Assembly (NCBI RefSeq): GCF_000148645.1
Contig: NC_014541.1
Location: 620,001-684,000, forward strand
Source of the DNA: Ferrimonas balearica DSM 9799
GTDB lineage: Bacteria > Pseudomonadota > Gammaproteobacteria > Enterobacterales > Shewanellaceae
Direction of reading: 5' to 3'
Length of the DNA: 64,000 nt
The number at the start of each line of letters is the position of its first letter. Positions within the stretch are counted from its first letter, which is position 1. The notes under the pieces are model-generated. The model saw nothing but the letters and a program-made list of their open reading frames with translations, ran no database searches and had not been told where the DNA came from. The translations under genes were made by a program, and so were the position numbers. This document shows, piece after piece, positions 1 to 64,000 of the stretch.

Positions 1-186
1 TACCTGCTGCTGCAGGAAGCTGTTGAGGGTCTCTTCGCCCCAGCTTTGTGCTTCCGCTTCGCTGCCAAAGCCATCCTGGCGCTTGGTTACCTTGGTCTTA
101 CGGGTGGAGATTTTGCGGACAATCTCAGCGGTCCAGCTGCCGTCGTTTTCAGTAACGCGGATGTCGTACTTTTTGCCTTGAGCCAT
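1..186 (-). CDS. DUF3622-type protein (N-terminal part, runs off the window)
   Basis: The reading frame starts with ATG at 186 and is still open at base 1, so only the first 62 codons are visible. The product begins MAQGKKYDIRVTENDGSW and goes on with a Lys/Arg/Thr-rich strand and the segment KRQDGFGSEAEAQSWGEE. That pattern matches the small DUF3622 proteins of Shewanella and Vibrio, which have no known function. The family assignment is from memory of the motif. The C-terminus is outside the window. Confidence 0.7.
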   Translation of the reverse strand, partial: MAQGKKYDIRVTENDGSWTAEIVRKISTRKTKVTKRQDGFGSEAEAQSWGEETLNSFLQQQV

Positions 187-385
187 GATGGTTTCTGTCC
201 AAAAGCGGGGATGGATGCACGGCCGGACTGGCCGTCAGTTGGCGCTCTCGACACTCAGGCCCGGAGCGCATCGCGCCAACGGTGGTCGCGAGGGGCCGAA
301 GTATACACTGCGGTGGCACCAGGACGCATCCGATTCCAACAGTAAAACCATGGCGGGACGGTTTCGGCCCCGCCGTGGTGGTCGC

Positions 386-952
386 TCAGCGGTATTGCAG
401 CTGCGAGTCGACATCTTTGCGGGTGCCGCGGATTGGGTAGTGGTTACCGGGATCGCGGATCCAGCGCAGGCCATTGACCAAAGCCTGCAGTTCAGGCCGG
501 ACAAAGGGGTTGTTGGACAGATCCACCACATGGAGGTTGCCCTCTTCATTCACCACAAACAGGCCGGGTTCGGCAAAGTTGTGGTCGGTCTCCTGCTCTG
601 AGCGGGGCAGGGAGATGTACACCCCCAGTGCTTCCATCTGGTCCTGGGTCAGGCCATACGCCAGGGGGAATCCGACCTCAAGTTGACTCTTATGGGCTGC
701 CAGCTGGGCCTGTGAGTCGGCAGACACTGCAACGATATCGACGCCAATCTCCAGCAGCTCTTCGCGGAACCCTTCCAGTTGATTCAGGTATTTGGTGCAC
801 AGTGGGCAGTGACGGCCACGGTATACCACCACCATCTGCCAGTTTGCACCGCTGTCCGGTCGGGGCTGTCCGAGGCGAACGCTTTCGCCTTCGAAGGTGG
901 TGACGTGCAGCTCTGGAAAGCGATCGCCGGCGGCAAGTTTGTGCTGATCCAT
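386..952 (-). CDS. Peroxiredoxin-like AhpC/TSA family protein
   Basis: A 188-residue thioredoxin-fold protein. Residues 44-52 read YRGRHCPLC, the motif of the peroxiredoxin-like AhpC/TSA subgroup, with a CPLC pair (Cys49 and Cys52) that could form a redox disulfide. No signal peptide is seen, so it is probably a cytoplasmic thiol-dependent peroxidase or reductase. The ATG at 952 has an AAGGAG ribosome site six bases upstream. It lies just downstream of mdaB on the same strand (18-bp gap), so the two probably form a redox-stress operon under the divergent HxlR regulator. The substrate is not known. Confidence 0.85.
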   Translation of the reverse strand: MDQHKLAAGDRFPELHVTTFEGESVRLGQPRPDSGANWQMVVVYRGRHCPLCTKYLNQLEGFREELLEIGVDIVAVSADSQAQLAAHKSQLEVGFPLAYGLTQDQMEALGVYISLPRSEQETDHNFAEPGLFVVNEEGNLHVVDLSNNPFVRPELQALVNGLRWIRDPGNHYPIRGTRKDVDSQLQYR

Positions 953-970
953 CAGAGACTCCTTGAGTGC

Positions 971-1549
971 TTACAGGTGTGGGGCCAGATGCTGTTGGAA
1001 ACGAACCAGGTCGTTCTCAGTATCGGGGTTTTTCATCACATCAAAACTAGCAAAGGTGGGCAGCGCTGACATACCGAAGAATCGGAAGTTCATGTGCATC
1101 GGGAACATCAGGTCATCCACGCCTTTGCCTTCAAACAGGAACTGATCTTCGTCATCAAAGGCTGCCTGGGGCGCATTGAAGGTGAGTGACATCAGGTATC
1201 GGCTGCTGAGCTTTCCGCCACTGCCATACTGCTTGCTGGCGTCCTCCCGGCTGCGGCCATCGCCATCGCACAGGACGCCCATCATGCCGGTGGTGTAGAC
1301 CTCGTCCATGTACTTCTTGAAGGACCAGGGCACGCCCATCCAGTTCACCGGGATCTGAAGAATCACCAGGTCGGCCCACAGGTGCTTTTCGACCTCGGCT
1401 TCAATGTCGTAGGCCTCGGTCATGGTGGTGAGTTGCACCTGGTGACCTTTGCCTCTGGCCAGCTCAGCCGCGACATCGACCATGGCGGCGCTGAGTTTGC
1501 CTTCGGAGAAGGGGTAGGGTTGGTGGGTGTTGATGATCAATACGTTCAT
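971..1549 (-). CDS. mdaB: NAD(P)H:quinone oxidoreductase MdaB (flavodoxin fold)
   Basis: From the chosen start the product is 192 residues and begins [20 protein letters not shown]. coli MdaB is about the same length. The segments [18 protein letters not shown] and [12 protein letters not shown] are typical of the MdaB/NQO1 flavoprotein family. These enzymes reduce quinones by two electrons with NAD(P)H and so avoid semiquinone radicals. The frame is open 14 codons further upstream, but the ATG at 1549 fits the family N-terminus and has a GGAG site. It is divergent from an HxlR-family regulator and probably co-transcribed with the peroxiredoxin-like gene. Confidence 0.9.
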
Positions 1550-1605
1550 ATCACTGGCTCCGGTAATGGGTCGCTGTGGTGTTGAGCGCATTGTGGTATC
1601 GTGTG

Positions 1606-1641
1606 GTTACCAACGTCAACCAGTATACTTTTAGTAACCTA
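1606..1641. promoter_or_regulatory. Candidate HxlR operator in the mdaB/hxlR divergent promoter region
   Basis: Between the divergent genes there is a TACT-TTT-AGTA inverted repeat (1626-1636), an overlapping 8-base palindrome AGTATACT, and outer GGTTAC/GTAACC arms. Dyads of this kind lie in the control regions of HxlR/YodB-type regulators, which often sense quinones or aldehydes through a cysteine. The repeats are visible; the assignment to this regulator is inference from position. Confidence 0.4.
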
Positions 1642-1688
1642 ACTGATGGTGTTCCGGTAGGGAGCCGTCAGGAAACAGGAGCAGTGAT

Positions 1689-2060
1689 ATGGCCGACACC
1701 CATCCTCAAGCCCGTGTCGAGGTGAATGCTCAGGGACAGAAGCGGGCGATCTCCCCCTGTCAGGAGCCCTGTCCGATTGAGCGCGGCATGCGCATTATCG
1801 GCGGGAAGTGGAAAGGCTCGATCTTGTGGCATCTGAAGGATGAACCGGTGCGCTTTAATGATCTGGCCCGCATGTTGGGCGGAGCCAGTAAGAAGATGGT
1901 CAACCAACGTCTTAAGGAGATGGAGGAGCAGGGGCTGATTCGGCGCGAGGTGTTGAGTGAGCGCCCGGTGGCCGTCTCCTACCAGATCACCGATTTTGGA
2001 CGCTCCAGCCTGGCGGTATTGGAGCTGCTGAAAGACTGGGCCATTGAACACGACATTTGA
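1689..2060 (+). CDS. HxlR/MarR-like winged-helix regulator
   Basis: A 123-residue protein with one HxlR winged helix-turn-helix. After a variable 20-residue tail come Cys24 and Cys28 (CQEPC), then the family signature [20 protein letters not shown] at about 30-49 and the recognition region [19 protein letters not shown]. HxlR proteins such as YodB, HypR and QorR sense quinones or electrophiles through a conserved Cys near this position. It is divergent from mdaB, whose quinone reductase activity fits, so it probably regulates mdaB and itself. The start ATG follows an AGGAAACAGGAGC stretch. Confidence 0.88.
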
Positions 2061-2195
2061 TGCTCTGGGCCCGGGATTTGCGCTGCCGTGGGCTGAAAGC
2101 CCACGCTACGATGCGGTGCCCGGCTGGAGCGAGGAGTGAATGCGGCGGGCTTCGATTCGGCTCTGAGTTCCGAACAGGCCACTTTCTGAGGATAC

Positions 2196-2226
2196 AAAAA
2201 AGCCCCGGCTGATGCCGAGGCTTTCT
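2196..2226 (-). terminator. Rho-independent terminator of the tRNA-Pro pair
   Basis: On the minus strand the stem GCCTCGGC/GCCGGGGC with an ATCA loop is followed by six T. It lies directly after the second tRNA-Pro. Confidence 0.85.
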
Positions 2227-2232
2227 CGTGTC

Positions 2233-2309
<77 letters not shown>

Positions 2310-2355
2310 AATAAACTGGCTTAAAAAACCCCGCTTTGGCGAGGCTTTGGAAATC

Positions 2356-2432
<77 letters not shown>

Positions 2433-2460
2433 ATTGATTGTCGCATTGCAACGGCGACGT

Positions 2461-2488
2461 ATTCTAGCGATTTTCCCCCGCTGCGCAA
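2461..2488 (-). promoter_or_regulatory. Promoter of the tRNA-Pro pair
   Basis: On the minus strand TTGCGC (-35, 2483-2488) is separated by 16 bases from TAGAAT (-10, 2461-2466). The first tRNA starts about 29 bases below the -10 box. Confidence 0.55.
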
Positions 2489-2663
2489 GCACTCGATCCT
2501 GCATTTGTGTTTGTTTGCCGCTTTTGTGCCCGAACTGATGCGCATATGGCCAATGGGCCCGCCCTTATATTCACTTTTGTTATTAAGGGTAATGATTGAC
2601 TCTTTGTTGTGGAATATAGATGGCAGTTAGGCTTACTTCATCGTTTTCGATGGAGCCCTGCTC

Positions 2664-3503
2664 GTGTCTCTATATTCCCTCTCTCAACGCCGCTCAGATA
2701 CGTCGCCCGGACAGGTGGTGCTGGTGGGCGCCGGCCCGGGTGATCCGGGATTGCTGACCCTGCATGCCTATCAGGCACTGAAGGAGGCGGAAGTGGTGTT
2801 GTACGACGCGTTGGTGTCGCAACCCATCCTGGACCTGATCCCCCCGAACGTCGAGTGTATCGCGGTGGGCAAACGCTGTGGTGCACACAGTCTGCCCCAG
2901 GCCGAGATTGAGCGGGTGATGCTGGCCAAGGCGGCAGCGGGTTATCGGGTGGTGCGCCTTAAAGGCGGCGACCCGCTGATGTTCGGTCGTGGCGGCGAGG
3001 AGATGTTGGCGTTGAAACTGGCGGGCATCCCGTTTCGGGTGGTCCCCGGTGTCACGGCAGCCAGTGCCTGTGCCGCTTATGGCGCGATGCCCCTGACTCA
3101 CCGTGGGGTGGCGCAAGGGGTGACCTTTGTTACTGGCCACGGTAAGGATGGTCAGCCCATTTCGGATTGGTCGCCCTACGTGATCCCCGGCCACACGTTG
3201 GTGATCTACATGGGCCTGAAGCGGGCGGCAACCATTCAGCAGGGCCTGATGGCGGCGGGCATGGCGGCACAGATGCCGGTGGCGATCGTGGGACAGGCCA
3301 GCCAGAGTGGCCAGCAGCGGGTCAATGGCACGCTTGGCGAATTAACCATACTGGCGTCCCAGCCTCACTTGCCCAGCCCGGCTGCGATCCTGGTGGGAGA
3401 AACCACGGCGCTGGCGGACTCGTTGGACTGGTTTGTGGCGGAGGCTCAGCCTGCCATCAACTCGAAGTCTCTCGACAACATTTTCGACAGCGCGGCGATG
3501 TAG
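2664..3503 (+). CDS. cobA: Uroporphyrinogen-III C-methyltransferase (SUMT, single domain)
   Basis: A 279-residue tetrapyrrole methylase. It shows VGAGPGDPGLLTL near residues 21-33, RLKGGDPLMFGRGGEE near 98-113 and VVPGVTAASA, the SAM- and substrate-binding loops of SUMT. The enzyme methylates uroporphyrinogen III at C2 and C7 to precorrin-2, the entry to siroheme and cobalamin. It lacks the CysG oxidase/chelatase part. The start is GTG, with GGAG nine bases upstream. Its last 58 bases overlap the end of the convergent gene at 3446-4258. No other heme-cofactor gene is adjacent. Confidence 0.93.
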   Translation: MSLYSLSQRRSDTSPGQVVLVGAGPGDPGLLTLHAYQALKEAEVVLYDALVSQPILDLIPPNVECIAVGKRCGAHSLPQAEIERVMLAKAAAGYRVVRLKGGDPLMFGRGGEEMLALKLAGIPFRVVPGVTAASACAAYGAMPLTHRGVAQGVTFVTGHGKDGQPISDWSPYVIPGHTLVIYMGLKRAATIQQGLMAAGMAAQMPVAIVGQASQSGQQRVNGTLGELTILASQPHLPSPAAILVGETTALADSLDWFVAEAQPAINSKSLDNIFDSAAM

Positions 3504-4258
3504 TCGGCGTCACCCTGGTCCAGCACCAGCCGGGCCAGTTCCAGTCCCAGCGGGGTAAACCGGTAATAGCGCAGCCGCAGGCGGTTGTGGCGGGGGCGCA
3601 GCAGCAGGGTCTGGTTGAGCAGTCGCAGTCGCAGCGGTTCCCCCTGAGTGAGCAGGCCGGTCTCCAGCTCGGCGGCAAACAGGATGCCCTGTTCCCGCAG
3701 GGTGAGGATGGCGCTGTAGGGCAAGCCGAAGCGGGACAGAGAGAGGCTGGGCTGACCGGCGGGCAGTAAGCCGCCGTAACCGGGCATCCGGCGGTAGCCC
3801 AGCAGAATTTTCCGGTTTGGCTCGCTGTTGAGCATGCTGGAGAGGGCCACGGCGCGGCCCAGCAACAGGGCGTCTTTCTGGGTCATCTGACGGAGGGTGT
3901 CGAGGGCCCGCAGGCTGAAGGAGCCGGGTTGGGACAGCTCGGTGGCCAGGATCTTACCCCACAGCTCCTGCATTCTGGGGGAGTGGACCTTCTCGGCCAG
4001 GGAGAGAAACTGGTGCAGCCAGTCGGGGTCAGGCTCGTGGCCGGCGACGTCATTGTCGCTGTGTTCAACGGCGTGATGGAGCACCGCCTCAACGTTCAGT
4101 TGGTACTGCTCATGCAGGCGCTTTACGCGCTGCTCGGCCCGCTGTAACAGGGTGCCCTGCACCCCGTTTTCATCAAGGCTGAGGCCCATCAACCGGGTTA
4201 ATGCGACGGCCTGATGGCGGGTACTGCGGTGCTTTGGTGGGCTGAAGGCCTCGGTCAT
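3446..4258 (-). CDS. Conserved hypothetical protein (TIGR03899-like)
   Basis: A 270-residue soluble protein with no signal peptide or membrane helix. It contains a Leu/Arg-rich helical N-terminal half and the segment MQELWGKILATELSQPG near the middle, which recalls the uncharacterised TIGR03899 family of Shewanella and Vibrio. Function unknown. Its start overlaps the stop of the SRPBCC gene by four bases, so they are translationally coupled. Its end overlaps the convergent cobA by 58 bp. Family name is from memory. Confidence 0.75.
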   Translation of the reverse strand: MTEAFSPPKHRSTRHQAVALTRLMGLSLDENGVQGTLLQRAEQRVKRLHEQYQLNVEAVLHHAVEHSDNDVAGHEPDPDWLHQFLSLAEKVHSPRMQELWGKILATELSQPGSFSLRALDTLRQMTQKDALLLGRAVALSSMLNSEPNRKILLGYRRMPGYGGLLPAGQPSLSLSRFGLPYSAILTLREQGILFAAELETGLLTQGEPLRLRLLNQTLLLRPRHNRLRLRYYRFTPLGLELARLVLDQGDADYIAALSKMLSRDFELMAG

Positions 4259-4791
4259 GGCCGCTCACTCTCCTGGCTAGGTTGCTGTTCTACCAATCTT
4301 TTTAATCGCTCCAGTCCCTGCTGGAACTGCTCGCCAATCATAACATCCGCCATCATGGCCAAATAGGCACCGACCACCGGGATTTGCATTTTTCCGTTCA
4401 TCTCCCAGATCACCACGGTGTCATTGCCCTGGGTGCGATAGCGAAAACCGGCCTGCATGGGCTGGGGGCTGCCGTTAAAGTGCAGGTCATACTGGATGCC
4501 GACGGCGGGCGCACTCTGCACAATCCGCAGTTCCCCACTGCCGGTGTCATCCTGCCAGGTCTGATTGGCGCCAACGCCCGCACTGGGACGTCCGACGCTG
4601 ATGCGAACCTCGTTGCCATAAAACGGGCTCCACAGCGGCCAGAGGGTCAGGTCATTGAGATAGGGGTGGATCTGTTCCGGCGTGGCGCTGATCCGCACGC
4701 TGCGGCGCACATCAAACTCATCCGGCAGGATCACACCGGCCACGAGCACCACCAAAAGCACCACCAGCAGGAGTTTTAACAGGGTTTTCAT
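4255..4791 (-). CDS. SRPBCC (START/polyketide cyclase-like) protein, membrane-anchored
   Basis: From MKTLLKLLLVVLLVV the protein is 178 residues, with one N-terminal hydrophobic helix (about residues 3-22) that works as a membrane anchor or signal. An SRPBCC-type domain follows (RRSVRISATPEQIHPYLND, then LWPLWSPF), a helix-grip fold that holds a hydrophobic ligand. The ligand is not known. It is upstream of, and overlaps, the TIGR03899-like gene and is downstream of the MFS gene on the same strand, so the three probably share an operon. Confidence 0.82.
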   Translation of the reverse strand: MKTLLKLLLVVLLVVLVAGVILPDEFDVRRSVRISATPEQIHPYLNDLTLWPLWSPFYGNEVRISVGRPSAGVGANQTWQDDTGSGELRIVQSAPAVGIQYDLHFNGSPQPMQAGFRYRTQGNDTVVIWEMNGKMQIPVVGAYLAMMADVMIGEQFQQGLERLKRLVEQQPSQESERP

Positions 4792-4824
4792 TCGACTGCT
4801 CCCCGACAACGACTCCTGTTGAGT

Positions 4825-6024
4825 TTAGGTGGGGTTTTGCTCGCTGCGGGCTCGCAATCGAACGGGCGCCCACCGAACCGGGTTATCGGCATCGGGGTGA
4901 TCGGGGATATTGCGGCACAGCAGCAGGGAGGTCAGCGCAAAGCCGGTGCCGATCAGGAACACCGCTGCCGGGGCGGTCAGCCACAGCAGCCCCAGCAGGG
5001 CGGGGATCACTACCGCGGCGATGTGGTTGATGGTAAAGCTGACCGACGCCGTGGCGGCGAGATCTTTGGGGTCGGCAATCTTCTGCAGGTAGCTCTTGAT
5101 GGCGATGGCCAGCGCAAACAGCAGGTGATCAATCACGTAGAGGGCCCCGGCAAAGGCGGCGTTCTCGACAAAGGCGTAGCTGGTGAACACCAGCGCCAGC
5201 CCCACGTATTCCACGGTCAGGGCCCGGCGCTCCCCGGCCCGCTGAACAAAGCGGCCAATGGCCGGGGCAAACAGCAGGTTAAACAGGTAGTTGATCAGGA
5301 ACAGGCCGGTAATGGCGGCCACGTTGTAACCGAACTTCTCCACCATCATAAAGCCAGCAAACACCATAAAGATCTGGCGTCGTGCCCCGGACAGAAAAGT
5401 CAGGCCGTAGTAGAGCCAGTAGCGGCGTCGCAGTATCAGGCGCTTGTGCTGAGGGTGGGGATTGTCAAACCGGGGAAAGCGGGTGATCAGATAGGCCAGC
5501 ATTGCTAGCCCCGCCAGGCCGGACACCAGATACATGGCGCGATAGTCCCAGCCCAGTCCGGTCATCAGCAGCCAGATGGCGGCATAGGCCAGCAGGGCTC
5601 CAGCCGCTTTGACGGACAGTGCCCGGCCCATAAATTCGGCGGTTTTCTCTTTGGGCAACCATTGCAGGGTGAGCGACTGGTTAACGGTTTCGTAGTAGTG
5701 GAAGCCGATGGACATCAGCACTGTGGTGGCATACAGCCCGATGGCCGAAGGGAAGAAGCCGGTCAGGGCGACACCGACACAGAGCAGGGCCATCGCCACC
5801 AGGGCGAGGGTTTGTTCCCGTATCACCAGCAGGACAAAAACGGCGGTAAAGGCGAGAAAACCGGGCACCTCGCGCAGTGACTGCAACAGACCAATCTGGG
5901 CGCCATCAAACTGCGCCACCTCAACCACGAAGTTGTTGAGCAGGGTCTGCCAGGTGGCAAACACCATCGACATGATAAAGGTCAGCCCCAGCAGTAACTG
6001 GGCGCGGCGAGGGTCGCTGGTCAC
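4825..6024 (-). CDS. MFS transporter, 12 membrane segments
   Basis: About 399 residues with around 12 hydrophobic helices in two halves and a central cytoplasmic loop near FPRFDNPHPQHKR. It is a major facilitator permease; the substrate cannot be told from sequence. An ATG exists at 6039, but AGGAGG lies inside the first codons of that frame and is five bases before a GTG at 6024, so GTG is the better start. It is the first gene of a three-gene minus-strand cluster with the SRPBCC and TIGR03899-like proteins. Confidence 0.85.
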   Translation of the reverse strand: MTSDPRRAQLLLGLTFIMSMVFATWQTLLNNFVVEVAQFDGAQIGLLQSLREVPGFLAFTAVFVLLVIREQTLALVAMALLCVGVALTGFFPSAIGLYATTVLMSIGFHYYETVNQSLTLQWLPKEKTAEFMGRALSVKAAGALLAYAAIWLLMTGLGWDYRAMYLVSGLAGLAMLAYLITRFPRFDNPHPQHKRLILRRRYWLYYGLTFLSGARRQIFMVFAGFMMVEKFGYNVAAITGLFLINYLFNLLFAPAIGRFVQRAGERRALTVEYVGLALVFTSYAFVENAAFAGALYVIDHLLFALAIAIKSYLQKIADPKDLAATASVSFTINHIAAVVIPALLGLLWLTAPAAVFLIGTGFALTSLLLCRNIPDHPDADNPVRWAPVRLRARSEQNPT

Positions 6025-6209
6025 ATCTGCCTCCTGCATCTGTGGTCACTTGGGGACGGCGGGGTCCGTCCGGAACCGGTCACGCAGCGTAACACGGTAC
6101 GCCAATCCGACCGAGCACCGCACGCTTCGTTAGCAGCTTCCCATGACAACAATATGATATTGAGGTGACCGTGTTGGGGGCGAGCGGCGCCTTGAGCTAG
6201 GGTTACACC

Positions 6210-7334
6210 ATGCTTGTCCGAATTCTGCTCATAACAAGCTGGCTGTGCAGCTGCGCAGCGGCACCCCCAACCGGCGTGGCACCGTCGGATCTCTTTGCTG
6301 ATGAGGCGTTTCAGCACGCTCAGCCTGTGCCCACTCCGGACTCGATCTTTGCCCTCAGCCCCGAGATGGAGCAGGTGGTGGAGCACCTTCGCCATTCGCC
6401 GGACCCGAAATCCGATCTGCTGGCGTTGATCCGGGAAGACGAAGGGATCCGCTACGACAACCGTTTGACCCAAAATGCCGCCACCACCTTTGCCCAGCGC
6501 CAAGGCAACTGCATGTCACTGGTGGTGATGACCGCCGCGCTGGCGGATGAGCTGGCGATGCCGGTGCGATTTCAGTTGGTCAAGTCGCCGCCGGTGTGGG
6601 ATCGGCAGGGGGCGCTTTACCTGATCAACGGACATGTGAATCTGCGCCTGGCAGCCCCTTACCGGGCCAACCAGATGCGGATTACTGACGGTGGCGTTAC
6701 CGTGGATTTCCTGCCGGGCAATCAGTTGCGCGGCTACCAAACCGAACCGCTGTCCCGCAACGAACTGGTGGCACGCTACTACAACAATCTGGCGGCGGAG
6801 GCGATGGTGGACGGCGAGGCCGATTACGCCTACCAGCTGCTCAAAGCGGCCCTGTTGCAGGCGCCGGACTATGGCCACGCCTGGAATACCCTTGGCGTAC
6901 TGTACCGCCAAAACGGCATGAGTGAGCGGGCGGAAGCGGTGTACCGTTATGCGGTCGAACTGCCGGACAGTGAACTGGATGCACTGCACAATCTGGCCAT
7001 TCTGCTGGCGGCGCAGGACCGATTGATCGAGTGGCAGGAGGTGCATGGCCGACTCGAGCTGAAGCGGATCCGTAACCCCTATTACCACTTCGATATGGGC
7101 GAGTTGGCTTATCAGGCCGGAGAGTACGACAAAGCGGTGCGGTTCTATCGCAAAGCGGTTGACCTGGCCGACTACCGCCATGAGTTCCATTTCGGCCTGT
7201 CCCGGGCCTATTACCAACAGGGCAATCTGGTGCTCAGTGCCCGTCACCTGAACCGGGCCGAGGACCTGGCCCCCGCCGATGAGCGTCAACGCTACCAGCT
7301 GAAGCTGCTGGCCCTGCAGGGGGGACGCCCCTGA
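6210..7334 (+). CDS. Transglutaminase-like/TPR-repeat protein, probable lipoprotein
   Basis: A 374-residue exported protein. The N-terminal hydrophobic segment ends in WLCSC followed by AAAPP, an imperfect lipobox. Residues about 80-200 look like a transglutaminase-like fold, with RQGNCMSL (Cys101) and NGHVNL as likely Cys and His catalytic positions. The C-terminal half holds three to four TPR units (for example AWNTLGVLYRQNGMSERAE and FDMGELAYQAGEYDKAVRFY). Such proteins are scaffolds or peptidoglycan-associated in the envelope. The actual role here is unknown. It stands alone, 93 bp upstream of ppaC. Confidence 0.82.
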   Translation: MLVRILLITSWLCSCAAAPPTGVAPSDLFADEAFQHAQPVPTPDSIFALSPEMEQVVEHLRHSPDPKSDLLALIREDEGIRYDNRLTQNAATTFAQRQGNCMSLVVMTAALADELAMPVRFQLVKSPPVWDRQGALYLINGHVNLRLAAPYRANQMRITDGGVTVDFLPGNQLRGYQTEPLSRNELVARYYNNLAAEAMVDGEADYAYQLLKAALLQAPDYGHAWNTLGVLYRQNGMSERAEAVYRYAVELPDSELDALHNLAILLAAQDRLIEWQEVHGRLELKRIRNPYYHFDMGELAYQAGEYDKAVRFYRKAVDLADYRHEFHFGLSRAYYQQGNLVLSARHLNRAEDLAPADERQRYQLKLLALQGGRP

Positions 7335-7427
7335 GTCGCTTCACTTAATCCGAGTCCGATCCTCAGCTATTCCCGTCTCCAGCCTATTTTTGTTAAAATC
7401 GCCGCAAATTTTGAGGAGACGATCTCT

Positions 7428-8348
7428 ATGCCGATTTACTGCGTGGGTCACAAGATCCCGGATTCCGATTCCATCTGTGGTGCAATTGCCCTGGCTTACC
7501 TGAAAAACCAGATTGGCGAAGAAGCGGTGGCCACTCGCCTGGGCGAGCTGTCCCCGGAAACCGCTTTCATCCTGGACAAGTTTGGCCTGGAAGCCCCTGA
7601 GCTGAAGCTGAGCTACGCCGGTGAGCAGGTGTACATCGTTGACCACTCCGAAGTGACCCAGGCCCCGGACGACATCGCCGAAGCCACCATCGTCGGTATT
7701 GTTGACCACCACAAACTGGGCGACCTGACCACCTCCACCCCGCTGGAGTGCTGGATCCGTCCGGTGGGTTGCTCTAACACCGTGATCAAGATGATGTACG
7801 ACTTCCACGGCGTTGAGATCCCGAAAGCGATCGCCGGCATCATGCTGTGCGCCATCCTGTCTGACACCGTGATCTTCAAATCCCCGACCTGCACCACCGC
7901 CGACATCCGTTGCGTGGAAGCGCTGGCTGAGATCGCTGGCATTGAAGACTTCAAAGGCCTGGGCATGGAGATGTTCAAGGTGAAGTCTGCTGTGGAAGGC
8001 ACCCCGGCGCGTGACCTGGTGCTGCGTGACTTTAAAGACTTCGACATGAACGGCAACCTGGTGGGCATTGGCCAGCTGGAAGTGATCGATCTGGCGGTAC
8101 TGGATGCGGTTAAACCGGCTCTGGTGGAAGACATCGCCAAGCTGAAAGCCGAAGGCAACCGTCACTCCGTTCTGCTGCTGCTGACCGACATCATGAAGGA
8201 AGGCTCTGAGCTGCTGGTGATCAGTGATGACCTGTCCGTGGTTGAGCGCGCTTACGGCCAATCCATCGAAGATGGCAAAGTGTGGCTGGACGGTGTACTG
8301 AGCCGCAAGAAGCAGGTGGTTCCGCCGCTGCAGCAAGCCTTCGCGTAA
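7428..8348 (+). CDS. ppaC: Manganese-dependent inorganic pyrophosphatase
   Basis: A 306-residue DHH-family (family II) pyrophosphatase. It shows GHKIPDSDSICGA near residues 7-19, VDHSE, the DHH box IVDHHKLGDL, and SDTVIFKSPTCT, the metal- and substrate-binding motifs. It hydrolyses PPi to two phosphates in the cytoplasm and drives biosynthetic reactions. Length is normal for the family. The ATG follows a GAGGAGACG stretch. A bidirectional terminator follows and fbp is convergent. Confidence 0.95.
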   Translation: MPIYCVGHKIPDSDSICGAIALAYLKNQIGEEAVATRLGELSPETAFILDKFGLEAPELKLSYAGEQVYIVDHSEVTQAPDDIAEATIVGIVDHHKLGDLTTSTPLECWIRPVGCSNTVIKMMYDFHGVEIPKAIAGIMLCAILSDTVIFKSPTCTTADIRCVEALAEIAGIEDFKGLGMEMFKVKSAVEGTPARDLVLRDFKDFDMNGNLVGIGQLEVIDLAVLDAVKPALVEDIAKLKAEGNRHSVLLLLTDIMKEGSELLVISDDLSVVERAYGQSIEDGKVWLDGVLSRKKQVVPPLQQAFA

Positions 8349-8359
8349 GCGAATACGAT

Positions 8360-8390
8360 AAAAAAAGGCGCCCGATGGGCGCCTTTTTTG
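8360..8390. terminator. Bidirectional terminator between ppaC and fbp
   Basis: GGCGCCC/GGGCGCC stem with an A-run before and a T-run after, so it can end both convergent transcripts. Confidence 0.9.
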
Positions 8391-8404
8391 TGCCTGTTAC
8401 CGAC

Positions 8405-9367
8405 TCAGCGGTGGTATTCCAGGCAGGTGTTCACTTCATTTTTAGAACCGAGAATCACCGCCACACGCTGGTGAATGCCCTCAGGCTGGATCGCCATAAT
8501 GCGCTCGTAGCCGGTGGAGGCAACGCCGCCCGCCTGCTCCACCAGGAAGCTCATCGGGTTGGCTTCGTACATCAGGCGCAGCTTGAACGGCTTCTCCGGA
8601 TTCTTGGTGTCCTGCGGGTAGGTAAACAGGCCGCCACGGGACAGCACCCGGTGCACATCGCCCACCATGGCCGCAATCCAGCGCATGTTGAAGTTCTTAC
8701 CACGCTGGCCCTCTTTGCCCAGCAGGCAGTCGGCGATGTAGTTCTGCATGGCCGGTTGCCAGAAACGCTGATTGGACATGTTGATGGCAAATTCGGCGGT
8801 GTCGGCCGGGATGCTGACCTGCTCTTCCACCAGGATGAAGTCGCCGGTTTTCGGGTCCAGGGTAAACATCTGGGTGCCATTGCCGGTGGTCAGGGCCATC
8901 ACGGTGGCCGGGCCGTACAGCATGTAGCAGGCGGCCAGCTGGTTTTCGCCCGGCTGCAGGAACGCCGCCTCGTTCACCTCACCTGCCGGGGCGGGCAGCA
9001 CGGAGAAGATGGTGCCCACCAGAGAGTTGATGTCGATGTTGGAGGAGCCGTCGAGCGGGTCGAAGCTCACCAGGAAGCGGCCATCGGCATTGGCGGCGAC
9101 CACATCATCTTCCTCCTCGGAGGCCACACCCTTGACCAGAGGCTGAGCCTGCAGCGCCTGCTTGATCAGTTCGTTGGCGATCACGTCCAGTTTCTTCTGG
9201 GTTTCACCCTGAACGTTTTCACTCTGGGTGGCACCCAGTACCCCTGCCAGTGCACCGCCGCGCACCAGGGCGCTGATCTCAGTGGCGCAGCTGGCCAGGG
9301 ACTGGATCAGGGTAAGCAGTTCGCCGTCGACACCGCGGCGGGACAGGGTCTCTTGAAGAGTGTGCAT
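8405..9367 (-). CDS. fbp: Fructose-1,6-bisphosphatase class I
   Basis: A 320-residue protein with the metal-binding motif [14 protein letters not shown] and the substrate region [22 protein letters not shown]-type pattern (here [17 protein letters not shown]) near the C-terminus. It removes the 1-phosphate of fructose 1,6-bisphosphate in gluconeogenesis. Length fits the family. ATG at 9367 has AGGA eight bases upstream. It stands alone and is convergent with ppaC. Confidence 0.96.
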
Positions 9368-9546
9368 GGAAGGGTCCTGTAAGGCTGATTTTTATAGGGC
9401 ATTTAATGGCCGCAATGATAGCGGATGCCGATGCGGATTGCAGTGTGCAATCGTGGTTTCAGTCACAAGAGTTCACAGCGAGGGCGGGCAGAGAATGCCC
9501 GCCTTATCGGGAATGGGGTTCAATTCGGGGGCGGGCGGTGTGGTGC

Positions 9547-9810
9547 TCAGGCCGTGCGCTGTTGTTGGTAACGGCGAACGGTTTGCCACAGCCGATTCAG
9601 CAGCAACAGACCCGCGCCACCGACAGCGAAGTAGCAGGAGAACAGGGCCACCGGTGGCGGCAGGAAGGTGAGGATAACCACAAAGAAGCCGACACCAACG
9701 GGCCACATCCACCAGCGGCCGGAGCACAGACAGGCCAGCAGCAGGTAGGGGGCAACCAGCGCCATCAGGCCGGTGTAGCCGTACAGGACGGCCAGGGTCA
9801 GGGTAGACAT
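9547..9810 (-). CDS. Small membrane protein, 87 residues
   Basis: Three hydrophobic stretches cover most of this protein: about residues 5-28, 32-50 and 53-72, followed by a basic C-terminal tail (RLWQTVRRYQQQR). It is probably an inner-membrane protein with the tail in the cytoplasm. I do not recognise the family. A GAGG site is placed seven bases before the ATG. It is downstream of the 110-residue membrane protein on the same strand, but a terminator lies between them. Confidence 0.7.
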   Translation of the reverse strand: MSTLTLAVLYGYTGLMALVAPYLLLACLCSGRWWMWPVGVGFFVVILTFLPPPVALFSCYFAVGGAGLLLLNRLWQTVRRYQQQRTA

Positions 9811-9884
9811 GGGAGGGCCTCTATAAAGTTGTTGTTTAAATGCAAGTTTAAAGGGCCGACCCTGGATTGGCCGTGAGCAGGATC

Positions 9885-9914
9885 AAAAAAGCCGACCCAA
9901 AGGGCCGGCTTTTT
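9885..9914 (-). terminator. Terminator downstream of the 110-residue membrane protein gene
   Basis: GCCGGCCC/GGGTCGGC stem flanked by A and T runs; on the minus strand it follows the stop at 9928 directly. Confidence 0.8.
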
Positions 9915-9927
9915 CAATGTGGGCCGG

Positions 9928-10260
9928 TCAGAACATCAGCTGCTGGTTCTGCCAGATAAACAGGCCAATCAACAGCAACGGCAGCAGGGCCAGGAACAGG
10001 GCCGCCACCGATTGCCCCTGTGGGCCCTGGCGCAGTGACTGGATACTGAACACCACACTCATCAGGCAGCTGGCAACGCCACCGAGGGCAACCAGTGCCG
10101 CCGAGATGGCGCTGACCATGCCTACGGTGCCACCCATAATCTCAGCCGCTTCCTTGCCGCCATCGGCAAAGGCGTAGGGGCCAAAAGCGAGGAAAAAGGC
10201 GGTGATAAACAGGGCGTAACCCAGGCCAGCCAGTTTCGTTTCTCGACGCAGTTCGTTCAC
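9928..10260 (-). CDS. Small membrane protein, 110 residues, GTG start
   Basis: From the GTG at 10260 (VNELRRETKLAGLGYALF) the protein has three hydrophobic segments: about residues 11-30, 44-68 and 84-105. The middle helices are Gly/Ala rich (GGTVGMVSAISAALVALGG). AAGGAG lies seven bases before the GTG; the open frame further upstream has no comparable site. Function unknown. It is downstream of the nhaC-type gene on the same strand but separated by a terminator. Confidence 0.7.
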   Translation of the reverse strand: MNELRRETKLAGLGYALFITAFFLAFGPYAFADGGKEAAEIMGGTVGMVSAISAALVALGGVASCLMSVVFSIQSLRQGPQGQSVAALFLALLPLLLIGLFIWQNQQLMF

Positions 10261-10294
10261 GTGACGCTCCTTTGGACGATTCAGAGCCATTGTA

Positions 10295-10325
10295 CAAAAA
10301 CGGCTGCCTCTGTGGGCAGCCGTTT
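10295..10325 (-). terminator. Terminator of the NhaC-type antiporter gene
   Basis: On the minus strand AACGGCTGCC pairs with GGCAGCCGTT around a six-base loop and runs into T residues. It follows the stop codon at 10344. Confidence 0.85.
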
Positions 10326-10343
10326 GGCAAAAAGGTTCCGGGC

Positions 10344-11702
10344 TCAGTGACTTTGACGGCCACGCCACAGGATGGCGCCAATGGCGAAGGCGGTCAGCAG
10401 CATGCAGTACCAGCCCTGGGCCACCACCGCGATGGGGGAGAGCGAGAAGGTGGCTGCCAGCAGCAGGGCCTGGGCACCGTAGGGGATCAGGCCCTGGATG
10501 ATGCAGGCGAAGATGTCCAGAGTCGCCGCCGCGCGGCGGGGCGCCACACTGTTCTGCTCAGCCAGAGAGCGGGCCACCGGACCGGCCACAATGATGGACA
10601 CGGTGTTGTTGGCCACACAGGCGTTGGTGCTGGCCACCAGGGCGCCCATGCCCAGCTCGGCTGCGGCGCTGTTACCGCGGCGGCTGAGGCGGGTGATCAT
10701 TGCGGCCACCTTGTCGGTCAGCCAGGCCAGGCCACCCTGCGCGCTCATCAGAGCCGCCAGGCCACCCACCAGCATGGAGAGAATGAAGATCTCCTGCATC
10801 TTGGCGAAGCCACTCATCAGGTCTTTGCCCAGGGTCATCAGGCTGTAGTCGCCGCCAACAAAGGCGGTGAGGGCCGCCAGTACGATGCCGAGCGACAGCA
10901 CCACAAACACGTTGATGCCGATCACCGCCAGTACCAGGATGGCCAGGTAGGGCAGGACTTTGATCAGGTCGAACTCTTGCGGGGCGATGTCCGCTTTACC
11001 GCTGCCGGCGATGGCAAACAGCACCACGGCAACCAGAGCAGCCGGGGCCGCGATGCGGATGTTCTCGCGGAACTTGTCCTTCATCTGCGCGCCCTGGGTA
11101 CGGGTGGCGGCGATGGTGGTATCGGAGATGATGGACAGGTTGTCGCCGAACATGGCGCCGGACAGCACCACACCGGCCATCAGCGCCGTATCGATGCCGG
11201 TTTGCTGAGCGATGCCCAGGGCGACCGGGGCGACCGCGGCAATGGTCCCCATGGAGGTGCCCATGGCGGTGGAGATAAAGGCGCTGATCAGGAAGATGCC
11301 CGGCAGCAGCAGGGACGCGGGGATCAGGGTCAGGCCCAGAGCCACGGTGGCGTCGACCCCACCGGTGGCGGAGACCACGGCGGCAAAGCCACCGGCCAGC
11401 AGGTAGATCAGGCACATGGCGATGATGTTGTTGTCACCGATGCCCTTGATAAAGGTGTTGATGCCGGTTTCCAGCGGCTGCTGGAATTTCAGCGCGCCGA
11501 GGGTCAGGGCCAGCACGATGGCAGGCAGGATGGCGATCACCGGCGACAGCTCGTAGAACGCGAACTCCACACCCTGGTAGGTGAGGTAGGAACCGGTGCC
11601 GACAAACAGCACCAGAAACAGCACCAGGGGCAGCAACGCCAGCGGAGTGGCGTTGGGGGTATCGATGGCGGTGTTGGCCGGGCAGGCCTGGGTTTGACTC
11701 AT
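10344..11702 (-). CDS. NhaC-family Na+/H+ antiporter-like transporter
   Basis: From MSQTQACPANTAID the product is 452 residues with 10-12 membrane helices. Family-typical stretches are GTSMGTIAAVAPVALG, MFGDNLSIISDTTIAAT and TNACVANNTVSIIVAGP, found in NhaC-type antiporters and related transporters. It may exchange Na+ for H+ or an organic acid; sequence alone does not decide. GGAG lies eight bases before the chosen ATG at 11702, which also removes a non-family 28-residue extension. It ends in its own terminator. Confidence 0.88.
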   Translation of the reverse strand: MSQTQACPANTAIDTPNATPLALLPLVLFLVLFVGTGSYLTYQGVEFAFYELSPVIAILPAIVLALTLGALKFQQPLETGINTFIKGIGDNNIIAMCLIYLLAGGFAAVVSATGGVDATVALGLTLIPASLLLPGIFLISAFISTAMGTSMGTIAAVAPVALGIAQQTGIDTALMAGVVLSGAMFGDNLSIISDTTIAATRTQGAQMKDKFRENIRIAAPAALVAVVLFAIAGSGKADIAPQEFDLIKVLPYLAILVLAVIGINVFVVLSLGIVLAALTAFVGGDYSLMTLGKDLMSGFAKMQEIFILSMLVGGLAALMSAQGGLAWLTDKVAAMITRLSRRGNSAAAELGMGALVASTNACVANNTVSIIVAGPVARSLAEQNSVAPRRAAATLDIFACIIQGLIPYGAQALLLAATFSLSPIAVVAQGWYCMLLTAFAIGAILWRGRQSH

Positions 11703-11795
11703 GGGGCTCTCCAACCGGCCTTGGCGGAGGCCGCGGCACGTTACTGCAATGGCCGCGACTGTAGTGGAATTCCAGAAGTCCGTCAATATAGACGT

Positions 11796-12689
11796 CTAAA
11801 CGTCTTGTGCGGGTCGGGGATCCGCCTCCGGATCTGTGATCCTGTTCGAATTCCTGTCCTGCCGCGCCAGCCACCACATGGGGGTGATGATCAACACCGC
11901 CCCGGCCACCATCGGCAGGTCTGGACGTTCGCCAAACCACAGCAGTCCCACCAGCCCCGCCCAGATCAGCGCGGTGTATTCGGCGCTGGCGATCTTGCTG
12001 CTGTCAGCGGCCCGGTAGGCCACCACACAGAGGCCGGTGTAAACCATGATCATGGCACTGGAGCCCACCGCCGTGGCGGCGGGGGCGAAATCCCATGGCT
12101 TGCCCTCCCAAATCGCCAGCAGCGTGGCCACCGGAATGGCAAACAGGTTGGTGAGCAACAGCGTCTGCAGCACCCCATGCTGGCGCGGCAGTTTGCGCAC
12201 CAGCAGGTTGTTGCAGGCCAGCGAGAACGCCACCAGCAGGGCCGCCAGGGCACCGATATTGATCTCGGTAGGGCGCACCACCACCAGCACACCGATAAAG
12301 CCGACCAGTGCCGCGGCAATGGCGGCCCGACTCAGTTTCTCGCGATACCACAGCACCGCCAGGGGCAGCATCATCAGCGGGGCTGAGTGGAACAGTGCGG
12401 CAGCCGTGGCGATGGGCAGGTGGGTCATCGCTGGCACCATGCACATGGCACCGAGCAACAGAATATGGGCCCGCAGCAGGTGCCACTTCAGGCCCACCCG
12501 CCAGTGCCCGGGGTTAAACCAGAGCACCAGCGGTAACAGGAAGGCCGCGGCAGCCAGCAGGCGAAACAGCACAAACTGGAAGATCGCCACCTCCCCCTCA
12601 AGGGTTTTGATAAAGGCATCGGAGAGCACTCCGGCGAGGTTTCCCAGCACCAGCAGCACCATGGCATGGCGGGCAGTAAGCGGCGACAT
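11796..12689 (-). CDS. DMT-family (EamA) transporter
   Basis: From MSPLTARHAMVLLVLGNL the product is 297 residues with ten predicted helices in two EamA repeats of five. EamA proteins export small metabolites or amino acids; the substrate is unknown. The ATG at 12689 is preferred because upstream codons carry no family similarity. It is divergent from the LysR-type gene at 12791, which is the likely regulator, and about 95 bp downstream it is followed by the antiporter gene on the same strand. Confidence 0.87.
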   Translation of the reverse strand: MSPLTARHAMVLLVLGNLAGVLSDAFIKTLEGEVAIFQFVLFRLLAAAAFLLPLVLWFNPGHWRVGLKWHLLRAHILLLGAMCMVPAMTHLPIATAAALFHSAPLMMLPLAVLWYREKLSRAAIAAALVGFIGVLVVVRPTEINIGALAALLVAFSLACNNLLVRKLPRQHGVLQTLLLTNLFAIPVATLLAIWEGKPWDFAPAATAVGSSAMIMVYTGLCVVAYRAADSSKIASAEYTALIWAGLVGLLWFGERPDLPMVAGAVLIITPMWWLARQDRNSNRITDPEADPRPAQDV

Positions 12690-12753
12690 TTTCACACTTC
12701 CAGTGAGACAGCAAAACGACTGTCCGGCAGGGTAGTGTCCCTCTTTCATTATG

Positions 12754-12759
12754 TATAAT
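12754..12759 (+). promoter_or_regulatory. Candidate -10 box in the LysR/EamA divergent region
   Basis: TATAAT stands in an AT-rich stretch between the two divergent starts, on the strand of the LysR gene and 31 bases upstream of its ATG. No clear -35 box is seen, as expected for an activator-dependent or autoregulated promoter. Confidence 0.4.
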
Positions 12760-12790
12760 GATGAAAATTAACCCTTTATGAGCTGAGCTA

Positions 12791-13687
12791 ATGAAACTGC
12801 CGCCCCTGCGTGCCACCCAGTGTTTTGAAGCCGTCGTGCGCCTGAACAGCTTCTCCAAAGCCGCCGAGGCGCTGCACATCACCCAAAGCGCGGTCAGCCA
12901 TCAGGTGCGTCAGCTGGAAAGCTATCTGGGGGAGAGCCTGTTGGCCCGACAGGGACGACACTGGACATTGACCCCGACCGGCCAGCGTTACTACGACGCG
13001 ATCAGTCCGGCACTGCAGGGGCTGGCTCAGGCCAGTTCGGTGATACGCGAAGGGGCCAGTGGACCGCTGCGACTGGCGCTGTACAGCTCGTTGGCGGTGA
13101 AGTGGCTGATCCCCCGGCTGGCGGATCTGCGCAAGGCCCACCCCGAGATAGAGCTCAGCCTCAATATGACCGCGGACGATCCGGTTTGCAGCGACGAGGT
13201 GGGGGATTGCTTTATCACCATCAGCCCTCCGTCGGTCGGGGTGGTCAGCCATCACCTCTATCAGGAGCGTCTGCTGCCCGCCTGTGGGCCGGGGTTGTGG
13301 CAACAGCTGCGTAATCAGGCGTTGCCGCAGGCCTTGTGGCAGCACCCGCTGTTGTCCGTGGAGTCCAGCTTTCGCCAGCCCGGCGCAGACTGGCTGGCCT
13401 GGTGTCAGCAGTGTGGCTGCCCCGCTCCCGAGCCGGGGCAGTTCCAGCACGTCAGCCATATGCTGCTGGCGGCGGAGGCGGCGCGCTATGACCAGGGCAT
13501 CGCCTTGCTTAACCATTACATGCTCAATGACGAGGGGGCGGCCGGGCTGGTGCGCCTGCCATTGCCGGAGTTGGCCACCGGCGATCACTTCTATTTTGTT
13601 TACAAAGCCTCCCGGGCGCGACAGCCTCATCTGGTGACGTTGGCCCACTGGCTGACTCAGCAAGGTTTCCATACCGAGGCCGGATAA
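12791..13687 (+). CDS. LysR-type regulator (GcvA-like)
   Basis: A 298-residue LysR protein. The N-terminal helix-turn-helix region reads FSKAAEALHITQSAVSHQVR (about residues 20-39), which is GcvA-like. The effector-binding domain follows from about residue 88. It is divergent from the EamA exporter with about 100 bp between, the classical arrangement of a LysR regulator and its target. The effector is unknown. Confidence 0.9.
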   Translation: MKLPPLRATQCFEAVVRLNSFSKAAEALHITQSAVSHQVRQLESYLGESLLARQGRHWTLTPTGQRYYDAISPALQGLAQASSVIREGASGPLRLALYSSLAVKWLIPRLADLRKAHPEIELSLNMTADDPVCSDEVGDCFITISPPSVGVVSHHLYQERLLPACGPGLWQQLRNQALPQALWQHPLLSVESSFRQPGADWLAWCQQCGCPAPEPGQFQHVSHMLLAAEAARYDQGIALLNHYMLNDEGAAGLVRLPLPELATGDHFYFVYKASRARQPHLVTLAHWLTQQGFHTEAG

Positions 13688-13756
13688 CCGCGCAGGTTTT
13701 GAAGCGCGCAGGGCAGGGCGGTTACAATGGCGCTTTTCGGCGAATCAGGACAGGCC

Positions 13757-15124
13757 ATGCACGTTCACATCCTTGGGATTTGCGGCACCTTTATGGGGGG
13801 CCTGGCACTGCTGGCCCGGGCCCAGGGGCATCGCGTTACCGGCTCGGATGCCAATGTTTATCCGCCCATGAGCACCCAGCTGGAGGAGCAGGGGATCGAG
13901 CTTATCGAAGGCTTTGACCCGGCCCAGCTCAACCCGGAACCGGATCTGGTGGTGATCGGCAACGCCATGAGTCGTGGTAACCCCTGCGTCGAAGCGGTGC
14001 TGGAGCGGGGCATGGCCTACACCTCCGGCCCCCAGTTCCTCTGTGAACACGTACTGCCGGGGCGTTGGGTGCTGGCGGTGTCCGGCACCCATGGCAAAAC
14101 CACCACCGCGTCGATGTTGGCCTGGCTGCTGGAGGATAACCAGCTGGCCCCGGGCTTTTTGATTGGCGGCGTGCCGCAGGAGTTTGGCGTCTCTGCCCGC
14201 CTGGGGGACACGCCTTTCTTTGTGGTGGAAGCGGATGAATACGACAGCGCTTTCTTCGACAAACGCTCCAAGTTTGTGCACTACCGCCCCCGCACCCTGC
14301 TGATCAACAACCTCGAGTTTGACCACGCCGACATCTTTGATTCTCTGGCGGACATCCAGCGTCAGTTTCACCACCTGGTGCGTACCGTACCCGGCTCCGG
14401 CCAGATCATCTGGCCAGCCGCGGACACGGCGGTGGCCGAGGTGCTGGCCAAAGGCTGCTGGAGCGAACAGGCGCTGCTGGGCCCCGGTGGCTGGGAGGCC
14501 CGTAAGCTGGCACAGGATGGCAGCCGGTTTGAAGTCCTGCTCGGTGGCGAGGTGCTGGGTGAGGTGCAGTGGAACCTGATGGGGGACCACAACATTCAAA
14601 ATGCGCTGGGTGCCCTTGCGGCCGCCCGCCATGTAGGGGTTCGACCCGCCGATGGCATCGCCTCGCTGGCCCGCTTTGCCGGACCGAAGCGCCGCATGGA
14701 GCGCCGTGGTGAAGCCGCTGGCGTGACGCTGTATGACGACTTTGCCCACCACCCCACCGCCATCACCACCACCCTGGCGGGGCTGCGCGCCCGGCTGGGC
14801 AGTGAGTCCCGCATCCTGGCCGTGCTGGAGCCGCGCTCCAACACCATGAAACAGGGGGTACACCAAGCCACTCTGGCGGCGTCGCTGGGACAAAGCGACC
14901 AGGCCTTTGTGTTTGCGCCGCCGGGGCTGGGCTGGGATCTGACTGCCGCCATGGCCGCAGCGCCGGTGCCGGTCACCGTGCGCGACTCGGTTCAGGACCT
15001 GATTGACGCCATCGTGGCCGAAGCGCAAACCGGCGATACCGTGCTGGTGATGAGCAACGGCGGCTTCGAGGGCATACATAACCGACTGCTTGAGGCACTG
15101 GAGCCTTCCCATGACAAAGCGTGA
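13757..15124 (+). CDS. mpl: UDP-N-acetylmuramate:L-Ala-gamma-D-Glu-mDAP ligase
   Basis: From [17 protein letters not shown] the product is 455 residues, the usual Mpl length. The first domain has the Rossmann-like [17 protein letters not shown], the central domain the ATP loop [13 protein letters not shown], and then the Mur ligase segments [16 protein letters not shown] and [11 protein letters not shown]. Mpl reuses the murein tripeptide from cell-wall turnover by joining it to UDP-MurNAc in the cytoplasm. Its last 14 bases overlap ubiX. Confidence 0.95.
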
Positions 15125-15752
15125 GCAAGCCATCACTTTGGCCTTTACCGGCGCCTCCGGGGCGCCCTATGGGCTGCGCCTGCTGGAGTGTTTGCTACAA
15201 TCCGGCCTCCAGGTTCATCTGATGGTCTCCGCCGCCGCCCGCGTGGTGCTGCTGGAGGAGGAACAGATGAGCCTGCCCGGCAATCCCAAAGCCTGCGAAG
15301 CGATGCTGAGTGAGCGCTTTGGTGCCGAACCCGGCCAGCTTCGGGTGTATGGCAAAGAGGAGTGGTTTTCACCGGTGGCTTCCGGCTCCGGTGCGCCCCG
15401 GCGGATGGTGATCTGCCCCTGCTCAACCGGGACGCTGGCGGCCGTCGCCACCGGCATGAGCAACAACCTGATTGAGCGTGCCGCTGACGTGGTGTTGAAG
15501 GAGCGTGGCCAGCTTATCCTGGTGCCGCGGGAAACCCCATTCAACGCCATTCACCTCGAGCACATGCTCAAGCTCACCCAACTGGGTGCCACGGTGATGC
15601 CGGCGGCGCCGGGTTTCTACCATCAGCCGCAGTCGATTGCGGACCTGGTGGACTTTATGGTGGCCAGGATGCTGGACCACCTCCAGATTGAACATCGACT
15701 GATGACCCGCTGGGGTTACGGTCCAAACTCTGACTCAAACAACGGCAATTAA
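15111..15752 (+). CDS. ubiX: Flavin prenyltransferase UbiX
   Basis: A 213-residue flavoprotein. It has the N-terminal [15 protein letters not shown], the [18 protein letters not shown] segment and [16 protein letters not shown], all UbiX signatures. UbiX makes prenylated FMN, the cofactor of the UbiD decarboxylase of ubiquinone synthesis. The ATG at 15111 lies inside the last codons of mpl, so the two are coupled; hpt starts five bases after its stop. Confidence 0.95.
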
Positions 15753-15756
15753 GACC

Positions 15757-16305
15757 ATGAGCGAACTGAAGAAGCACAGCCTCAAGGAGATGATCTCCGA
15801 GGACCAGATCAACACCATCCTGGATAACCTGGCGGAGCAGATCAACCGTGACTACGCCGATGTGGATAACCTGCTGCTGGTGGGTCTGCTGAAGGGCTCT
15901 GTGGTCTTTATGACTGACCTGGCCCGCCGCCTGAAGGGCGACATCCGCTTCGACTTTATGACCGCCTCCTCCTACGGCAACGGCACTGAGTCCTCCGGCG
16001 AAGTGAAGATCGTGATGGATCTGGCCAACAACATCCATGGCCGCCATGTGATGCTGGTGGAAGACATCATCGATACCGGCCGCACCCTGGCCAAAACCCG
16101 TGAGCTGCTGATGACCCGTGAGCCGGCCAGCCTGAAAATCTGTACCTTCCTGGATAAGCCGGAGCGCCGCGTGACCGACGTGCCGGTGGACTACGTGGGC
16201 ATCCAGATCCCGGATGAGTTTGTGGTGGGCTATGGCCTGGATTACGCCGAGCGTTACCGCCAGCTGCCTTACATCGCTACCGTGATTCACCACGACGAAG
16301 CGTAA
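15757..16305 (+). CDS. hpt: Hypoxanthine phosphoribosyltransferase
   Basis: A 182-residue type I phosphoribosyltransferase. The PRPP-binding loop VEDIIDTGRTLAKT lies around residue 100 and the flexible-loop segment FMTASSYGNGTES near 67-79; DYVGIQIPDEFVVGYGLDYAE near the C-terminus is typical of Hpt. It salvages hypoxanthine and guanine to IMP and GMP. It is last in the mpl-ubiX-hpt run and is followed by a strong terminator. Confidence 0.95.
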   Translation: MSELKKHSLKEMISEDQINTILDNLAEQINRDYADVDNLLLVGLLKGSVVFMTDLARRLKGDIRFDFMTASSYGNGTESSGEVKIVMDLANNIHGRHVMLVEDIIDTGRTLAKTRELLMTREPASLKICTFLDKPERRVTDVPVDYVGIQIPDEFVVGYGLDYAERYRQLPYIATVIHHDEA

Positions 16306-16320
16306 GCCGCAAAGGCCACC

Positions 16321-16348
16321 AAAAAGGCGCCCATCGGGCGCCTTTTTT
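16321..16348. terminator. Terminator after hpt
   Basis: GGCGCCC/GGGCGCC stem with A-run before and T-run after. It can serve hpt and the minus-strand small gene ending at 16363. Confidence 0.9.
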
Positions 16349-16362
16349 CGTTCGGTGTCGAC

Positions 16363-16488
16363 TCACTCGCTGTCACTTTGGGGCGGTGTCAGGGCCGACT
16401 CCAAAAGTTCGACCAGCGCGGCGCCGAGGTCGCCATCGCGCCAGTGTGTGTCGTCACCCGTACCGTGGGGAAGCTGTGGCTCAGTCAT
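16363..16488 (-). CDS. Unrecognised 41-residue acidic protein (copy A of a tandem pair)
   Basis: ATG at 16488 with GAGGAA five bases upstream; stop at 16363. The product has a hydrophilic start (MTEPQLPHGTGDD), then WRDGDLGAALVELLESAL and a tail TPPQSDSE. It is paralogous to the gene at 16579-16704: same length, shared W-R-D-G-x-L-G-x-x-L-V-x-L-L-E core and shared TPP-x-S...E tail. In the conserved core most base differences are at silent third positions, which supports real coding. I know no family for it. The region Leu-Gly to Leu-Leu-Glu could form a short amphipathic helix. Confidence 0.6.
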   Translation of the reverse strand: MTEPQLPHGTGDDTHWRDGDLGAALVELLESALTPPQSDSE

Positions 16489-16578
16489 GGATTCCTCTCT
16501 GCGTATTCCGCGTGGGGTTGAGCCGACAGGGTAGGCAATGGGCCTGACCCGGCTCCATTCGACTTTGGTCTAACCGGC

Positions 16579-16704
16579 CTATTCCGATTCCGGTGGCGTC
16601 CGGTAAGACTCCTCCAGCAAGTCCACCAGTTGCTGGCCCAGCTGACCGTCGCGCCAGTCTGCACCGTTGTCGCTTTGTTCCTGGTTCGGAGTGTGTTCTG
16701 CCAT
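16579..16704 (-). CDS. Unrecognised 41-residue acidic protein (copy B of a tandem pair)
   Basis: ATG at 16704 preceded by AGGGGG with seven bases spacing; stop TAG at 16579. The product reads MAEHTPNQEQSDNGAD, then WRDGQLGQQLVDLLEESY and RTPPESE. It is the upstream member of the pair, 90 bp from copy A on the same strand. Length is exactly equal to copy A although the N-terminal thirds have diverged. Function unknown; a regulator of a neighbour, a small signalling peptide or a membrane-surface protein are all possible and none is favoured. Confidence 0.6.
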   Translation of the reverse strand: MAEHTPNQEQSDNGADWRDGQLGQQLVDLLEESYRTPPESE

Positions 16705-16925
16705 GGTGATACCCCCTATCAAGGCCCTCCTTCTCTGTGTAACACCCCATTGGCCCGGGATCGAGTCGGGATCGCACTGGTCTGGCCTTTGAGCGGGTGA
16801 TGGGGCTGGGTTATCGCCACCCCTGATGCTGGTTATAACTCAGTCGCATCGTCTCTTTTTCCCACCAGGGCTTGCGGTTAGAGTAGAGGGCCCGCGAGTT
16901 AGGACGGTCAGAAGGAGAGCAGGGC

Positions 16926-18032
16926 ATGTTGAAGGTGGGATTGGTTGGTTGGCGTGGCATGGTGGGTTCGGTGCTGATGCAGCGAATGACCGAAGAGTCG
17001 GACTTTGATCGGATCACGCCGAGTTTTTTCACCACCTCGCAGGTGGGCATCACTGGCCCCCATGGCGACCCGCTGAAAGACGCCTATGACCTCGATGCCC
17101 TGGCTGAGCAGGAGGTGATCCTGACCTGTCAGGGCGGCGATTACACCAAGGCGGTGTACGGCCCGCTGCGCCAACGGGGCTGGCAGGGTTACTGGATCGA
17201 CGCGGCCTCCTCGCTGCGGATGGACGACGACGCGGTGATCGTGCTGGACCCGGTCAACCGCACTGTCATCGACGACGCCCTCGCCGCCGGCCAGCGCACC
17301 TTTGTCGGCGGCAACTGCACCGTCTCGCTGCTGCTGATGGCACTGGGCGGGCTGCTGGAGGAGGACCTGATTGAATGGGTCAGCCCGATGACCTATCAGG
17401 CCGCATCCGGTGCCGGGGCCCGCAATATGAAAGAGCTGGTCAGCCAGATGGGCGCACTGCACCACAGCGTGGAAGAGGCGCTGGCGGACCCGGCCAGTGC
17501 CATTCTCGACATCGATCGCACCATTACCGAAACCCTCGCCAGTGACGCGTTCCCCACTGCTCAGTTTGGCGCGCCGCTGGCGGGCAGCCTGATCCCCTGG
17601 ATCGACACCGCTCTGCCGTCCGGCCAAAGCCGTGAAGAGTGGAAGGCTCAGGTGGAGGCCAACAAGATCCTGGGCCACCCGGAGGGTCATGTACCGATCG
17701 ACGGCATCTGCGTGCGCATTGGCGCCATGCGCTGTCACAGCCAGGCGCTGACCATCAAGCTGCGTCAGGACCTCTCCATCGAGGAGATTGAGCAGAAGCT
17801 GGCGGCCCATAACCCCTGGGTGAAGGTGGTGCCGAATGAGCGTGAGGCAAGCATCGCCGAGCTCTCTCCCGCCAGAGTCACCGGCACCCTGAGTGTGCCG
17901 ATCGGACGTCTGCGCAAGTTGAATATGGGGCCACAGTATCTGGCCGCCTTTACTCTGGGCGACCAGTTGCTCTGGGGGGCGGCGGAGCCATTGCGGAGAA
18001 TGTTACGAATTCTCGTGGCGCAGGGCGGATAA
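16926..18032 (+). CDS. asd: Aspartate-semialdehyde dehydrogenase
   Basis: A 368-residue enzyme of the gammaproteobacterial Asd type. The NADP-binding start is [18 protein letters not shown], the catalytic Cys131 lies in [10 protein letters not shown], and the substrate region is [16 protein letters not shown]. It reduces aspartyl phosphate to the semialdehyde for lysine, threonine, methionine and diaminopimelate synthesis. AGGAG lies upstream of the ATG. It has its own terminator. No lysine riboswitch is seen in the 220 bp upstream. Confidence 0.96.
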
Positions 18033-18043
18033 AAGGAAACTGA

Positions 18044-18069
18044 GGGAGCTAAAATAGCTCCCTTTTTTT
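18044..18069 (+). terminator. Terminator of asd
   Basis: GGGAGCT/AGCTCCC stem with a five-base loop and seven T. Confidence 0.92.
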
Positions 18070-18194
18070 GTGCATTAGCTCCAATTTTGACATTTTGTCC
18101 CTATCCCAAAGGGAAAAATTAGCCTCAGCGCACAGTTGTGTTAAGAAACCGGACGTAGAGTGTGGTCACTCAATACGGCGTTAAGGCAATCCTC

Positions 18195-18962
18195 ATGCAT
18201 ACTGTGTCGGCCATGGAGGCCAGCGGCACGTCCAGCTGGAGTTCTCCAACACAAACCCGCTTCCGGCAGCGGGACCAAGTGCTAATTCGTCTGGCGGAGC
18301 AACTGATCCGGGATCAGGGCCTCGTCTCTTTCCGTTTCTCCGAGCTGGCACCGCTGGCAGGATGCAGTGCGGGAACCCTCTATAAGCACTTCTCCAGCAA
18401 AGAAGATTTGCTGGTGGCCATCTTCGCCCGTCATGTTGAACAGATGGTGGAGCGCCAACCCCACTTTATGACCAGTCAGCTCAGCTTTGCCGAGCGTTGG
18501 GTTGCCATGCACCTCTGTGCCGTTGTGGCGGTGAACCGGTCCGCCTGGACCCTGGGTTTCAACACCCTGGGTGGCGCACCGAAAGTGGTTGAGCGTGCCA
18601 GTGAGTATCGGGTTCAGGAACTGAAAATGTACCTGGAGCAGTTTTACACCGCGATTCTGCGTGTGGTGGAAGGGGCCCGTATCCAGGGTGAACTGAACGC
18701 CACCGACGAAGAGGTGAAAACCCTGCATGCCATGATGGCCTGCTTCCAGCGTGGTGCGTCCGGCGTGATTCACAACCCGCTGATGAGCAACGCCGTGAAG
18801 CAGCTGGATACCCGTGAGATCTTCTCCGCCTTCGCCATTCTGGTGGGTACCCTCGACTGGCAGCGTCCGCTGCAGGAAGACTCCTACCAGCGCATCATCG
18901 CCGAAGTGGAGCATCAGCTCTCCGCCAGCGAAGAAGATCAGGCCATGGTGGCCGCGTTCTAA
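18195..18962 (+). CDS. TetR-type regulator
   Basis: From MHTVSAMEASG the product is 255 residues. The TetR DNA-binding part is LAEQLIRDQGLVSFRFSEL followed by AGCSAGTLYKHFSSKEDLL, at about residues 36-80. The ligand-binding part is not like any regulator I can name. A GTG 33 bases further up and an ATG at 18213 are other possible starts; the AAGG site favours 18195. It is convergent with the SieB-like gene, whose stop overlaps its stop by four bases. Target unknown. Confidence 0.85.
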   Translation: MHTVSAMEASGTSSWSSPTQTRFRQRDQVLIRLAEQLIRDQGLVSFRFSELAPLAGCSAGTLYKHFSSKEDLLVAIFARHVEQMVERQPHFMTSQLSFAERWVAMHLCAVVAVNRSAWTLGFNTLGGAPKVVERASEYRVQELKMYLEQFYTAILRVVEGARIQGELNATDEEVKTLHAMMACFQRGASGVIHNPLMSNAVKQLDTREIFSAFAILVGTLDWQRPLQEDSYQRIIAEVEHQLSASEEDQAMVAAF

Positions 18963-19573
18963 GCGGCGTGACGCCGGCCTCTGGTGAGGCTATTGGCAAA
19001 CTCCGGACGGGCGGCCAGCAGGGCCGCCCGTTGTGTTTCTGACGGTGTCCCCTCCGGCAGGCGCAGCAGTTGGCGGGTGAGCCGGGTGCGCGCCACGGTG
19101 GTGATCTTCATCGGTGCCACCGGCCCCTCAATGGCGTAATGCTCAACGCCGCCGACCTGTTCCAGCACGCCCGCCTGTTTCAGCTCCTCCACCGCCGGGT
19201 GGTTCAGGGGCATCGCCACCAGCGATTTGCTCTGCAGGAAGAACTCCCGCAGTACCGCACGTTCACCGCCATCCAGAACCGACAGCTTCTCCATCACCAA
19301 CTGCTTACGGCGCTCCTGCTGTTGGCGACTCAGCAGCTCGCCCACGCCCAGGCGCAGTGCCGAAGCCAGCAGATAGCAGGCGCTGGCCACCACGCCAAGG
19401 CCCAGCCAAAAGCCCTGCTCAGCCACCCAGGCTTGCAGGTAGAGGGATTGCAGCGTCGACAGCGGCAGCCACAGCAGGGCCAGGCAGGTCAGCAGGAGCC
19501 ACAGCGCCAGTTGGCTGCACAGGGGGCCAACGGGCAGTTGGCGAAGCAAAGTGAGAAATTGGGCCATGGGCAC
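18959..19573 (-). CDS. Superinfection exclusion B-like membrane protein
   Basis: A 204-residue protein with two N-terminal membrane helices (about 20-40 and 51-72), then a charged region RQQQERRKQLVMEKLSVLD and a soluble C-terminal domain with AVLREFFLQSKSLVAMPL. This arrangement and motif match the chromosomal SieB-like (superinfection exclusion B) family, present in many enterobacteria and Shewanella outside prophages. Whether it affects phages is not known. No phage gene lies nearby. Confidence 0.75.
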   Translation of the reverse strand: MPMAQFLTLLRQLPVGPLCSQLALWLLLTCLALLWLPLSTLQSLYLQAWVAEQGFWLGLGVVASACYLLASALRLGVGELLSRQQQERRKQLVMEKLSVLDGGERAVLREFFLQSKSLVAMPLNHPAVEELKQAGVLEQVGGVEHYAIEGPVAPMKITTVARTRLTRQLLRLPEGTPSETQRAALLAARPEFANSLTRGRRHAA

Positions 19574-19663
19574 TCCCTAGCGACAGAAACTCGTCATCTT
19601 CCGATGGGGATCAGTGGGTAAGCAAGCTTGGTGCCATCGTTCTTGGCAGAACGATGGCCTCGG

Positions 19664-21325
19664 TCACATCAGTGGGGTGATGGTGAACTTGCCCTGCTCG
19701 TTGCGCAGGCGACTGGGGCCGGTCTCTTTTTGAGTGTGGCCGTGGGCCGGGCCGATTTCGCACTCCACCCGGGGAAACAGCTTGGACTTCACGGTAACCT
19801 GCACGTGTTCGAAGAAGCGCTCGATCTGCTCATCCAGCTCGTTGCGCTGTGCCAGCAATGCGGCGTGCTGGGCATCGACTCGCTCCCGCCCCAGGGTCAG
19901 CTGCTGGCGCAGGCTTTGCAGCGGATCGGGGGCAGACTCGGGAACCGGAGACAGTTTGCGCTGGGCCAGTCGCAGCTTCATCGCCTGGTCTTCCAGTGCT
20001 TTAAGTTTGGTGGTCAGCTTCTCCTGCTGTGTCTTCAACTCATGGATGCCATCGCCGAGCCGCAGGTGGGTCTGGGTGCCAGCACGGGCGCCGAGGGTCA
20101 CCGCTTCCACCGGCCCGGCGCAGCGGATATCACCGCCCACCAGGTCGCCTTTGCGACCCTGTTCGTCGCCCACCACCAGGCTGCCACGACAATGCACCTG
20201 ACAGTGCATCAACTGGCGTTCAACCCGGATGTCGCTGCCGCTGTCCAACAGGCTGTACTGGATAAAGCGGGCCACGATCTGACCCTGAGCCACCAGGCTG
20301 CAGGTCAGGCTGCCGTCGTCCCGCAGTCGGCCGACCACGCCCTGGGTAACCACAATGTCGCCACCCGCCTCGAGCCTGGCGCCATCGACAAAGCCGCCGA
20401 CGGTGATGTCACCGGTGGCGCGGATCCGCATCCCTTCGCTCACTTCGCCGTGGATGATCACCGAACCCTCGTAATCGATATGGCCATGCTTGGCGTCCAC
20501 CTGTTTGACGGTGAGCACTTCATCCACCGCCATGCCATTGCGGCTCTCGACCGGTTGGCCCGCCATGGTGGCGCGCAGCAGATCGGAGTTATTGGGGTCG
20601 AGCACTGTGCCTTTGCCGGGTTGGATGGCCAGGTCTTTGGCGGCTTTGGCTTTCAGCGGTTTGCCGGTGACGGTGTAGCCATCCTGAGCCGGCTTGGCCG
20701 GATGGCGCTGCATCAGAGGGTCACCGTTGCGCACCATGATGACGGAGCCCAGATCCCGCATGTCGACCTTACCCGTATCCTGCTCCTGAGGTTTCAGCAG
20801 CCGCTCACGGGCCAGCGGCACCAGGCGCTCAAGACGGGCGCTCTCGCCATGACGGGGCGGACGGCCCCGGGCAATCTCCGCCTGATGGACACTGCCGGGT
20901 GCCCCACGCTGTCCCAGGGCGATCAATTCATCGATAGCGGGGCGTAAGAGGCCCTGGCTGATGGAGAGCGCCTGCAGGGCTTCGAGCAGTTGGGCAAAAG
21001 TGGCATGCTGACCGCCATGGGGACAGATAAGCTCTGCCCGCAGGCTCATCTGGTCGGCAGACAGGTGCAGCTTCCATTGGCCGTGGCGGCGCTCAGCGAT
21101 TCGGATTCGGACGGGGGTTTCGGGATGATCACCCTGGCGTCGAGCGCTCAGGTCCTTGAGCCCCTGCTCGATGTCGCTCTTGAGTAGGGCGTAGTTGGCA
21201 AACGCGCTACCGCTCAGCAGCGTCTGAAAGTCAGTCAGGGTGAGGCTTTGGCATTCGGCGGGGACCAGGTCCAGGCAAACCGCATCGTGCTGCTCATCCG
21301 GAATGAGCATGTGATTACTGAGCAT
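19664..21325 (-). CDS. DUF342/FapA-family protein
   Basis: A 553-residue protein. The N-terminal 180 residues are variable. The central region (about 190-400) has the repeated beta-helix pattern of DUF342, such as GKVDMRDLGSVIMVRNGDP, HGEVSEGMRIRATGDITVGG and GSLVVGDEQGRKGDL. A coiled coil of about 90 residues follows (LKTQQEKLTTKLKALEDQA onward). Related proteins (FapA) are polymer-like scaffold or flagellar-polarity factors. The exact role here is unknown. It is a single gene. Confidence 0.85.
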   Translation of the reverse strand: MLSNHMLIPDEQHDAVCLDLVPAECQSLTLTDFQTLLSGSAFANYALLKSDIEQGLKDLSARRQGDHPETPVRIRIAERRHGQWKLHLSADQMSLRAELICPHGGQHATFAQLLEALQALSISQGLLRPAIDELIALGQRGAPGSVHQAEIARGRPPRHGESARLERLVPLARERLLKPQEQDTGKVDMRDLGSVIMVRNGDPLMQRHPAKPAQDGYTVTGKPLKAKAAKDLAIQPGKGTVLDPNNSDLLRATMAGQPVESRNGMAVDEVLTVKQVDAKHGHIDYEGSVIIHGEVSEGMRIRATGDITVGGFVDGARLEAGGDIVVTQGVVGRLRDDGSLTCSLVAQGQIVARFIQYSLLDSGSDIRVERQLMHCQVHCRGSLVVGDEQGRKGDLVGGDIRCAGPVEAVTLGARAGTQTHLRLGDGIHELKTQQEKLTTKLKALEDQAMKLRLAQRKLSPVPESAPDPLQSLRQQLTLGRERVDAQHAALLAQRNELDEQIERFFEHVQVTVKSKLFPRVECEIGPAHGHTQKETGPSRLRNEQGKFTITPLM

Positions 21326-21394
21326 GGCGAAATTGAGTGAGTTGTTGTTATGAGCGCCGGGCCAGTATAACGAGAGGATTTTTCAGGGAAAAGC

Positions 21395-21420
21395 AAAAAC
21401 CCCGGCCTTTTGGGCCAGGG
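21395..21420 (-). terminator. Terminator of the tRNA-Leu cluster
   Basis: On the minus strand CCCTGGCC/GGCCGGGG with an AAAA-type loop is followed by five T, ten bases below the last tRNA. Confidence 0.85.
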
Positions 21421-21430
21421 TTCTCAAATT

Positions 21431-21517
21431 TGGTGCAGATGGGGAGACTTGAACTCCCACGTCCGTTAGGACACTAGCACCTGAAGCTAGCGCGTCTACC
21501 AATTCCGCCACATCTGC
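21431..21517 (-). tRNA. tRNA-Leu (anticodon CAG), copy 3
   Basis: An 87-nt type II tRNA with a long variable arm and encoded CCA. The anticodon loop TTCAGGT gives CAG, reading CTG. Acceptor 5' arm is GCAGATG. It is the promoter-distal member of three. Confidence 0.97.
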
Positions 21518-21522
21518 AAATG

Positions 21523-21609
21523 TGGTGCACAAGGGGAGACTTGAACTCCCACGTCCGTTAGGACACTAGCACCTGAAGCTAGCGCGTCTACCAATTCCGC
21601 CACTTGTGC
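21523..21609 (-). tRNA. tRNA-Leu (anticodon CAG), copy 2, variant acceptor stem
   Basis: An 87-nt tRNA that equals its two neighbours except in the acceptor stem: GCACAAG pairs with CTTGTGC in place of GCAGATG with CATCTGC. Both strands changed together, so base pairing is kept and the gene is functional. Confidence 0.97.
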
Positions 21610-21626
21610 AATGTAATCAACGTCGA

Positions 21627-21713
21627 TGGTGCAGATGGGGAGACTTGAACTCCCACGTCCGTTAGGACACTAGCACCTGAAGCTAGCGCGTCTACCAATT
21701 CCGCCACATCTGC
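21627..21713 (-). tRNA. tRNA-Leu (anticodon CAG), copy 1
   Basis: An 87-nt tRNA, the same as copy 3, with CAG anticodon and encoded CCA. It is closest to the shared promoter at 21746-21773. Confidence 0.97.
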
Positions 21714-21745
21714 TCTGCGATGCATCGTCGTTGCTACGGGGGCGC

Positions 21746-21773
21746 ATTATAGGGAGATTTCAGAATCGGTCAA
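21746..21773 (-). promoter_or_regulatory. Sigma-70 promoter of the tRNA-Leu cluster
   Basis: On the minus strand TTGACC, 16 bases, then consensus TATAAT, followed at once by the GC-rich discriminator GCGCCCCC. Such discriminators go with stringent control of stable RNA promoters. Confidence 0.88.
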
Positions 21774-21782
21774 CAACGTTTT

Positions 21783-22808
21783 TCAGTTATTTTTGCTGTC
21801 TGCGTAGATTTTGAACTTATTGTTCGCCGCCACAATCTGCACTCGACCAAATACGTGAGCGAAATCATCACCATAGGGTAAATGATGGTTGGCGACGATA
21901 ATCAATTGACCGCCGGGCTTCAGGGCTTTAGCGGCGTCCCGGATGAACTGCCGTGCGGTATCGAAGGTTTGTGTCGCGCCATGGTGAAACGGGGGATTGG
22001 AGACGATGAGGTCAAACTGCCCTTCGACACCGGAGAGACCGTTGGAGGGGTAGACCTTACCCTTCAGTCCATTTTGCGCCAGAGTTTGCTGGCTGGCCGC
22101 CAGAGCCATGGCGTTGATGTCCACCATCTCCAGCTCAATGGCCGGATTGCGCCGGGCCAGGAACGCGCCAATAACACCATCGCCGCAACCAAAGTCCAGC
22201 ACCCGGCCAACCGGATGTTCCGGCAGATGCTGAAGCAGCAGCTCGGTGCCCTCGTCCAGTTCACCATGACTGAACACGCCCGGCAGCGAGGCCAGGGACA
22301 GCGGACCATCCGGCGTGCTGACCTCATAAGGCAGCCACCATTGGGCCATATCCAGGGCTTGATCGGATTGGGTGTGTCCCTCCAGCAGCTGACAGTGGTT
22401 GCCCGACGCCAGCTTGCCGCAGTTGCCGAGGAAGGGCGCCACGGTTTTACCGGCGCTGCGGATGCCGCCCTTATTTTCACCCACCAGATAGACCGGCGCC
22501 CCTTGCGGCAACACGGCGCAGGCCAGTGCCGCCAGATAACGCAGCTGCTCACGGGCCTTGGGAATGCGCAGGATGGCGGCATCGGCCTGGATACCCTGAC
22601 CATCCACGCCAAAGTGGTTATGGGCGGCCGGACATTGCTTGCTCAGCTGCTGATGGTTAAGGAAGTCCGGAGTGAGGATATGGACGCTCTTACCGGCTTC
22701 GATCAGGGCCTGGGGCAGGGCATCGCCGTCGGCATTCAACAGCAGCAGCTGTTGTGGCAGACGGTTTTGGTGCTTGAGCACCAGTTGGCTGGGGTTGGTC
22801 AGGGACAT
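21783..22808 (-). CDS. rsmC: 16S rRNA (guanine-1207-N2)-methyltransferase
   Basis: A 341-residue protein with the two-domain RsmC plan: an N-terminal degenerate methyltransferase domain and an active C-terminal one. The latter has the SAM motif VLDFGCGDGVIGAFLA and the catalytic motif VSNPPFHHG. It methylates G1207 in helix 34 of assembled 30S subunits. Length is normal. Confidence 0.95.
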   Translation of the reverse strand: MSLTNPSQLVLKHQNRLPQQLLLLNADGDALPQALIEAGKSVHILTPDFLNHQQLSKQCPAAHNHFGVDGQGIQADAAILRIPKAREQLRYLAALACAVLPQGAPVYLVGENKGGIRSAGKTVAPFLGNCGKLASGNHCQLLEGHTQSDQALDMAQWWLPYEVSTPDGPLSLASLPGVFSHGELDEGTELLLQHLPEHPVGRVLDFGCGDGVIGAFLARRNPAIELEMVDINAMALAASQQTLAQNGLKGKVYPSNGLSGVEGQFDLIVSNPPFHHGATQTFDTARQFIRDAAKALKPGGQLIIVANHHLPYGDDFAHVFGRVQIVAANNKFKIYADSKNN

Positions 22809-22974
22809 AGTTGACGGGTCGCGATTGACAATGGCGCCAAGTATACCCTCGCGTAGTCGACTGGCCTAACCGCAAGCCGCGACTAGGGTCGTGGTGTGAA
22901 CGGGGGAGGGGGCGAATTCAGTTCGGAAAACCGTACGCTAAGCTTGCAAAGCAACGGGATAATGGAGCCATTGG

Positions 22975-23409
22975 ATGGCGAAAGGTCTGTTTTTCATCGC
23001 ATTAATGACGGCTGCTCTGGCCAGCCCACCCCTCTGGGGGCGCAGCAACAGCTCGGTGCAGGTGGTGGCCAATGCCAGGGTGGCTGAGCGGGCACTGAGC
23101 CGTGAGCAACTGCGCGCCATCTTTACCCTGAAACAGCCTTTTTGGGCCGATGGCAGCTCGGTGGTGGTGGTGCTGCTGCCCCAGCGTCACCCGGTGCATC
23201 ACCAGTTCTGCCGTCAACATCTCAGGCTGCTGCCCTACCAGCTGGATCTGGCCTGGGGAGGGCGCCATTTTGAGGATCGTGAACACCGCCCGTTGGTGGT
23301 GGGCAGTGAGAAGGAGATGCGCCAGACCCTGGAGTCCACACCGGGGGCCATCGGTTACCTCTCCGGCGATACCCAGCTGAGTGCCAATCTGGTGCGACTG
23401 GCCTTTTGA
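22975..23409 (+). CDS. PstS-like short periplasmic binding protein
   Basis: A 144-residue protein with a signal peptide (MAKGLFFIALMTAALASPPL). The mature part shows VAERALSREQLRAIFTLKQ, then AIGYLSGDTQLSANLVRLAF, the fragments usual for small phosphate-ABC-transporter substrate-binding-like proteins. It is less than half the size of PstS and has no transporter genes near. It sits upstream of the GGDEF/EAL gene, so it may be a periplasmic sensor partner for it. The two genes are separated by a hairpin and a terminator. Confidence 0.78.
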   Translation: MAKGLFFIALMTAALASPPLWGRSNSSVQVVANARVAERALSREQLRAIFTLKQPFWADGSSVVVVLLPQRHPVHHQFCRQHLRLLPYQLDLAWGGRHFEDREHRPLVVGSEKEMRQTLESTPGAIGYLSGDTQLSANLVRLAF

Positions 23410-23478
23410 GTGTGAAGGGGCGTTTGTCCGCCGGAGATCGGAATTTGCGGCTATTCTTCTCAGTAACACGACAGGGAT

Positions 23479-23575
23479 GGCGAACGATGTCCCGATGCGC
23501 CCAAGCATCGGGGAACCGCCCAAGAACAGTGGCTCTGACACTGCGGAACAGACCGTAAGTGTCGGGGCCCTTTTT
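23479..23575 (+). promoter_or_regulatory. Hairpin plus terminator leader before the GGDEF/EAL gene
   Basis: A first hairpin has an 8-bp stem CCCGATGC/GCATCGGG (23491-23512) enclosed by GGCG/CGCC. A second, 12-bp stem GGCTCTGACACT/AGTGTCGGGGCC (23531-23542 with 23558-23569) runs into CTTTTT, a complete intrinsic terminator. It ends only 28 bases before the start codon of the GGDEF/EAL gene. It may just end the upstream gene, or may be a regulated attenuator. It does not match the known cyclic-di-GMP riboswitch consensus that I can recall. Confidence 0.6.
23531..23575 (+). terminator. Intrinsic terminator between the PstS-like and GGDEF/EAL genes
   Basis: Twelve-base-pair stem with two G-U pairs and a 15-base loop, followed by CTTTTTC. 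See the leader entry covering 23479-23575. Confidence 0.8.
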
Positions 23576-23603
23576 CTCTCATTGTTCAGGATATGGCAGC
23601 AGC

Positions 23604-26072
23604 ATGATGCATTGGGCCAGAGGGCGGTTTGTCAGCTTACGTTGGAAGCTTGTCCTCGCCACGATCACCTTACTTCTTCTGATCAGCCTGGTTATCGGGT
23701 TGCTGGGGCTGCGTCGTTTTGACGAGCAGGTCGGCAATGTTCTGGTGAGCCAGCACCATGCCCTGTGGCGGGACTACAGCATCCGTCTCAAAGCCACGGA
23801 GCAGCGCCTGGTCAGTCTCAGCCACGAATTTCACCTGATGCTGGGCGAGGATGGTCGGCTGACCCTGGCGGGCATGTCAGACAAAGTGGCCCACCATTGG
23901 CAAGACTTTGAGCTGTTCTGGCGCCTGGAGGGGTTGGGGCTGTTTACCACCGACCTGACCCCCGTGCTGCGCCAGGGCGCCGTGGCCACCGACGTCAGCG
24001 AGGTGACGTTGTGGATGCGTGAAACCCTCAGCCTGGGCGAGCCCAGCTTACGGCTTCGCTGCCAGCTGGAGTGCCTGGTGGATGTGGCCATTCCGGTGCT
24101 GGTGGATGACCAGATCCATCTGATGGTGATGGTGTCCGACCTATCCGAGGTGCTGGCGCCGATGGCGGAGCACCACCAGATTGAGGTGGCGCTGCTCAGC
24201 GCTGAGGCCGGTGCCGGCCCCTGGAGCCGTCGGGTTCTGAGCATCACGGATCGCGCCCATACCCAGCCGCTGCTGCGCCGCTTTGCCGAGCAGACCGAGT
24301 TGGCCGGTTTGCAGCAGGGCCCCACTCAGCTTGAGTGGGACGGGCGCCACTGGGCACTGTTTGCCTGGCCCCTGGGGCCCGCAGGTGAACAACTGATGCT
24401 GTTGCGGGACGTCAGTGACCTGACCCTGGGAGAGCGCGCCTTTGTCGGGGATCTGGTGGGCATTCTGCTGATGGCGGTGCTGTTGGCCGGCGGACTTGGC
24501 ACCTTGGCGTTGTGGCGTCCGCTGGCTCGTCTGCATCGGCTCGGCCGGGCCCTGCCGCTGTTGGCACAAAGCCGTTATGACGATCTGCGGGATCGACTGG
24601 ATCACCGGCCGGGCTGGACCAAGGATGAGCTGGACCAGCTCGAACGCACCACCCTTGAGGTGGCGGGTCAGCTGGAGCGGCTTGAGGGCGACGTGGATCG
24701 CTACACCAATGAACTGCAGCGGATGGCGATGATGGACGCGCTGACCGGGTTGCCCAATCGGGCCATGTTCCATCATGAACTGGCCAAAGCCCTGGGCAGC
24801 ATTGGCCGGACCGATGACCAGATCGCCCTGCTGTTCCTCGACCTGGATGAGTTTAAACGGGTCAATGACACCCTCGGCCATGACATTGGCGATGAGTTGC
24901 TGAAAACCGTCGCCAACCGCCTGCAGAAAAGCATCCGCAGCATGGATACCGTGTGTCGCCTTGGCGGCGATGAGTTCACCATCATCGTGCGCGGCCTGGA
25001 GTCCGAGGGTGACATCCACCGCATCATCCATCAGATTTTTACCAGCCTGCAGCAGCCGCTGCAGCTCGGGCGGCACACGCTGATCATTACCACCAGCATT
25101 GGCGTGGTGTTCTGCGACAACCCGATGATGCGGCCAGAGGAGTTGCTGAAACGGGCTGATCTGGCGATGTATCAGGCCAAGCAGGCCGGCCGCTCCAACT
25201 ACCGGGTGTTCAACGAACAGATGCTGGAGAGCGCGTCCCGCCGGTTGATGCTGGAGCAGGACATCCGCATCGCCCTGAAGGAGCGTCAGCTGGCGCTGGC
25301 GATGCAGCCCATCCTGACCATGGACGACAACCGCCTGGTGGGCTTTGAGGCGCTGGTGCGCTGGTATCACCCCAATCGGGGCCTGGTGATGCCCTCGGAG
25401 TTCATTCAGGAGGTGGATGAGAGCAAAGAGGGGGTGGAGCTGGGCAATTATGTGCTGGAGTACGCCATCGACCTGTTGGCGCGCTACACCCGACAGTTGG
25501 GCAGCGACCAGTTCTATGTGGCGGTGAACCTGTCGCCGAATCAGTACATGAGTGCCGATCTGGTTAAGTACCTGCAGGGGTTGCTGGAGCGTTACCGCAT
25601 CCATCCCAGCCGACTGGTGCTGGAACTGACCGAAGAGAGCCTGATCAAGAACCTCGACCGGGCCATGGCCATCATGCAGCAGCTGAAATCCATGGGGGTG
25701 CGCATCGCCATTGATGACTTCGGCACCGGCTACTCCTCACTGAGTTACCTGAAGCAGCTGCCGTTTGACCTGCTGAAGGTGGACCGGGGCTTTGTGGCGG
25801 ATCTGGACAACTCTGATGTGGATCGCAACATCGTCACCAGCGTGATCGACCTGGCCCACAACCTGAAGCGGCAAGTGGTGGCGGAGGGGGTGGAAAGTCA
25901 TGACCAGCGCCAGTTCCTGCGCCAGATAGGGTGTGATTATGCCCAGGGCTACCTGTTCTCGGCGCCATTGGATGAGCATCAGACCCAGGTGTTGCTGGCG
26001 CAGCTGGATGAGCAACTGCGCTGGCCCGACGACGAACGCGGCGTGCAGTTGCTCGGTCGGCAGAACCGTTAA
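23604..26072 (+). CDS. Membrane GGDEF/EAL cyclic-di-GMP enzyme
   Basis: From MMHWARGRFVSLRWK the product is 822 residues. A membrane helix at about 17-36 and another at about 280-302 enclose a periplasmic sensor domain of some 240 residues with no family I can name. A linker follows, then a GGDEF domain with intact CRLGGDEFTII (about 450) and an EAL domain with GFEALVRW (about 580), LELTEES and DDFGTGYSSL. Both catalytic motifs are complete, so it may make or break cyclic-di-GMP. It has a terminator-like leader and ends overlapping the convergent gene by four bases. Confidence 0.93.
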   Translation: MMHWARGRFVSLRWKLVLATITLLLLISLVIGLLGLRRFDEQVGNVLVSQHHALWRDYSIRLKATEQRLVSLSHEFHLMLGEDGRLTLAGMSDKVAHHWQDFELFWRLEGLGLFTTDLTPVLRQGAVATDVSEVTLWMRETLSLGEPSLRLRCQLECLVDVAIPVLVDDQIHLMVMVSDLSEVLAPMAEHHQIEVALLSAEAGAGPWSRRVLSITDRAHTQPLLRRFAEQTELAGLQQGPTQLEWDGRHWALFAWPLGPAGEQLMLLRDVSDLTLGERAFVGDLVGILLMAVLLAGGLGTLALWRPLARLHRLGRALPLLAQSRYDDLRDRLDHRPGWTKDELDQLERTTLEVAGQLERLEGDVDRYTNELQRMAMMDALTGLPNRAMFHHELAKALGSIGRTDDQIALLFLDLDEFKRVNDTLGHDIGDELLKTVANRLQKSIRSMDTVCRLGGDEFTIIVRGLESEGDIHRIIHQIFTSLQQPLQLGRHTLIITTSIGVVFCDNPMMRPEELLKRADLAMYQAKQAGRSNYRVFNEQMLESASRRLMLEQDIRIALKERQLALAMQPILTMDDNRLVGFEALVRWYHPNRGLVMPSEFIQEVDESKEGVELGNYVLEYAIDLLARYTRQLGSDQFYVAVNLSPNQYMSADLVKYLQGLLERYRIHPSRLVLELTEESLIKNLDRAMAIMQQLKSMGVRIAIDDFGTGYSSLSYLKQLPFDLLKVDRGFVADLDNSDVDRNIVTSVIDLAHNLKRQVVAEGVESHDQRQFLRQIGCDYAQGYLFSAPLDEHQTQVLLAQLDEQLRWPDDERGVQLLGRQNR

Positions 26073-26359
26073 TCCTGCAGTTGCAGGATCTGGCCCAGCT
26101 CGGCGTCGGTCAGCTGATAGCTGGCGGCGATCCGCTCCAGCTCTTTGTCGCGCAATGCCTTGCCCGCCACCGTATCCGGCACCGCCTGCAGGTGGGCAAA
26201 ATCCGGTGGACAGACACACACCATCCGCGCCCCATCCTCACCCGTCACCGACAGGTAGCGCAGGTTGGGGCAGGGCTGTTCGCGCCAGGGGGCTTGCAGG
26301 CAGGCGTCGGCAAGCGCCGGGCCCGCCAGCAACGCCAGCAGCAGTAATCCGGCTCTCAC
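26069..26359 (-). CDS. Secreted small protein, 96 residues, function unknown
   Basis: A signal peptide [17 protein letters not shown] is followed by a mature part of about 79 residues with four Cys in the first half (ACLQAPWREQPC and VCVCPP), probably two disulfides in the periplasm. The C-terminal half is helical (KALRDKELERIAASYQLTD). The start overlaps the gshB stop by four bases (ATGA type), so it is coupled to gshB. Not a family I know. Confidence 0.75.
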   Translation of the reverse strand: MRAGLLLLALLAGPALADACLQAPWREQPCPNLRYLSVTGEDGARMVCVCPPDFAHLQAVPDTVAGKALRDKELERIAASYQLTDAELGQILQLQD

Positions 26360-27300
26360 GCCAGGCGCTGCTCAATCGCGTCCATCAGGCGTCCGGCGAT
26401 ATTGATGTCAAAGGCTGCCTCAATCTCGCGCACACAGGTGGGGCTGGTCACGTTCACTTCAGTCAGGCGATCGCCAATCACGTCCAGGCCCACAAAGATC
26501 AGGCCCCGTTTTTTCAGCTCCGGTGCCACCGCCTCGGCGATGCGGCGATCGCTCTCTGACAGCGGCTGGGCCACGCCACGGCCACCGGCAGCCAGGTTGC
26601 CACGGGTTTCACCGCCCTGGGGGATGCGGGCCAGGCAGTAAGGTACCGGCTCACCATCCACCACCAGAATGCGCTTATCACCCTCCTTAATCTCAGGGAT
26701 AAACTTCTGGATCATGGCGTAGTTCTGGCCGTGATTGGTCAGCACTTCGATGATCACGCCCAGGTTGCTGCCATCTTCACGCACGTGGAAGATGGAGGCG
26801 CCCCCCATGCCGTCCAGCGGCTTGAGGATGATGTCACCGTGCTCCGCGTGGAAGGCACGGATGCGCTCAGCGCTGCGGGTCACCAGGGTGGTGGGGGTGT
26901 GTTCCGCAAACCAGGCGGTAAACAGCTTCTCGTTGCAGTCACGCAGGCTCTGGGGCTTGTTGACCACCAGCACCCCCTGCTCCTCGGCACGCTCCAGCAT
27001 GTAGGTGGCGTAGATGTACTCGGTGTCGAACGGTGGGTCCTTGCGCATCAGGATCACGTCGAGCTCAGCCAGCGGGGCGTCTTTCGCCTCACCAAACTGG
27101 TACCACTGCTGCGGGTTCTCCTCCACGCTCAGCGGCTGCATTTTGGCCCGGGCTTCGCCCTGATCCAGGTAAAGGTCAGCCATCTCCATATAGAACAGGG
27201 CATAGCCGCGGCGCTGCGCTTCCAGCAGGAAGGCAAAGCTGGTGTCTTTCTTGATGTTAATGGTCGAGATGGGATCCATCACGATGCCAAGCTTGATCAT
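26356..27300 (-). CDS. gshB: Glutathione synthetase
   Basis: From MIKLGIVMDPISTINIKKD the product is 314 residues, the normal GshB length. It contains the ATP-grasp segments DIILKPLDGMGGASIF and GDKRILVVDGEPVPYCLAR, and the C-terminal EVNVTSPTCVREIE. It joins gamma-glutamylcysteine and glycine. The ATG at 27300 is preferred to one nine codons upstream by family alignment. It is in the endA-rsmE-gshB-small protein run. Confidence 0.96.
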   Translation of the reverse strand: MIKLGIVMDPISTINIKKDTSFAFLLEAQRRGYALFYMEMADLYLDQGEARAKMQPLSVEENPQQWYQFGEAKDAPLAELDVILMRKDPPFDTEYIYATYMLERAEEQGVLVVNKPQSLRDCNEKLFTAWFAEHTPTTLVTRSAERIRAFHAEHGDIILKPLDGMGGASIFHVREDGSNLGVIIEVLTNHGQNYAMIQKFIPEIKEGDKRILVVDGEPVPYCLARIPQGGETRGNLAAGGRGVAQPLSESDRRIAEAVAPELKKRGLIFVGLDVIGDRLTEVNVTSPTCVREIEAAFDINIAGRLMDAIEQRLA

Positions 27301-27310
27301 CCTGGACTCC

Positions 27311-28042
27311 TTATCCAAGGTCGCCAAAGCGTACCTGCAATGCAGTCATAGCGGTCAGGGCCGCGGTTTCGGTGCGCAGCACCCGGGGCCCGAGAAGAAT
27401 ATCAGTAAAGTCGAACTCACGAGCGGCCGCGATCTCCTCCGCGGAGAGGCCGCCCTCCGGGCCGATCAGCAGGCGCAGTGCCTGTACCGGCTCGGGCAGG
27501 GTGTTGATGCTGTACTCGGCGCGGGGATGCAGATTCAGCTTGAGGCCCTCAAAGGGCTCCGCCATCCACTGGTCCAGCCGCATCACCGGACGAACCTCCG
27601 GCACCACGTTGCGGCCACACTGTTCGCAGGCGGCGATGGCGATCTTCTGCCACTGGGCCACCTTCTTGTCGAGGCGGTCGCCGGCCAGCTTGACGCCGCA
27701 GCGCTCCGACCACAGCGGCGTGATGCTGGCTGCACCCAGCTCCACCGATTTCTGAATGGTGAACTCCATCTTTTCGCCACGGGAGATCACCTGGCCCAGG
27801 TGCAGGGCCAGCGGCGATTCCACGTGGTGCTGTTCGACAGACTGGACCGTCACCAACACGTTTTTCTTGCCCGCTTCGTCGATGATGGCCGGGTATTGCT
27901 GACCGTCACCGTTAAACAGCATTACGGCTTGGCCCGGCTGCATCCGCAGCACGCGGCCGATGTGGTTAGCGCCATCGTCATCCAGCGCCAGCTGTTGGCC
28001 GGCGGCGAGAGGGACGGGTTGATAGATACGTGGTACGCGCAT
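27311..28042 (-). CDS. rsmE: 16S rRNA (uracil-1498-N3)-methyltransferase
   Basis: From [16 protein letters not shown] the product is 243 residues with the PUA-like start and the SPOUT knot: [15 protein letters not shown] and [16 protein letters not shown]. It methylates U1498 of 16S rRNA. The frame is open 25 codons upstream, but that part is Ser/Pro-rich and overlaps endA. It is 13 bp after endA and ten bp before gshB. Confidence 0.96.
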
Positions 28043-28055
28043 AGAGGGTTCCGGT

Positions 28056-28742
28056 TCAGGGGTTGCACTGCTCGGCGACAAATCGGTTGGGGTGGCCTTG
28101 CAGCTTGCTGATCTCACGGTGGCGCTGGCACTCGGCCGCGTCAGCCGGGTAGCTATTATGCCAACCCTTCAGCAGTTTTTCCTGCTGAGTGGACAGAGAC
28201 ACGTGGTACTGCTCCGCCATGTAGAGATAGGCTCGGGCAATGGTCCCCCGAGCGGCCACCGGAGGCTGGGCCTGGCGCGCCTTAAAGTCGATCACCATGG
28301 CGCATTGGCCATACTGTTTCGGCTGCCCGTTCCAGTCGCTGAAGCGGTAGTTTGAACGATCGCCGTTGACCTCGCCAATGGCCGGATACAGGTTGTGCAG
28401 GTCCGCCTCCATCACTTTGAATTTGGGGTCTTTGCGGCACTCGGAACGGCCGCCCTTCTGCCAGCACTGCAGCTGATGGCCAAACTGCCAGGCGGGCATC
28501 ACGTGCTCCCACTCGATGCGGTTGGCGCGCCGCTCCTGTTTGCGCACCTGATAGCCGCAGCTGGCCAGATCGGGCACCAGTTTGCGCTGGTCGGCGCGGA
28601 AGTCACAGCCGCAGTATAGGGTTTGTGGGGCGAGTGGGCCGGTGTAGAGGGTAAACAGCAGGCGCTTGGCCTGGCTAAAACTTTGGGGCGCGGCAAGCGC
28701 CGGGCTGGCCAACAGCGCCAGCAGTAACAGGGCTCGAATCAT
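28056..28742 (-). CDS. endA: Endonuclease I, secreted DNase
   Basis: A 228-residue protein with a signal peptide ([17 protein letters not shown]). The mature protein has the EndA/Dns active-site segment [15 protein letters not shown] and several Cys. It degrades double-stranded DNA in the periplasm or outside. Length is normal. It is the first gene of the endA-rsmE-gshB run, 45 bp after sprT. Confidence 0.95.
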
Positions 28743-28787
28743 TCGGTGGTGTCGTTACGGTGATATGGGCAATAGAGCGACCGGGAG

Positions 28788-29288
28788 TCAGGCCGGTTGA
28801 AGGGCGCTGCCACAGTGGCGGCACAGGTAGCGGGTCTGGCCGCGCTGCACCTTGTTGTGGCGTCGGATGGTCAGATTGTGGTCACGACACTGGCAGCGGT
28901 AGGCGACCGTGCGTGGGGCCACGTTGCTGACATCGAAGAGATGGCGGGTGTGGGGTTCCAGGCCAAACACATCCCGCATCATGGCCTGCCACTGGCGGCC
29001 ATGGGGGGCGACTTTGCCAAAGCTGTGCCAGACCAGCAGGTGCGCCACCTCATGGGGCACCACCTCGTCGAGGAAGGCGTCAGGATTCTCCTCCAGCAGC
29101 ACCGGATTGAAGCGCAGACGATTGTCCTGCAGGTGGGCCGCGCCGGCACTCTGGCCCCGCATCTTCAGGCTGACGCTGGGGCGGGGGAAAGGGCGACCCA
29201 ACCGTTGCTCGGCTTTCAGATAACAAGTTTCCACCCGCGACAGCAGCAACTGATGCAGGGTTTCAGTGGGAAGAGTGGAGGGGGGCAT
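28788..29288 (-). CDS. sprT: SprT-family zinc metalloprotease-like protein
   Basis: From MPPSTLPTETLHQLLLSRV the product is 166 residues. The zinc site HEVAHLLVWHSFG (HExxH) and the following HGRQWQAMMRDVFGLEP are SprT-like, and a C-terminal zinc ribbon has CQC and CRHCG. E. coli SprT is of this size. The cellular substrate is unknown. The start at 29288 removes a ten-residue extension; the frame is open to 29318. Confidence 0.92.
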   Translation of the reverse strand: MPPSTLPTETLHQLLLSRVETCYLKAEQRLGRPFPRPSVSLKMRGQSAGAAHLQDNRLRFNPVLLEENPDAFLDEVVPHEVAHLLVWHSFGKVAPHGRQWQAMMRDVFGLEPHTRHLFDVSNVAPRTVAYRCQCRDHNLTIRRHNKVQRGQTRYLCRHCGSALQPA

Positions 29289-29349
29289 TGCGGGCTCCGG
29301 CAGGTCAGTCGGGCTCACTATACCAGCCCCCGCAATGCTGTCTATCGCT

Positions 29350-30495
29350 TCACTGGGCCTGAGCGGCCTGGTTCAACATGGCGCGCACCTGGGTCAGGAT
29401 GGCGGCGCTGGTTTCGGCGTCATGTCCGGTGATTTTCGGGGTGTGGATGTGTCCCACTGCCACCCGGCTGCCCAGCAAGTCACGCAGCAGGATGCTGCGG
29501 TAGCTGATCTCGTTGGAGAGGTAGCCACCACCCGATCCCTCCACGGACACGTCCTGATTCAGCTGCGCCAGGCTGCGGGCAGCGACGGGGCCATTCAGGG
29601 TGCTGATGTTGCGGTTGTCATTGATGTCGAAGGCGCCCGGTGCGGTTTGCATGGCGCTGACCGGCAGGCTGAACTCAACAAACTCCGGGCCATTGAGCGG
29701 GCCACCGTTGAGGGACGGCGGCAGCGGCTGTTTTTTATTGGCACCGGTCAGCACATTGCGGTTATCCGGCGCGGTGGCGCTGCGGTTGCGGCCGGGGAAA
29801 CGCTCGAGATCGAACTGCTCCCGGCCCATGGAAACGGTCACCACCATATCGACCCGGTTGTCCCGCAGGTAGGGGGTCAGCAGGGCCTCGATCATGCCGT
29901 TATCAAAGTCTTCAAAGCGCACCGGGATCATCGCGGTTTCGACCTGAACCTTGCGGCCATTCACCTGCCAGCGCTCACCGTCCAACGCCAGTGCCACAAT
30001 GCCCGACGGGTTGGACTGGGCGATGTCCCGATCCAGCAGGAAGGGATCAAAGCCGGTCAACAGGATGCGGAAATGGGCGTCGTCATCAAAGCGGATGTCA
30101 CTCATGCCCCGGGAGGCGTTTTCCAGGGTGTTGAGCAGCACGGTGCGCTGCCACTCGGCCATGCGGAAGTCGGGGTTGTGTTGCTTAATGGCCGCGCGGG
30201 CCGCCAGCCGGGCCCAGTAGAGGCTGCGGTCGTCCAGCTGACCCGCCTGCACGTCTTCCACCGCGGCACGCCATAGCGCCTGGCCATCCTCGGCCATCTG
30301 GCGGGTGACGCTGAGTTCATTGCGGTCGGCCTGGTAGTGGCCGAGCAGGGTGGCCACCTGTGACTGGTATCGTTGGGTGACGCTGCTGCCCAGCGACTCG
30401 GTGGCACTGGGCAGGCGTTGCTCCTCAATATCCAGAGGGGCGGCGAGACTGGCGGCACTGAATAAGCTCAGTGCCAGAGTGGTAAGCGACTTCAT
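29350..30495 (-). CDS. Secreted pyroglutamyl-peptidase-like (C15) protein, nucleophile Cys replaced by Ser
   Basis: From MKSLTTLALSLFSAASLAA (signal peptide) the product is 381 residues, much longer than the 200-220 of cytosolic Pcp. A C15-like fold starts near residue 142 with FRILLTGFDPF and NPSG. At the position where Pcp has a conserved TFVCN-type nucleophile motif this protein reads GGGYLSNEISY, and the later catalytic His is kept in GHIHTP. So the nucleophile seems to be Ser. It may be inactive, a serine-type variant, or a binding protein. AAGGA is six bases before the ATG at 30495. Confidence 0.8.
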   Translation of the reverse strand: MKSLTTLALSLFSAASLAAPLDIEEQRLPSATESLGSSVTQRYQSQVATLLGHYQADRNELSVTRQMAEDGQALWRAAVEDVQAGQLDDRSLYWARLAARAAIKQHNPDFRMAEWQRTVLLNTLENASRGMSDIRFDDDAHFRILLTGFDPFLLDRDIAQSNPSGIVALALDGERWQVNGRKVQVETAMIPVRFEDFDNGMIEALLTPYLRDNRVDMVVTVSMGREQFDLERFPGRNRSATAPDNRNVLTGANKKQPLPPSLNGGPLNGPEFVEFSLPVSAMQTAPGAFDINDNRNISTLNGPVAARSLAQLNQDVSVEGSGGGYLSNEISYRSILLRDLLGSRVAVGHIHTPKITGHDAETSAAILTQVRAMLNQAAQAQ

Positions 30496-30570
30496 GGCGG
30501 TCCTTGTCATGGCTCCATCGGGTGATCCGAGGTTACCCCATGGTGCCGCCAGACGAAAGACAGCGCCGCG

Positions 30571-30810
30571 TCAGTGGCCGGTTAAGCTATTGAGATAGTG
30601 CAGGATAGCCCGGATGGCGTGGTGTTTTTGCGGCGCCTCGCCGGGGTCCAGTTCAAGTGGCTGCTTAACGTGCATGCCGGTTTCGTCCTCGGCGATGTGC
30701 ACCCAGTCAGGGTGCCAATAGAAGCTGTGGCCATCTTTGGTCATCCAGTTATGGACCCCACAGTTCTCGCCCCGGTAGTTGATGTCGTGAGCCTGATAGA
30801 GATCGCTCAT
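30571..30810 (-). CDS. Hypothetical protein, 79 residues
   Basis: From MSDLYQAHDINYRGENCGVH the product is a small hydrophilic protein rich in His, Trp and Tyr (HNWMTKDGHSFYWHPDWVHI), with no membrane segment. A good AGGAGGG site precedes the ATG; upstream codons of the open frame have no such site. Many His and Asp/Glu suggest metal binding, but no known motif. Function unknown. Confidence 0.7.
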   Translation of the reverse strand: MSDLYQAHDINYRGENCGVHNWMTKDGHSFYWHPDWVHIAEDETGMHVKQPLELDPGEAPQKHHAIRAILHYLNSLTGH

Positions 30811-30962
30811 GCGCCCTCCTGTGGTCGTACCGACCCGATTCGATGATTCAGTGTAGCCCCGGTATAAACAATGCCGATGGCTGATTGGAGTTTGGCTATT
30901 TCCCGTCAGTGGGCTGCCATTGCTATTTTGTAGACCTCTCAAGTTGTTATGAGTTTCCTGCC

Positions 30963-32153
30963 ATGATTGAACCCGGTACGCCTGATTACCGGTCAGCCAG
31001 TCGCGCCCTGGCGCTTGGTTCCCTGCTGGTGTTCGCCAATCTCTATCTGTTTCAGCCGCTGTTGCCGGTACTGGCCGCCCATTTCGGTGTGGCTGCTACC
31101 GCCGCCAACGGCATTCACGCCGCCACTACGCTGGGGCTGGCCATCGGTCTGCTGCCCTGGGCACTGCTGTCAGAACGCTGGGGGCGGCGCCCGGTGTTGC
31201 TGGCCAGCCTGATGCTGGTGGCGCTGGTTGGGCTGGTGCAACTGCTGGCGGACAGCCTGGCGCTGTTGGTGGTGGCGCGATTGCTGATGGGGTTGGCTCT
31301 GTCGGGGTTTGTGGCGGTCGCCGTGGCTTATATGGCGGAGGAGTTCTCCCCCATTGCGCTGGCGCTGGCGGTGGGCAGCTACGTGGCGGCCAATTCGCTG
31401 GGGGGCATTGCCGGACGGATCTACGGCGGCATGGTGGGGGACTGGCTGGGCTGGCAACCGGCGGCGCTGGCACTGGCATTGTTGACCGCACTGGCCACCG
31501 CCTGGGTGTGGCGAACCTTGCCACCGGCCCGGGCCTTTCGGGCCAGTCGGGCACCGCTGCGCAGTGACCTAGGCCGGGCCATCGGCCACCTGGTCAATCC
31601 CCGACTGTGGCTGGCGATGGCCATTGGCGGCCTGAACTTCGCCCTCTTTGTGAACCAGTTTACGGTGATGGGGTTCCGCCTGGTGGCCGCCCCTCATCAT
31701 CTGCCGGTGGCGGTGGCGTCGCTGATCTTCCTCTGTTACCTGAGCGGTACCCTGACATCGCGGCTGAGTGGGGCCTGGAGCCTTCGGTATGGCCCCTTAT
31801 CCGGGATGGCACTGGGCACCCTGATCGCCATGGCCGGTTGCCTGTTGGCCCGCATCGATGCGCTGTGGGCGATGGTGCTGGGGTTATTGCTGATCAGTGC
31901 CGGGGCGTTTCTGGTGCACGCGCTGGCGTACACCTGGGTCAGCCAGCATGCCGAGCAGGCCAAGGCCAGCGCCACGGCGCTTTATCTGGTGCACTACTAC
32001 CTCGGTGCCAGCTTAGGGGGCTTCTGGTTGTTGTACTGCTATGAACAGGGCCAGTGGGATGGCGTGGTGGCGGGCAGCGGCATACTTTACACCCTGATGC
32101 TGATGGCGCTGGCGGGATTGCAGCGGCGCCAGCGGATGACCGTGCCAGTCTGA
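30963..32153 (+). CDS. MFS transporter, YnfM-like
   Basis: A 396-residue permease with 12 hydrophobic helices. It has the MFS loop motif LLSERWGRRPVLLAS between helices 2 and 3. The family resemblance is to YnfM-type drug or metabolite exporters; the substrate is unknown. The start ATG follows TTTCCTGCC without a strong site. It is convergent with metK, and the shared terminator after its stop is now the left edge of the metK island. Confidence 0.88.
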   Translation: MIEPGTPDYRSASRALALGSLLVFANLYLFQPLLPVLAAHFGVAATAANGIHAATTLGLAIGLLPWALLSERWGRRPVLLASLMLVALVGLVQLLADSLALLVVARLLMGLALSGFVAVAVAYMAEEFSPIALALAVGSYVAANSLGGIAGRIYGGMVGDWLGWQPAALALALLTALATAWVWRTLPPARAFRASRAPLRSDLGRAIGHLVNPRLWLAMAIGGLNFALFVNQFTVMGFRLVAAPHHLPVAVASLIFLCYLSGTLTSRLSGAWSLRYGPLSGMALGTLIAMAGCLLARIDALWAMVLGLLLISAGAFLVHALAYTWVSQHAEQAKASATALYLVHYYLGASLGGFWLLYCYEQGQWDGVVAGSGILYTLMLMALAGLQRRQRMTVPV

Positions 32154-32176
32154 ACATCCGCCAGGGTTCAGGCATA

Positions 32177-32208
32177 AAAAAAGCCCCGCATTGCGGGGCT
32201 TTTTTTGT
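32177..32208. terminator. Bidirectional terminator in the left repeat
   Basis: GCCCCGC/GCGGGGC stem with A and T runs on the two sides. It now ends the MFS transcript; originally it was shared with metK. Confidence 0.9.
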
Positions 32209-32222
32209 CGGCGAGGCGGGTC

Positions 32223-32310
32223 TTACAGACCGGCGTCGGCGCGCAGGGCTTCAGCTTTATCGGTTTGTTCCCACGGGAACTCAACACGGCCGAAGTGACC
32301 GTAGGAGGCG
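32223..32310 (-). pseudogene. Displaced 3' fragment of metK
   Basis: Eighty-eight bases that encode the same last 28 residues and stop as the real metK (36950-37037). There is no start or ribosome site. It is the remnant left at the far side of the island. Confidence 0.95.
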
Positions 32311-32313
32311 CAG

Positions 32314-32345
32314 AATTAATGATTTATCAATATTAATCATTAATT
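32314..32345. repeat. Inverted repeat at the left island junction
   Basis: Arms AATTAATGATT (32314-32324) and AATCATTAATT (32335-32345) are exact inverted copies of 11 bases, separated by ten bases. It begins three bases after the end of the direct repeat. It could be a recombinase site or an operator for the HlyD-type gene. No copy is seen at the right end. Confidence 0.7.
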
Positions 32346-32440
32346 AGCATAGCCTAGATTCTACTTATTGAGTTTAATTTAAATTCGTGAATACTCTGTG
32401 AACGGTTGCCGTCATACGGTCACTCATGGAGGAATATGCT

Positions 32441-33688
32441 TTGACTTTGTTTAGAGAGGATGTGTCAAAAGCTCAAAGCGCTAATAGCTTGTATGGGGTA
32501 ATTGTATTGACACAACCCTTTTCCATCTATTTTGTTATTATCGTCATTTTTCTGTTTCTATCATTGTGTCTGTCTTTTTTGTCATTTTCCGAATACGCTA
32601 GAAAAGAGCGTGTTAAAGGATTTTTAGTGCCTGATTCGGGAATAATAAAGGTCTATCCGGGTCGTTCTGGAAATATTGATAAAATTTATGTGAGCGACGG
32701 ACAAAGCGTCCAAAAGGGGGACTTGATTGCCAAAGTCAGTCTGTCGAGAGTGCAATTAAATGGCATTGATTTAAGTGTATCTTTGATCTCAAGTCTTGAG
32801 TCTCAAATAAGTTCGCTCGAGCAAGATTATAAATCCACATTATTAATGTCCGACCTGGATTTAATTGAGCTTAATCAAAGATTGAATGATTATACAGAAT
32901 CTGTAAAGGTACTAGAGCGTCAACAGAGATTACTTAAAGAAAAACAGCATTTGCAGAACGTTGAATATGAACGATTTTCGAAAATCTATCATGATGGATA
33001 TTTATCAGAAGCGGAATACCATCTTCAAGAACAAAAGTTATTGCAGATTGCTCAAGAGATTGAATCAAACTACGCCAATATCGTTAGTATTAATTCTCAG
33101 CTTAATGAAACTCGTGCTGAGGTTTCCAGGCATCCGCATAAAACTGGGTTAATGTTGGCGGAAATTGAAAGAAGAAAGGCCGATGTTAAGCGACAATTGG
33201 ATGAAATCCACAATGGATATCAGTTTCGTGTTGTGGCTAATGAATCCGGAGTTGTAACGTCAATATCGGTAAAGGAAGGTGAATTTATGTCAGCGGAAAG
33301 GCCGATTTTAAGCATCATCCCTGATGGGGGTGAATTGATTGCTGAATTATTACTTCCCACGCGTTCGGCAGGATTCGTTAAATTACATGATGAAGTACGA
33401 TTGAGGTTTGAGGCATTTCCTTATCAACGGTTCGGGCACATAAGTTCTGAGGTTTCAAGAGTTGATAAATCTCTTATTGTTCAAGGAGAGGTTGATATAC
33501 CTGTACATCTCAGCGAGCCAGTATATCGTGTGCAGGCCAAACTATCTAGGCAAGTTATTAATGCATACGGTGAAGAGTTTTCACTCAAACCAGGCATGTT
33601 GCTGGAAGCAGACATTATTTTGGATAGGCGCTCTTTGCTAGATTGGCTATTGGATCCGATTTATAGCCTAAAGGGGAGGATTGGCTAA
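32441..33688 (+). CDS. HlyD-family periplasmic adaptor for bacteriocin export (CvaA-like)
   Basis: About 415 residues. A short cytoplasmic tail (LFREDVSKAQSANSLYGVI) leads to a membrane helix at about residues 25-47, a lipoyl/beta-barrel start (GFLVPDSGIIKVYPG), a long coiled coil from about 110 to 255, and the returning barrel (GVVTSISVKEGEFM). This is the CvaA/HlyD plan, bridging the ABC exporter and an outer-membrane TolC. An ATG lies at 32426, but GGAGG overlaps it and sits eight bases before TTG at 32441, so TTG is preferred. Very AT-rich. It is the first gene of the island. Confidence 0.88.
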   Translation: MTLFREDVSKAQSANSLYGVIVLTQPFSIYFVIIVIFLFLSLCLSFLSFSEYARKERVKGFLVPDSGIIKVYPGRSGNIDKIYVSDGQSVQKGDLIAKVSLSRVQLNGIDLSVSLISSLESQISSLEQDYKSTLLMSDLDLIELNQRLNDYTESVKVLERQQRLLKEKQHLQNVEYERFSKIYHDGYLSEAEYHLQEQKLLQIAQEIESNYANIVSINSQLNETRAEVSRHPHKTGLMLAEIERRKADVKRQLDEIHNGYQFRVVANESGVVTSISVKEGEFMSAERPILSIIPDGGELIAELLLPTRSAGFVKLHDEVRLRFEAFPYQRFGHISSEVSRVDKSLIVQGEVDIPVHLSEPVYRVQAKLSRQVINAYGEEFSLKPGMLLEADIILDRRSLLDWLLDPIYSLKGRIG

Positions 33689-33725
33689 TTAAATATCCCA
33701 AAATAAATCCATTCACACAAATTTT

Positions 33726-33733
33726 AAAGGAGG
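33726..33733 (+). promoter_or_regulatory. Perfect ribosome-binding site without a start codon
   Basis: AAAGGAGG is followed by TTTTTACGATAG with no ATG, GTG or TTG at a normal distance. The 108-bp gap between the adaptor gene and the first peptide gene may have lost a small open frame here, or ATA at 33742 may be a degraded start. Confidence 0.45.
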
Positions 33734-33796
33734 TTTTTACGATAGTTAAATTTATTTAAATTGTATTATTTAATTTTTTATATGAGGTGATTTATT

Positions 33797-33943
33797 ATGC
33801 AGGAGTTGACATGTGATGAATTAGATCTGGTTAACGGCGGTATGCCAGTAGCTATAGCTTGGGCGGTCCTTGAAGGGGCTGCGGGATTAGCCGGACTATT
33901 TAGTGGAGGCTGGGCTCTTGGGCATTATCTATATAGTGAATAA
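33797..33943 (+). CDS. Double-glycine peptide 1 (microcin-like precursor, 48 residues)
   Basis: Leader MQELTCDELDLVNGG is 15 residues and resembles the microcin V leader (L-T-x-x-E-L-D-x-V-x-G-G). Cleavage after GG would leave a core of 33 residues, MPVAIAWAVLEGAAGLAGLF then SGGWALGHYLYSE, hydrophobic and rich in Gly and Ala with G-x-x-x-G-like spacing. No Cys in the core. A TGAGGTG site lies seven bases upstream. Such peptides are exported and trimmed by a C39 ABC transporter, encoded 725 bases downstream. The target is unknown; it may be a membrane-active bacteriocin subunit. Confidence 0.85.
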   Translation: MQELTCDELDLVNGGMPVAIAWAVLEGAAGLAGLFSGGWALGHYLYSE

Positions 33944-33957
33944 TACAGGTGAACATC

Positions 33958-34092
33958 ATGAAAGAGCTAAGTGTTAGTGAGTTAAATATTGTTGTTGGTG
34001 GACACCCAATTGCAATTGCTGCAATGTGGTTAGGGAGAGCGGGCGCAGTAGGAAGCCTGGGGGCACTCGCTTACTATTTTTATGAACGTTAA
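33958..34092 (+). CDS. Double-glycine peptide 2 (microcin-like precursor, 44 residues)
   Basis: Leader MKELSVSELNIVVGG, then a core of 29 residues: HPIAIAAMWLGRAGAVGSLG followed by ALAYYFYER. It shares with peptide 1 the P-(I/V)-A-I-A start and a Gly-rich helix that ends in aromatic residues and a charged tail, so the two are probably paralogues. It starts 15 bp after peptide 1. Cys-free. Confidence 0.85.
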   Translation: MKELSVSELNIVVGGHPIAIAAMWLGRAGAVGSLGALAYYFYER

Positions 34093-34106
34093 TTTAAGGT
34101 GTTGAT

Positions 34107-34253
34107 ATGAAGAATTTAACATTTGAAGAAACACAAGAAGTAGCAGGTGGGATGGTATTTTTTGTATATTTTGCCGCTGGATATTTAGGGGCGTTTTCGC
34201 TATCTGCTGGTTTTGCTTATGGCGCCGTAGATGCCATGTCTGAAAATAGATGA
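34107..34253 (+). CDS. Double-glycine peptide 3 (microcin-like precursor, 48 residues)
   Basis: Leader MKNLTFEETQEVAGG and a core of 33 residues starting MVFFVYFAAGYLGAFSLSAG and ending YGAVDAMSENR. More divergent than peptides 1 and 2, but with the same plan: a single small-residue-rich hydrophobic helix and polar C-terminus. Its stop TGA overlaps the ATG of the following membrane protein, which suggests that the two are made together. Confidence 0.83.
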   Translation: MKNLTFEETQEVAGGMVFFVYFAAGYLGAFSLSAGFAYGAVDAMSENR

Positions 34254-34555
34254 ATATCTATCAGGGGGGAGACCCACTGAAATTTCCCAAAATTGTTATG
34301 ATTAATAGAATTTTTTTATATCTTGGTCTAGCTCTTCTTTTTATATGGATTTTTTGGGTTAAGGATTATATTAAAGATGATTGGAATTGCATTTTTTCTT
34401 TGCCACTTGACAAGATAAGCGTTTTGATAATTGCCATTCCGGTTTTGGCTCTTTCTAACATATTTAGAGGGGTCGTGTCGGGAAATAGTAAATTTGATAG
34501 GTCCTCGGTTTTTGTGTCTTTATTGGTCGCGATTTATATTTTTGCCTTTCAGTAG
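34250..34555 (+). CDS. Small membrane protein, candidate immunity protein (101 residues)
   Basis: Three hydrophobic helices at about residues 19-37, 55-71 and 86-100, with a charged loop DYIKDDWN between the first two. No known family. The start overlaps the stop of peptide 3 (ATGA). Position inside a bacteriocin operon and small multi-helix form are usual for self-immunity proteins. That role is inference; it could also be an export accessory. Confidence 0.75.
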   Translation: MNIYQGGDPLKFPKIVMINRIFLYLGLALLFIWIFWVKDYIKDDWNCIFSLPLDKISVLIIAIPVLALSNIFRGVVSGNSKFDRSSVFVSLLVAIYIFAFQ

Positions 34556-34667
34556 GGCTGATGATTTTATTATTAGGCAACGATAATTATTTCATGATCT
34601 ATTTAATGTAATCCCTATCTACATTTTTAATTTTGATGGTAAATGGTTCTAATGAGAGAAATTTAAT

Positions 34668-36863
34668 TTGATAGTAGAAAGTGAACCCTCAAATAACGCA
34701 CCTTCATCTGATGATGATGAAAATAGCCTAGAGCTTCTGGAGTTTTCTAGCGCGCGTCGAGTTCCGCTTGTCATGCAAACTGAAGTCGCGGAGTGTGGCC
34801 TGGCCTGTCTGGCGATGGTGGCGAGCTTTCATGGTTCTAAGCAAGATTTGCCTTCACTAAGGCAGCGGTTTAATACTAATCTCGTCGGTATGAACCTGCA
34901 GCAAATGATCGCTTTGGCTGATGGTTTAGGTCTTGCTAGTCGTGCACTTAAGTGTCCATTGGCAGAGGTTGGAAAACTGGCGATTCCTTGTGTGCTGCAT
35001 TGGGATATGAATCATTTTGTTGTGTTGACGGGGGTGTCCAGAACCGACATAAAGATTAACGACCCGGCGCTGGGAAAACGCCAGATGAGTCTGGCTGAGT
35101 TTAGTGAGCATTATACTGGTATTGCGCTGGAGTTAACGCCAGCGAGTAACTTCAAAAAGCAGGACCAGCGGGTGCGAATGAAATTATCGCAACTGTGGAG
35201 CAAAATCGTTGGCCTCAAGTCCGGCTTAGTCTCATTACTGCTACTTTCGATCGTACTGCAAGTTTTTGCTCTTGCTAGTCCTTACTACATGCAGTGGGTG
35301 GTGGACGAGGTGCTACTCAGCAATGATCAGCCCCTTCTCACCGTGCTTGCTATCGGCTTTAGTTTACTAGTGTTGTTCACTGTAATCTCTACTGGAGTTC
35401 GTAGCTATCTTATATTACGCCTATCTAGCATGATGAATATGCAGATGGGGGTTAACCTGTTAAGGCATCTTCTTAAGTTGCCTATGGCTTACTTCGAGAA
35501 GCGACATATAGGGGATCTAGTCTCACGTTTTGGCTCGCTGGCGCAAATTCGAGAGCGTTTGACAACGGGGCTCATTGAAACGGTTGTCGATGGGTTAATG
35601 TCGATGACCGTATTGATAATGATGTTGCTATACTCGCCTAAACTGGCTGCAGTGGTGGTAGCGGCTGTCGTTCTTTATACTTTGCTTCGGCTTGCTTTAT
35701 ACCAACCTCTCAGGCGCCAAACTGAAGAGTATATTCAAGCACAAGCCAAGGAGCAAAGTAACTTTCTCGAGAACATCCGTGGTATTCAAACAATTAAACT
35801 ATTCACCTGTGAATCGATGCGTCAGAGTCTATGGCAGAATCGATATGCCGAAGTCGTTAATAGCGAAATTCGTCTCGGAAAGTTGAAAATTAGCTTTGAT
35901 GTAATAAATAAGTTTCTCTTTGGCATTGAGAATGTAGTGGTTGTATATTTGTCCGCAACTTTGGTAATGGAAGGCCTGTTAACCGTTGGGATGATTTTTG
36001 CCTTTATCGCGTACAAAAATCAGTTTACTGATCGAATGGCGAGCTTCGTTGAGCAACTGATTCAATTTCGAATGCTAAGGTTACACCTTGAGCGGATATC
36101 AGACATTGCTCTGGCCGAAGTTGAGCCTCACCGAGAATCTCGATTATCTCTGGCGGAGGTTCTTGGCAAACTTGAGCTTAAGGGAGTGAGTTTCCGCCAT
36201 GCTGAAAACACACCTTGGATAATCCGGGATTGTAACCTTTGCGTTGAGCCGGGTGAATCCGTAGCTATCGTCGGACCGTCGGGCTGTGGCAAAACAACAC
36301 TGATTAAATTGATGCTGGGACTGCTTGAGCCGTCTGAGGGTAAGGTATTGTTGGATGGTAAGGATATTACTCAGATTGGCCTTACTGAATATCGTCGTCA
36401 AATTTCTGCTGTGATGCAAAACGACACTCTGCTATCTGGCTCGGTATTGGATAATTTGAGCTTTTTTGATCCCGAACCAAACTTGGTTAAAGTGCAGCGC
36501 TGTGCTCAACTTGCTGCCATCGACGCTGATATTAGTCGGATGCCTATGGGCTACAACACTTTAGTCGGCGACATGGGGAATCAGTTTTCAGGAGGACAGG
36601 TACAGCGTTTACTGCTAGCGCGGGCACTGTATCAGGAGCCTAAGGTGCTCTTTATGGATGAGGCAACCAGTCATTTGGATGTGCAGAACGAAATCAGCAT
36701 CGGTGAACATATTAAAGATCTTGCGATGACCCGAATCATCGTTGCACATCGGCCAGAGACCATTAAGCAAGCCGATCGGGTGATGGTGATGGATGCCGGT
36801 AAATTGTTAAGTCTCGAAGCGCTGCAAGCTTTGCATAAAGAGACATCGAACTGCCCACCTTAA
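34668..36863 (+). CDS. Peptidase-containing ABC transporter (C39, CvaB-like)
   Basis: A 731-residue exporter. C39 peptidase at about 33-160 has the nucleophile Cys43 in QTEVAECGLACLAM, His116 in DMNHFVVLTG and Asp132 in NDPALG, all present. Six membrane helices follow (about 180-470), then the ATPase with Walker A GPSGCGKTT (about 535), signature FSGGQVQR and Walker B VLFMDEATSH. It cuts double-glycine leaders and exports the cores. The start is TTG with GAGAG upstream; no better ATG comes before the peptidase core. Its GC is visibly higher than in the adaptor and peptide genes, so the island may be composite. Confidence 0.93.
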   Translation: MIVESEPSNNAPSSDDDENSLELLEFSSARRVPLVMQTEVAECGLACLAMVASFHGSKQDLPSLRQRFNTNLVGMNLQQMIALADGLGLASRALKCPLAEVGKLAIPCVLHWDMNHFVVLTGVSRTDIKINDPALGKRQMSLAEFSEHYTGIALELTPASNFKKQDQRVRMKLSQLWSKIVGLKSGLVSLLLLSIVLQVFALASPYYMQWVVDEVLLSNDQPLLTVLAIGFSLLVLFTVISTGVRSYLILRLSSMMNMQMGVNLLRHLLKLPMAYFEKRHIGDLVSRFGSLAQIRERLTTGLIETVVDGLMSMTVLIMMLLYSPKLAAVVVAAVVLYTLLRLALYQPLRRQTEEYIQAQAKEQSNFLENIRGIQTIKLFTCESMRQSLWQNRYAEVVNSEIRLGKLKISFDVINKFLFGIENVVVVYLSATLVMEGLLTVGMIFAFIAYKNQFTDRMASFVEQLIQFRMLRLHLERISDIALAEVEPHRESRLSLAEVLGKLELKGVSFRHAENTPWIIRDCNLCVEPGESVAIVGPSGCGKTTLIKLMLGLLEPSEGKVLLDGKDITQIGLTEYRRQISAVMQNDTLLSGSVLDNLSFFDPEPNLVKVQRCAQLAAIDADISRMPMGYNTLVGDMGNQFSGGQVQRLLLARALYQEPKVLFMDEATSHLDVQNEISIGEHIKDLAMTRIIVAHRPETIKQADRVMVMDAGKLLSLEALQALHKETSNCPP

Positions 36864-36903
36864 GTTGCGTTAGAGGGCAGGTAGAGAGGCCAGCCCTGAA
36901 TCT

Positions 36904-36936
36904 AAAAAAGCCCCGCATTGCGGGGCTTTTTTTGTC
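36904..36936. terminator. Bidirectional terminator after metK and the island ABC gene
   Basis: GCCCCGC/GCGGGGC stem with A and T runs. It lies between the convergent island ABC gene and metK and may end both transcripts. Confidence 0.9.
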
Positions 36937-37037
36937 GGCGAGGCGGGTCTTACAGACCGGCGTCGGCGCGCAGGGCTTCAGCTTTATCGGTTTGTTCCCA
37001 CGGGAACTCAACGCGGCCGAAGTGACCGTAGGAGGCG
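36904..37037. repeat. Right direct repeat of the metK island (134 bp)
   Basis: Partner of 32177-32310. It covers the metK terminator and the last 28 codons and stop of the intact metK. The match ends at 37037, within the coding region. Confidence 0.97.
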
Positions 37038-38101
37038 GTCGGCTGGTAGATCGGGCGCTCCAGGTGCAGCATCTGGATCAGGCCGTACGGACGCAGGTCA
37101 AAGTGCTTGCGTACCAGCGCGATCAGGGTGTCTTCCGGCAGTTTGCCAGTGCCGAAGGTTTCGATGCTGATGGAGGTCGGCTCAGCCACACCAATGGCGT
37201 AGGAAACCTGGATCTCACAGCGGTCGGCCAGGCCGGCAGCGACGATGTTCTTGGCAACGTAGCGGGTGGCGTAGGCGGCAGAACGGTCCACTTTGGACGG
37301 ATCTTTACCGGAGAACGCACCACCACCGTGACGAGCCATACCGCCGTAGGTGTCTACGATGATCTTACGGCCAGTCAGACCACAGTCACCCATCGGGCCA
37401 CCGATAACGAAACGGCCGGTCGGGTTGATGTGGAACTTGGTGTCTTTGGTGATCCACTCAGCCGGCAGTACCGGCTTGATGATGGTTTCCATCACGCCTT
37501 CACGCAGGTCTTCGGTGGACACGCTGTCGCAGTGCTGGGTGGACAGTACTACGGCGTCGATGCCAGCGATCTTGCCATCTTCGTAGGCGAAAGTGACCTG
37601 AGACTTGGCGTCCGGACGCAGCCACGGCAGGGTGCCGTTCTTGCGCACTTCAGCCTGACGCTTCACCAGACGGTGGGAGTAGGTGATCGGCGCCGGCATC
37701 AGCACGTCGGTTTCGTTGCTGGCGTAGCCGAACATCAGGCCCTGGTCACCAGCACCCTGCTCACGCGGGTCAGCGCGGTCAACGCCCTGGTTGATGTCCG
37801 GGGACTGTTTGCCGATGGCAGACAGAACGGCGCAGGAGTTGGCATCAAAGCCCATGTCGGAGTGGGTGTAACCAATCTCGCGAACGGTTTGACGGGTGAT
37901 CTCTTCGATATCGACCCAGGCGGAGGTGGTGATCTCACCGCCGACCATGACCATGCCGGTCTTTACGTAGGTTTCACAGGCCACGCGGGCTTTCGGGTCT
38001 TGAGCCAGGATGGCGTCGAGCACCGCGTCGGAGATCTGATCCGCAATTTTATCGGGATGACCTTCGGACACCGACTCGGAGGTGAACAGGTGACGTGCCA
38101 T
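36950..38101 (-). CDS. metK: S-adenosylmethionine synthetase
   Basis: A 383-residue enzyme with the N-terminal [32 protein letters not shown] and the C-terminal [19 protein letters not shown] region. It makes SAM from methionine and ATP. Length and all motifs are intact in spite of the island at its 3' end. The last 28 codons belong to the direct repeat and may have come with the element. Upstream lies a tandem of MetJ-box-like octamers. Confidence 0.97.
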
Positions 38102-38131
38102 AGGGAAATTCTCTCGTCTATCTATACTGAA

Positions 38132-38163
38132 AAACGTGTAGAGGCTTCTACATCTGGACGGCT
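38132..38163 (-). promoter_or_regulatory. Candidate MetJ operator upstream of metK (four tandem octamers)
   Basis: Four contiguous octamers match the met box AGACGTCT at 6, 5, 5 and 6 of 8 positions (plus-strand reading AAACGTGT, AGAGGCTT, CTACATCT, GGACGGCT). They lie 31-62 bases upstream of the metK start. Tandem array and position fit MetJ, the SAM-responsive repressor of metK. No metJ gene is in the window. Confidence 0.5.
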
Positions 38164-38347
38164 ATTCTATGGATTTTTCATTCCAATACCAGTGCGGCGG
38201 ATCAAAACTTCGTGACTCCGCTGGAAAGCGCGTGTCGGAATGACAGTTTAGACTGTGTTTGAGTCGGTGGATTTTGCCCCACAAAGGGGGTATAACTGCG
38301 CGCCTCGGCGTCAGGCCGACAAGTACTGAGTTCAATTTTGAGGCTTT

Positions 38348-38393
38348 ATGGTTCTAGAGGCATAAGCCGTGTGGCGCGTTCGCACCGCACGGC
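38348..38393 (+). promoter_or_regulatory. Five-codon open frame and strong hairpin in the speE leader
   Basis: ATG GTT CTA GAG GCA TAA follows a TGAGG site. Its stop is followed directly by an 11-bp stem GCCGTGTGGCG/CACCGCACGGC (one mismatch, six-base loop, 38366-38393). This is about 190 bases upstream of the speE ATG. It may be a leader for translational or transcriptional control of the polyamine genes. Only the sequence layout is seen. Confidence 0.4.
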
Positions 38394-38586
38394 AACGGAT
38401 GAATATGACGATGTTTGCTCAATTTTACCCCCCCCTCTCGGGAGGATGGCGCCCGCCGTCCGCCTGCACCACACTCTCTCATTGTACCCCTGACTTGTCT
38501 GGAACCGCCGACGCGGCCGGAGTGTTCCCTGCTGTCACTGTGACCCATTACCGCCCCCAAGGGCGGCAGTTAGGAGTAGAAAAACA

Positions 38587-39447
38587 ATGAGCGATAACCG
38601 CTACCTGGAAACCCTGTACCCCTCTTATGGCCAGTCGTTTGCGATGGAAGAAGTGCTCTTCCGTGCGCCGACTGAACATCAGGAACTGATCATCTTTAAA
38701 AATGAACGGTTCGGACGGGTAATGGCTCTGGATGGTGTTATCCAGACCACCGAGGCGGATGAGTTCATCTACCATGAGATGCTGACTCATGTGCCGATTC
38801 TGGCTCACGGCAACGCCAAGCGCGTGCTGATCATCGGTGGTGGTGACGGCGGTATCCTGCGTGAGGTGCTGCGCCACGAGTCCGTAGAGCACGTGACCCA
38901 GGTGGAGATCGATGATCAGGTCATCGAGATGTGCAAACAGTACCTGCCGAACCACAGCAATGGTGCCTTCGATAATCCGCGCGCCCACATCGTTATCGAC
39001 GATGGCAAAGCGTTCGTGATGAACTGCACCGAGAAGTTCGACGTCATTATCTCCGATTGCACCGACCCGATCGGGCCGGGCGAAGCGCTGTTTGAGTCTG
39101 ACTTCTACCGTGGCTGCAAAAACTGCCTGACCGAAGGCGGTGTGTTTGTGGCCCAGAACGGCGTGCCCTTTATGCAGCCGGATGAAGCGGAAACCACCAA
39201 GGCGCGCCTCAAGCCGTTCTTTGCTGACCGCACCTTCTACTGTGCACCGGTACCGACCTACATCGGCGGCGTGATGTCCCTGGCCTGGGCCTCCGACAAC
39301 GCCGAACTGCGCCAGCTGTCCAGTGAAGTGATTGCTGAGCGTTTTGCCAAGGCTGGTTTCAAGACCCGTTACTACACCCCCGCGGTGCACACTGGCGCCT
39401 TCGCGCTGCCCCAATTCCTGATCGACCGCCTCGACGCGGTGGAATAA
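38587..39447 (+). CDS. speE: Spermidine synthase (polyamine aminopropyltransferase)
   Basis: A 286-residue enzyme. SAM-fold motifs are present: [18 protein letters not shown], then [16 protein letters not shown] and the active-site [15 protein letters not shown]. It transfers an aminopropyl group from decarboxylated SAM to putrescine. It sits next to speA and close to metK, whose SAM is the source of the aminopropyl donor. AGGAG lies before the ATG. No speD is seen in the window. Confidence 0.95.
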
Positions 39448-39462
39448 CTGAGGTTTCCGGCA

Positions 39463-41364
<1,902 letters not shown>

Positions 41365-41381
41365 GCGTCGTCGCGCAAATG

Positions 41382-41409
41382 AAAAAGGCCCCGAATGGGG
41401 CCTTTTTTT
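41382..41409 (+). terminator. Terminator of the speE-speA operon
   Basis: GGCCCC/GGGGCC stem, loop GAAT, flanked by A and T runs. Confidence 0.9.
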
Positions 41410-41517
41410 GTATCAGGAGCTGGCGATAGCTATTGGTGGCTTGGCTTAAGAATCGACAGGCGAAAGCCACGCTACCATTCGAACCAAGCCGAACGGGGTT
41501 GTGATAACCGCAGGCAC

Positions 41518-41544
41518 AAAAAAGCCACCGTCATAACGGTGGCT
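41518..41544 (-). terminator. Second minus-strand terminator below the enolase-superfamily gene
   Basis: GCCACCGT/ACGGTGGC stem followed on the minus strand by six T. It is 50 bp downstream of another minus-strand terminator. Confidence 0.75.
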
Positions 41545-41595
41545 GAGGGCCGACTGTGCGCCCGGGGGCTAACTCGCTGGCGCAACGTCTGACAC

Positions 41596-41624
41596 AAAAA
41601 ACGCCCCCCGAAGGACGGGGGGCG
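41596..41624 (-). terminator. Terminator of the enolase-superfamily gene
   Basis: CGCCCCCCG/CGGGGGGCG stem with a five-base loop and six T on the minus strand, ten bases after the stop codon. Confidence 0.92.
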
Positions 41625-41633
41625 CAAGGGCGA

Positions 41634-42755
41634 TCAGTTGACCCGGTACTTGGCGATCAGCGCTTCATCCAGCACCACGCCCAGGCCCGGCTGGTCCGGT
41701 ACGGCCACGAAGCCGTTGTCGAACTGCAGCTGGTTCTTCACCAGGCTGGTGAACAGCGGGCTGCTGCTCTGGGAGAACTCCATCAGGGTGCCGTGCTCAC
41801 AGGCCGCCAGGAAGTGAACGGACGCCGCCAGCAGGATACCGGTGCTGAACCCGTGCGGGATCAGCTGGGTGCCGTGCAGTTGGGCGATGTCGTAGATCTT
41901 CTTCATCTCGGTGATGCCGCCACAGCGGGTGATGTCCGGCTGCACGATGTCGGCATTGGACTTGGTGATGAACTCCTGGAACTCGTAGCGAGTGGTCAGG
42001 GACTCACCGCCCGCGATCTTCTGGGACACCTGGCGGGTCAGCTTGTTGTAGCTGACCAGGCTGTCGGCCAGCACCGGCTCTTCGATCCAGTTGAGGTTAA
42101 ACGCTTCCAGACGCTTGGCCATCATGGCGGAGTGACCACAGGTGTGCCACTTGGAGGCGAGGTCGATCTGAACCTCCATCTCCGGGCCCGCCGCTTCGCG
42201 CACCGCTTTGACGATTTGGTAGTCGGTGTCCGGGTCGTCACCCAGAATGCCACCGCCGAACTTGATGCTGGTGAAGCCCTGGTCTTTCAGACCCTGCACG
42301 ATCGCCTTGTTGTCTTCCGGCTTGTCGGCCGGAATAAAGGTGCCGTAGCAGCGGATCTTCTCACGGTACTTACCGCCCAGCAGGGTGTGCAGCGGTACGC
42401 CGTAGAACTGACCGGCGATGTCCCACAGGGCGATGTCGATGGCGCTGATGGCATGGATGCCCGCACCGCGACGGCCCACGTAGTTGGAGCCCCAGTACAT
42501 CTTGTTCCACAGGCGCTCGATCTCCAGCGGATTTTCACCGATCAGCAGGCGCTTGAGGCCATTGCAGTAGAAGTTGGTCTGCGGCGCGTCGATGCAGGCC
42601 TGCACCACCAGCGGGCTGGTGTCGGCTTCACCGACACCGACGATGCCCTTGTCGGTGTGCACTTTCACGATCACCGCGTCTTCGCCCCACTCACACTCCG
42701 CGTCCATGGCCGGAACGCGCAGGTGAATCACTTCGATATCCGTAATTTTCAACAT
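41634..42755 (-). CDS. Enolase-superfamily (mandelate racemase type) enzyme, probable sugar-acid dehydratase
   Basis: A 373-residue protein with the MR/MLE capping domain (about 1-120) and barrel. Metal and catalytic positions are visible: Lys in TSIKFGGG, Asp in VQIDLASKWH, Glu in NWIEEPV and AGGESL, and a Asp-His pair in VQPDITRCGG and IPHGFSTGI. The Lys/His pattern fits acid-sugar dehydratases, but betaine epimerases of this superfamily also exist. It is 15 bp after the BCCT gene, so transporter and enzyme share an operon. Exact substrate unknown. Confidence 0.85.
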   Translation of the reverse strand: MLKITDIEVIHLRVPAMDAECEWGEDAVIVKVHTDKGIVGVGEADTSPLVVQACIDAPQTNFYCNGLKRLLIGENPLEIERLWNKMYWGSNYVGRRGAGIHAISAIDIALWDIAGQFYGVPLHTLLGGKYREKIRCYGTFIPADKPEDNKAIVQGLKDQGFTSIKFGGGILGDDPDTDYQIVKAVREAAGPEMEVQIDLASKWHTCGHSAMMAKRLEAFNLNWIEEPVLADSLVSYNKLTRQVSQKIAGGESLTTRYEFQEFITKSNADIVQPDITRCGGITEMKKIYDIAQLHGTQLIPHGFSTGILLAASVHFLAACEHGTLMEFSQSSSPLFTSLVKNQLQFDNGFVAVPDQPGLGVVLDEALIAKYRVN

Positions 42756-42770
42756 GGTCAGGCTCCCGGC

Positions 42771-44345
42771 TTATTGCTCGAACTTGTGGTTGGAAAGGAA
42801 CTTCTTCAGGCCCACCAGGCACAGCAGCAGAACCACGACGAAGGGGGCGGCGGTCAGGGTTACCGCGGTTTTCAGGGTGTCCAGAGAGGCGTTGATGTAG
42901 AGCATCGCCAGCGGCAGCAGACTCAGCATCACACACCAGAACACGCGCAGGCCGCGGGTCGGATCCTGGCCCTGTTTCAGGTTCTTGGTGCTTACCGCAG
43001 CCACGGTGTAGGCGGTGGCGTCCAGATGAGAAGCCAGGAACACCATCATCAGCACGAAGTAGAACACGGACAGCAGGGTGCCGAACGGCAGGTTGGCGAT
43101 CAGCTGGGCTACGGCGATGTCACCGCTGGCGGTGGTCAGCAGTTCCGGCGCGTTGATGATGCCGGAATTGAACATGTCGACGGAGTAACCGGTCAGGGCG
43201 CTGAAGAAGAACCAGCAACCGGCACAGCCACCGGCGATCAGGCCGAAGATCACCTGGCGCAGGGTACGACCCTTGGAGATGCGGGTGACGAAGATCGCCA
43301 CACCCGGGGTGTAGGTGATCCAGTACAGCCAGTAGAACACGGTCCAGTCTTTGTTAAAGGTGCCTTCGTTGGTGGCGTCGGTGAACAGGCTCATCTCAAC
43401 GAAGTTGGTCAGGGTCAGGCCCAGGGAGTTAACAAAGAAATCCAGGATGAAGGAGGTGTCGCCCAGAACCAGCACGATCATGGCGAACACAAAGCACATG
43501 CCACAGGCGGCGTGGGCGATCTTCTGCAGACCCTCAGCGATGCCGATGTAGGAGCTCAGGGTAAAGGTCAGGGTGATCAGCGCCAGCAGCACGGTCTTCA
43601 GCAGGAAGGTGTTCTCGATGCCCATCAGTGAGGCGAAACCGGTGGAGACGGTGTTCACGGTCACGGTGGTGGTCAGCACCAGGCCGCCGAAGGTGGCGAA
43701 CAGGAAGATCAGATCCAGCGCGCGGCCGATGATGCGGCTGCTGTTGCTGTCCTCTTTCAGGCCGAGAATGGACACGACCAGGGAGGAGAGGTTCAGGCCT
43801 TTGGCACGGTTAACGTGGAAGTGGTACGCCATGGCGATGGAGGCCAGCGCGTAGATCGCCCACGGGGTGATGCCCCAGTGGAACAGCACGTAAGAGAGGC
43901 TGGTGCGCAGGGCTTCATTGGTCTGGCCCGGGATGTTCAGGCCGATGCCGTTGTAGTAGTACGCCCACTCCATAAAGGCCCAGTACATGGTGGCGGAGCC
44001 CAGACCGGCACAGATGAACATGAACAACCAGCTCATGTTGGAGTATTCCGGGGCCCCTTCGCCCAGCTTGATGTCGCCGAAGCGGCTCATGCCGACAAAG
44101 AACACGGTACACACAGCGGTGAAGGCGAACAGCTGGATCAGCGAGCCTACGTTGTTGGTCAGGGCGGTGAACATCGCCTTGCCGGTGGCCTGAGATTGCT
44201 CAGGGTAGAACACCAGCATCATAACTACGGCAAAAACAAACACCAGGCTGATGCTGATGAGGGTCTTATCGTTTTGAATTACGCCTTTGTTGTCGGCGGG
44301 CGGCACCGCTTGGGTGGCGGCCGGTGAAGCGGCTACGTCAGTCAC
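42771..44345 (-). CDS. BCCT-family transporter
   Basis: From the GTG at 44345 (VTDVAASPAATQ) the product is 524 residues with 12 helices. The BCCT signature is seen as DWTVFYWLYWI, and SWLFMFICAGLGSATMYW is the family helix-4 type segment. BCCT carriers take up betaine, carnitine, choline or similar compounds with Na+ or H+. GAGGAA is seven bases before the GTG. Coupling to an enolase-superfamily enzyme and a UxaA-type dehydratase is unusual for this family. A hairpin with five T lies just upstream. Confidence 0.9.
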   Translation of the reverse strand: MTDVAASPAATQAVPPADNKGVIQNDKTLISISLVFVFAVVMMLVFYPEQSQATGKAMFTALTNNVGSLIQLFAFTAVCTVFFVGMSRFGDIKLGEGAPEYSNMSWLFMFICAGLGSATMYWAFMEWAYYYNGIGLNIPGQTNEALRTSLSYVLFHWGITPWAIYALASIAMAYHFHVNRAKGLNLSSLVVSILGLKEDSNSSRIIGRALDLIFLFATFGGLVLTTTVTVNTVSTGFASLMGIENTFLLKTVLLALITLTFTLSSYIGIAEGLQKIAHAACGMCFVFAMIVLVLGDTSFILDFFVNSLGLTLTNFVEMSLFTDATNEGTFNKDWTVFYWLYWITYTPGVAIFVTRISKGRTLRQVIFGLIAGGCAGCWFFFSALTGYSVDMFNSGIINAPELLTTASGDIAVAQLIANLPFGTLLSVFYFVLMMVFLASHLDATAYTVAAVSTKNLKQGQDPTRGLRVFWCVMLSLLPLAMLYINASLDTLKTAVTLTAAPFVVVLLLCLVGLKKFLSNHKFEQ

Positions 44346-44364
44346 AACTGCATTCCTCAGTAAG

Positions 44365-44390
44365 AAAAAGCCTACCCTCGTGGGGTAGCC
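44365..44390 (-). terminator. Terminator-like hairpin in the BCCT leader (possible attenuator)
   Basis: On the minus strand GGCTACCC pairs with GGGTAGGC, with one mispaired base, around a short loop and runs into five T. It ends 20 bases before the GTG start of the BCCT gene and there is no gene upstream on this strand, so it may control read-through. Confidence 0.5.
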
Positions 44391-44847
44391 AATAAGCGTG
44401 AAGCTCGATTGGCGCGGATTCTCAGCCAGCCCCGGACTTTCCAACAGCAATAAATCCTTATTCAGCAATTACGTGGCGTTATGGATGGGCGCCAAATCAG
44501 TCAAAAAGTGGACGGATCCATTTTCAAATGCGCGCAATTGCCGTGGATTGATAAGCGGGTGGCGGGAGTGTAGAGGGCTGGCATAACGCTGAAATGCCTC
44601 TGAAACCCCCGCCATTTCAGGGTTTGCGATTTTCGCGGCGCGGCATTTTGGCGACCTGACGAGAAAAAGGACAGCCTTTTTCACCTGAATATCCCTCAGG
44701 CGAACTGGGCGAGGGCATGGATGAGCGAACCTGATGCGAATGCGCGAAAACGCCAGGCCGGTCACGATTCGCGATTGTCGTTGGTTTGGGGAATATCGCG
44801 GCATGATCGTGATCGCATTTTTGTGGGCGGGGGTCGGGTAAAAAGTC

Positions 44848-44862
44848 GATTGTCCGACAATC
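44848..44862. promoter_or_regulatory. 15-bp palindromic operator, likely GntR/FCD type
   Basis: Seven-base arms GATTGTC and GACAATC surround a single C, a dyad of the TTGTC-N-GACAA kind bound by FCD-type GntR regulators. It lies 16 bases before the ATG of the uxaA-like gene, so a bound protein would block transcription. An FCD regulator is encoded at 47525-48166. Confidence 0.65.
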
Positions 44863-44878
44863 CTGGGTAATCGAATCC

Positions 44879-45211
44879 ATGCATAACGCGATTCAACTGG
44901 CCGCGGGTGACAACGTCGCCACTTTGCTGGCCGACGCGGCCAAGGGTGACCGTGTGGCCATTCTCTCCGCCAACAACGATATCATCGGTGAACTGACCTG
45001 CCTGCAGGCGATCCCCTTTGGCAATAAGGTGGCGGTATCCGCCATCGACGAGGGGCACACCATCATTAAGGGGGGCTACCCGGTGGGCCGGGCCATCGCC
45101 GCCATTCCTGTCGGCCAGCTGGTGCACGTGCAGAACGTGCGCAGCCTGCGCCTGGACATTCCCGACAACATCATCGACGAGATCATCAAGCAGATGGGGA
45201 TTGAAGCATGA
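44879..45211 (+). CDS. UxaA-family dehydratase, small (SAF-domain) subunit
   Basis: A 110-residue SAF-fold protein (NVATLLADAAKGDRVAIL, AIDEGHTIIKGGYPVGRAI). It equals the N-terminal domain of altronate/galactarate dehydratases of the UxaA/GarD family, here as a separate chain. The large subunit starts at 45208 and overlaps its stop by four bases. Together they probably dehydrate a sugar acid. The substrate is not determined. Confidence 0.88.
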   Translation: MHNAIQLAAGDNVATLLADAAKGDRVAILSANNDIIGELTCLQAIPFGNKVAVSAIDEGHTIIKGGYPVGRAIAAIPVGQLVHVQNVRSLRLDIPDNIIDEIIKQMGIEA

Positions 45212-46392
45212 CCCTGCCTACCTTTACCGGCTTTGGCCGCGCCGACGGTAGCGTCGGCATCCGTAACCACGTGCTGATCATGGCGGTGGATGAGTGTTGT
45301 GAAGGGATCGCCCGGGCCATTGCCGACAGCATCGACAGCGGCATTGTGGTGACCAACTACAACACCTGCATGTACGGCGGCAATGAAGAGATGATCAACA
45401 CCATGATCCACACCGGCGTGAACCCCAATGTGGCCGGGGTGCTGGTGTTGGCGATGGGCTGTGGCTCCATCGATCCGGAGCTGGTGGCGTCGCCTATCCG
45501 CGCCAGTGGTCGCCCGGCCCACTCGCTGGTGTGCGTCAAGCAGAAAGGCACTCGTGCCACCATCAACGAAGGCAAAGTGCTGGCGGCCCAACTGCAGGCC
45601 GATGCCGATGCCGCACCGCGTCTGGAGCGGCCCATCTCTGAACTGGTGATCGGGGTGAAATGCGGCGGCTCCGACACCAGCTCCGGCATCGCCTCCAACC
45701 CCAGTGTGGGGGCGGCGGTGGATCGCCTGGTGGATCTGGGCGCCACCGCCATTGCGGGTGAGCTGATCGAGCTGATCGGCTGTGAAGCGATCCTGCGTCG
45801 ACGTGCGGTCAGTGGCGCGGTAGCGGACAAGCTGGAACAGCTGATCCACGAGGAGGAGCATCGCTGGCATATTGAAGGGGCCGAGGTGGAAACCATGAGC
45901 ATCGGCAACAGTGTCGGTGGCCTCACCACCCTGGAGGAGAAATCCTTTGGTGCTTTGAATAAGACCGGCAGCCGGCCGATCCAGGATGTCCTGCGGATCA
46001 ATCACCGCATCCACGAGAAACCGACAGCGCCGGGCCTGTATCTGTCTGAAGCGACCCACCTGTGTGGGGGCGCCGGGATGCACTTTGCCGCATTGGGCGC
46101 CCACCTGGTGCTGTGGACCACCGGCGGTGCCGGTTTCAACAACGCCATTGTGCCGGTGATCCGGGTCAGCGGTAATGCCCAGCTGATCAACGACGACATC
46201 GATGTCGACGCCTCCGGCATCATGCGGGCGGAAGAGGGGATCGACAGCGTGGCGGAGCGGATCGTCGCCAAAGCGGTGGCGGTGGCGCAGGGCGAGCAAA
46301 CCAATATCGAGTCCATTGGTTACGCCTACTGCACCCTGTACCAGAAGGACCAGCGGCTGGAATCGCTGTTGCGGATCAAGCCGGGTTGCTGA
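45208..46392 (+). CDS. UxaA-family dehydratase, large subunit
   Basis: A 394-residue protein matching the C-terminal part of altronate/galactarate dehydratases: FGRADGSVGIRNHVLIM at the start, VGVKCGGSDTSSGIASNP-type motif (here IGVKCGGSDTSSGIA) in the middle and FNNAIVPVIRVSGNAQL. The family uses an iron centre. It is coupled to the small subunit by an ATGA overlap and is followed by a LysR gene on the same strand. Confidence 0.88.
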   Translation: MTLPTFTGFGRADGSVGIRNHVLIMAVDECCEGIARAIADSIDSGIVVTNYNTCMYGGNEEMINTMIHTGVNPNVAGVLVLAMGCGSIDPELVASPIRASGRPAHSLVCVKQKGTRATINEGKVLAAQLQADADAAPRLERPISELVIGVKCGGSDTSSGIASNPSVGAAVDRLVDLGATAIAGELIELIGCEAILRRRAVSGAVADKLEQLIHEEEHRWHIEGAEVETMSIGNSVGGLTTLEEKSFGALNKTGSRPIQDVLRINHRIHEKPTAPGLYLSEATHLCGGAGMHFAALGAHLVLWTTGGAGFNNAIVPVIRVSGNAQLINDDIDVDASGIMRAEEGIDSVAERIVAKAVAVAQGEQTNIESIGYAYCTLYQKDQRLESLLRIKPGC

Positions 46393-46524
46393 GAGGGCGG
46401 GCCTCCGGGGTGTTCCCGGCGGCCCGCTGGGATCCGCCGCAAAGATCCGCCACGCCGGACTTATCTCGCTGGCGGATGCATCGTACTCTGTGCGCCGTTG
46501 CCCACTGCGCTTGGCCAAGGCCCC

Positions 46525-47475
46525 ATGTCGACAAACAAACCCGTTGTAACCCCCTGCAGCACCGCCCGCTTGCCACACCTCTCCTGGTTTATGGCGTTCA
46601 AGGCGGTGGCGGACCGGCAGAGCTTTACCGAAGCCAGCCGTGACTTGCACCTGACCCAGCCTGCCATCAGCCAACAGGTGGCCAAGCTGGAAGCGTTGCT
46701 GAAAACCAAGCTGTTCTTCCGCACCTCACGCACGGTTGCCCTGACCGACGAGGGCAAGCGCCTGTACGACAAGATCGACATGCCGATCAACACGCTGCTC
46801 AATGTGGTGGACGAGTTCCACGCCCACTCCGATTACTACACCCTGCACATCGAAACCGAGCCGGTGTTCAGCCGTCAGGTGGTGAGTCAGTTGTTGCCTC
46901 AGTTTCTTGGTCGCCATCCCAATCTGCTGGTGGCGCAGATGCTGACCACGCAGCACCTGGACTTTCTGCCGCAGACCGAACTTGCCATCAAGTGGGGGGA
47001 GAGTCATTGGGAGGGGTTTGATTCGCAGTTTCTCTGTGGCCTGGATTACGTGCCGGTCTGTTCACCAGAGTACTTGGCGAAATACCCGCTTAACTCGCTG
47101 GCGGATCTGAACAAGGCGGTGCTGATCCACGACCGCGATACCACGGACTGGCAATACTGGCTCAAGTACTACCCGGTACCGGGGCTCGACCTGCAGAAAG
47201 GGCACGTGGCCAGTGAGTGCAATGTGGTGATGTCACTGGCGATGAGCGGACTGGGTGTGGCCCTGTGTGCCTATCAGCAGATCCAGGAGCATCTTGCCGA
47301 TGGCACTCTGGTGCTGCCGTTTCCGGAGCACAAGGTGCGGCACAGTCGCGCCTATTACATCCTGACCCGCAAGAACAAACCGCTGTCGCCGGAGGCGGTC
47401 AGCTTTGTCCAGTTTATGCACGAGGCGATGCTCAGTGCCTCCCAGCCGGGGCTGTACAGGGATACAATCGACTGA
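46525..47475 (+). CDS. LysR-type regulator of the sugar-acid cluster
   Basis: From MSTNKPVVTPCS the product is 316 residues. The helix-turn-helix is SFTEASRDLHLTQPAISQQV, and the effector domain begins near residue 100. The frame is open 27 bases upstream at a TTG, but ATG at 46525 has AAGG near it. It stands between the dehydratase pair and the FCD regulator, on the same strand, so it probably regulates the same pathway. Confidence 0.88.
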   Translation: MSTNKPVVTPCSTARLPHLSWFMAFKAVADRQSFTEASRDLHLTQPAISQQVAKLEALLKTKLFFRTSRTVALTDEGKRLYDKIDMPINTLLNVVDEFHAHSDYYTLHIETEPVFSRQVVSQLLPQFLGRHPNLLVAQMLTTQHLDFLPQTELAIKWGESHWEGFDSQFLCGLDYVPVCSPEYLAKYPLNSLADLNKAVLIHDRDTTDWQYWLKYYPVPGLDLQKGHVASECNVVMSLAMSGLGVALCAYQQIQEHLADGTLVLPFPEHKVRHSRAYYILTRKNKPLSPEAVSFVQFMHEAMLSASQPGLYRDTID

Positions 47476-47524
47476 GTTTATGGCGTAATGCCACCCACTG
47501 TTCAGCCGGAGCGTGAAGACCCAA

Positions 47525-48166
47525 ATGACCATCAGTAAAGAGAGCCTGGAGTCCCAGGCCACCCGATACCTGCGTGAGCGGATCCTGGATGGCACCCTGG
47601 CGCTGGGGGAGAAACTGGTGGAAAGCGCGCTGTCGAAACAGCTCGACCTGTCACGCAGTACCGTCAGGATGGCCCTCAACTCGTTGGTGCATGAGGGCTT
47701 GGTGGTGCAGAAGCCCTATGCGGGCTGGCAGGTGGTGGATATCGACGAGTCCGACCTGTGGGAGCTGTATCACCTGCGTCTTGCGCTGGAGGGCGAAGCG
47801 GCTGCGATGGCCGCGGAGTGGGCCAGCGCCGAGCAGAAAGCGGGATTGATGGCACTGTTCCAGAGCTACCAGGCGCTGTGTCGGGAGCATCCGGAGGATA
47901 ACCGTGCCATCAGCGCCATGGACTGGCAGCTGCATCAACACATTGTGGCGATCTGCGGCAGTGAGCGGATGCAGACGCTGTATAAGCAGATCCTCTATCC
48001 GCTGCAGGCCTATATCGGCATCTCCCACCAGGATTACGATTTGTCGCAAAGCGCCAACAGCCATGAGGCACTGGTGACGGCCATCTGCGCCGGAGACGCC
48101 TCGGCCGCCGCTGAGGAGGCGCGGGCCAACATCACCCCCTTCTCGCGGTTGCGTGCCGCACGATAA
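47525..48166 (+). CDS. GntR-family regulator, FCD subfamily
   Basis: About 213 residues. The GntR winged helix has YLRERILDGTLALGEKLVES and LDLSRSTVRMALNSLVHEGL. The FCD ligand domain follows (LWELYHLRLALEGEAAA onward), with His-bearing segments HQHIVAICGS and NSHEALVTAI that usually hold a metal and carboxylate ligand. FCD regulators of sugar-acid genes (UxuR, DgoR) are repressors relieved by the pathway acid. GTG at 47513 is an alternative start. It probably binds the palindrome at 44848-44862. Confidence 0.9.
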   Translation: MTISKESLESQATRYLRERILDGTLALGEKLVESALSKQLDLSRSTVRMALNSLVHEGLVVQKPYAGWQVVDIDESDLWELYHLRLALEGEAAAMAAEWASAEQKAGLMALFQSYQALCREHPEDNRAISAMDWQLHQHIVAICGSERMQTLYKQILYPLQAYIGISHQDYDLSQSANSHEALVTAICAGDASAAAEEARANITPFSRLRAAR

Positions 48167-48169
48167 CTC

Positions 48170-48200
48170 AAAAAAAGCCGGGCCCATGGCCCGGCTTTTT
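48170..48200. terminator. Bidirectional terminator after the GntR gene
   Basis: AGCCGGGCC/GGCCCGGCT stem around AT, flanked by seven A and five T. It is between the convergent GntR and lipoprotein genes. Confidence 0.92.
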
Positions 48201-48201
48201 C

Positions 48202-48945
48202 TTAGTCAGCGTGTTGGTATCGTACCTGCGCCAACGTGGGGTTCTGACGCATCCGCGCCATGGCGGCGACAAACTCCGCCCGTGGCGTGATAAAGGCGTC
48301 GGTGGAGTAGAGGGTGCCGGCTTCGTAGTGGCCCACCTCCAGTCGTACCGTGCCACTCATCTTTGCCGCCAGGGCATCGTCCACTTCCACTTTCAGCAGC
48401 TGATTGGAGTCGATGCGACCCAGCTCTTCGGTATCACCATTGGCTTTGACCATGGTAAATACCGACTCGCAATTCATATGGGCGGCTTCACAGGTTTGTG
48501 GCGTGTCCCAGGTGTGGTTTTCCAGGGTCAGGGTAGTGCGGCCAGTCACGTCATCTTTGCGCAGGTCAAAGGCGAGTGAACCGCTGCCGTTGTTGTGTTC
48601 GTTGTCCACAGCCAGCTCACCGGAGATCACCGCCACATCATGGGGGATCTCATCTTCGCTGTAGCGCAGTTCACAGTTGATTTGCGGCAGCTCGGGGTCG
48701 AGGCAGGTGGCGGCCAGGTCGTCGGCATCCCATTCGAAGGTGTCGGCCAGTTGAGCCAGGTTTTCGCTCAGCGGAAGGCAACCAAAATCCACGGCCACTT
48801 CATTGGCCTTGCACTGGATGGGGGCGGGGGCTGAGGCGATAATGTCGTTGTTATTGCTAGTGTTTTCGATGTTTTTGTTCTGTTCGGAACCGTTGCACGC
48901 TGCGAGGGTCATCAGCAGGGCAATGGCTGTCATTGTTCGGTGCAT
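48202..48945 (-). CDS. Lipoprotein of unknown function, 247 residues
   Basis: The signal ends in MTLAACNGS, a good lipobox with Cys17. An Asn-rich linker follows (NKNIENTSNNNDI), then an acidic beta-rich domain with several Cys pairs (NEVAVDFGCLPL, ATCLDPELPQINCELRY, TCEAAHMNCES). I do not recognise the family. It is probably on the periplasmic face of a membrane. It is a single gene, convergent with the GntR gene. Confidence 0.8.
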   Translation of the reverse strand: MHRTMTAIALLMTLAACNGSEQNKNIENTSNNNDIIASAPAPIQCKANEVAVDFGCLPLSENLAQLADTFEWDADDLAATCLDPELPQINCELRYSEDEIPHDVAVISGELAVDNEHNNGSGSLAFDLRKDDVTGRTTLTLENHTWDTPQTCEAAHMNCESVFTMVKANGDTEELGRIDSNQLLKVEVDDALAAKMSGTVRLEVGHYEAGTLYSTDAFITPRAEFVAAMARMRQNPTLAQVRYQHAD

Positions 48946-49492
48946 GCTGTGTCGAAATCTCAGTTAACGGGCGCACAGGCGCCGGGGGGCACGTCGATGG
49001 GACGTGGCCAGAATCAAACGAAAATGGTTGGGGGGGCTTCCGATGTTGGGGAGTACCGGTTACCCGATCACTGGGTGGCTACGGTTGCCGGTAAGGCCTG
49101 AGAAAAAACCGTAGGTGTGCGTGGGACCGACCATGGATGGCCGGAACAGATTCAGTTGTCATAGCGAGCCCCTAAAAAGCTGGTTAAAGCACTGGCCATC
49201 TCAGCAAACTCCATCCCGCTCAGGGGACGCATGCAGGCATATTTTTGTGGGGATGCCTGTCTCTGGTTTGACTGTTTACCGCCAGCACCATGGTGCCGTG
49301 AACATGATTCATGGCCTGATTATACACATCGGCGACTTTATGACCAGACCCGCAGCTCAATTTGTGAGCTGCGCAGTTTTTGCCCGCAAGACACTGAACC
49401 CTTGGGTGAACTCCCGGTTAACCCAGTGTCACTGTTCATCGCAAACGGGAGAGCTAGTGTGAGTCAGGCACACCATGCATGGAGGCGACCCG
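48946..49492. other. 547-bp intergenic region with several dyads
   Basis: Visible: a 12-base palindrome GCACCATGGTGC at 49285-49296, a plus-strand hairpin CGCAGCTC/GAGCTGCG (49351-49373) followed by a five-T run, and GACACTG/CAGTGTC arms at 49390-49396 and 49424-49430. TATACA at 49321 could be a -10 box. Reading frames here have no ribosome site or family likeness. It may hold a small RNA; no known RNA family is recognised. Confidence 0.45.
49351..49381 (+). terminator. Terminator-like hairpin in the region before the DNA ligase gene
   Basis: Eight-base-pair stem CGCAGCTC/GAGCTGCG, then CAG and five T. No upstream gene on this strand, so it would end an unannotated transcript. Confidence 0.5.
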
Positions 49493-50335
49493 ATGAGACC
49501 ATCCATTCCTTTGGCAGGAGCGACCCTGCTCTCCTGCGTTTTTCCGGCCCAACTCTATGCCGGCGGCCCACCGCTGATGCTGGCCCAGCCCTATCAGGCG
49601 GTGGCGTCACTGACGCCCTATCTGGTCAGCGAGAAGTTCGATGGCATGCGGGCTTACTGGGATGGCCAGCGCCTGCTCAGTCGCTCGGGCAAGATCATTG
49701 CCACCCCCGCGGGGTTTACCGAAGGCTGGCCGCACCATCCACTGGACGGTGAACTGTGGCTGGGGCGAGGCCAGTTTCAGGCACTGATGCGTATCGTCCG
49801 TGACCAGCAGCCGGACTCCCGGGCCTGGCAGTCGGTGCAGTTTCTGGTGTTTGACCGGCCTGATCTGGCCCAACCCTTTGCCCTGCGTTATCAGGCATTG
49901 GCGTTGGGCCTTGAGGCGATGGCATTGAACCACGTCCAGCTTGTGCGCCAGCAGACGGTGGCCAGCCATGAAGCTCTGGCTGCCAAACTGGACGAGGTGG
50001 TGAATGCCGGTGGTGAGGGGCTGATGCTGCGTCATCGTGATGGTGTGTATCGCCCCGGCCGGGATTCGGGCCTGCTCAAGCTCAAACCCAAATGGGACGC
50101 GGAAGCGAAGGTGGTTGGTTATGAGCCGGGGCAGGGCCGCCTGACCGGCATGATGGGGTCGCTGATCGTTGAAGATGCACAAGGCCGGCGCTTTCGCCTG
50201 GGTTCCGGTTTCAGTGATGAGCAGCGTCTCAGCCCACCCCCTGTCGGCACAGTGGTGACCTACAGTTACAGTGGTCGCACGGAGGCTGGCCTGCCACGGT
50301 TCGCCCGGTTTGAGCGGATTTTCGTCGGACTTTAG
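49493..50335 (+). CDS. Periplasmic ATP-dependent DNA ligase (LigE/Lig-E type)
   Basis: A 280-residue minimal ligase with a signal peptide ([20 protein letters not shown]). The nucleotidyltransferase Lys48 lies in [11 protein letters not shown] (motif KxDG). Further motifs are [20 protein letters not shown] and LKLKPKWD, followed by an OB domain with [10 protein letters not shown]. Secreted Lig-E enzymes of this kind are known from Haemophilus and Neisseria relatives and may repair DNA outside the cytoplasm. GGAGG lies ahead of the ATG at 49493. Confidence 0.9.
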
Positions 50336-50469
50336 GGCGCCGGAAGGGGGGAATATTTGTCTTATCTGCCCATACGGTTGCGTTTTTTCGTCCCGGATTT
50401 GCGTCCGGTGCCGGAAGCGTTGAAAATATGCCCCGCCTCAATCCTATAATCTCTGAACCAGGAGCCAAG

Positions 50470-52467
50470 ATGTCTTCCCGCAAAGAGCTTGCCAATGCGA
50501 TCCGTGCCCTCTCCATGGACGCTGTCCAGAAAGCCAACTCCGGTCACCCCGGTGCCCCGATGGGGATGGCGGACATTGCCGAAGTGCTGTGGCGCGACTT
50601 TATCAAACACAACCCGGCCAACCCGGAATGGGCGGATCGCGACCGCTTCATCCTGTCCAATGGCCACGGCTCCATGCTGATCTACTCTCTGCTTCATCTC
50701 ACCGGTTACGATCTGAGCATCGAAGACCTGAAGCAGTTCCGTCAGCTGCACTCCCGCACCCCGGGTCACCCGGAATACGGCTACGCGCCGGGCATTGAAA
50801 CCACCACTGGCCCGCTGGGCCAGGGCATCACCAACGGCGTGGGCATGGCCCTGGCCGAGAAGGTGCTGGCAGCTCAGTTTAACCGTCCGGGTCACGACAT
50901 CGTTGACCACCACACCTACGTGTTTATGGGCGACGGCTGCCTGATGGAAGGCATCTCCCACGAAGCCTGCTCTTTGGCTGGTACCCTGGGCCTGGGCAAG
51001 CTGATCGCGTTCTGGGATGACAATGGCATCTCCATCGACGGTCACGTTGAAGGCTGGTTCAGCGACGACACTCCGAAGCGTTTCGAAGCTTACGGCTGGC
51101 ACGTAATCCCGGCGGTTGATGGCCACGATCCGGAAGCGATCAAAGCCGCCATCGAAGCCGCCCGCGCCGAAACCAACAAGCCGACCCTGATCTGCACCAA
51201 GACCGTTATCGGTTATGGCAGCCCCAACAAGTCCGGCTCCCACGATTGCCACGGCGCCCCGCTGGGTGACGACGAAATCGCCGCCGCCCGTGACTTCCTG
51301 AACTGGCCGCACGGTCCGTTCGAAATCCCGGCCGATATCTACAGCGCCTGGGACGCCAAAGCGCAGGGCGCGGAAGTGGAAAGCGCCTGGAACACCCGTT
51401 TCAACGCCTACGCTGCCGAGTTCCCGGAACTGGCTGCCGAGCTGAAGCGCCGCCTGGCTGGTGAACTGCCGGAAGGTTGGACCGCCCACGCCGACGCTTA
51501 CGTGGCGGAACTGCAAGCCAACGCCAACAAGGTCGCTACCCGTAAAGCCTCTCAGGACTGCCTGAACGCCTTTGGTCCGGTTCTGCCGGAACTGCTGGGC
51601 GGCTCCGCTGACCTGACTCCGTCCAACCTGACCAACTGGTCCGGCTCCAAGTCCATCAGCGCCGAAGACGCGTCCGGCAACTACGTCCACTACGGTGTGC
51701 GCGAGTTCGGCATGAGCGCCATCATGAACGGTGTGGCTCTGCACGGCGGCTTCAAGCCCTACGGCGCCACCTTCCTGATGTTCATGGAGTACGCCCGCAA
51801 CGCGGTTCGTATGGCGGCCCTGATGAAGCAGCCCTCCATCTTCGTTTACACCCACGACTCCATCGGTCTGGGTGAAGATGGCCCGACCCACCAGCCGGTG
51901 GAGCAGGTGGCTTCTCTGCGTATGACCCCGAACATGAGCACCTGGCGTCCCTGTGACGCGGTGGAGTCTGCGGTAGCCTGGCGCCATGCGATTGAGCGCA
52001 CCGACGGCCCGACCTCCCTGATCTTCTCCCGTCAGGGCCTGGCCCCGATGGCGCGTGACACCGAGACTCTGGCCAATGTGGCCAAGGGCGGTTACGTACT
52101 GAAAGACAGCGCCGGTAAGCCGGAGCTGATCCTGATCGCCACCGGTTCTGAAGTGGAGCTGGCCATGGCCGCTGCGGCGGAACTGGAAGCGGCAGGCAAA
52201 GCGGTACGCGTGGTGTCCATGCCGGCCACCGACGTGTTTGACGCGCAGGACGCGGCTTACAAAGAGTCCGTGCTGCCGTCTGACGTGACCAACCGCATCG
52301 CCATCGAAGCCTTGATCGCCGACTTCTGGTACAAGTACGTGGGCCTGGATGGCCGCGTGATCGGTATGACCACCTTCGGTGAATCCGCCCCGGCAGACCA
52401 GCTGTTCAAGCTGTTCGGTTTCAGCGTGGAAAACATCGTGGATACCGCCAACGAGCTGCTGGCCTAA
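50470..52467 (+). CDS. tkt: Transketolase
   Basis: From [19 protein letters not shown] the product is 665 residues, normal for the enzyme. The ThDP site shows [15 protein letters not shown] with the metal ligand region, the substrate region [12 protein letters not shown] and the C-terminal [16 protein letters not shown]. It moves two-carbon units in the pentose phosphate pathway. A frame extension of 14 codons lies upstream but lacks family likeness. A strong terminator follows. Confidence 0.96.
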
Positions 52468-52488
52468 CCCCCACCTCGTTGCCAAAGG

Positions 52489-52517
52489 AAACGCCCCCGA
52501 TTGGGGGCGTTTTTTTA
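52489..52517. terminator. Terminator after tkt
   Basis: ACGCCCCC/GGGGGCGT stem with four-base loop and seven T. It may also serve the minus-strand lipoprotein gene that ends at 52521. Confidence 0.9.
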
Positions 52518-52520
52518 TGC

Positions 52521-52730
52521 CTAGCGTTCGATGATCTCCTGGATCTCATCCTGACGGATCATCTGCTCCTTGCCTTCCTTATCCTCGTAACGATACATCC
52601 CGGTTTCACTGTCCAGCTCCGGTTTCCCGTAGGTGGGGATCAGGCGCCCGTCGTGGGTGCTCATGATGTACTCGGTGCTGCTGCAGGCGGTGAGAAACAG
52701 GGCGATAAGCAGAACAAGCGTCGCGCGCAT
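52521..52730 (-). CDS. YgdI/YgdR-family small lipoprotein
   Basis: From MRATLVLLIALFLTACSST the product is 69 residues with the lipobox LTAC. The mature part TEYIMSTHDGRLIPTYGKPE and MYRYEDKEGKEQMI is the short SH3-like YgdI/YgdR (DUF903) type. These are envelope lipoproteins of unknown function. Confidence 0.88.
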   Translation of the reverse strand: MRATLVLLIALFLTACSSTEYIMSTHDGRLIPTYGKPELDSETGMYRYEDKEGKEQMIRQDEIQEIIER

Positions 52731-52882
52731 AAATGACTCCAACTCCTGACAGAATTTTCAGTGTAGAACAGTGCGGTGGTAACGGCGTTAGGATTCAAGT
52801 GCTTGGGGATTTGGGTCGCCATCAATCGGGATAAATAGTACTGTTTATCCGTCACTTATCTCTTTGCGCCAAGGCTGTTTTT

Positions 52883-54112
52883 GTGAGTAGTTCCGATCGG
52901 ATCCTGCTGATCCTGTTGCTGTTATTGATCCCCACGGCGTTGTGGGCACCGGGCTACCTGGTGATGCACTACCCGGAACTGACCGACCCGCTGCTCTACC
53001 TGCCCTGGTTAACCCTGGGCGCCACCCTGCTGCTGAGCCAAATCTACCACCAGGGCCGACTGGGCTTTATGGTGATTCTCACCATGCTGATCTACGGCCT
53101 GATCCAGTCGCAACTGCAGGCTCCTTTGCACCTGGAGGGGAAGCGTCTGCTGTTCTGGCTGATGGGGTTGATGGGACCATTGCTGGCGCTGTTGCTGGCC
53201 CTGCTACCGGAACGGGTGCCGTTCAGCCGCCAGAGCCTGGGACACTGGCTGCTGCTGGCGGCGGGCTCCGGACTGCTGCTGGCCCTGAGTCAGGTGCCGG
53301 TGCTGGCGCAGTGGACGACCGGGTTTCTTACCCCCCGGGCGTTCCTGCTGACCGAGCACAGCCCGGCGCCGTTGTTGATGCTGGCCTGGCAAACCCTGAT
53401 TGCGGTGGGCCTGTGGGCACTGTATCTGCGCAAGCGGGAGTCGGCGTCGATGGCGGCCCTGCTGGTGGTGGTGGGGCTGATCCTGGTTTGCCTCGGTTTT
53501 GCCCGACCGATGATCTCAGCCACCCTGCTGGCGGTGGTCGGGGTGGCGCTGTTTGTGGTGGTGTTGCAACAGGGCCACCAGATGGCGTTTCTCGATGAGC
53601 TGACCGGCATCCCCGGACGCCGTGCCCTGAATATGGCGCTGAAACGGGTAGGGCGGCGCTACAGCTTGGCGATGATGGACATCGACCACTTCAAGAAATT
53701 CAACGACACCTACGGCCACGATGTCGGTGATGAGGTGTTGAAGCTGGTGGCCAGCCGCCTGACACGGGTAAAAGGCGGGGGACAGGTGTTCCGCTACGGC
53801 GGGGAGGAGTTCACCGTGTTGTTCCCGGGTAAGGCGCCGAAAGCCTGTGCGGCGCATCTGGAGGCGATCCGCGAGGACATTGCGGATTACCCCTTTGTGG
53901 TGCGCAAAAGCAAAAGCCGACCGGACGATGAAAAAGCCGGACGTCAGCAGCGTGGCCAGGGTGGGGGCGGCAAAACCGTGCAGATCACCATCAGTATGGG
54001 GCTGGCGGAGCGCACCGGCGAGCAACCGGATGCCGAGGCGGTGATCAAGGCCGCCGACCAGGCCCTGTACAAGGCCAAGAAGGCGGGCCGTAACTGCCTT
54101 AAGCTGGCGTAG
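52883..54112 (+). CDS. Membrane diguanylate cyclase (GGDEF)
   Basis: A 409-residue protein with seven to eight membrane helices in the first 230 residues and a C-terminal GGDEF domain. The active site is YGGEEFTVLFPG (GGEEF, an active variant), with MMDIDHFKKFNDTYGHDVGD before it. It makes cyclic-di-GMP from GTP. An extra basic/Gly-rich insert (KSRPDDEKAGRQQRGQGGGG) sits in the domain. The start is GTG with AAGG upstream. It ends overlapping the convergent LysR gene by 14 bp. Confidence 0.92.
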   Translation: MSSSDRILLILLLLLIPTALWAPGYLVMHYPELTDPLLYLPWLTLGATLLLSQIYHQGRLGFMVILTMLIYGLIQSQLQAPLHLEGKRLLFWLMGLMGPLLALLLALLPERVPFSRQSLGHWLLLAAGSGLLLALSQVPVLAQWTTGFLTPRAFLLTEHSPAPLLMLAWQTLIAVGLWALYLRKRESASMAALLVVVGLILVCLGFARPMISATLLAVVGVALFVVVLQQGHQMAFLDELTGIPGRRALNMALKRVGRRYSLAMMDIDHFKKFNDTYGHDVGDEVLKLVASRLTRVKGGGQVFRYGGEEFTVLFPGKAPKACAAHLEAIREDIADYPFVVRKSKSRPDDEKAGRQQRGQGGGGKTVQITISMGLAERTGEQPDAEAVIKAADQALYKAKKAGRNCLKLA

Positions 54113-54995
54113 CGGGCTGGCCCATCATGGTTTTGGCCAGGGCCAGAAACGCTTCGGCTGGCGCGTCCAGCGGCAGGCGCTGACGCCAGATCAAACCAAT
54201 CTCCCAGTTCAGGGCGGGGCTTAACGGACGAAACTCCAGCTGCCCTGCGGGCAGGCGCTCACAGATGGGCTGAGGCAGGATGGTCAGCCCCAGTCCCACC
54301 TCCACCATGGCACCAATAAAATCCCACTGGGCGCTGCGCAGCACCACATTCAACTCCACACCGGCCCGCTGGCTGAGGCGGGTCAGCCACTGGGTCAGGG
54401 CAAAATCCTCGTTGTAGAAGATCACCGGATGGCGGGCCAGTGTGGCCCAGTCCAGCGCCGGGTAGTCCGCCAGTGGGTGGCCTTTTGGCAGGCACACCCA
54501 CAGGGGGTAGCGCACCAGCGACTGACTGGCGAACTCGCCCAGGTGGGTGGTGGGCAGCGCGGTAAAGGAGATCGCCAGACGGTCGTTCAACAGCGCCTTC
54601 TCGCAGCCGTACCCCCCATCTTCATAGAAATCCAGGGTGATGCCGGGATAACGCTGTCGGTAGGCGCTCAGCAGAGGGGCGGCCAGCGGGCTGACCATCG
54701 GGCAGATCCCCAGTTTCAGGGTGCCGCGCTCCAGTGCCGACAAGGCGTTGACCTGCCCCTCCAGTTGCTGCCATTGGGCCAGTATCTGAGCGGCGGTCTG
54801 GGCCAGGTGCTGGCCCGCTTCGGTCAGAGCGATGCCATGAGGCTGGCGGCGCACCAGATTCTGGCCCAGCTGCTGCTCCAGTTTTTGCACCATCTTACTG
54901 ACCGTTGGTTGGGTCAGGTGAAGCTGCTCAGCGGTTCGGGTGAAGTTGCCGGTACGGGAGAGGATGAGGAAGCATTCCAGCGATTTGAGATCCAT
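54099..54995 (-). CDS. LysR-type regulator
   Basis: A 298-residue LysR protein with the helix-turn-helix NFTRTAEQLHLTQPTVSKMV near residues 17-36 and an effector-binding domain that contains GYGCEKALLNDRLAISF. It is divergent from the 32-codon gene at 55101, about 105 bp away. No larger target gene is next to it, so the small gene is the natural candidate target. Confidence 0.9.
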   Translation of the reverse strand: MDLKSLECFLILSRTGNFTRTAEQLHLTQPTVSKMVQKLEQQLGQNLVRRQPHGIALTEAGQHLAQTAAQILAQWQQLEGQVNALSALERGTLKLGICPMVSPLAAPLLSAYRQRYPGITLDFYEDGGYGCEKALLNDRLAISFTALPTTHLGEFASQSLVRYPLWVCLPKGHPLADYPALDWATLARHPVIFYNEDFALTQWLTRLSQRAGVELNVVLRSAQWDFIGAMVEVGLGLTILPQPICERLPAGQLEFRPLSPALNWEIGLIWRQRLPLDAPAEAFLALAKTMMGQPATPA

Positions 54996-55100
54996 GACAT
55001 TCCTCTTTGGAATGGTGGTAATAGCATTTATTCATTTTATCTATTGCTGGTGGCGCCGTACCATGATCTCGACCCGGATATCCCATACAGGAAACCCAGC

Positions 55101-55199
55101 ATGTCCCATACTCAGTCACTTTGGGTCGGTGCCCTGGCCGGGATTTTCACTCCTGACGGCGAAGCGGAGCAGGCCCCCTCGCAGTCGGATGAGGAGTGA
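55101..55199 (+). CDS. Unrecognised 32-residue protein divergent from the LysR gene
   Basis: ATG at 55101 with AGGA eight bases upstream; stop at 55199, followed 25 bases later by a terminator. The product starts MSHTQSLWVGALAGIFTPDG and ends EAEQAPSQSDEE: a short hydrophobic stretch and an acidic tail. A promoter, short gene and terminator make a complete unit. The acidic Ser/Glu end is a little like the twin genes at 16.4-16.7 kb, but this is too short to claim homology. Function unknown. Confidence 0.5.
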   Translation: MSHTQSLWVGALAGIFTPDGEAEQAPSQSDEE

Positions 55200-55224
55200 T
55201 CCCTCAGGTCATCGCGTGTAAATG

Positions 55225-55251
55225 AAAAAGGCACCCATCGGGTGCCTTTTT
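55225..55251. terminator. Bidirectional terminator after the 32-codon gene
   Basis: GGCACCC/GGGTGCC stem flanked by five A and five T; it lies between that gene and the convergent DUF2947-like gene. Confidence 0.88.
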
Positions 55252-55257
55252 CGCGTT

Positions 55258-55731
55258 TCAGGGGCGGATGCCCCGGCGTACCGAGGTTTCATCGGTAAAC
55301 CACAGTGTCTCTTTGCGCTTGCGGCCCACCACCAGCGTCTCTTCGGCGGCAAACAGGAACGCTTTCCAGCAACGCTTAAACACGCCGTAGCGGGTTTCCA
55401 GGATGTGCTCCGGGTCGTAGCAGATGTACACGATGGTCTCACTGTTCCAGACCAGGTGGCTGCTCAGCGCCTCCGGCAGTTCCGCTTCGTCGCTGTCAAA
55501 GGCGTCATCCCAGCGGACGGTGTCTTGCCAGACATCGCCGCGACGGGGCCAATCCTTGTTGCCGAGGCGGTCCAGTTCGGCACCGTCATCACTGACCTCA
55601 CGCTGCCAAACCTGTTTGGCAAAATGGCGGGCGAGCGGGCGGATCTGGGCTTTGTCCTCGTCACTGATGGCGAGGTCGGCCCGGCGGAACACCCAGGCGA
55701 AAGGATAAGCGTCGAGATCGGTGTAGTTCAT
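55258..55731 (-). CDS. DUF2947-like protein
   Basis: From MNYTDLDAYPFAWVFRRADL the product is 157 residues, soluble, with many Trp (WQREVSDDG, DWPRRGDVWQD, RWDDAF). The start and the segment ISDEDKAQIRPLARHF fit the uncharacterised DUF2947 family of Vibrio and Shewanella, as I remember it. Function unknown. The frame is open to 55776, but the N-terminus chosen fits the family. Confidence 0.75.
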   Translation of the reverse strand: MNYTDLDAYPFAWVFRRADLAISDEDKAQIRPLARHFAKQVWQREVSDDGAELDRLGNKDWPRRGDVWQDTVRWDDAFDSDEAELPEALSSHLVWNSETIVYICYDPEHILETRYGVFKRCWKAFLFAAEETLVVGRKRKETLWFTDETSVRRGIRP

Positions 55732-55859
55732 AGGATTGGATTCAGACTGATGCTGGCGCCTAGAGTACCAGAGCACGGCAGTCTATGCTGGGTTTTTCGC
55801 TGTATCCCGGTGGCTTGAGTCAGTATGCTGGTCACTTCCCTAAAACCCTGAGGACAATG

Positions 55860-56291
55860 ATGTCGATATGGAAACGTCCGGTCTGCCTGGACCGGCTTAA
55901 TCAGCAATCTGAGAACACCCTGGTGGCGCACCTGGGCATGCGCTACAGCGGTTTTGATGAGCAATCGCTGTCCGCCACCATGCCGGTAGACCATCGCACC
56001 CACCAGCCGCTGGGCATGCTGCATGGCGGCGCGTCAGTGGCGCTGGCGGAAACCGTGGGCTCTCTGGCCGCCAATCTCTGTGTCAGTGAGGATTACTACT
56101 GCGTTGGCCTGGACATCAACGCCAACCACGTGCGCGCCATGCGCTCCGGTCAGGTGGTGGGCACCGCCACCCCCATCCATCTGGGCGCCACCACCCAGGT
56201 GTGGCAGATTGAGATCCGCGATGAGCGTGAGCGCCTGGTCTGCACCAGTCGCCTGACCATGGCTGTGCTGAAGCACAAGAGGCCGGAATGA
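55860..56291 (+). CDS. Hotdog-fold thioesterase (YdiI/PaaI type)
   Basis: About 143 residues from MSIWKRPVCLDRLNQ. The active-site loop QPLGMLHGGASVALAETVGS is the signature of YdiI-type acyl-CoA thioesterases; YdiI cleaves 1,4-dihydroxynaphthoyl-CoA in menaquinone synthesis. Two ATGs are consecutive; TGAGG is six bases before the second, which is chosen. The next gene starts at 56288 and overlaps its stop. Confidence 0.88.
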   Translation: MSIWKRPVCLDRLNQQSENTLVAHLGMRYSGFDEQSLSATMPVDHRTHQPLGMLHGGASVALAETVGSLAANLCVSEDYYCVGLDINANHVRAMRSGQVVGTATPIHLGATTQVWQIEIRDERERLVCTSRLTMAVLKHKRPE

Positions 56292-56527
56292 TTCTGGAAT
56301 TCAGCCAGGGCAAGCTGATTGCCAATGCCCATGAGCTGATGGTGCGACTCAATGGGCCGGGTCGCATCACCTTTCAGGCTGCCGCGGACGCCATTGAGCT
56401 GGTGGGCATCGCCAACGTGGTGACCGCCTTCGGCGGCGGCATCAGCTGGTCAGTGCAACTGGACAGTGCCGACCAGCTTGAAGCCCTGGCCGAGGAGCTG
56501 GGGGTGAAGATCAAGGGGCTGCGCTGA
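56288..56527 (+). CDS. DUF3389-like small protein, 79 residues
   Basis: A soluble protein that starts MILEFSQGKLIANAHELMVR, with LVGIANVVTAFGGGISWSV and a helical end QLEALAEELGVKIKG. It resembles the DUF3389 family found in Shewanella and Vibrio; function is unknown. It overlaps the thioesterase stop (ATGA), so the two are made together. Confidence 0.75.
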   Translation: MILEFSQGKLIANAHELMVRLNGPGRITFQAAADAIELVGIANVVTAFGGGISWSVQLDSADQLEALAEELGVKIKGLR

Positions 56528-56530
56528 GCC

Positions 56531-57142
56531 TCACTCCACCATCAGCCACACCCCGAGTGCCGCCATCATGGTGCCCGCCAGGCGGTTGATCCACTGCACC
56601 TTATCCGCACTGAGCAGCCGACGCAGGGTACTGCCGCCACTGGCGTAGATCAGCATGCAACTGAGCTCACAGGCCAGGATGATCGCCACCAGAATGGAGA
56701 GCTGCGGCAGCAGGGGTCGCTCCGCCGAGATAAAGGGCGGCAACAGGGCAATCATAAAGGCCCAACCTTTGGGGTTGGCGATGGCGGTCAGCCAGCCACG
56801 CAGAAACAGGCCGCGAGCCGTCACATCCACCACTGTCTCCGCTTTGCCGAGTCGCCCCTCACTGCGCCACATCTGGATGCCCAGGTAGAGCAGGTAAGCG
56901 CCGCCCACCATCTTCAGCACGGTAAACAGCATCGGCAGGTTCAGCATCAGTGCCGCCACGCCAAGCACCGCCGACAGGGACACCATCGCCACCCCGAGCA
57001 GCTCACCAGCCATCATCGGCAGGGTGCGGCGCACCCCGATGCTCATGCCCAGGCTCAGGGCCAGCAGCATGCACATGCCGGGGGTGATGGCGACCGTAAA
57101 AAAGGTGGGAATAAACAGCAGCAGAACGGCGGTGTCGATCAT
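56531..57142 (-). CDS. LysE/RhtB-family amino acid exporter
   Basis: A 203-residue protein with six hydrophobic helices and the N-terminal family motif FTVAITPGMCMLLALSLGMS. The family exports amino acids or their derivatives. The substrate is not known. It is convergent with the DUF3389-like gene. Confidence 0.9.
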   Translation of the reverse strand: MIDTAVLLLFIPTFFTVAITPGMCMLLALSLGMSIGVRRTLPMMAGELLGVAMVSLSAVLGVAALMLNLPMLFTVLKMVGGAYLLYLGIQMWRSEGRLGKAETVVDVTARGLFLRGWLTAIANPKGWAFMIALLPPFISAERPLLPQLSILVAIILACELSCMLIYASGGSTLRRLLSADKVQWINRLAGTMMAALGVWLMVE

Positions 57143-57202
57143 GGTCGTGATGGTCTGAAATCGGGGCCGGCATTATGCCACGGCCCCGCGTCCCGGCAAG
57201 GG

Positions 57203-57799
57203 TTATCCCGCAAGGTCAATCAATCCCTCGGCCGTGGCGATGGCGTCCATCGGCACATCCCAGGGCGCCACCGGCAGCTGATCCACCCGCTGACATTCGT
57301 GGGCCAGGCCAATCAGCTGTGGCCGCGCGCCCATATCCAAACAACCGAGGGTGCGGTCGTAGAAGCCGCCCCCCATCCCCATCCGGTTGCCCGCGTTATC
57401 AAACCCCACCAACGGCAGCAGGATCAGGTCCAGCTCCGCCATCGGCACCACCCGGGTTTTGTCCAGGTCCGGTTCCGGGATGCCGTAGCGATTGGTCCGC
57501 ATTGGCTGGCCGGGCAGGTATTCCAGAAACAGCAGGTGCTGAGAGTGGAAGGGGTGCAGGACCGGCAGGGCCAGGCGTTTGCCGCGGGTGTGCAGCACCT
57601 CCGCCAGCAGGTGGGGATCCAGTTCACCGTCGTTGGCGATGTAGAGCGCCACGCTCTGCGCGTGTTGAACCAGGGTATGGTCGGGCAGGTGCCGGGCGAG
57701 GCCGATGGCCGCCTGTTTCTGTTGCTCGGGACTCAGGGCACGACGGGCTTGGCGCAGCTGATGACGGCAGGCCGCCCGCGAGAGGGTATCGACAGACAT
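57203..57799 (-). CDS. ygfA: 5-formyltetrahydrofolate cyclo-ligase
   Basis: From MSVDTLSRAACRHQLRQARR the product is 198 residues. The ATP and folate site segments are present: IPEPDLDKTRVVPMAELDL, then LLPLVGFDNAGNRMGMGGGF and YDRTLG. It converts 5-formyl-THF to 5,10-methenyl-THF. It lies directly downstream of the 6S RNA gene on the same strand, the conserved ssrS-ygfA arrangement. Confidence 0.95.
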   Translation of the reverse strand: MSVDTLSRAACRHQLRQARRALSPEQQKQAAIGLARHLPDHTLVQHAQSVALYIANDGELDPHLLAEVLHTRGKRLALPVLHPFHSQHLLFLEYLPGQPMRTNRYGIPEPDLDKTRVVPMAELDLILLPLVGFDNAGNRMGMGGGFYDRTLGCLDMGARPQLIGLAHECQRVDQLPVAPWDVPMDAIATAEGLIDLAG

Positions 57800-57902
57800 G
57801 GGAGACTCCACAGCAAAGCGTGGATTCAGGGTGCCGCGATTGACGGGCAATAACAAGTCAGGGGAAAAGGACGGGCCGAATGGCCGCAAAATCAGATGAG
57901 TG

Positions 57903-58081
57903 CTCCCCGGGAGTGCCGCTGCGGTGGGACGCCCGTGAACCGTAAGTTCAGGGCGGGTGAACCATTCACGCTTTCGGCTTCTCGGTCAAGCCGAGCCTGC
58001 ACAGCCGCATGAAGCGGAACACCCTTTAGCAAAAAGCATCGGCCAGGGACATGTACCGCTGGCGAACACCTCAGGGAGCGG
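57903..58081 (-). ncRNA. ssrS: 6S RNA
   Basis: On the minus strand the sequence shows the E. coli-like start TGAGGTGTTCGCCAGCGG, the central GGCTCGGCTTGACCGAGAAGCC-type block (here CTCGGCTTGACCGAG) and GGTTCACCCGCCCTGAAC, and ends with CGGCACTCCCGGGGAG, which pairs with the 5' end. Together these form the long interrupted hairpin of 6S RNA, which sequesters sigma-70 holoenzyme in stationary phase. Its place between zapA and ygfA is the conserved one. Ends are approximate. Confidence 0.9.
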
Positions 58082-58111
58082 GTTCAGTGTAGGAAAAACG
58101 TGGGGCTTTTC

Positions 58112-58468
58112 CTAACCGTCGTGGTCAGTGTATGGCGTGGCTGAGTCGGCTTCAACCCCTTTCGGACGGTTTTGCAGGCGTTCGGACAAAGCCTGTTCAA
58201 TGGCGTCCTGCAGCACTTGAATTCGGGTTTCCAGCTGGCGTTGTGAAACCGCCTGTTGCTGTTGGGCCAGCAGCAGCTCGTGGCTCAGGTTGAGGGCAGC
58301 CATGACCGCCAGTTGCTCCAGGTTGCCGGTGCCGGTGCGCTGACGCAGTTGATCCAGGCGCTGGCCCAACTGTTCTGCCACCATGCGAAGCTGATTTTCC
58401 TGGCCCGTCGGACAGGCCACGGAGAACGCCTTGCCCAGTAGATGGATTTCCAGTGTTTTATTACTCAT
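58112..58468 (-). CDS. zapA: Cell division protein ZapA
   Basis: A 118-residue protein. The N-terminal domain starts MSNKTLEIHLLGKAFSVACP and has NLEQLAVMAALNLSHELL, then a coiled coil from about residue 65 (QQQAVSQRQLETRIQVLQD). ZapA bundles FtsZ filaments. It precedes 6S RNA and ygfA and is divergent from ygfB, the conserved order. Confidence 0.93.
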   Translation of the reverse strand: MSNKTLEIHLLGKAFSVACPTGQENQLRMVAEQLGQRLDQLRQRTGTGNLEQLAVMAALNLSHELLLAQQQQAVSQRQLETRIQVLQDAIEQALSERLQNRPKGVEADSATPYTDHDG

Positions 58469-58651
58469 TTACCCGCTCCGATGCGCCTTGGGTTGGCGAC
58501 TATAATACAGGGCCGCCGCTGCCGCCAGCGGGGCCCGTCAACAGCGCTTTTTTGTTGGCCGAAAAGGGTGTTATTGGCCAGTGCGCTGCCGATGGTGCCG
58601 CCACTTTGGCCATGATAGCATGGGCCCACTTGTAACCGCGGATCTTCAACC

Positions 58652-59224
58652 ATGAAATGCAACTCTCCCCTGCTGCTGAGCAAACTGCAAACTGCCCTCG
58701 ATGACGCCAAAATCGCGGTCCTGCCCGCGGAGGTGCACGGGGTGCTGACCGGACTGGTTTGCGGCGGTGTTCCCATGGATGGCCAGAGCTGGCAAAAGCC
58801 GTTTCTGGAACTGGTGAACGACGGAGAGCCGGCCCCGGAGCCGGTGATGACCATCGTGAAAGAGCTGTACCTGGATGTCATCAATACCCTGGTTGACCCG
58901 TCCATGAGCTTCTCGCCGCTGCTGGCCGATGAGGACGACCCGCTGCAGGACCGCCTGGAAGCCTTTATCAACTGGGTGCAGAGCTTCCTGACCGGCCTGG
59001 CCATGATGCAGCCGGCACTGGATAAAGCCTCCGCTGACGTTAAAGAGCTGATTCAGGACCTGACCGATTTCACCCAGGTGGAACTGGAAGTGGAAGAGAA
59101 CGAAGAGAATGAAGAGGGCTTCGCCGCTCTGGTGGAGCACGTTCGCATCGCCGCCTGGGAATGCCTGCGGGAGTTCCGTGGCCTGGACGATGATGAAGAA
59201 GCGGCGCCCAAGACGCTGCACTGA
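58652..59224 (+). CDS. ygfB: UPF0149 family protein YgfB
   Basis: A 190-residue acidic, all-helical protein, with LPAEVHGVLTGLVCGG and FINWVQSFLTGLAMMQ, and an Asp/Glu-rich end. This is the YgfB (UPF0149) family. In Pseudomonas YgfB affects peptidoglycan-linked antibiotic response; the molecular role here is not known. It is 30 bp upstream of pepP in the conserved ygfB-pepP-ubiH-ubiI operon. Confidence 0.92.
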   Translation: MKCNSPLLLSKLQTALDDAKIAVLPAEVHGVLTGLVCGGVPMDGQSWQKPFLELVNDGEPAPEPVMTIVKELYLDVINTLVDPSMSFSPLLADEDDPLQDRLEAFINWVQSFLTGLAMMQPALDKASADVKELIQDLTDFTQVELEVEENEENEEGFAALVEHVRIAAWECLREFRGLDDDEEAAPKTLH

Positions 59225-59254
59225 GCACCAACAATAAGAAAAGGATCCCCCAAG

Positions 59255-60556
59255 ATGGAACGTATCGACTTTGCCGCCCACCGCCGGGCACTGATGGCCG
59301 AACTGCCCGAAGGCAGTGTGGTGGTGCTGTGCGCCGCCGAGGAAGCCACCCGCTCCAACGACACCGAATACCACTTCCGCCAGGACAGTGACTTCTTCTA
59401 CCTGACCGGCTTCAACGAGCCGGATGCGGTGCTGGTGCTGCGTCCGGGCCAGAGCCCGGAGTCGGTGGTGTTTGTGCGTCCCAGCGACAAGCTGGCGGAG
59501 ATCTGGCACGGCCGTCGCCTGGGGAAAGACAAAGCGGCCGACACCCTGGGGGTGGACGTGGCCTTCGAGGTGGGCGAGCTGGACAGTGAGTTGGCCGGTC
59601 TGGTCAGCGGCGCAGAGAACCTGGCCTACCTGCCGGGCCACAGCGCCCGTGGCGACAAGCTGGTGGGGGATCTGTTGGCGAAGCTGCGTGGCGGCTTCCG
59701 TCAGGGCCTGGTGGCCCCGGCGAAGATGCAGGACCTGCGCCCGCTGCTGCACGAGCTGCGCCTGTTCAAAACCGACGCCGAAGTGGCGCTGATGGCCGAA
59801 GCGGCCCGCATCAGTGCCCGTGCCCATGTGCGCGCCATGCAGGCGTGCCAGCCGGGTCTGTACGAATACCAGCTGGAGGCGGAGATCCGCCACGAATGCG
59901 CCATGGCTGGCGCCCGCGATATGGCGTACAACAGCATTGTGGGTGCCGGCGACAACGCCTGCATCCTGCACTACACCGAAAACAACGCCCCGCTGCACGA
60001 CGGTGATCTGGTTCTGATCGACGCAGGCTGTGAGTTCCACGGCTACGCCGCCGACATCACCCGTACCTTCCCGGTGAACGGCAAGTTCAGCGAGGACCAG
60101 AAAGCGCTGTACCAGATCGTACTGGATGCCGAGAAAGCGGCCATCGAGATGCTGAAGCCGGGCGTGTCCATCAAAGACGCCAATGCCGAGGTGCTTAAGA
60201 TCCTGGTCTCCGGCCTGGTGGAGCTGGGCATCCTGGAGGGTGAGGTGGAGGCCCTTATCGAGCAGGAAGCCTACAAGCCTTACTACATGCATGGCCTGGG
60301 TCACTGGCTGGGCATCGACGTGCACGATGTGGGCGACTACCGCACCCCGGACCGTGGCCGTCAGCTGGAGCCGGGCATGGTGATCACCGTGGAACCGGGC
60401 CTCTACATTGGCCCCGATGCCGACGTCGATCCGCGCTGGCGCGGCATTGGTGTGCGGGTTGAGGACGACATCCTGATCACCGAGGAGGGCCATCGCAACC
60501 TGACCGCTGATGTGCCCAAAGAGATTGCCGATATTGAGGCCCTGATGGCGGGATAA
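59255..60556 (+). CDS. pepP: Xaa-Pro aminopeptidase
   Basis: A 433-residue M24 metallopeptidase with the usual N-terminal domain. Metal ligands are seen in LIDAGCEFHGYAADITR (Asp pair), MHGLGHWLGIDVHD (His), ITVEPGLY and GVRVEDDIL (Glu). It removes N-terminal residues preceding proline and works in the cytoplasm. It is in the ubi-gene operon, as in many gammaproteobacteria. Confidence 0.96.
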   Translation: MERIDFAAHRRALMAELPEGSVVVLCAAEEATRSNDTEYHFRQDSDFFYLTGFNEPDAVLVLRPGQSPESVVFVRPSDKLAEIWHGRRLGKDKAADTLGVDVAFEVGELDSELAGLVSGAENLAYLPGHSARGDKLVGDLLAKLRGGFRQGLVAPAKMQDLRPLLHELRLFKTDAEVALMAEAARISARAHVRAMQACQPGLYEYQLEAEIRHECAMAGARDMAYNSIVGAGDNACILHYTENNAPLHDGDLVLIDAGCEFHGYAADITRTFPVNGKFSEDQKALYQIVLDAEKAAIEMLKPGVSIKDANAEVLKILVSGLVELGILEGEVEALIEQEAYKPYYMHGLGHWLGIDVHDVGDYRTPDRGRQLEPGMVITVEPGLYIGPDADVDPRWRGIGVRVEDDILITEEGHRNLTADVPKEIADIEALMAG

Positions 60557-60559
60557 CCC

Positions 60560-61765
60560 ATGGCAACGCAGTGTGATATTGCCATTGTTGGCGGTGCCAT
60601 GGCCGGGGCCACCCTGGCTCTGGCACTGGCCAATCAGCGCCGCCCCGATGGCGGCAGCTGGACCATTGCGCTGATTGAAGCGCATCCGGCGGCGGCGCCC
60701 AGCCACCCCGGTTACGACAGTCGTGCCATTGCTCTGGCGGAAGGCTCGGTACGCCGGCTGCAACGCCTTGGCCTGTGGCCGGCGCTGGCGCCTCACGCCC
60801 AGCCCATCAGCCAGATCCAGGTGTCTGACAGCGGCCACTTCGGTGGCCTCAGCATGAACGCTGACGAGTATCAGGTGGACGCTCTGGGGCAGGTGGTGGA
60901 ACTGGAGCGGGTTGGCCCCGCGCTGTGGCAGGCTCTGGCCCGCCACGACAATGTGCAGCTGCTCTGCCCTGATGGTTTGGCAGAGCTTCAGCAGCACCAG
61001 GACCATGTCAGCCTGACCCTGAACTCCGGCACCACCATCAAGGCTCGCCTTGTCGTCGGTGCCGATGGCACCGGCTCTGTGGTGCGGCAGCAACTGGGCC
61101 TCGGGCTCACCCGTCAGCCCTATGGCCAGCATGCCCTGATCGCCAATATCAGCTGCGAACGCCACCCCGGCATCGCCTTTGAACGTTTTACCTCGGAAGG
61201 CCCACTGGCGCTGTTGCCGATGAATGAGCAGCGCTACTCGCTGGTGTGGGTGCAGCAACCGGAGCAGGCCGAGCGTCGACTGGCGCTGTCGGACGAGGCC
61301 TTTTTGCAGGCGCTGCAAAACGCCTTTGGTTACCGTCTCGGTCGCCTGACCAAAGTGGGCCAGCGGGCCCAATATCCGCTGGCGCTGTGCCGGGCCGAGC
61401 GCACCCACCACCATCGCTGTGTGCTGGTGGGCAACGCCGCGCAAACCGTCCATCCCATCGCTGGCCAGGGTTTTAACCTGGGATTGCGGGACGTGGAAGC
61501 GCTGGCAGACCGTCTGCAGCAGGCGCTGCAAAACGGCGCCGACCCGGGCGCATTCAGTCTGCTGGCTGACTACAGTGAGCAGCGCGCCGATGACCGCAAT
61601 ATGGTCACCAGCGGCACCGATGCCCTGGTCAAACTGTTTTCCAACCCGGTGCGCCCGCTGGCGCTCGGTCGCAACCTTGGCCTGTTTGCCATGGCCCTGT
61701 TTCCCGATTTCAAAGCCAGCCTGGCCAAACGGGCCATGGGCTGGCACGGGGGGCGTCCCCGATGA
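60560..61765 (+). CDS. ubiH: 2-octaprenyl-6-methoxyphenol hydroxylase
   Basis: A 401-residue FAD monooxygenase. The dinucleotide site is IVGGAMAGATLALALA, the second FAD region LVVGADGTGSVVRQQLG, and the C-terminal motif VGNAAQTVHPIAGQGFNLGL. It hydroxylates C4 in ubiquinone synthesis. It starts three bases after the pepP stop and is followed by ubiI. Confidence 0.95.
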   Translation: MATQCDIAIVGGAMAGATLALALANQRRPDGGSWTIALIEAHPAAAPSHPGYDSRAIALAEGSVRRLQRLGLWPALAPHAQPISQIQVSDSGHFGGLSMNADEYQVDALGQVVELERVGPALWQALARHDNVQLLCPDGLAELQQHQDHVSLTLNSGTTIKARLVVGADGTGSVVRQQLGLGLTRQPYGQHALIANISCERHPGIAFERFTSEGPLALLPMNEQRYSLVWVQQPEQAERRLALSDEAFLQALQNAFGYRLGRLTKVGQRAQYPLALCRAERTHHHRCVLVGNAAQTVHPIAGQGFNLGLRDVEALADRLQQALQNGADPGAFSLLADYSEQRADDRNMVTSGTDALVKLFSNPVRPLALGRNLGLFAMALFPDFKASLAKRAMGWHGGRPR

Positions 61766-61811
61766 GTACTGAGATGATGATGTCACGCGTTCGTGGCCAG
61801 GAGTGGCCTGC

Positions 61812-63014
61812 ATGTTGAAAACCGGTTCTGTGGATATCGCCGTCGTTGGTGGCGGCATGGTGGGGATGGCGACCGCCGTTGGTCTGGCCCGCTCTGGCTT
61901 TAAAGTGGCGGTGGTGGATCCGGTTCAGCCGCAAGCCCCCAGTGGTGAACCGGATCTGCGGGTCTCGGCCATCAACCGTGCCAGCGAGCGCTGGCTGCGT
62001 CAGCTGGGCGCCTGGGATCACCTGCCTGCGGAGCGACTGGGCCCTTACACCGCCATGGCGGTATGGGATAAAGACAGCATCGGTAAGATCGGCTTTGATG
62101 CCGCTGATCTCGATGAGCCCAACCTGGGCCACATCATTGAGAACCGCGCCATCGCCCACGCCCTCTGGCAGGCCGCCAAGCGCCACAATAACCTGACCAT
62201 CCACCACACTAAGCCGAAAGCGGTGGCGTTGGGGGAGCGGGATGCCCTGCTGAATCTGGAAGACGACACCCTGCTCAGTGCCCGTTTGCTGGTGGCCGCC
62301 GATGGCGCCAACTCCTGGCTGCGTCAGCAGGCCCAGGTGCCGCTGACCTTCCGCGACTACGGTCATCATGCCCTGGTGGCCACCATCCGTTGCCAACGTC
62401 CCCATGATCAGGTGGCCCGACAGGTGTTCCTGCCGGAAGGCCCGCTGGCGCTGTTGCCGCTGGCCGACCCGCATCAGTGCTCCATCGTCTGGTCCTGTCC
62501 CCCGGCCCGGGCGGAGCAACTGGCCGCTGTGGACGCCAGGGCGTTTGGCCAGCAACTGACCGCGGCCACCGAGGCGCGCCTGGGTACGCTCACCCTTGAG
62601 TCTGAGCGCGCCACTTTCCCGCTGACCATGCGCTATGCCCGGGACTTTGTTCGTCCGCGCCTGGCTCTGGTTGGCGATGCGGCCCATACCATCCATCCGC
62701 TGGCAGGGCAGGGTGTGAACCTGGGTCTTGGCGACAGCCAGGCACTGGTGAACCTGCTGGCCCAGGCCGGCGAGCGTGACCCCGGCGAGTTGCGCCTGCT
62801 CAACCGCTACGGCCGCGCCCGTAAGGCCGCGGCTCAGGAGATGCTGGCCGCGATGGACGGATTCCGCTGGTTGTTTGATGGCAGCAACCCCGTGAAGAAA
62901 GGGGTGAGGGACCTGGGCCTGAATCTGGTCGATCATGCTATGCCGCTGAAGAAACGGCTGCTAAGTCACGCCCTGGGGCTGGGTTCCCAGAGCCTTGTGT
63001 CCTGGAACCGCTAA
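61812..63014 (+). CDS. ubiI: 2-octaprenylphenol hydroxylase UbiI (VisC)
   Basis: A 400-residue FAD monooxygenase paralogous to ubiH: VVGGGMVGMATAVGLARSG, LLVAADGANSWLRQQ and VGDAAHTIHPLAGQGVNLGL. It hydroxylates C5 of the ubiquinone precursor. GGAG is nine bases before the ATG at 61812; a GTG at 61803 is also possible. Last gene of the operon. Confidence 0.94.
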   Translation: MLKTGSVDIAVVGGGMVGMATAVGLARSGFKVAVVDPVQPQAPSGEPDLRVSAINRASERWLRQLGAWDHLPAERLGPYTAMAVWDKDSIGKIGFDAADLDEPNLGHIIENRAIAHALWQAAKRHNNLTIHHTKPKAVALGERDALLNLEDDTLLSARLLVAADGANSWLRQQAQVPLTFRDYGHHALVATIRCQRPHDQVARQVFLPEGPLALLPLADPHQCSIVWSCPPARAEQLAAVDARAFGQQLTAATEARLGTLTLESERATFPLTMRYARDFVRPRLALVGDAAHTIHPLAGQGVNLGLGDSQALVNLLAQAGERDPGELRLLNRYGRARKAAAQEMLAAMDGFRWLFDGSNPVKKGVRDLGLNLVDHAMPLKKRLLSHALGLGSQSLVSWNR

Positions 63015-63051
63015 CGAGCGGATGAATTGTATACAAAGCGAGTGTGATCGG

Positions 63052-63142
63052 TATAATGCGCCGAAAAAGAACAATGTGATCCAGCGCTCAGGGTGAGAGC
63101 CCGGTGTGAAGGTCGCCGCTGTAGCCTTTCCAAGGAACCGAT
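63052..63142 (+). promoter_or_regulatory. gcvT promoter -10 box and structured leader
   Basis: A consensus TATAAT at 63052-63057 lies after a TTGTATACAA palindrome at 63027-63036. The leader of about 80 bases holds CAGCG/CGCTG arms with small hairpins inside. It may be regulatory, but the glycine riboswitch core is not clearly present. Confidence 0.45.
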
Positions 63143-64000
63143 ATGGCAAGCAAGACTGTACTCTACGATAAGCATCTGGAATCCGGCGCCAAAATGGTGG
63201 ATTTCCACGGTTGGGACATGCCGTTGCACTATGGTTCACAGGTGGAAGAACACCACCACGTGCGCCAGGACGCCGGCATGTTCGACGTTTCCCACATGAC
63301 CGTGGTTGACGTGGAAGGCGACGACGCGCGTGCCTTTTTGCGTAAGCTGCTGGCCAATGACGTGGCCAAGCTGACCGTACCGGGTAAAGCCCTGTATGGC
63401 GGCATGCTCAACGAGCAGGGCGGCGTGATCGACGATCTCATCACCTACTACCTCTCTGACACCCAGTACCGACTGGTGGTGAACTCCGCCACCCGGGTCA
63501 AAGATCTGGAGTGGATCGGCCGTCAGGCTCAGCCCTTTGCGGTCACCATCACCGAGCGCCCTGAGCTGGCGATGATCGCGGTACAGGGCCCCAATGCCAA
63601 AGCCAAGGCCGCCACCGTATTCAACGCCGAGCAAAATGCCGCCGTTGAGGGCATGAAGCCCTTCTTTGGCGTACAAAGCGGTGATCTGTTTATCGCCACC
63701 ACCGGGTATACCGGTGAAGCGGGCTACGAGATTGTGGTGCCGCAGAACCAGGCCGCAGACCTCTGGCAGGCGTTGCTGGACGCGGGCGTTAAGCCGGCAG
63801 GCCTGGGCGCTCGTGATACCCTGCGTCTGGAAGCGGGCATGAACCTTTACGGCCAGGATATGGACGAACAGGTGAATCCGCTGGCCGCCAATATGGGCTG
63901 GACCATCGCCTGGGAACCGGCAGACCGTGACTTTATCGGTCGTGAAGCGTTGCTGGCCGCCAAGGCGGCGGGCACCGACAAGCTGGTGGGCCTGGTGATG
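63143..64000 (+). CDS. gcvT: Aminomethyltransferase of the glycine cleavage system (N-terminal part)
   Basis: The first 286 codons are visible and the frame is open at the window end. It begins [20 protein letters not shown] and has [15 protein letters not shown], the FDVSHM box and [14 protein letters not shown]. GcvT moves the methylene group from the lipoyl arm of GcvH to tetrahydrofolate. gcvH and gcvP probably follow outside. Confidence 0.95.

Follow-up and report, generated by a model that had tools for sequence, protein, structure and literature searches.

Two-peptide bacteriocins of class IIb combine a GG leader, hydrophobic glycine-rich cores of ~30 residues, adjacent genes and one small membrane protein. 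The microcin H47 island, at 13 kb, has imperfect repeats and specifies another kind of microcin. Class II microcins number 10 verified members with precursors of 75-120 aa, according to one account (PMC9746304). In Caulobacter, the Cdz system (CdzABCDI) is described as comprising a type I exporter, small glycine-zipper peptides and an immunity protein predicted to be 3-TM; as that report presents it, the Cdz-like search set spanned 60-151 residues and 5% of the loci were predicted to have three potential toxins (PMC5380434).

Here, we describe a 4.6-kb islet that adjoins metK in the marine bacterium Ferrimonas balearica DSM 9799, within a stretch of 64,000 nucleotides (positions 620,001 to 684,000 of contig NC_014541.1) that was analysed as a whole and is termed the window. 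We consider it probable that this islet was acquired, that it is of the microcin H47 island type, and that its product is a membrane-acting bacteriocin of three components, accompanied by a single immunity protein. Its components and flanks, in window coordinates, are as follows.

30885-32153, + strand: native gene bordering the insertion site on the left, presumably of the MFS transporter family by assignment from its sequence; adjoins metK in congeners G003, G004 and G006.
32177-32310: left copy of the 134-nt repeat, a terminator and truncated metK 3' end, with native DNA on its left.
32426-33688, + strand: HlyD-type periplasmic adaptor, 420 aa (Pfam HlyD_3, 5.4e-12).
33797-33943, + strand: GG peptide 1, MQELTCDELDLVNGG, 48 aa, with a 33-aa core holding GxxxG twice.
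33958-34092, + strand: GG peptide 2, MKELSVSELNIVVGG, 44 aa counted from the ATG, with a 29-aa core free of GxxxG.
34107-34253, + strand: GG peptide 3, MKNLTFEETQEVAGG, 48 aa, with a 33-aa core holding GxxxG once.
34250-34555, + strand: small membrane protein, 101 aa, candidate immunity protein with three hydrophobic segments by hydropathy.
34668-36863, + strand: C39-peptidase ABC exporter, 731 aa (Pfam Peptidase_C39, 1.2e-33).
36904-37037: right-hand copy of the repeat (134 nt), running on into the intact metK gene.
36950-38101, - strand: intact metK, the insertion target, 383 aa, the protein being 94-99% identical in 13 congeners.

The ORFs and Pfam matches bear out the full gene content given in the initial annotation (adaptor, three GG peptides, membrane protein and C39 exporter, all on the plus strand), as well as its description of the region as AT-rich, GC being 0.417 within the islet vs 0.614 in the remainder of the window. 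The start of the membrane ORF overlaps the stop codon of peptide 3. ECGLACL, HWDMNHFV and INDPA in the exporter are what we take to be the C39 Cys, His and Asp motifs, and further Pfam matches are to ABC_membrane (2e-40) and ABC_tran (2.2e-33); relatives with solved structures are HlyB, an 'ABC-type bacteriocin transporter' and ComA. The adaptor matches TIGR01843 at 7.4e-41, under the cut-off of that model. Together, the adaptor and exporter families support the CvaA/CvaB-like route (HlyD plus C39 ABC) that had been suggested, and TolC is encoded in the same genome (TIGR01844 match over cut-off). A pattern scan for promoters and terminators gave no excess over shuffles.

The span first noted, 32177-37037, coincides exactly with the outer limits of a direct repeat of 134 nt with one mismatch (99% identical), which consists of the final 88 nt of metK and the metK terminator and which, two tRNA clusters aside, is the sole direct repeat of at least 50 nt in the window. 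Within the right copy, a hairpin at 36904-36933 begins 40 nt past the exporter stop; because A and T runs flank it on either side, it could end transcription from both sides as a putative two-way terminator, and it was not among the matches of the pattern scan for terminators. The text of the initial annotation is silent on the metK-derived flanking repeat. The site is empty in three congeners (G003, G004 and G006), where the MFS gene lies directly beside metK in a neighbourhood comparison that took in matches of >35% identity, and in G003, the sole congener compared by DNA, both flanks are contiguous. Like genomic islands, the islet thus has direct repeats derived from the 3' end of a gene and an empty site in relatives, whereas the integrase that such islands carry was not found between the repeats in the ORF list or by Pfam, the sizeable ORFs there being the adaptor, peptides, membrane protein and exporter.

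The islet would accordingly be viewed as occupying a duplicated metK 3' end and, since repeats are present without an integrase, its entry, and possible exit, may have relied on recombination through host or foreign functions. We see an even chance that the repeat reflects no mobile element and records an ordinary one-off, homology-assisted insertion. The missing integrase fits such an event, as does the rarity of second metK C-terminal pieces, which occur in 2 of the 152 family genomes (G000 and G002; 150 of the 152 have any metK match), and homology-assisted illegitimate recombination has described precedent (PMC2884548). Against a single event, congener G002 carries, at the same place, a further metK 3' end with its terminator in tandem, and the microcin H47 island, with long direct repeats and likewise no integrase, is reported to excise (PMC3191183). 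With second pieces in only those two genomes, a family-wide hotspot at the metK 3' end was rejected; in a limited literature search for metK as an insertion site, metK was not mentioned among the matches listed.

The peptide genes are real, and their cores are under purifying selection. In Shewanella chilikensis (locus L030), the three peptides and the membrane ORF keep their order beside a 70%-identical exporter, with the block placed after the ABC gene rather than between HlyD and ABC as in Ferrimonas. Peptide 1 shares 69% identity with L030:3982-4146 (pS 0.81, pN 0.20), peptide 2 shares 61% with L030:4158-4301 in an alignment that begins at 33967, nine bases past the ATG (pS 0.82, pN 0.25), and peptide 3 shares 67% with L030:4315-4461 (pS 0.71, pN 0.19). 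Across the cores, pS is 0.77 and pN 0.16, compared with a pN of 0.30 in the leaders; the membrane ORF is weakly conserved (30% identity across 80 aa with L030:4439-4756). All three frames are therefore conserved beside a homologous exporter, contrary to the first of the outcomes that the initial annotation named as refuting, and their retention as a block with the membrane ORF strengthens the earlier proposal of a multi-component peptide system: that three peptides and a candidate protector gene stayed together in a distant relative suggests teamwork. Close relatives of the set occur in this one other species among the 394 order and 152 family genomes searched, leader-type partial matches in G033, G034, G050 and G000 (peptide 2) being left out, and peptide 3 has matches in 2 of the 152 family genomes, its own and that of S. 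chilikensis. A search for peptide 1 on plasmids gave no match, nor did six search patterns for the exporter match any stretch of viral contigs.

GG peptides were also counted at 80 closest-exporter loci, 79 of which were the best of 513 candidates, so that the census speaks for the closest exporters only; it includes both L054 and L055. Strict GG-leader ORFs numbered 96 on the exporter strand and 2 on the opposite strand, and Markov resamples averaged 0.2; of the 80 loci, 28 had one, 24 two or more and 28 none. This count is too low, because the strict pattern finds the window's first two peptides and misses both the third, which is instead supported by its conservation at L030, and the peptides of L040. 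The position tally leaves out 32 of the 80 loci, those without a detected HlyD or strict GG ORF. Cores of <=35 aa were present in 40 of the 96 strict peptides; the claim that ~30-residue cores are new in themselves was therefore too strong, and shortness was dropped as a mark of novelty. GxxxG occurred 20 times in 25 short hydrophobic cores, not all of them independent, vs 10.5 in shuffles, and 0 of 1000 shuffles reached the observed 20.

Thalassotalea marina (L040) and Veronia nyctiphanis (L054 and L055) display the same two layouts, with three peptides of their own and a small hydrophobic ORF, the membrane ORFs of L040 and L055 being chosen by place and hydropathy rather than homology. L054 and L055, identical at 13,330/13,330 nt, occupy the opposite ends of a single contig and hence were taken as one locus. 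The leader of the third L040 peptide ends in Ala-Gly, not Gly-Gly. Among 325 pairs from 26 hand-picked cores, the best cross-triple comparisons, Fer1-Ver2 (z 4.1) and Fer3-Ver1 (z 3.5), are weak and uncorrected for the number of pairs; homology of the Ferrimonas/Shewanella triple to that of Thalassotalea/Veronia is thus unsupported, and we claim like layout, not common descent. Searches with the Veronia and Thalassotalea peptide 1 reached 6 of 394 genomes at a marginal 22-24 bits, three of these inside a 318-aa frame, and none was accepted as a relative. As a tentative generalization, such loci might form a conserved three-component class of Gram-negative bacteriocins, in which three distinct ~30-residue GG peptides, their genes in fixed order with that of one membrane immunity protein, would be jointly required to breach the target membrane. 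Marine gammaproteobacteria would then exchange the set as a single toxin block, which could take either of two places relative to an exporter of common type.

Mechanistically, the HlyD adaptor, the C39 ABC exporter and the TolC encoded elsewhere would provide a type I export route, in which the C39 domain would cleave each of the three precursors behind its Gly-Gly and so release three cores, hydrophobic, rich in glycine and 29-33 residues long. The cores would most likely act jointly within the membrane of a related competitor, where helix-helix packing through GxxxG-like motifs could render the membrane leaky, as in class IIb two-peptide bacteriocins, and the single three-segment membrane protein, the candidate immunity protein, would protect the producer. 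Many related loci have a single GG peptide or a number of dissimilar ones, in line with three separate one-peptide bacteriocins on a shared exporter, which need no joint action and against one or all of which the membrane protein would guard; we nevertheless judge this unlikely, in that S. chilikensis keeps the order of triple and membrane gene despite the changed position relative to the exporter, and a single candidate immunity gene serves three peptides. Quite improbable, in our view, is a Cdz-like contact-dependent system whose cores aggregate on the producer surface and kill on contact: the gene kinds are the same and the report on Cdz predicts some three-toxin loci, but the islet's precursors of 44-48 aa lie outside the length range of its glycine-zipper search set (PMC5380434), and the islet peptides have a class II GG leader and short zippers. 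That the peptides are pheromones is very improbable, for although they are short and related C39 exporters such as ComA, the competence factor transporter, carry such signals, no sensor- or regulator-like ORF lies among the ORFs between the repeats, the cores are strongly hydrophobic, glycine-rich and GxxxG-enriched, and three peptides at once share a block with a membrane protein.

If the three peptides of the proposed three-component bacteriocin do cooperate, a multi-peptide mode familiar chiefly from Gram-positives also works against Gram-negative targets. The cores are short enough for synthesis, which makes the idea of joint action directly testable. Homology screens built on the few, long verified class II microcins could miss such peptides.

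Among known systems, the nearest kin appear to be the class IIb GxxxG bacteriocins, which the islet resembles in general build. On TIGR03949 (lactobin A/cerein 7B), a model that covers leader as well as core, the window's own peptides stay below the cut-off of 21.5 bits (12.1 for peptide 1, 14.9 for peptide 2, no match for peptide 3); the S. chilikensis counterparts of peptides 1 and 2 exceed it (28.7 and 30.5 bits; peptide 3 has no match), as do all three Veronia peptides, and those of Thalassotalea remain under it (best 19.7 bits). PF10439 (Bacteriocin_IIc) gives peptide 1 15.7 bits vs a gathering threshold of 27.1, and no match for peptides 2 and 3. Unlike class IIb systems, the islet resides in a Gram-negative host, employs HlyD and TolC, and has three peptides, not two. 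With class II microcins (microcin V and its relatives) it shares the HlyD-type adaptor, C39 ABC exporter and GG leader by which that class is recognized, and, in the candidate membrane protein, a small immunity protein; its precursors, however, are three together and shorter than those of the verified members as listed (PMC9746304). Microcin V as nearest match was rejected, one Veronia peptide alone touching Pfam MccV (18.3 vs a cut-off of 27). Because short cores occur often beside exporters of this type and relatives pass TIGR03949, the analogy is nearer to multi-peptide class IIb or Cdz-type glycine-zipper systems. The likeness to Cdz is by description, not sequence, and CdzC and CdzD, at 86 and 84 aa, are reported as larger and cell-associated. 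On a megaplasmid, Shewanella oneidensis MR-1 has HlyD, a C39 exporter of 70% identity and, behind these, two genes annotated as 'bacteriocin-like peptide'; that locus differs in being plasmid-borne and in its two longer peptides (genes of 210 and 204 nt). Finally, the microcin H47 island of E. coli is described, like the islet, as having bacteriocin genes, extensive direct repeats and no integrase (PMC3191183). The Ferrimonas islet, which may be mobile, differs in its smaller size and in a repeat drawn from the metK 3' end, and offers a small, clean integrase-less bacteriocin island in which repeat and empty site are both defined.

In Ferrimonas balearica, the three GG-leader peptides encoded between an adaptor gene and an exporter gene form a real and conserved block, which lies on a small acquired islet and is probably antibacterial. 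F. balearica PAT-T is described as a BSL-1 marine sediment bacterium (PMC3035368), and the genome is a single contig of 4,279,159 bases from which positions 620001-684000 form the window. The islet comprises the following genes.

32426-33688, plus strand: HlyD adaptor
33797-33943, plus strand: GG peptide 1
33958-34092, plus strand: GG peptide 2
34107-34253, plus strand: GG peptide 3
34250-34555, plus strand: membrane ORF with three hydrophobic segments by hydropathy
34668-36863, plus strand: C39 ABC exporter, which aligns with solved chains of HlyB, a bacteriocin transporter and ComA

The initial annotation had read this same set of plus-strand genes in an AT-rich islet of a GC-rich genome, and both readings are borne out: all of the genes are present, and GC is 0.417 in the islet vs 0.614 in the remaining window. 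Elsewhere in the genome, at 3719987-3721207, lies a TolC scoring above the cut-off of model TIGR01844.

The islet is delimited by two copies of a 134-nt direct repeat, differing by one mismatch and composed of the final 88 nt of metK plus the metK terminator; the initial annotation had placed the islet at the outer edges of these repeats (32177-37037), with no mention of the repeat in its text. Short terminator-like matches aside, no third copy was found in the genome. Among 13 congeners, 12 of which carry DNA downstream of metK (the contig of the other, G007, ends ~215 nt past the gene), the window's MFS gene directly adjoins metK in three (G003, G004 and G006), and in nine the neighbour of metK is instead the gene found in the window on the far side of the MFS gene. 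Neither the islet HlyD nor its exporter was found beside metK in any of the 12 (matches >35% identity), and in G003 one continuous stretch reaches into both window flanks, overlapping on the 134-nt repeat. The continuous G003 site and the islet-free congeners together argue that the islet entered with duplication of the metK end and at no visible cost in native DNA. Of 152 family genomes, 2 have a second metK C-terminal piece: this one and the congener G002, whose metK region (L140, 2560-2960) carries the metK 3' end and terminator again in tandem, with a ~20-nt spacer and no cargo. The repeated unit stops just beyond the terminator in both species, and the G002 copy is either an insertion remnant or a plain duplication.

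Direct repeats of at least 30 nt also span the exporter in 10 of 79 other exporter loci, overlapping GG peptide genes in at least four (L045, L047, L057 and L068). Two loci show repeats flanking the exporter, of 1012 nt at 92% identity (L071, 2048-3058 and 10535-11543) and of 103 nt at 100% identity (L060, 4476-4578 and 10245-10347). A precedent for a bacteriocin islet without an integrase between long direct repeats is the microcin H47 island (PMC3191183); a later study found that its excision involved none of the functions tested, among them RecA-pathway proteins and the 16 site-specific recombinases of K-12 (PMC5426353).

The peptide frames are kept beside a homologous exporter, as the initial annotation had proposed to check. 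In Shewanella chilikensis (locus L030, whose contig and that in family genome G076 appear to be one and the same), an exporter 70% identical to the window's is followed by relatives of all three peptides in unchanged order (69, 61 and 67% identity for peptides 1, 2 and 3), and a membrane ORF there overlaps the third peptide gene. Between the two species silent sites are close to saturation and replacement sites are constrained (pS 0.77 and pN 0.16 for the cores, pS 0.82 and pN 0.30 for the leaders). This combination of high pS with low pN, lowest in the cores, indicates that the frames are real genes and the cores the part most guarded by selection. Full-length relatives were not found outside these two species among 394 order genomes for peptide 1, 152 family genomes for peptide 3, and the best 79 of 513 exporter loci.

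Thalassotalea marina (L040) and Veronia nyctiphanis (L055) likewise have blocks of three peptides, with cores of 27-36 aa and a small hydrophobic ORF behind them; the block lies between HlyD and exporter in the former and after the exporter in the latter. The third Thalassotalea leader ends in Ala-Gly, and the first peptides of the two blocks are related (57% identity); sequence kinship of either with the Ferrimonas set is weak and unproven. The Veronia contig has 13,330 identical nt at both ends (L054/L055) and may represent a circle whose ends overlap, such that the block may be plasmid-borne. Other repeated peptides include three adjacent, mutually related GG peptides with paired cysteines in Microbulbifer sediminum (L039, 10308-10783), every core of which starts [FI]VCGGLCV, and four tandem near-identical GG-type peptides of 36-37 aa (MKELNAIQMNAINGAGG...) downstream of the exporter in Pseudoalteromonas (L078, 11152-11664; L079, 11157-11670).

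Across 80 loci (the window and the best 79 of 513 exporter loci, the Veronia contig counting twice), a strict GG-leader pattern, which skips the window's peptide 3, picked up 96 ORFs sharing the exporter's strand, against 2 on the opposite strand and 0.2 in Markov resamples; 40 of the 96 have cores of ≤35 aa. Per locus there were none in 28, one in 28, two in 13 and three or more in 11. In the 48 loci with both HlyD and GG ORFs detected, the peptides lie in the HlyD-exporter gap (19), after the exporter (22), in both places (5) or before HlyD (2, one also in the gap). Neighbouring GG genes in five loci share near-identical leader DNA (87-98%; L045 4849/5841 and 6518/12914, L047 2124/2707/6498, L050 3611/6333/6657, L064 5717/6650, L068 12679/14340), in some pairs with the upstream 120 nt also alike (85-99%), and from the GG codons onward no relation is left between their cores (22-38% ungapped DNA identity). 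Leaders are ≥85% alike in 14 of 80 within-locus pairs, with differing cores in 11 of the 14, a pattern that reads as a cassette-like swapping of cores while the leader stays the same.

Because the peptide block is fixed and accompanied by a single membrane gene, we infer joint action of the three peptides; the islet would encode a three-component membrane-acting bacteriocin and one immunity protein. GxxxG, which PMC5380434 names as a motif of class IIb and Cdz peptides, is enriched in 25 short hydrophobic cores near exporters (20 vs 10.5, sd 2.7; 0 of 1000 shuffles) and occurs in window peptides 1 and 3, not in peptide 2. In profile scoring with the class IIb bacteriocin model TIGR03949, all three Veronia peptides and peptides 1 and 2 of S. 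chilikensis score above the cut-off; the window peptides, S. chilikensis peptide 3 and the three Thalassotalea peptides do not reach it. By hydropathy, the membrane ORFs of S. chilikensis and Veronia, like that of the window, show three hydrophobic segments, and that of Thalassotalea two.

Such peptide-exporter loci have been flagged before: on the Shewanella oneidensis MR-1 megaplasmid, an exporter with 70% identity is accompanied by two genes annotated as 'bacteriocin-like peptide', and according to a paper on Shewanella annotation, peptides of this sort often go unnoticed when they lie near C39 exporters (PMC3223724). For verified class II microcins, a precursor length of 75-120 aa is given (PMC9746304). 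Among the matches listed, by title and abstract opening, for a part of the open literature, no three-peptide GG system of Gram-negatives was found; PMC5380434 does mention Cdz-like loci predicted to have three toxins. The same source gives three predicted segments for the Caulobacter protein CdzI, in which the membrane ORF of the window resembles it.
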